Part shown: piece after piece, positions 1 through 11,839 of the stretch
How positions within the stretch are numbered: position 1 is the stretch's first letter
Layout of the letters: each line of letters begins with the position of its first letter
Source of the DNA: Bacteriovoracaceae bacterium UBA2394
GTDB taxonomy: Bacteria > Bdellovibrionota > UBA2394
Length of the DNA stretch: 11,839 nucleotides
Direction: 5' to 3'
Assembly: GCA_002343335.1 (NCBI GenBank)
Contig: DDSI01000183.1
Coordinates: 1 to 11,839 of the forward strand
The notes under the pieces: model-generated
Databases searched by the model: none
What the model saw: only the letters and a program-made list of their open reading frames with translations
What the model was told of the DNA's origin: nothing
Program-made: the position numbers and the translations under genes

Positions 1-1
1 G

Positions 2-25
2 TTCAAGATTGGAGTCTTAAAATGA
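2..25 (+). CDS. 3' end of an upstream gene (partial)
   Basis: The second reading frame is open from the left edge and stops at TGA 23-25, giving a tail that reads FKIGVLK. Its stop overlaps the ATG at 22 as ATGA, the same junction seen at 2652, 6889 and 9288, so this is the likely end of the preceding operon gene. The third frame also closes here (TAA at 18-20), so that frame is an alternative. Too little is present to name a product; in F, traW precedes traU, but nothing in these few residues tests that. Confidence 0.4.
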   Translation, partial: FKIGVLK

Positions 26-2655
26 GTATCCACCTCGTCGATTCTCCCTGGTGGTCGATGGCCAATTGCTTTTTGAAAGTGAATTTCTCGCTTTCGGTCT
101 TTCTTGTCATACAAATTGCCGCACGTCTTCCTGTTTGGAAGTGGCTCCGCCAGAGAACGACGAAGACGCTGCCCGATTTTCCCCAAATTAAGAATGAGAT
201 TGTGCTGGGTTCTTTGGATGAGGGAGACAAAGAAAAAACGCCCCTATGGACGAGCCAAAATCTTCGAGCGCTCAACGGAAACATTCTTTTTACCGGAAGC
301 ATTGGCACGGGAAAAAGCCAAGGCGGGATTCTGCCATGCTTCGAACAAATGCTTAAAAACTTTGATCCTCAACCCTCCATCCTCGCCATCGATCCGAAAG
401 GCACCTTTGTCGCTGAGGCAAAAAATATCGTTCAGCAACAGGGCCTTTCGGATCGTCTTCTTTGGATGTCTCTCTCGGGCGATGTGACGTTCAATCCCAT
501 CTACCATCCTGCAGCGCTCAAGAATTCCAACTTTCTCGACATCGCCCAGATGGTTCGAACAGCAGCCGTTAACTTTATGGGTCGAAGTAGCGACACCGCC
601 TTCTGGGATGTTTCAGCGTTTAATCTCATTAAGAATTGCTTAGTCTACTGTGCGGCCACTCAAGATTACTACACGCTGAGCGATCTTTACGCCGCGATGG
701 TCACTGCAAGAGACGACGGAGTGACGAGCAAACTCGATGAATGCCTTCGCGACCCTAAATTTACTCCTGAAGAAATTTTCAATATCAACCAAGCCCTTCT
801 TTATTTCATTTCAGAATTTAAGGAACTAGATGAAAGAACGCGATCAGGGATTTTGATTACGGCCACAAGCTTTCTCAATCAATTTCAAGAATATCGAGCC
901 GCCCAAATTTTCTGCCCACCGAAGGATAAACTTACGATTCATTCAATGAATGATGTCGTGGATAACGGAAAGATCTTACTTTTTTCCGTTACTTCTCCCG
1001 GTCTTGCACGCTCGATAGGGACTTTCCTCAAACTTCACTATGAGCAATCGATTCTTGATCGCCTGAATGACCCCAACCGCACCAAGGAGAGATCAGGACT
1101 TCTCCTTATCGACGAATATCAAGACGTAGTTTCGTCTGGAAATGGTGTTGTCTTAGGCGATGATCGTTTTCTCGCCAAAGGTCGCGAGGCCAACGCGATC
1201 ACGATTGCAGCCACTCAAAGTTTAACGACGATTGAAAACTCACTCGGAAAGCGAGAAGCCGCGCACGAGCTTTTCCAGAATTTTCGCACGCGCATCGCTC
1301 TTCAATCGACGGACCTTCACACCATTCGAGCTTTTCAAGAGTGCGCGGGGCAAGAGGAGCGCGAAAGAGTCTCCACAAGTCTGTCGGAATTCTCTCAAGA
1401 TGCTCGCATCAACTACTTGCACGGCGATTTCGAATCGAAGAACGCGAATCTTTCGGAGTCGGTCAACGTTTCCAAGAATAAGGAATATCTCGTCACTGCC
1501 GAAGATTTCTCTCGCCTAAAGACCTTCGAAGCCTTCGCTCAAATTTATGACGGCGTACAGACGGAATTTAAAAAGCTCTTTTTGAAGCCTCACTATTTGA
1601 AAGAAAAATCCACGCTTCACGAAAAAATTCTCGCACCGCTCATGAAAGTGGCGGCGGTTCTCTTGCTTTTCCTCGGAGTTCCTCAAACAGGTTTTTCGTT
1701 CCCCAATGTTTGCACGGCTCTTAATTCGGTCGATGCGGATTCTTGTATGAATTTTCAGGTATCGAGCTGCATGTGCGGCTGGCCCGTGCCAAGACCCTGC
1801 GCACGGTTTTCGTATTATTTGCCGCAAACATTTATCGAAGTGGTGGAGAATGCCAAAGAAACGTACTTCTCCGATCTTCCGGGAGCGAAGTCACAGCTTC
1901 TTGCAATGAGTACAGATTTTTTTGCTCCTTACGGAGTCGTTTCCGATAACGACACTCAAGCTTTCCATGCGCATGTGGTGAGCGTCCCCCTGCTCTCAGT
2001 AGTTCTCAATCTACTCCCTTGCAGGGGGCGCTTCACCGACAAATTCTGCTTCGATGCGATGAGCGAGCATTTCGGAGACCTCTGGAGAACGGGTTCAGGA
2101 GATTCTTTACAACCGAATTGGCTCGCGTGGATGGCGGCCCCTCAAGCGTGTCTTTTAAAAGGCGCCGCAATGTCAGCCAAAGGAGGAAGCGAGGGCCCGG
2201 AGCAAAACGCTGGTCCCATGTGCAGTGCTCCAGTGACAAAAATCCGAAAATTTCCACCGTCCAATCATTCGGCCTGTAACGGTTGGGGAATTTTTTATCC
2301 GAGATCGGGTGTCGTGACGGGTCCGAGCGACACCATCGGGGCACTCATGATCGCATCCCGCATCAAGAGTTTGTCAGCCGAAGTGCTCCATTCGTCTCGC
2401 AGTTCTTTCGATGAACTCTGGCAAGAAATTTCTCCGCAAAGTTCCTCGTGCTTTTCCGAGGGTCAAAATATCGGACCACTCGAACTCGCAAAGCGAGTGA
2501 CACAAGTAGGCCGCGTGAAGGGAAAGCTTAAAGGTCATTTGTTTACCGTTTGGCAGAAGTATTCGTGTTGTCAGGACTTAGCTCAAGTGCCTGCAGCGTA
2601 TGCAGCTCTGCAAGTCATGAAAGCAACCTGTCAGGGATTAGGAGGCGATCTATGA
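22..2655 (+). CDS. VirD4/TraD-like coupling ATPase fused to TraU
   Basis: 877 residues with two parts. Residues 1-540 look like a type IV coupling protein, the inner-membrane ATPase that delivers the relaxase-DNA complex to the secretion channel. One membrane segment lies at about 19-36, followed by a basic KWLRQR stretch. A canonical Walker A, GSIGTGKS, is at 92-99, Walker B LLLIDE at 360-365, and a TIAATQS motif at 394-400. Residues 541-877 resemble TraU, a periplasmic pilus-assembly protein of F systems: 14 cysteines, an AFHAH...PLL segment, WGIFYPRSG, and a terminal WQKYSCC at 844-850 like the WRKRNCC of F TraU. No stop separates the parts. The start at 22 has GGAG at 11-14 and overlaps the upstream stop as ATGA. 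The predicted topology is coherent: the ATPase stays cytoplasmic and the second hydrophobic segment (543-553) carries TraU into the periplasm. The frame is open to the left edge, so an earlier start is not strictly excluded. Confidence 0.85.
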   Translation: MSIHLVDSPWWSMANCFLKVNFSLSVFLVIQIAARLPVWKWLRQRTTKTLPDFPQIKNEIVLGSLDEGDKEKTPLWTSQNLRALNGNILFTGSIGTGKSQGGILPCFEQMLKNFDPQPSILAIDPKGTFVAEAKNIVQQQGLSDRLLWMSLSGDVTFNPIYHPAALKNSNFLDIAQMVRTAAVNFMGRSSDTAFWDVSAFNLIKNCLVYCAATQDYYTLSDLYAAMVTARDDGVTSKLDECLRDPKFTPEEIFNINQALLYFISEFKELDERTRSGILITATSFLNQFQEYRAAQIFCPPKDKLTIHSMNDVVDNGKILLFSVTSPGLARSIGTFLKLHYEQSILDRLNDPNRTKERSGLLLIDEYQDVVSSGNGVVLGDDRFLAKGREANAITIAATQSLTTIENSLGKREAAHELFQNFRTRIALQSTDLHTIRAFQECAGQEERERVSTSLSEFSQDARINYLHGDFESKNANLSESVNVSKNKEYLVTAEDFSRLKTFEAFAQIYDGVQTEFKKLFLKPHYLKEKSTLHEKILAPLMKVAAVLLLFLGVPQTGFSFPNVCTALNSVDADSCMNFQVSSCMCGWPVPRPCARFSYYLPQTFIEVVENAKETYFSDLPGAKSQLLAMSTDFFAPYGVVSDNDTQAFHAHVVSVPLLSVVLNLLPCRGRFTDKFCFDAMSEHFGDLWRTGSGDSLQPNWLAWMAAPQACLLKGAAMSAKGGSEGPEQNAGPMCSAPVTKIRKFPPSNHSACNGWGIFYPRSGVVTGPSDTIGALMIASRIKSLSAEVLHSSRSSFDELWQEISPQSSSCFSEGQNIGPLELAKRVTQVGRVKGKLKGHLFTVWQKYSCCQDLAQVPAAYAALQVMKATCQGLGGDL
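1642..2652 (+). other. traU: TraU-like domain of the fusion, with internal signal peptide
   Basis: This is the C-terminal 337 residues of the 877-residue fusion, close to the usual length of free-standing TraU (about 330). It begins like an independent secreted protein: MK, a hydrophobic run VAAVLLLFLGV, then PQTGFS, with a possible signal-peptidase site after S559 (GFS|FP). No Shine-Dalgarno sequence lies within about 15 bases of the ATG at 1642, so I do not call a separate gene. Whether the segment stays as a membrane anchor or is cleaved cannot be read from the sequence. Many cysteines imply disulfides, and the TraF-like CPHC protein is encoded downstream. Confidence 0.75.
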
Positions 2656-4250
2656 AATTTGGAGAACATCTCGTTCGAAGAAATTTGGCGAAAGACGGCG
2701 TGATTCACGAAGCTCTCGGAATCCAGCGCTATAAGAAACAACTTCTTGGACGCATTCTTCGCGATCTTGGCCACATCGATCAAACGACACTCAACCGGGA
2801 GCTCAAGCTGCACTTGAAACCCGTCCTTCATACGGATGTGCAGACGCTCAAAGTGGATGGGGAGTCTTTGAAGGATCGAGAAAAGGAAAATTGGGCTTCG
2901 CTTAAAGGAGTTCTTGTTCAAAAGGACACGGCTGAGAAGCTCGTGGTTCTCAGCAAAGACTATCGAGATGAAGTCATCGAAGAAGCAGAGAAGAACTATC
3001 GAAAAGCTTGTGAGCTTCTTTGCGTCAAAGAAGAAGTCTTTGATTACTTAAAAAATCAAACTCAAAAATCTTCGGCCTCCCGATTCTCGATGGAGACGCG
3101 AGAAAGCGACGACCAAAGAGTTGCCAAGGCGGAAGCCTATACGGCGCTTTTTCGAGACGCGCTTCTTCACGCTCAAAAGCAGAATGCGAGCGACATCCAT
3201 TTCGAACCCACGCGCGACGGCGTGGACATCCGGTTTCGCATTTTTGGAGATATGTCGAAGCCTTGGAAACAGCTTCCGCTTGAGCATCGTCAAAGCTTCA
3301 TGAACGAAGTGAAGAGACTTTCTAATCTCTCCATTGCGATTAGCGGGAAGCCTCAAGATGGCCGCATTTCTTTTAAGTCTTGGAACTTAGACGTTCGAGC
3401 GAATCTGCTTCCCACCCTTTACGGAGAAAAAATCGTTTTAAGACTTCTCGATTTAAAACGTGAATTTCATTTATCTGCACTCGGCCTTGAGGCCGATATT
3501 CTCGAAGATTTAAAAACCACTCTCGATTTCAAAAACGGAGTGGTTTTGATCTCGGGACCGACGGGAAGTGGAAAGACCACCACTCTCTACACGCTTCTAA
3601 GCGGGATCGATCGCAAGATGAAAAACATCGTTACGCTTGAAGATCCAGTCGAGTACGGACTCGATGGTATCAATCAGGTGAAGATTGATCGAAAGCTATC
3701 GTTCAATGACGCCTTGAGATCGGTCTTAAGACAAGACCCAGATGTCATTCTTGTTGGGGAAGTCCGCGATCAGGAAACGGCGGATCTTTGTTTCAAAGCA
3801 GCAGCCACAGGCCATCTTGTGCTTTCAACGATTCATGCGAATGGCGCAGCCGAAGTCATCACTCGGCTCATGAACTTAAAAGTTGAGCCCTACATGATTG
3901 AATCGAATTTAAGATTCTCCGCAGCCCAGCGGCTAGTGAAATCGATTTGTCCAAAGTGCTCGAAGACACTTTCGAACGATTCCGAAAAAGATCCTGATCT
4001 CATGAAACTTTTAGCGTCGCTCGGAACCCATGACGGTTTTCGAATGAAGGGATCGGGATGCGAACTCTGCAGAGAAGGGGTGACGGGTCGAGTCGCTCTC
4101 TTAGAGTACATGCGAAAAGATGAGATCAAAGACTATCTTGCTTCCGATCTGAAAAATTCTCCGAAGCTCGTGCAGTCATTGAAAGACGCAGCCATCAGAA
4201 AAGCGCGAGCGGGATCCATTGATGTGAAGGAGGTTCACCATGTGGCGTAA
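2652..4250 (+). CDS. GspE/PilB-family secretion/pilus ATPase
   Basis: 532 residues. This is a cytoplasmic hexameric ATPase of the type II secretion/type IV pilus class. Residues 1 to about 50 (KFGEHLVRRNL...LLGRILRDLGHID) match the GspE N-terminal domain pattern. A linker rich in charged residues follows, then the N2 domain with ASDIHFEP and a QDGR motif. Walker A GPTGSGKT lies at 302-309, and LEDPVEY and the Walker B region DVILVGEVRD (364-373) follow, then the histidine box GHLVLSTIHANGA. A zinc-type tetracysteine module, CPKC (433-436) with CELC (470-473), is characteristic of GspE/PilB and absent from ordinary VirB11. The ATG at 2652 overlaps the preceding stop as ATGA and follows AGGAGG (2640-2645) at 6 bases, so earlier starts in this frame are unlikely. 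It lies inside an F-type transfer operon, a class that normally has no VirB11. Powering pilus assembly or retraction is inferred from family and context. Confidence 0.92.
   Translation: MKFGEHLVRRNLAKDGVIHEALGIQRYKKQLLGRILRDLGHIDQTTLNRELKLHLKPVLHTDVQTLKVDGESLKDREKENWASLKGVLVQKDTAEKLVVLSKDYRDEVIEEAEKNYRKACELLCVKEEVFDYLKNQTQKSSASRFSMETRESDDQRVAKAEAYTALFRDALLHAQKQNASDIHFEPTRDGVDIRFRIFGDMSKPWKQLPLEHRQSFMNEVKRLSNLSIAISGKPQDGRISFKSWNLDVRANLLPTLYGEKIVLRLLDLKREFHLSALGLEADILEDLKTTLDFKNGVVLISGPTGSGKTTTLYTLLSGIDRKMKNIVTLEDPVEYGLDGINQVKIDRKLSFNDALRSVLRQDPDVILVGEVRDQETADLCFKAAATGHLVLSTIHANGAAEVITRLMNLKVEPYMIESNLRFSAAQRLVKSICPKCSKTLSNDSEKDPDLMKLLASLGTHDGFRMKGSGCELCREGVTGRVALLEYMRKDEIKDYLASDLKNSPKLVQSLKDAAIRKARAGSIDVKEVHHVA
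4227..4233 (+). promoter_or_regulatory. Strong ribosome binding site for the 36-residue ORF
   Basis: AAGGAGG sits 6 bases before the ATG at 4240, inside the last codons of the GspE-like gene. It is one of the best Shine-Dalgarno sequences in the window and has no other plausible start to serve, which is the main argument that the tiny ORF is translated. Confidence 0.75.
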
Positions 4251-4350
4251 TGCTATAAGCGCTCTTCCCGTTGTTGTGTTCTTTTTAGTTTGGCTTTCAC
4301 TGCTTGTTATTTTTCTGGCTCAGGCCGGAGGGATGGTGCGGCTTGGATAA
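4240..4350 (+). CDS. 36-residue single-pass membrane microprotein
   Basis: The ORF runs from ATG 4240 to TAA 4348-4350. It has a short MWRN head, one long hydrophobic helix at about residues 8-27 (LPVVVFFLVWLSLLVIFLAQ) and a short GGMVRLG tail. It overlaps the end of the upstream ATPase gene by 11 bases and the start of the TraF-like gene by 8, and it has an excellent AAGGAGG at 6 bases. I recognise no family. Its position suggests an inner-membrane partner of either neighbour, or a coupling ORF that brings ribosomes to the weak TTG start of the next gene. The basic residue near the N-terminus and the absence of a clear cleavage site favour a retained membrane peptide over a secretion signal. 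Confidence 0.6.
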   Translation: MWRNAISALPVVVFFLVWLSLLVIFLAQAGGMVRLG

Positions 4351-5152
4351 GAGAAAAGAGATTCTTCTCTTTCCGATAGTCTTCGTGCTGGCGTGGTTGT
4401 TCTCTCTTGCAGCCGTTTCGGGCGCTTCGTTCGATTATTTCTCGGGCGAGATCGACTATTGGAATGCCGAGAAGAAAAAGGAAGTCCCCAAACAAGATGC
4501 AGTTCCTCAGAAAGCCGCGACGGAAGCGAAGCCTAAGGAATTTAATTGGGAGAAACATCTCGATCCGAAAAATCCAGAATTTTTTAAAGAGGGTGATTAC
4601 ACACCTCCTGAGCCCTTCATGGAGATCGTGCGAAATCCTTCAGACGAAAATTTAAAACTTTGGTTTAAATACCTGGATCGAAAGAGCGAACTCAGCTCGC
4701 GACTCCAAAATCGAATGAGCGAGTATTTGGCGAAAGAGGGAAAAACTCTTGAACCTAAAGTTCAAGCCTCTCTTCGAACGCAAGCCGCTTCACTCCCCAG
4801 AGTAACACCAGACGCAAAACGCTATCGCTTTCGAATGTATTTCGATTCCACCTGCCCGCATTGCCGGCAGATGTTTGGAACTTTAAAAACGCTGCAAGAC
4901 CAGGGCTTCTTTGTGGAAGCTAAGCAACTCGACTCGAACGTCGAAGCTCTGAGCGATCTGCCCATCGTGACCTCTCCAGCGTCTAAGGAAGAAGTCGCCA
5001 AATATAAAATCGAGAGCGTTCCCTTTTTACTCATCGGAGATCTCAAGCAGGAGGTTGTCTATCAAATGACGGGTTTCCAAAGTCCCGAAAGTATTTTCGA
5101 ACATCTTCAATCTCAGCGCCAAAAAGAAAGGATCTTCACTTATGGAAAATAA
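4343..5152 (+). CDS. traF: TraF-like thioredoxin-fold pilus assembly protein
   Basis: 269 residues if started at TTG 4343, close to F TraF (about 257). An N-terminal signal sequence (KRK then ILLFPIVFVLAWLFSLAAVSG) directs it to the periplasm. A charged linker leads to a TraF-type helical region (FNWEKHLDP...NPSDENLKLWFKYLDR). The C-terminal thioredoxin fold has CPHC at 171-174 and an ESVPF cis-proline segment. F TraF lacks this active site, while its neighbour TrbB has one, so this protein may combine both jobs by making or correcting disulfides in TraU and other exported components. I chose the TTG because GGAGGG (4327-4332) lies upstream at a slightly long spacing and the initiator overlaps the stop of the microprotein ORF, which would allow re-initiation. 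A TTG at 4304 lies in the same frame but has no ribosome binding site. No in-frame ATG lies before the signal sequence. Confidence 0.82.
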   Translation: MDKRKEILLFPIVFVLAWLFSLAAVSGASFDYFSGEIDYWNAEKKKEVPKQDAVPQKAATEAKPKEFNWEKHLDPKNPEFFKEGDYTPPEPFMEIVRNPSDENLKLWFKYLDRKSELSSRLQNRMSEYLAKEGKTLEPKVQASLRTQAASLPRVTPDAKRYRFRMYFDSTCPHCRQMFGTLKTLQDQGFFVEAKQLDSNVEALSDLPIVTSPASKEEVAKYKIESVPFLLIGDLKQEVVYQMTGFQSPESIFEHLQSQRQKERIFTYGK

Positions 5153-5603
5153 AATTGCCCCATTCACATGGGCCTCTTGGGTGGAACTTTGTCCATCCAA
5201 AAGGACCTTAACGATTCTAGGAGTTCTAGCGATAACCTCCGCTTTGGTTCTTCTTCTGAGCGGAAACCTATTTGCCGCTGGCGGCCATCTTCCAGGAGCC
5301 GATGAGAGTGACAAGCTCGAAGCCGCGGGAACTCTCTTAAGACTGATCGACACCGGGCTCTTTAAATGGGGCGCACGCATTTTTGCGGGACTTTGCATTA
5401 TGGCCGCCGCTTGGTCGCTCAAAGAGCAGCGCTTTGGAGTATGTGTGATCTGCATTGTAGCAGCGATTATTTTTGGAACAGCTCCTACCTGGGTCAAAAA
5501 TATTTTCAATATGGGCGGAACGGACAGCATCTTTTCGTTGAACGCGCCTCCTTCCCACACGCTCGTTCTTCCGTCTTCCAATGGTGAGGTCTTCAATGTT
5601 TGA
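5142..5603 (+). CDS. traA: TraA-like conjugative pilin precursor
   Basis: 153 residues. The precursor has a long leader: about 20 residues, a basic KR, then a hydrophobic stretch ending NLFAAGG, with a likely signal-peptidase site near residue 45 or 46. F propilin likewise has an unusually long leader. The mature part has a charged segment (ADESDKLEA), then two membrane helices (about 73-91 and 98-115) joined by a short basic loop SLKEQRFG. That is the helix-loop-helix layout of TraA/VirB2 pilins, and GLFKWGARIFAG recalls the VVKWVV start of the F pilin first helix. A polar tail of about 35 residues follows the second helix, which F pilin lacks. The position directly before traL matches F. 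ATG 5142 follows AAAGGA and overlaps the traF-like gene by 11 bases. The call rests on architecture and synteny, since pilins diverge quickly. Confidence 0.75.
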   Translation: MENKIAPFTWASWVELCPSKRTLTILGVLAITSALVLLLSGNLFAAGGHLPGADESDKLEAAGTLLRLIDTGLFKWGARIFAGLCIMAAAWSLKEQRFGVCVICIVAAIIFGTAPTWVKNIFNMGGTDSIFSLNAPPSHTLVLPSSNGEVFNV

Positions 5604-5907
5604 TTACCGACCTCTCAAACAACATCACGGAGTTCGTGTGAGTCAGACGATTGATTCACCCATCATGATTTTTGATCACTTCGAACTTACTGATGCCTTT
5701 GTCGCGATAGGAATTGTACTCATCTTTGGAGTCATTTTCTACGCCTGGGGACTGATGATGTTGTTACTCGTTCTTTTTCTGGGCGTGGGCCCCGTGATTC
5801 GAAAGCGCCATCCGAAAGGCATTTTTCTGCACTGGCCGTATCGACACTTAAGGATTTCACTGCCCGGAATTTTGAATCCCAAATCAAAACGCCGCTTTTC
5901 AGACTAA
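5596..5907 (+). CDS. traL: TraL-like inner-membrane protein (VirB3-like)
   Basis: 103 residues. Two closely spaced hydrophobic helices at about 33-66 are preceded by a short DSPIMIFDHFELTD stretch and followed by a basic segment (RKRHPKG) and a short polar end. This is the size and layout of TraL, the F-type counterpart of VirB3, which sits in the inner membrane with the VirB4-type ATPase. It lies immediately after the pilin gene, as in F. The frame is open to an ATG at 5581, but that site has no ribosome binding site, whereas ATG 5596 has GAGG at 5586-5589 and overlaps the pilin stop by 8 bases, so I start it at 5596. Confidence 0.82.
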   Translation: MFDYRPLKQHHGVRVSQTIDSPIMIFDHFELTDAFVAIGIVLIFGVIFYAWGLMMLLLVLFLGVGPVIRKRHPKGIFLHWPYRHLRISLPGILNPKSKRRFSD

Positions 5908-5936
5908 GGAAACCCATCGCATGAACTCAAAACAAC

Positions 5937-5942
5937 AAGGAG
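5937..5942 (+). promoter_or_regulatory. Ribosome binding site that selects the 65-residue ORF
   Basis: AAGGAG lies 7 bases before the ATG at 5950. It decides that the small ORF is real in this stretch, where a second frame is also open from ATG 5921 through to the traE gene. Confidence 0.7.
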
Positions 5943-5949
5943 AAACCGA

Positions 5950-6147
5950 ATGGAAACACAACCCACCACCACCGAAAACAAAGTCCCCTTCGAGCGAAAG
6001 CCCGTCCAAGATATCCGCTTCCGACGATCCAAGGACGGAAAATACGTGCTCGTCGATGTCGTCCAAACCTGGATTTTTTCTCAGAAGTATTTCGAAGCTC
6101 TCGCAAAAAATACGAAAGCTTCGGATGCAACTACATCAAACGCTTAA
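5950..6147 (+). CDS. Unrecognised 65-residue protein between traL and traE
   Basis: A small soluble-looking protein. It opens with a polar, threonine-rich segment (METQPTTTENK), has a basic patch (VQDIRFRRSKDGKY), a short hydrophobic strand-like run (YVLVDVVQTWIFSQ), and ends in a polar tail. There is no signal peptide, membrane helix or cysteine. Codon choice matches the neighbours (CGA, GTC, TTC), and AAGGAG stands 7 bases upstream, so I consider it coding even though the competing frame is also open. F has no gene at this place; traL is followed directly by traE. I do not recognise the family. The location suggests a cytoplasmic accessory to the inner-membrane complex, but nothing in the sequence shows a function. 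Confidence 0.65.
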   Translation: METQPTTTENKVPFERKPVQDIRFRRSKDGKYVLVDVVQTWIFSQKYFEALAKNTKASDATTSNA

Positions 6148-6152
6148 ACGAT

Positions 6153-6158
6153 GGGAGG
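6153..6158 (+). promoter_or_regulatory. Ribosome binding site fixing the traE start
   Basis: GGGAGG stands 5 bases before ATG 6164. It argues that TraE begins here rather than at the in-frame ATG 5921, which would add 81 residues of low-complexity, proline- and serine-rich sequence lying over the 65-residue ORF. Confidence 0.7.
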
Positions 6159-6163
6159 CTTCT

Positions 6164-6892
6164 ATGGTCGGAGTGATTGAAAAAGGAGTTTCGGCTGCAA
6201 AGCTCGCGGAGCCTCCTCGCGGCAGTTACGAAGGAGTGAATCTGGAAGTTTTGCCGCGCTATATTTGTTACAAAGCGGCCCTGGTTCGAGAGAAAATGAC
6301 GCTGCAAACAGTGGTGGCGATTGTCGCCGCCGTTTTCGTCGTTTACTTCGCGATCAGTCGAATCGAAGTCCATTCGCTCTATTCGAAATTGAGAGAGAAG
6401 GAATATATTCTTGCGCCGGGAGTTCAGGATTTCACGCCTGCCTCACCGCATACGGTCTCCGATAGCTATGTGGAAGCAGCGACAACGGATTTCATGAATC
6501 GGCTCGGGAATTTGAATCCTCTCAATATCCAAGAGCAGTACGCGACTCTCTCCGATTCGATGAGCGCGCAACTGAAGATCAAATTCCAGGCGGAGAGTGC
6601 CGATTGGATTCGGAAAGTGAAGCAGGACAATTTGTCGGAGATCCTCAGCGTCCTTCAGAAGGAAATTCGTTCGAACGACGAGGGCTTCTACAAAGTCACG
6701 GCGGTTGTGCGAGTCGATTCCTACGTGAGCAACGAACACATTGGCGCGAGAGACGAAGTGATTCAAATGCTTCTTCGCCTCATTCCGCCTTCTCGTTCGT
6801 CTCGTTGGTTCTTAGAGATCGTAAGCCTCAGTCGAACGTCCGCCGACACGTTTAAAACCAAAGAATCTCTTCAAAAGGAGACTTCTCGATGA
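6164..6892 (+). CDS. traE: TraE-like core protein (VirB8-like)
   Basis: 242 residues. A cytoplasmic head of about 45 residues precedes a single membrane helix at about 46-65 (TLQTVVAIVAAVFVVYFAIS). A periplasmic domain follows, with ILAPGVQDFTPASPHTVSDSYV and FMNRLGNLNPLNIQEQYATL, which matches the TraE pattern of a PPG-like strand followed by a helix with GN-x-TP. TraE is the VirB8 equivalent that links the inner-membrane complex to the core. F TraE is about 188 residues, and the extra length here is mostly the longer cytoplasmic head. The stop overlaps the traK ATG as ATGA. The frame stays open back to ATG 5921, but the GGGAGG before 6164 and the 65-residue ORF in another frame favour the shorter form. 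Confidence 0.85.
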   Translation: MVGVIEKGVSAAKLAEPPRGSYEGVNLEVLPRYICYKAALVREKMTLQTVVAIVAAVFVVYFAISRIEVHSLYSKLREKEYILAPGVQDFTPASPHTVSDSYVEAATTDFMNRLGNLNPLNIQEQYATLSDSMSAQLKIKFQAESADWIRKVKQDNLSEILSVLQKEIRSNDEGFYKVTAVVRVDSYVSNEHIGARDEVIQMLLRLIPPSRSSRWFLEIVSLSRTSADTFKTKESLQKETSR

Positions 6893-7674
6893 AAACATTT
6901 ATTCCCTTATTCCTATTTGTCTTCCTGCTTTTGGAATCGACCGCTCAGGCTCGAACGGTTTATTACGTAAGCTCTACAGAGACAGTGCGACTCGTCTACG
7001 GTGGCTCCACGATTTTTCGCTTTGAAAAACCCGTGCGAACGATCTCGCAGGCGGCGTCGTTCTCCATTCGCCCCGTGGACGAAGAGAATCCGAATTACGC
7101 CATGCTTTCGGTAGAGCCTCGATTTACGAAATCCGATAGTCGAGTTTCTTTTATCTTAAGCGATGGCTCGATTGTAAACACGCGTCTTGTCGTTGTACCC
7201 ACCGAAAGCAAAGAGAAAGCAGACTCTGTTTATGATTTTAAATCGGAATCCACTTTACTCAAACAAACGGAATCTTCGTCTCCCATTGGAAAAATGGATC
7301 TCATGAAAGCTCTCATTCGAGGCGATTTTGTCGCGGGCTATTCCATTAAGGATCTTTCGATGGTCGTTCCGACAGGAATGAAGGGAGTGGAAGCGACGCT
7401 CACTCGGATTTATTCCGGCCAGGAATTCAACGGCTATATTTTTCGCATCGAAAATCAGAGCGATGAGAACAAAATCGAAATCGATATTCGAAAACTAAAA
7501 ATCGGCCAGCCGAACCTCGCTCTATTCTCCAGCATTGATCGAGATGTACTCGGACCAAAAGGAAGCAGCCGAAACTCGGCACTTCTTAAAATCATCGCGA
7601 AGCCTGCCTCCGTGGCCAGCGAAGTCGTGCTTCCTATTTCCTGGATTAAAAATGGAAAGGAGGGATCGAAGTGA
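6889..7674 (+). CDS. traK: TraK-like outer-membrane core protein (VirB9-like)
   Basis: 261 residues. A clear Sec signal peptide ends at A21 (STAQA|RTVYY). The mature protein is a beta-rich periplasmic polypeptide with no further membrane helix, close to F TraK in length (about 242). TraK, TraV and TraB together form the ring that spans the periplasm and outer membrane in F-type systems. The N-terminal strand region (VRLVYGGSTIFRFEKPVRTI) and a C-terminal region rich in short strands fit the family. The ATG at 6889 overlaps the traE stop as ATGA, with AAGGAG at 6875-6880. The assignment leans on position between traE and traB as much as on sequence. Confidence 0.8.
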   Translation: MKTFIPLFLFVFLLLESTAQARTVYYVSSTETVRLVYGGSTIFRFEKPVRTISQAASFSIRPVDEENPNYAMLSVEPRFTKSDSRVSFILSDGSIVNTRLVVVPTESKEKADSVYDFKSESTLLKQTESSSPIGKMDLMKALIRGDFVAGYSIKDLSMVVPTGMKGVEATLTRIYSGQEFNGYIFRIENQSDENKIEIDIRKLKIGQPNLALFSSIDRDVLGPKGSSRNSALLKIIAKPASVASEVVLPISWIKNGKEGSK

Positions 7675-8921
7675 GAAACCTTCGCGAAGTCGTTTTAGAA
7701 ACTTACGGGCGGGCCTACGCATGGGCACTTCCTTACAAGCGGTATTGGCCCGCTGTCGGAGCCGTGATGGCTGTTGTCCTTATATATGGTGTCAGCAAGG
7801 CATGCTCGCCTGAAGTTGTTTATCAAATCAAACGAGAAGGAGAATTTAAAGAGAGTCGGATCTTAGGTTCTCCGTTTTCCACCGTCATCGGAGGCAAAGA
7901 GCAACTCTTTGCCAAACACGCACAAGACCTAGAAGCGAATCAGGGACGACTCCAAGAAAAAATCGACACACTGACGAAATCGGTTGCCGAGCTTTCGGAA
8001 AAACTGAATTCAAGTGCCCCTCCTCCTGAAAAGAAGGAAGAATTGGCCACAGGAGCCCCAACTGTTCCATCAGAAAGCTCGGTCCCACGCTCGGACGTTC
8101 GCTATCATTCAGGAGATTCGTCGATAGAACCACAAGCCGTTCGCTCTGAACCTGCGAATGTTTTCGGCCCACCGAGACGATCCTTTGCAAGTCGGGGTCC
8201 GCAGATCGTTTCCTTTCCAGTGAAGGAGGATGAACAGGAAGACAAAAAGCCCGGCGTTGTTCTTCCTTCCGGCAGTTACGTGAAAGCAAAGGTGCTGACC
8301 GGCGTCGAAGCGCCCGAAGGAAAGACGTATCCTGTTCTCGTTCAACTCGATTTTGCTTACATCCTGCCCAATCACAATCGTCTCGATCTCGCCGGATGCT
8401 TCATGATCGCCAAAGCCACTGGAAACTTAAGCATTGAGCGCGTGGAAATGCAGGTCACAAAGATGAGCTGCGTCTCTCGTAAAGGGGAAATGTTTGAGCG
8501 AGAGGTGAATGGATTCATTGCAGACGATAAGGATAACAGCTTTGCGGTCGTAGGCTCCGTCAACTCCAAACAAGATCGAGTGGCTGCGATGTCGTTTCTC
8601 GCTTCCATCGTCTCAGGTGTAAGCAAAGCAATTCAGCAAGCTCAGACCACACAGCAAGTGAATCCACTCGGCGGCAGTCAGTCGATGATGACCGGCGATC
8701 AAATGAAATACATCGGAGCGGGAGGAGCGTCGGAAGCCGCCACCACCGTTGCCAATTGGTATCTCAATCAAGCTCAAAATTTACTTCCCACCATCAACAT
8801 CGGCTCAGGCCGCGATGTGTGGGTGATTATGCAAGACAGTGTTTCTCTGCCGGAAACTTATTTCAAGAAAGGAGAAGATCGTGATGCGACCTATTCATAT
8901 TTTACTCGGATGCTCAATTAG
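7671..8921 (+). CDS. traB: TraB-like core protein (VirB10-like)
   Basis: 416 residues, somewhat shorter than F TraB (475). It starts at GTG, overlapping the traK stop as GTGA, with AAGGAGGG (7657-7664) 6 bases upstream. A cytoplasmic head precedes a membrane helix at about 26-43. A predicted coiled coil covers about 77-113 (ending AELSEKLNS), and a proline- and serine-rich spacer follows (about 116-195). The conserved VirB10/TraB beta-barrel domain starts with VLPSGSYVKAKVLTGVEAP at 198-216 and ends with LPTINIGSGRDVWVIMQDSV, where GRDVWVIM (380-387) is the family's terminal strand motif. TraB spans from inner to outer membrane and couples ATPase energy to channel gating. The 3' end overlaps traV by 38 bases. 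Confidence 0.92.
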   Translation: MRNLREVVLETYGRAYAWALPYKRYWPAVGAVMAVVLIYGVSKACSPEVVYQIKREGEFKESRILGSPFSTVIGGKEQLFAKHAQDLEANQGRLQEKIDTLTKSVAELSEKLNSSAPPPEKKEELATGAPTVPSESSVPRSDVRYHSGDSSIEPQAVRSEPANVFGPPRRSFASRGPQIVSFPVKEDEQEDKKPGVVLPSGSYVKAKVLTGVEAPEGKTYPVLVQLDFAYILPNHNRLDLAGCFMIAKATGNLSIERVEMQVTKMSCVSRKGEMFEREVNGFIADDKDNSFAVVGSVNSKQDRVAAMSFLASIVSGVSKAIQQAQTTQQVNPLGGSQSMMTGDQMKYIGAGGASEAATTVANWYLNQAQNLLPTINIGSGRDVWVIMQDSVSLPETYFKKGEDRDATYSYFTRMLN

Positions 8922-9291
8922 TTTGATTCTCTCGGGATGTGTGAGCCGGGCTCCGTCTCTCAGAGTCCTCGACGGTCGAGCGCACTATCAGGAAGATTCT
9001 CCCGAACTGAAACTGAAAGCCTCGGGGCCTTTCGCCACACCCGACGGGGAACCTGTTCGGCTGCAACCCCAAGTCCATAAGGTCTGGGTGCATCCCTTTG
9101 AAATGGAGACCGGTGACTACTTTTGGGGTGGCTATATGTCGCTTTTGACCAAAGGCGACCAATGGTCGTTCCGATATCCTGACGATGCCGATCCCAACTT
9201 TGCAAACTCCGAGTCACGAGGTCCGCTTAAAAAAGTGGCTCTTCCTAAGAAAAAAACTTCACCCAGTTCTCAGAAGGGAGGCTCGCGATGA
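8884..9291 (+). CDS. traV: TraV-like outer-membrane lipoprotein (VirB7-like)
   Basis: 135 residues. A lipoprotein signal sequence ends in the lipobox LSGC, with C19 the lipidated residue. TraV is the VirB7-like lipoprotein that anchors the TraK/TraB ring in the outer membrane. The motif VWVHPFEMETGDYFWGGYM at about 67-85, followed by GDQW, matches the region of TraV that carries W-x-x-P-F/W. The C-terminal tail is short and basic (LPKKKTS), shorter than F TraV (171). A GTG at 8881 and the ATG at 8884 are both in frame and both served by GGAG at 8871-8874; I take the ATG. The gene starts inside the last 38 bases of traB and ends by overlapping traC as ATGA. Confidence 0.85.
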   Translation: MRPIHILLGCSISLILSGCVSRAPSLRVLDGRAHYQEDSPELKLKASGPFATPDGEPVRLQPQVHKVWVHPFEMETGDYFWGGYMSLLTKGDQWSFRYPDDADPNFANSESRGPLKKVALPKKKTSPSSQKGGSR

Positions 9292-11839
9292 GCGTAGCTT
9301 CGAAAATCATGGAAAAAGCACTCGGGCGCGAAGACATTTTTAGGAAAGCTCTTTTTGAGCGTCCCGAGTCTTTAAGCCAATTTCTTCCCTACGATGAGTT
9401 CTTGGAAGAAGACGGACTCTTTGTATTAAAGGACGGTTCCCTCGGAGCAGTGTTTTCTCTGGAGCCCGTTGAGCACGAGCCACTAACGAAAGAAGAAATC
9501 ATCTCGTCCGTCGATCAACTGCGCTCTTGGTTCTCGCTTCCTGAGAACTGCGTCTTTCAGGTGCTTTACGAGCAAGCTTCCGTCTCAAGCTTGGATCAGC
9601 GCTGGGAAAAAGCTCAAGGGGCCTATCCTGAAGCGCATTCCGTTTCCAAAATGCTGAATGAAAAGCGTGTTCAGGAAATGAAAGCCTCTTGTTTGAGTGC
9701 CAATGCTCCTCTGGAGAGAAAAGTCTATCTTGGGATTCGCTATTTTCCAGAAAAGGAACCAGCCTTTCCTGGAAAAAATCTTTTCGAAAAGGGAGAGAAG
9801 ACTGTTTTCAAACAAATGGCCTCGACATCGAAGGATGTTCAAGCTTTTCGAAGTATCGTCCAAAATTTTAAAGCCAATTCCAAAATTCCGCTCGTGCGTT
9901 TGAGCGCCCAAGAGCTTCTCGATGTCTTAAGAAGATTCTTTAATCCGAAAACTTTCTATAAACGAAGCTTTGTTCCTTATAATCCGAATCTCTCTTTGTC
10001 GGAGCAGATTCTCTATAACAATCCTCTGCTCGACCACGCAGGCGTCGAGCGAGAGGGACTTAAGACTAGAACCTTGTCGCTCAAAACTTCTCCCCAGTAT
10101 GCCTATCCCGGTGGGATGGCTTACTTTACTCGGCTTTTGTTTCCCTTTCGCCTAAGTCTCAGTTTCAGCTTTCCAAGCAAAGCGAAGGTCAAACAATTTT
10201 TCGATCTCAAAGAATTTTTTCTGCAAAATACTCCTTCCGCACGCGCAAGACGGCAGAAGGATGAAGTCTTAGAAGTTCAAAATCGATTGGCGCACGATGA
10301 TCGATGTTTGCATTTGACCTTCAATGTCGTTCTCGAAGGAGAAACAGAAGAAATTCTCGATGAGCAAACGCGTCAGTTTTTAAACATTTTTCAAAATGAT
10401 CTTGAGTGTGAGGCTATCGTCGAAAATGACATTGGCCTTGGATTGGCGCTAAACGCTCTTCCGCTGAATTACAGCCCAAAAGCAGACTATTCCACTCGTC
10501 GGGCCATTCGAATCTTGAGATCCGATGCCACGAAGTTTCTGCCTATCTTTGATTCGTTCCGAGGACTTAAAAATCCACTTCAGCTTTATTTATCGCGCGA
10601 GAACACGCCGATCTATTTTTCGCTTCTCGAAAACGAAACTTCCAATCATACGGTGGTGCTCGCGGACAGTGGTTCCGGCAAAAGTGCGTTCATTATCGAC
10701 TGCGTGCAAGCCGTAAAACGAATGAATCCCGAGCCTCTCGTTTTCGTGATCGATAAAAAATCAAGCTACCCCATGATCGCGGAATATTTCGATGCGGATT
10801 TCACGCGATTTGAGAGAGACAAGCCCATCTCCTTCAGTCCTTTTCGAGGAATTTACGACGAAGAGAAGATTGCATTTCTCACACATCTCATCGTCTCCGG
10901 GATTCAGATGACGAGCCCAAGCTTTGCAGTGGAAAGCGATCACCGTGCTGCCATCGCCAAAGCTTTAAAGCTCGCTTACATCAAAAAACTTCAGCAACGC
11001 GGACTCGCGTATGTGGAAGGCGAGCTTCTCAGTGACTCCAACGGAGGAGACGTGGAACTTACGATGGATGATGTGGTCTTCGAACTCGCCTCTTTACCAT
11101 CTCATCCCCAATTTGAAAAATTCACGGAAATAACAGAACAGCTTAACCAAAAACTCACTCCGTTTTATGGCGATGGAATTTACGCCAAGTTCTTTAGTGC
11201 CAAGAGCGAGGAGCGAAAGAAATCAAAACTTTTCTACATCTATGATTTGGATGCTCTCGATGGAGACCCGATTCTTCAAGCCCTCATGACGATGGCCGTG
11301 CTTGAAGAAATCAGACAGATCATTCGTCTACCGGAAAACAAAGGTCGAGGCGGATACATTGTCCTTGAGGAACTCGGAATGCTCGGAAGGGCAAACCCCA
11401 CAGCGAGTCGGATGCTTATTGATTTTGCTGAAACCAGTCGAAAACTCGGTTACTGGCTCATCAGTCTTACCCCTCGACCACAAAACTATTTTGAACTGGA
11501 TGCGGGAAAAGCGATGTGGAGTGTCGCAGACAATTTTGTTTTTCTTCAAATGTCAGCGGACAATGTGGGCTATCTCTCTGAAAAATCCGCTCTTCTGGAT
11601 GAAGCCAACGCGGAAATTATCAAGTCACTCCGAACTGTTCGAGGTCAATACGCGGAAGTTTTTTTCATGAACAAGAAAAAAACACGCCAAGGCGCCTTTC
11701 GTTTTGTTCAGACGACCCTTGATCGCTGGCTTGCTCCGACGAACGCGAAAGATGCTGCAGCAGCGGATAAAGCGTTCAAAAAATTCGGAGACGATAAATG
11801 GAAAGTCCTTGAGTTTCTCGCGACCACGTATCCAAACGG
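9288..11839 (+). CDS. traC: TraC-like secretion ATPase (VirB4-like), 3' end outside window
   Basis: 850 codons are open from ATG 9288 to the right edge without a stop; F TraC has about 875, so the protein is nearly complete. It starts with GGGAGG (9276-9281) at 6 bases and overlaps traV as ATGA. The N-terminal 400 or so residues are the TraC/VirB4 domain (SQFLPYDEFLEEDGLFVLKDGSLG near 30-52). The ATPase domain follows: a P-loop ADSGSGKS at 459-466, VFVIDKKSSY shortly after, FYIYDLDAL and a Walker B-like IVLEELGML at 691-699. TraC is a peripheral inner-membrane ATPase that powers pilin handling and works with TraL and TraE. Two deviations stand out: the usual first glycine of the P-loop is alanine (A459), and Walker B has E694-E695 where family members normally have D-E. 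Confidence 0.93.
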   Translation, partial: MSVASKIMEKALGREDIFRKALFERPESLSQFLPYDEFLEEDGLFVLKDGSLGAVFSLEPVEHEPLTKEEIISSVDQLRSWFSLPENCVFQVLYEQASVSSLDQRWEKAQGAYPEAHSVSKMLNEKRVQEMKASCLSANAPLERKVYLGIRYFPEKEPAFPGKNLFEKGEKTVFKQMASTSKDVQAFRSIVQNFKANSKIPLVRLSAQELLDVLRRFFNPKTFYKRSFVPYNPNLSLSEQILYNNPLLDHAGVEREGLKTRTLSLKTSPQYAYPGGMAYFTRLLFPFRLSLSFSFPSKAKVKQFFDLKEFFLQNTPSARARRQKDEVLEVQNRLAHDDRCLHLTFNVVLEGETEEILDEQTRQFLNIFQNDLECEAIVENDIGLGLALNALPLNYSPKADYSTRRAIRILRSDATKFLPIFDSFRGLKNPLQLYLSRENTPIYFSLLENETSNHTVVLADSGSGKSAFIIDCVQAVKRMNPEPLVFVIDKKSSYPMIAEYFDADFTRFERDKPISFSPFRGIYDEEKIAFLTHLIVSGIQMTSPSFAVESDHRAAIAKALKLAYIKKLQQRGLAYVEGELLSDSNGGDVELTMDDVVFELASLPSHPQFEKFTEITEQLNQKLTPFYGDGIYAKFFSAKSEERKKSKLFYIYDLDALDGDPILQALMTMAVLEEIRQIIRLPENKGRGGYIVLEELGMLGRANPTASRMLIDFAETSRKLGYWLISLTPRPQNYFELDAGKAMWSVADNFVFLQMSADNVGYLSEKSALLDEANAEIIKSLRTVRGQYAEVFFMNKKKTRQGAFRFVQTTLDRWLAPTNAKDAAAADKAFKKFGDDKWKVLEFLATTYPN

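Follow-up and report, generated by a model that had tools for sequence, protein, structure and literature searches.

A predicted polyprotein joining a type IV coupling protein to TraU in conjugation loci of Bdellovibrionota

In the 11,839-nucleotide window analysed here (Bacteriovoracaceae bacterium UBA2394, contig DDSI01000183.1), a single open reading frame encodes a type IV coupling protein joined to a TraU-like protein, and this fusion is a real, conserved architecture. Judging from its sequence, the gene probably specifies a precursor polyprotein that would be cut by signal peptidase I into the coupling protein and a periplasmic TraU. The architecture is what is new; the domains and the fold are those of a known coupling protein and of TraU. 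The gene and its parts are laid out as follows.

11..14, + strand: GGAG, a possible ribosome-binding site 7 bases before ATG22 (seen in the sequence; role inferred)
22..1617, + strand: type IV coupling protein half (VirD4/TrwB-type ATPase), residues 1-532 (Pfam and structure model; the gene may in truth begin beyond the contig end)
46..126, + strand: N-terminal membrane helix, residues 9-35 (model helix; hydropathy segment 16-34)
295..318, + strand: Walker A, GSIGTGKS, residues 92-99 (translation)
1096..1116, + strand: Walker B region, residues 359-365 (D364 and E365 invariant in 100 sequences)
1618..1698, + strand: internal signal-peptide-like segment, residues 533-559, with a predicted signal peptidase I cut after 559 (-3/-1 rule, unfused TraU, pLDDT)
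1699..2655, + strand: mature TraU, residues 560-877, and the stop codon (Pfam TraU; hhalign to F TraU)

The frame at 22-2655 runs for 877 codons without a stop from ATG22 and is open back to base 1. A first-pass annotation had read it as a VirD4/TraD-like ATPase and a TraU in one ORF, and profile searches of the two halves bear this out: Pfam matched TrwB_AAD_bind at residues 86-513 (46.5 bits, cut-off 20.5), TraG-D_C at residues 383-500 (28.4 bits, cut-off 22) and TraU (PF06834) at residues 568-716, the better of two stretches (35.3 bits, cut-off 26.5). The Walker A motif at 92-99 and the Walker B Asp-Glu pair at 364-365 are in the translation where that annotation had placed them, and within Walker A residues G95, G97 and K98 are at least 90% conserved in 100 sequences. 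Its TraU, drawn at 541-877, keeps its identity and loses its boundary, as a signal-peptide-like segment occupies approximately residues 533-559 and the mature protein would begin at 560 (base 1699). When an alignment of 28 TraU halves was used as the hhalign query, the TraU of plasmid F aligned over 221 columns (F residues 81-327, E 6e-5) with a probability of only 64.6.

An AlphaFold model of the fusion, built with an alignment of 100 of the best 120 homologues, had a mean pLDDT of 90.9 and a pTM of 0.64, and pLDDT fell below 50 only at residues 1-7 and 552-557. The best Foldseek matches of the coupling half were Cagbeta (8dol, E 4.7e-15) and TrwB (1e9s, E 2.9e-12). The TraU model retrieved no Foldseek match at E 0.001, and a PDB sequence search with the whole fusion retrieved none at E 0.01. 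Relaxase and MobC genes share the contig with the predicted coupling protein.

A search of about 5.8 billion proteins gave 252 matches at E 0.001, one of them the window's own protein. The best 120 of these 252 are 747-1049 residues long, cover 83-100% of the query and all align through the join (120/120, window's included). The three closest homologues among the matches listed are 69-74% identical and keep both parts. A genome scan with an alignment of 28 fused proteins gave 33 loci, and together with whole-genome searches and fetched stretches we obtained 42 TraU loci, 41 of them distinct (L042, a cut piece of L017, was left out). At 32 of the 41, the ATPase, or at least its Walker B half, is in the TraU frame, and at none is the ATPase found solely in a different frame from TraU. 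The remaining nine have no ATPase: four are cut by a contig end (L027, L028, L029 and L047, of which L027 and L028 are apparently the other ends of the L019 and L082 genes) and five carry a lone TraU. Because the fused protein served as the query, divergent separate genes would escape this count.

Within the phylum, 32 of 368 genomes have any match, the window's own included, and in 24, which bear eight family labels, a single-frame match spans the join (counted by row); the fusion occurs in 0 of 4 genomes of the same family. Among the matches listed, the named fusion records are Bdellovibrionota and the others are titled just bacterium or proteobacterium, while the genome scan gave five further loci from Verrucomicrobia that match by a distant ATPase alone. 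A divergent branch, of which L088 is the representative, is fused too, with approximately 35-39% identity to the main branch. In the fused protein of L006 the TraU part scores 24.6 bits, below the Pfam cut-off of 26.5; its protein and the unfused ones of L025 and L026 were called TraU by 44-50% identity to the window's TraU half.

The gene stands at the end of a contig in a draft genome of 283 contigs, where a sequencing or assembly error could have joined two genes. The best 120 of 252 proteins all share this join, which is also present at 32 of the 41 distinct TraU loci and in 24 of the 368 phylum genomes, and because the fused family is conserved such an error is excluded for practical purposes.

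The join itself has the features of a signal peptide. In the model, a helix at residues 533-552 leads into the low-confidence stretch 552-557, with the TraU fold coming after it, and all of the best 120 of 252 proteins have an uncharged run of 8-24 residues within the 40 residues before the join. A purpose-written script required A, G or S at -1 and, at -3, any of AVSTGILC; directly before mature TraU the test fits in 98 of these 120 proteins, and none of the 45 other offsets between -15 and +30 scores above 78/120. Ala alone occupies -1 in 77 of the 120, while -2 and -4 are highly variable. All 22 proteins that fail at the aligned site fit 1-3 residues earlier, but so do 718 of 1080 control triplets of upstream sites, which makes these earlier sites weak support. 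The window's own site, TGFS|FP, has Ser at -1 and Gly at -3, which is acceptable and not the strongest form. Segment 533-559 thus looks like a signal peptide, and cleavage is predicted because the residues at -3 and -1 of the join stay small.

Lone TraU genes provide a comparison. At L025, L026, L045, L075 and L076, which are F-like transfer operons whose fetched stretches gave no match to the ATPase, the N-terminal segments of the unfused TraU end in AHA|FPSVC (twice), AWS|FPTVC, AHA|LPTVC and ALA|SPTVC, and they align with the join. A start equipped with a ribosome-binding-site-like stretch was found for three of these five unfused proteins (L025, L045 and L076) and for neither L026 nor L075. 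At a threshold of 0.01, Pfam recognised the unfused TraU of neither L025 nor L026. Four of the five loci form one TraC clade, and L045 is too short to place. In a distant relative, L089, the TraU-like, GspE-like and coupling genes are adjacent but separate.

Some of the lone-TraU loci have further genes nearby. A short gene for a sigma-70 region 4 protein (Pfam) precedes TraU in L025, and a similar one was seen by eye in L045. In both loci, too, a gene for a YcaO-domain protein (Pfam in L025) lies close to that of a small conserved protein whose sequence ends in GGTICF (L025 2626-5641; L045 4277-7295); these genes adjoin regulator-like genes and the type IV secretion genes, which raises the possibility of a modified-peptide pathway.

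Some hydrophobic runs before the join, at up to 24 uncharged residues, are long enough to be membrane anchors, and the model helix 533-552 is continuous. Both points would suit a fusion that stays uncut, with 533-559 as a membrane anchor and the motor linked for good to a TraU on the periplasmic side of the inner membrane. We regard this as unlikely: an anchor would not need the small residues that are kept at -3 and -1 and not at -2 and -4, the segment aligns with the signal peptides at the N-terminus of unfused TraU, and no internal stretch other than the one immediately ahead of the predicted cut falls below pLDDT 50. For the same reason, that the join holds a signal-peptide-like segment with small residues at -3/-1 and cleavage is predicted, we do not retain the earlier proposal of a covalent link holding the two proteins in a fixed 1:1 ratio. 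Equal synthesis from unbroken genes is likely, and a lasting tether is not.

A second alternative is that an internal translation start at the signal peptide makes most of the TraU and that the read-through fusion is a minor product. The window does have an ATG at 1643, just ahead of its hydrophobic stretch, and in 4 of 27 fused loci a start lying 10-40 codons ahead of the predicted cut comes with a possible ribosome-binding site. Against this, none of the five in-frame starts near the join in the window has a ribosome-binding-site-like stretch, and 23 of the 27 fused loci, the window included, have no in-frame start so equipped in that interval. Among the best 120 of 252 proteins, no Met position near the join is conserved by eye, and only in 66 does a Met occur anywhere within the final 28 residues before it. 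Internal initiation as the main source of TraU therefore seems improbable.

The cysteines of the family fit a processed precursor. Mature TraU has 14 alignment columns in which at least 87% of 100 sequences carry Cys; at a threshold of half the sequences, 14 columns qualify after residue 560 and three before it, and at least eight Cys follow the join in every one of the best 120 of 252 proteins. This bias is as expected if only the TraU part reaches the oxidising periplasm, and a thioredoxin-like gene lies two genes on.

In the processing we favour, the cytoplasmic part would serve as a type IV coupling protein, and the internal signal peptide would direct the TraU part behind it to export by the Sec machinery. 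A cut at residue 559/560 by signal peptidase I would follow, leaving the coupling protein with a second membrane helix as a putative anchor at its C-terminus and releasing a disulfide-rich TraU into the periplasm. Both products would be made at the same time and place, in equal amounts where the gene is unbroken, and the arrangement may serve to provide motor and TraU in matching amounts for DNA transfer.

Not all genes of the family are unbroken. A break near residue 150, after Walker A and ahead of Walker B, divides the ATPase of L010, L015, L017, L023 and L040 (genome G026) into two frames; these overlap where the first one ends, and the second has an ATG preceded by AGGAG. The second half remains fused to TraU (L010, L015, L017 and L023), with the overlaps at 10446-10468 in L010, 10291-10309 in L015, 10404-10426 in L017 and 10317-10339 in L023. 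The same break was found in L082 by tblastn, and in L084 the membrane domain has an ORF of its own, which overlaps that of the ATPase. Two further loci have an apparent -1 frame change at an in-phase A AAA AAG (L021 at about 10594, L022 at about 10609), and L002 has one at another place (about 2973). In both L021 and L022 a GAGGC...GCCTC hairpin lies 5 bases after the A AAA AAG, with fold z-scores of -1.60 and -4.26, respectively, compared with -0.15 at the L002 site; the in-phase heptamer has four occurrences in 15 unbroken genes. We regard the L021 and L022 sites as candidates for programmed -1 frameshifting. Because these two loci form one clade, a single origin of their frameshift is suggested. 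The genomes being draft, the frame change of L002 alone could be an error.

Whatever the break, the join of the Walker B half to TraU is kept at all 32 distinct loci with a coupling protein, L089 lying outside the family. As a tentative extension to the whole family, which we hold with somewhat less than even confidence, these Bdellovibrionota conjugation systems may make the motor and TraU as a Sec-processed polyprotein whose ratio is tuned in some lineages by restarts or programmed -1 frameshifting, with the Walker B-TraU join kept wherever a coupling protein is present and the cut leaving a C-terminal anchor.

The start of the fusion is uncertain because the window begins at a contig end: its base 1 is the end of an 18,638-base contig in a draft genome of 2.65 Mb. 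The GGAG ahead of ATG22, and the fact that P0002 and P0003, the two closest homologues among the matches listed, start at the position aligned to it, point to a possible start there. The window shows one membrane segment before the ATPase, whereas 84 of 97 proteins longer than 950 residues among the matches listed have 3-4 predicted membrane segments ahead of it. It may be that the window's coupling protein starts at ATG22 and that other membrane helices are encoded upstream.

Downstream, the fusion is followed by a row of transfer genes.

2652..4250, + strand: GspE/PilB-like secretion ATPase (Pfam T2SSE, 316 bits; queried from 2649)
4304..5152, + strand: thioredoxin-fold TraF/TrbB-like protein (TIGR02738 TrbB, E 1.3e-5; Pfam Thioredoxin_2, E 1.3e-5; both below cut-offs)
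5142..5603, + strand: pilin-like small membrane protein (weak TrbC/VirB2 match, E 0.014, below cut-off)
5921..9291, + strand: TraE-, TraK-, TraB- and TraV-like genes (TraE and TrbI (TraB) pass the Pfam cut-off; TraK and TraV fall short of it)
9288..11839, + strand: TraC/VirB4-type ATPase (Pfam TraC_F_IV, 88.2 bits; continues past the window to contig position 11879)

The ATG of the GspE/PilB-like gene overlaps the fusion stop (ATGA), with TAGGAGG upstream, and the gene is found at 38 of the 41 distinct TraU loci, the other three being cut there. Its product matches an MshE-type c-di-GMP-binding N-terminal model, below cut-off. Elsewhere in the family, response-regulator-like, solute-binding-like and sensor-like genes recur by eye upstream of the transfer operon (L006, L024 and L025). 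The TraV-TraC gap, compact in other loci, is approximately 1.3 kb in L015 (18545-19852) and 1.8 kb in L006 (18770-20590), where there may be insertions.

Beyond the window, the contig carries a gene with a TraH-like match below cut-off, another for a membrane protein without a family, and genes for NikA/MobC, a MobA/VirD2-type relaxase and a tyrosine integrase, these last three over cut-off. The sporadic spread of the fusion and these downstream MobC, relaxase and integrase genes suggest that the locus belongs to an integrative conjugative element. A spread so patchy, with matches in few genomes of the phylum and in none of the four same-family genomes, might also mark a decaying or non-functional copy of such an element, as might the N-terminal helices that are possibly missing. 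We consider this very unlikely, given that the full reading frame has no stop, the Walker residues are intact, the neighbouring genes are open and the closest listed homologues keep both parts.

The row of TraE-, TraK-, TraB-, TraV-, TraC- and TraH-like genes resembles an F-type (MPF_F) operon. Unlike that operon, it has a GspE/PilB-like ATPase after TraU, a gene absent from the F transfer region, and no match to TraN, TraW or the F-type TrbC was found among the scanned ORFs of the window and the contig continuation. In F, as the first-pass annotation had said, traU (77377-78369) and traD (89804-91957) are separate genes, approximately 11 kb apart. The TraU half shares with the TraU of F-type systems the Pfam family, the aligned columns noted above, a signal-peptide-like segment and many cysteines. 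The coupling half resembles VirD4/TrwB/TraD proteins in its Walker motifs, its TrwB_AAD_bind and TraG-D_C domains, its Cagbeta/TrwB fold and its relaxase context, and differs from them in the C-terminal signal-peptide-like segment and TraU that the fusion adds; its match to F TraD is weak. We know of no coupling protein with a C-terminal membrane anchor.

A parallel to the predicted processing is FbcH of Bradyrhizobium, a fused cytochrome b/c1 precursor that is cut by signal peptidase. There too, a membrane protein and an exported protein are joined through an internal signal peptide; the proteins are unrelated to those described here, and processing of the ATPase-TraU fusion is predicted. Among the matches listed in titles and abstract openings of the open-licence literature, no description of a coupling protein-TraU fusion was found, in keeping with the earlier statement that no described example was known. 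The introduction of an article on coupling proteins (PMC7431656) gives five architecture classes and mentions a periplasmic C-terminal protein in none of them; the article assigns TrwB two N-terminal membrane segments, compared with mostly 3-4 in the long homologues of the fusion.

According to a review, F TraU is a processed periplasmic protein that is generally assigned a role in DNA transfer, which fits its joint production with a motor; the same text describes that role as unsettled, with no structural information as of 2020 (PMC7555446). Here TraU would be made together with the DNA-pumping ATPase, and it stands alone in the five loci that have no coupling protein in the fetched stretch, a pattern that offers a testable link between TraU and DNA transfer. 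If the predicted processing is correct, it would add a processed-polyprotein strategy, possibly combined with recoding, to type IV secretion.
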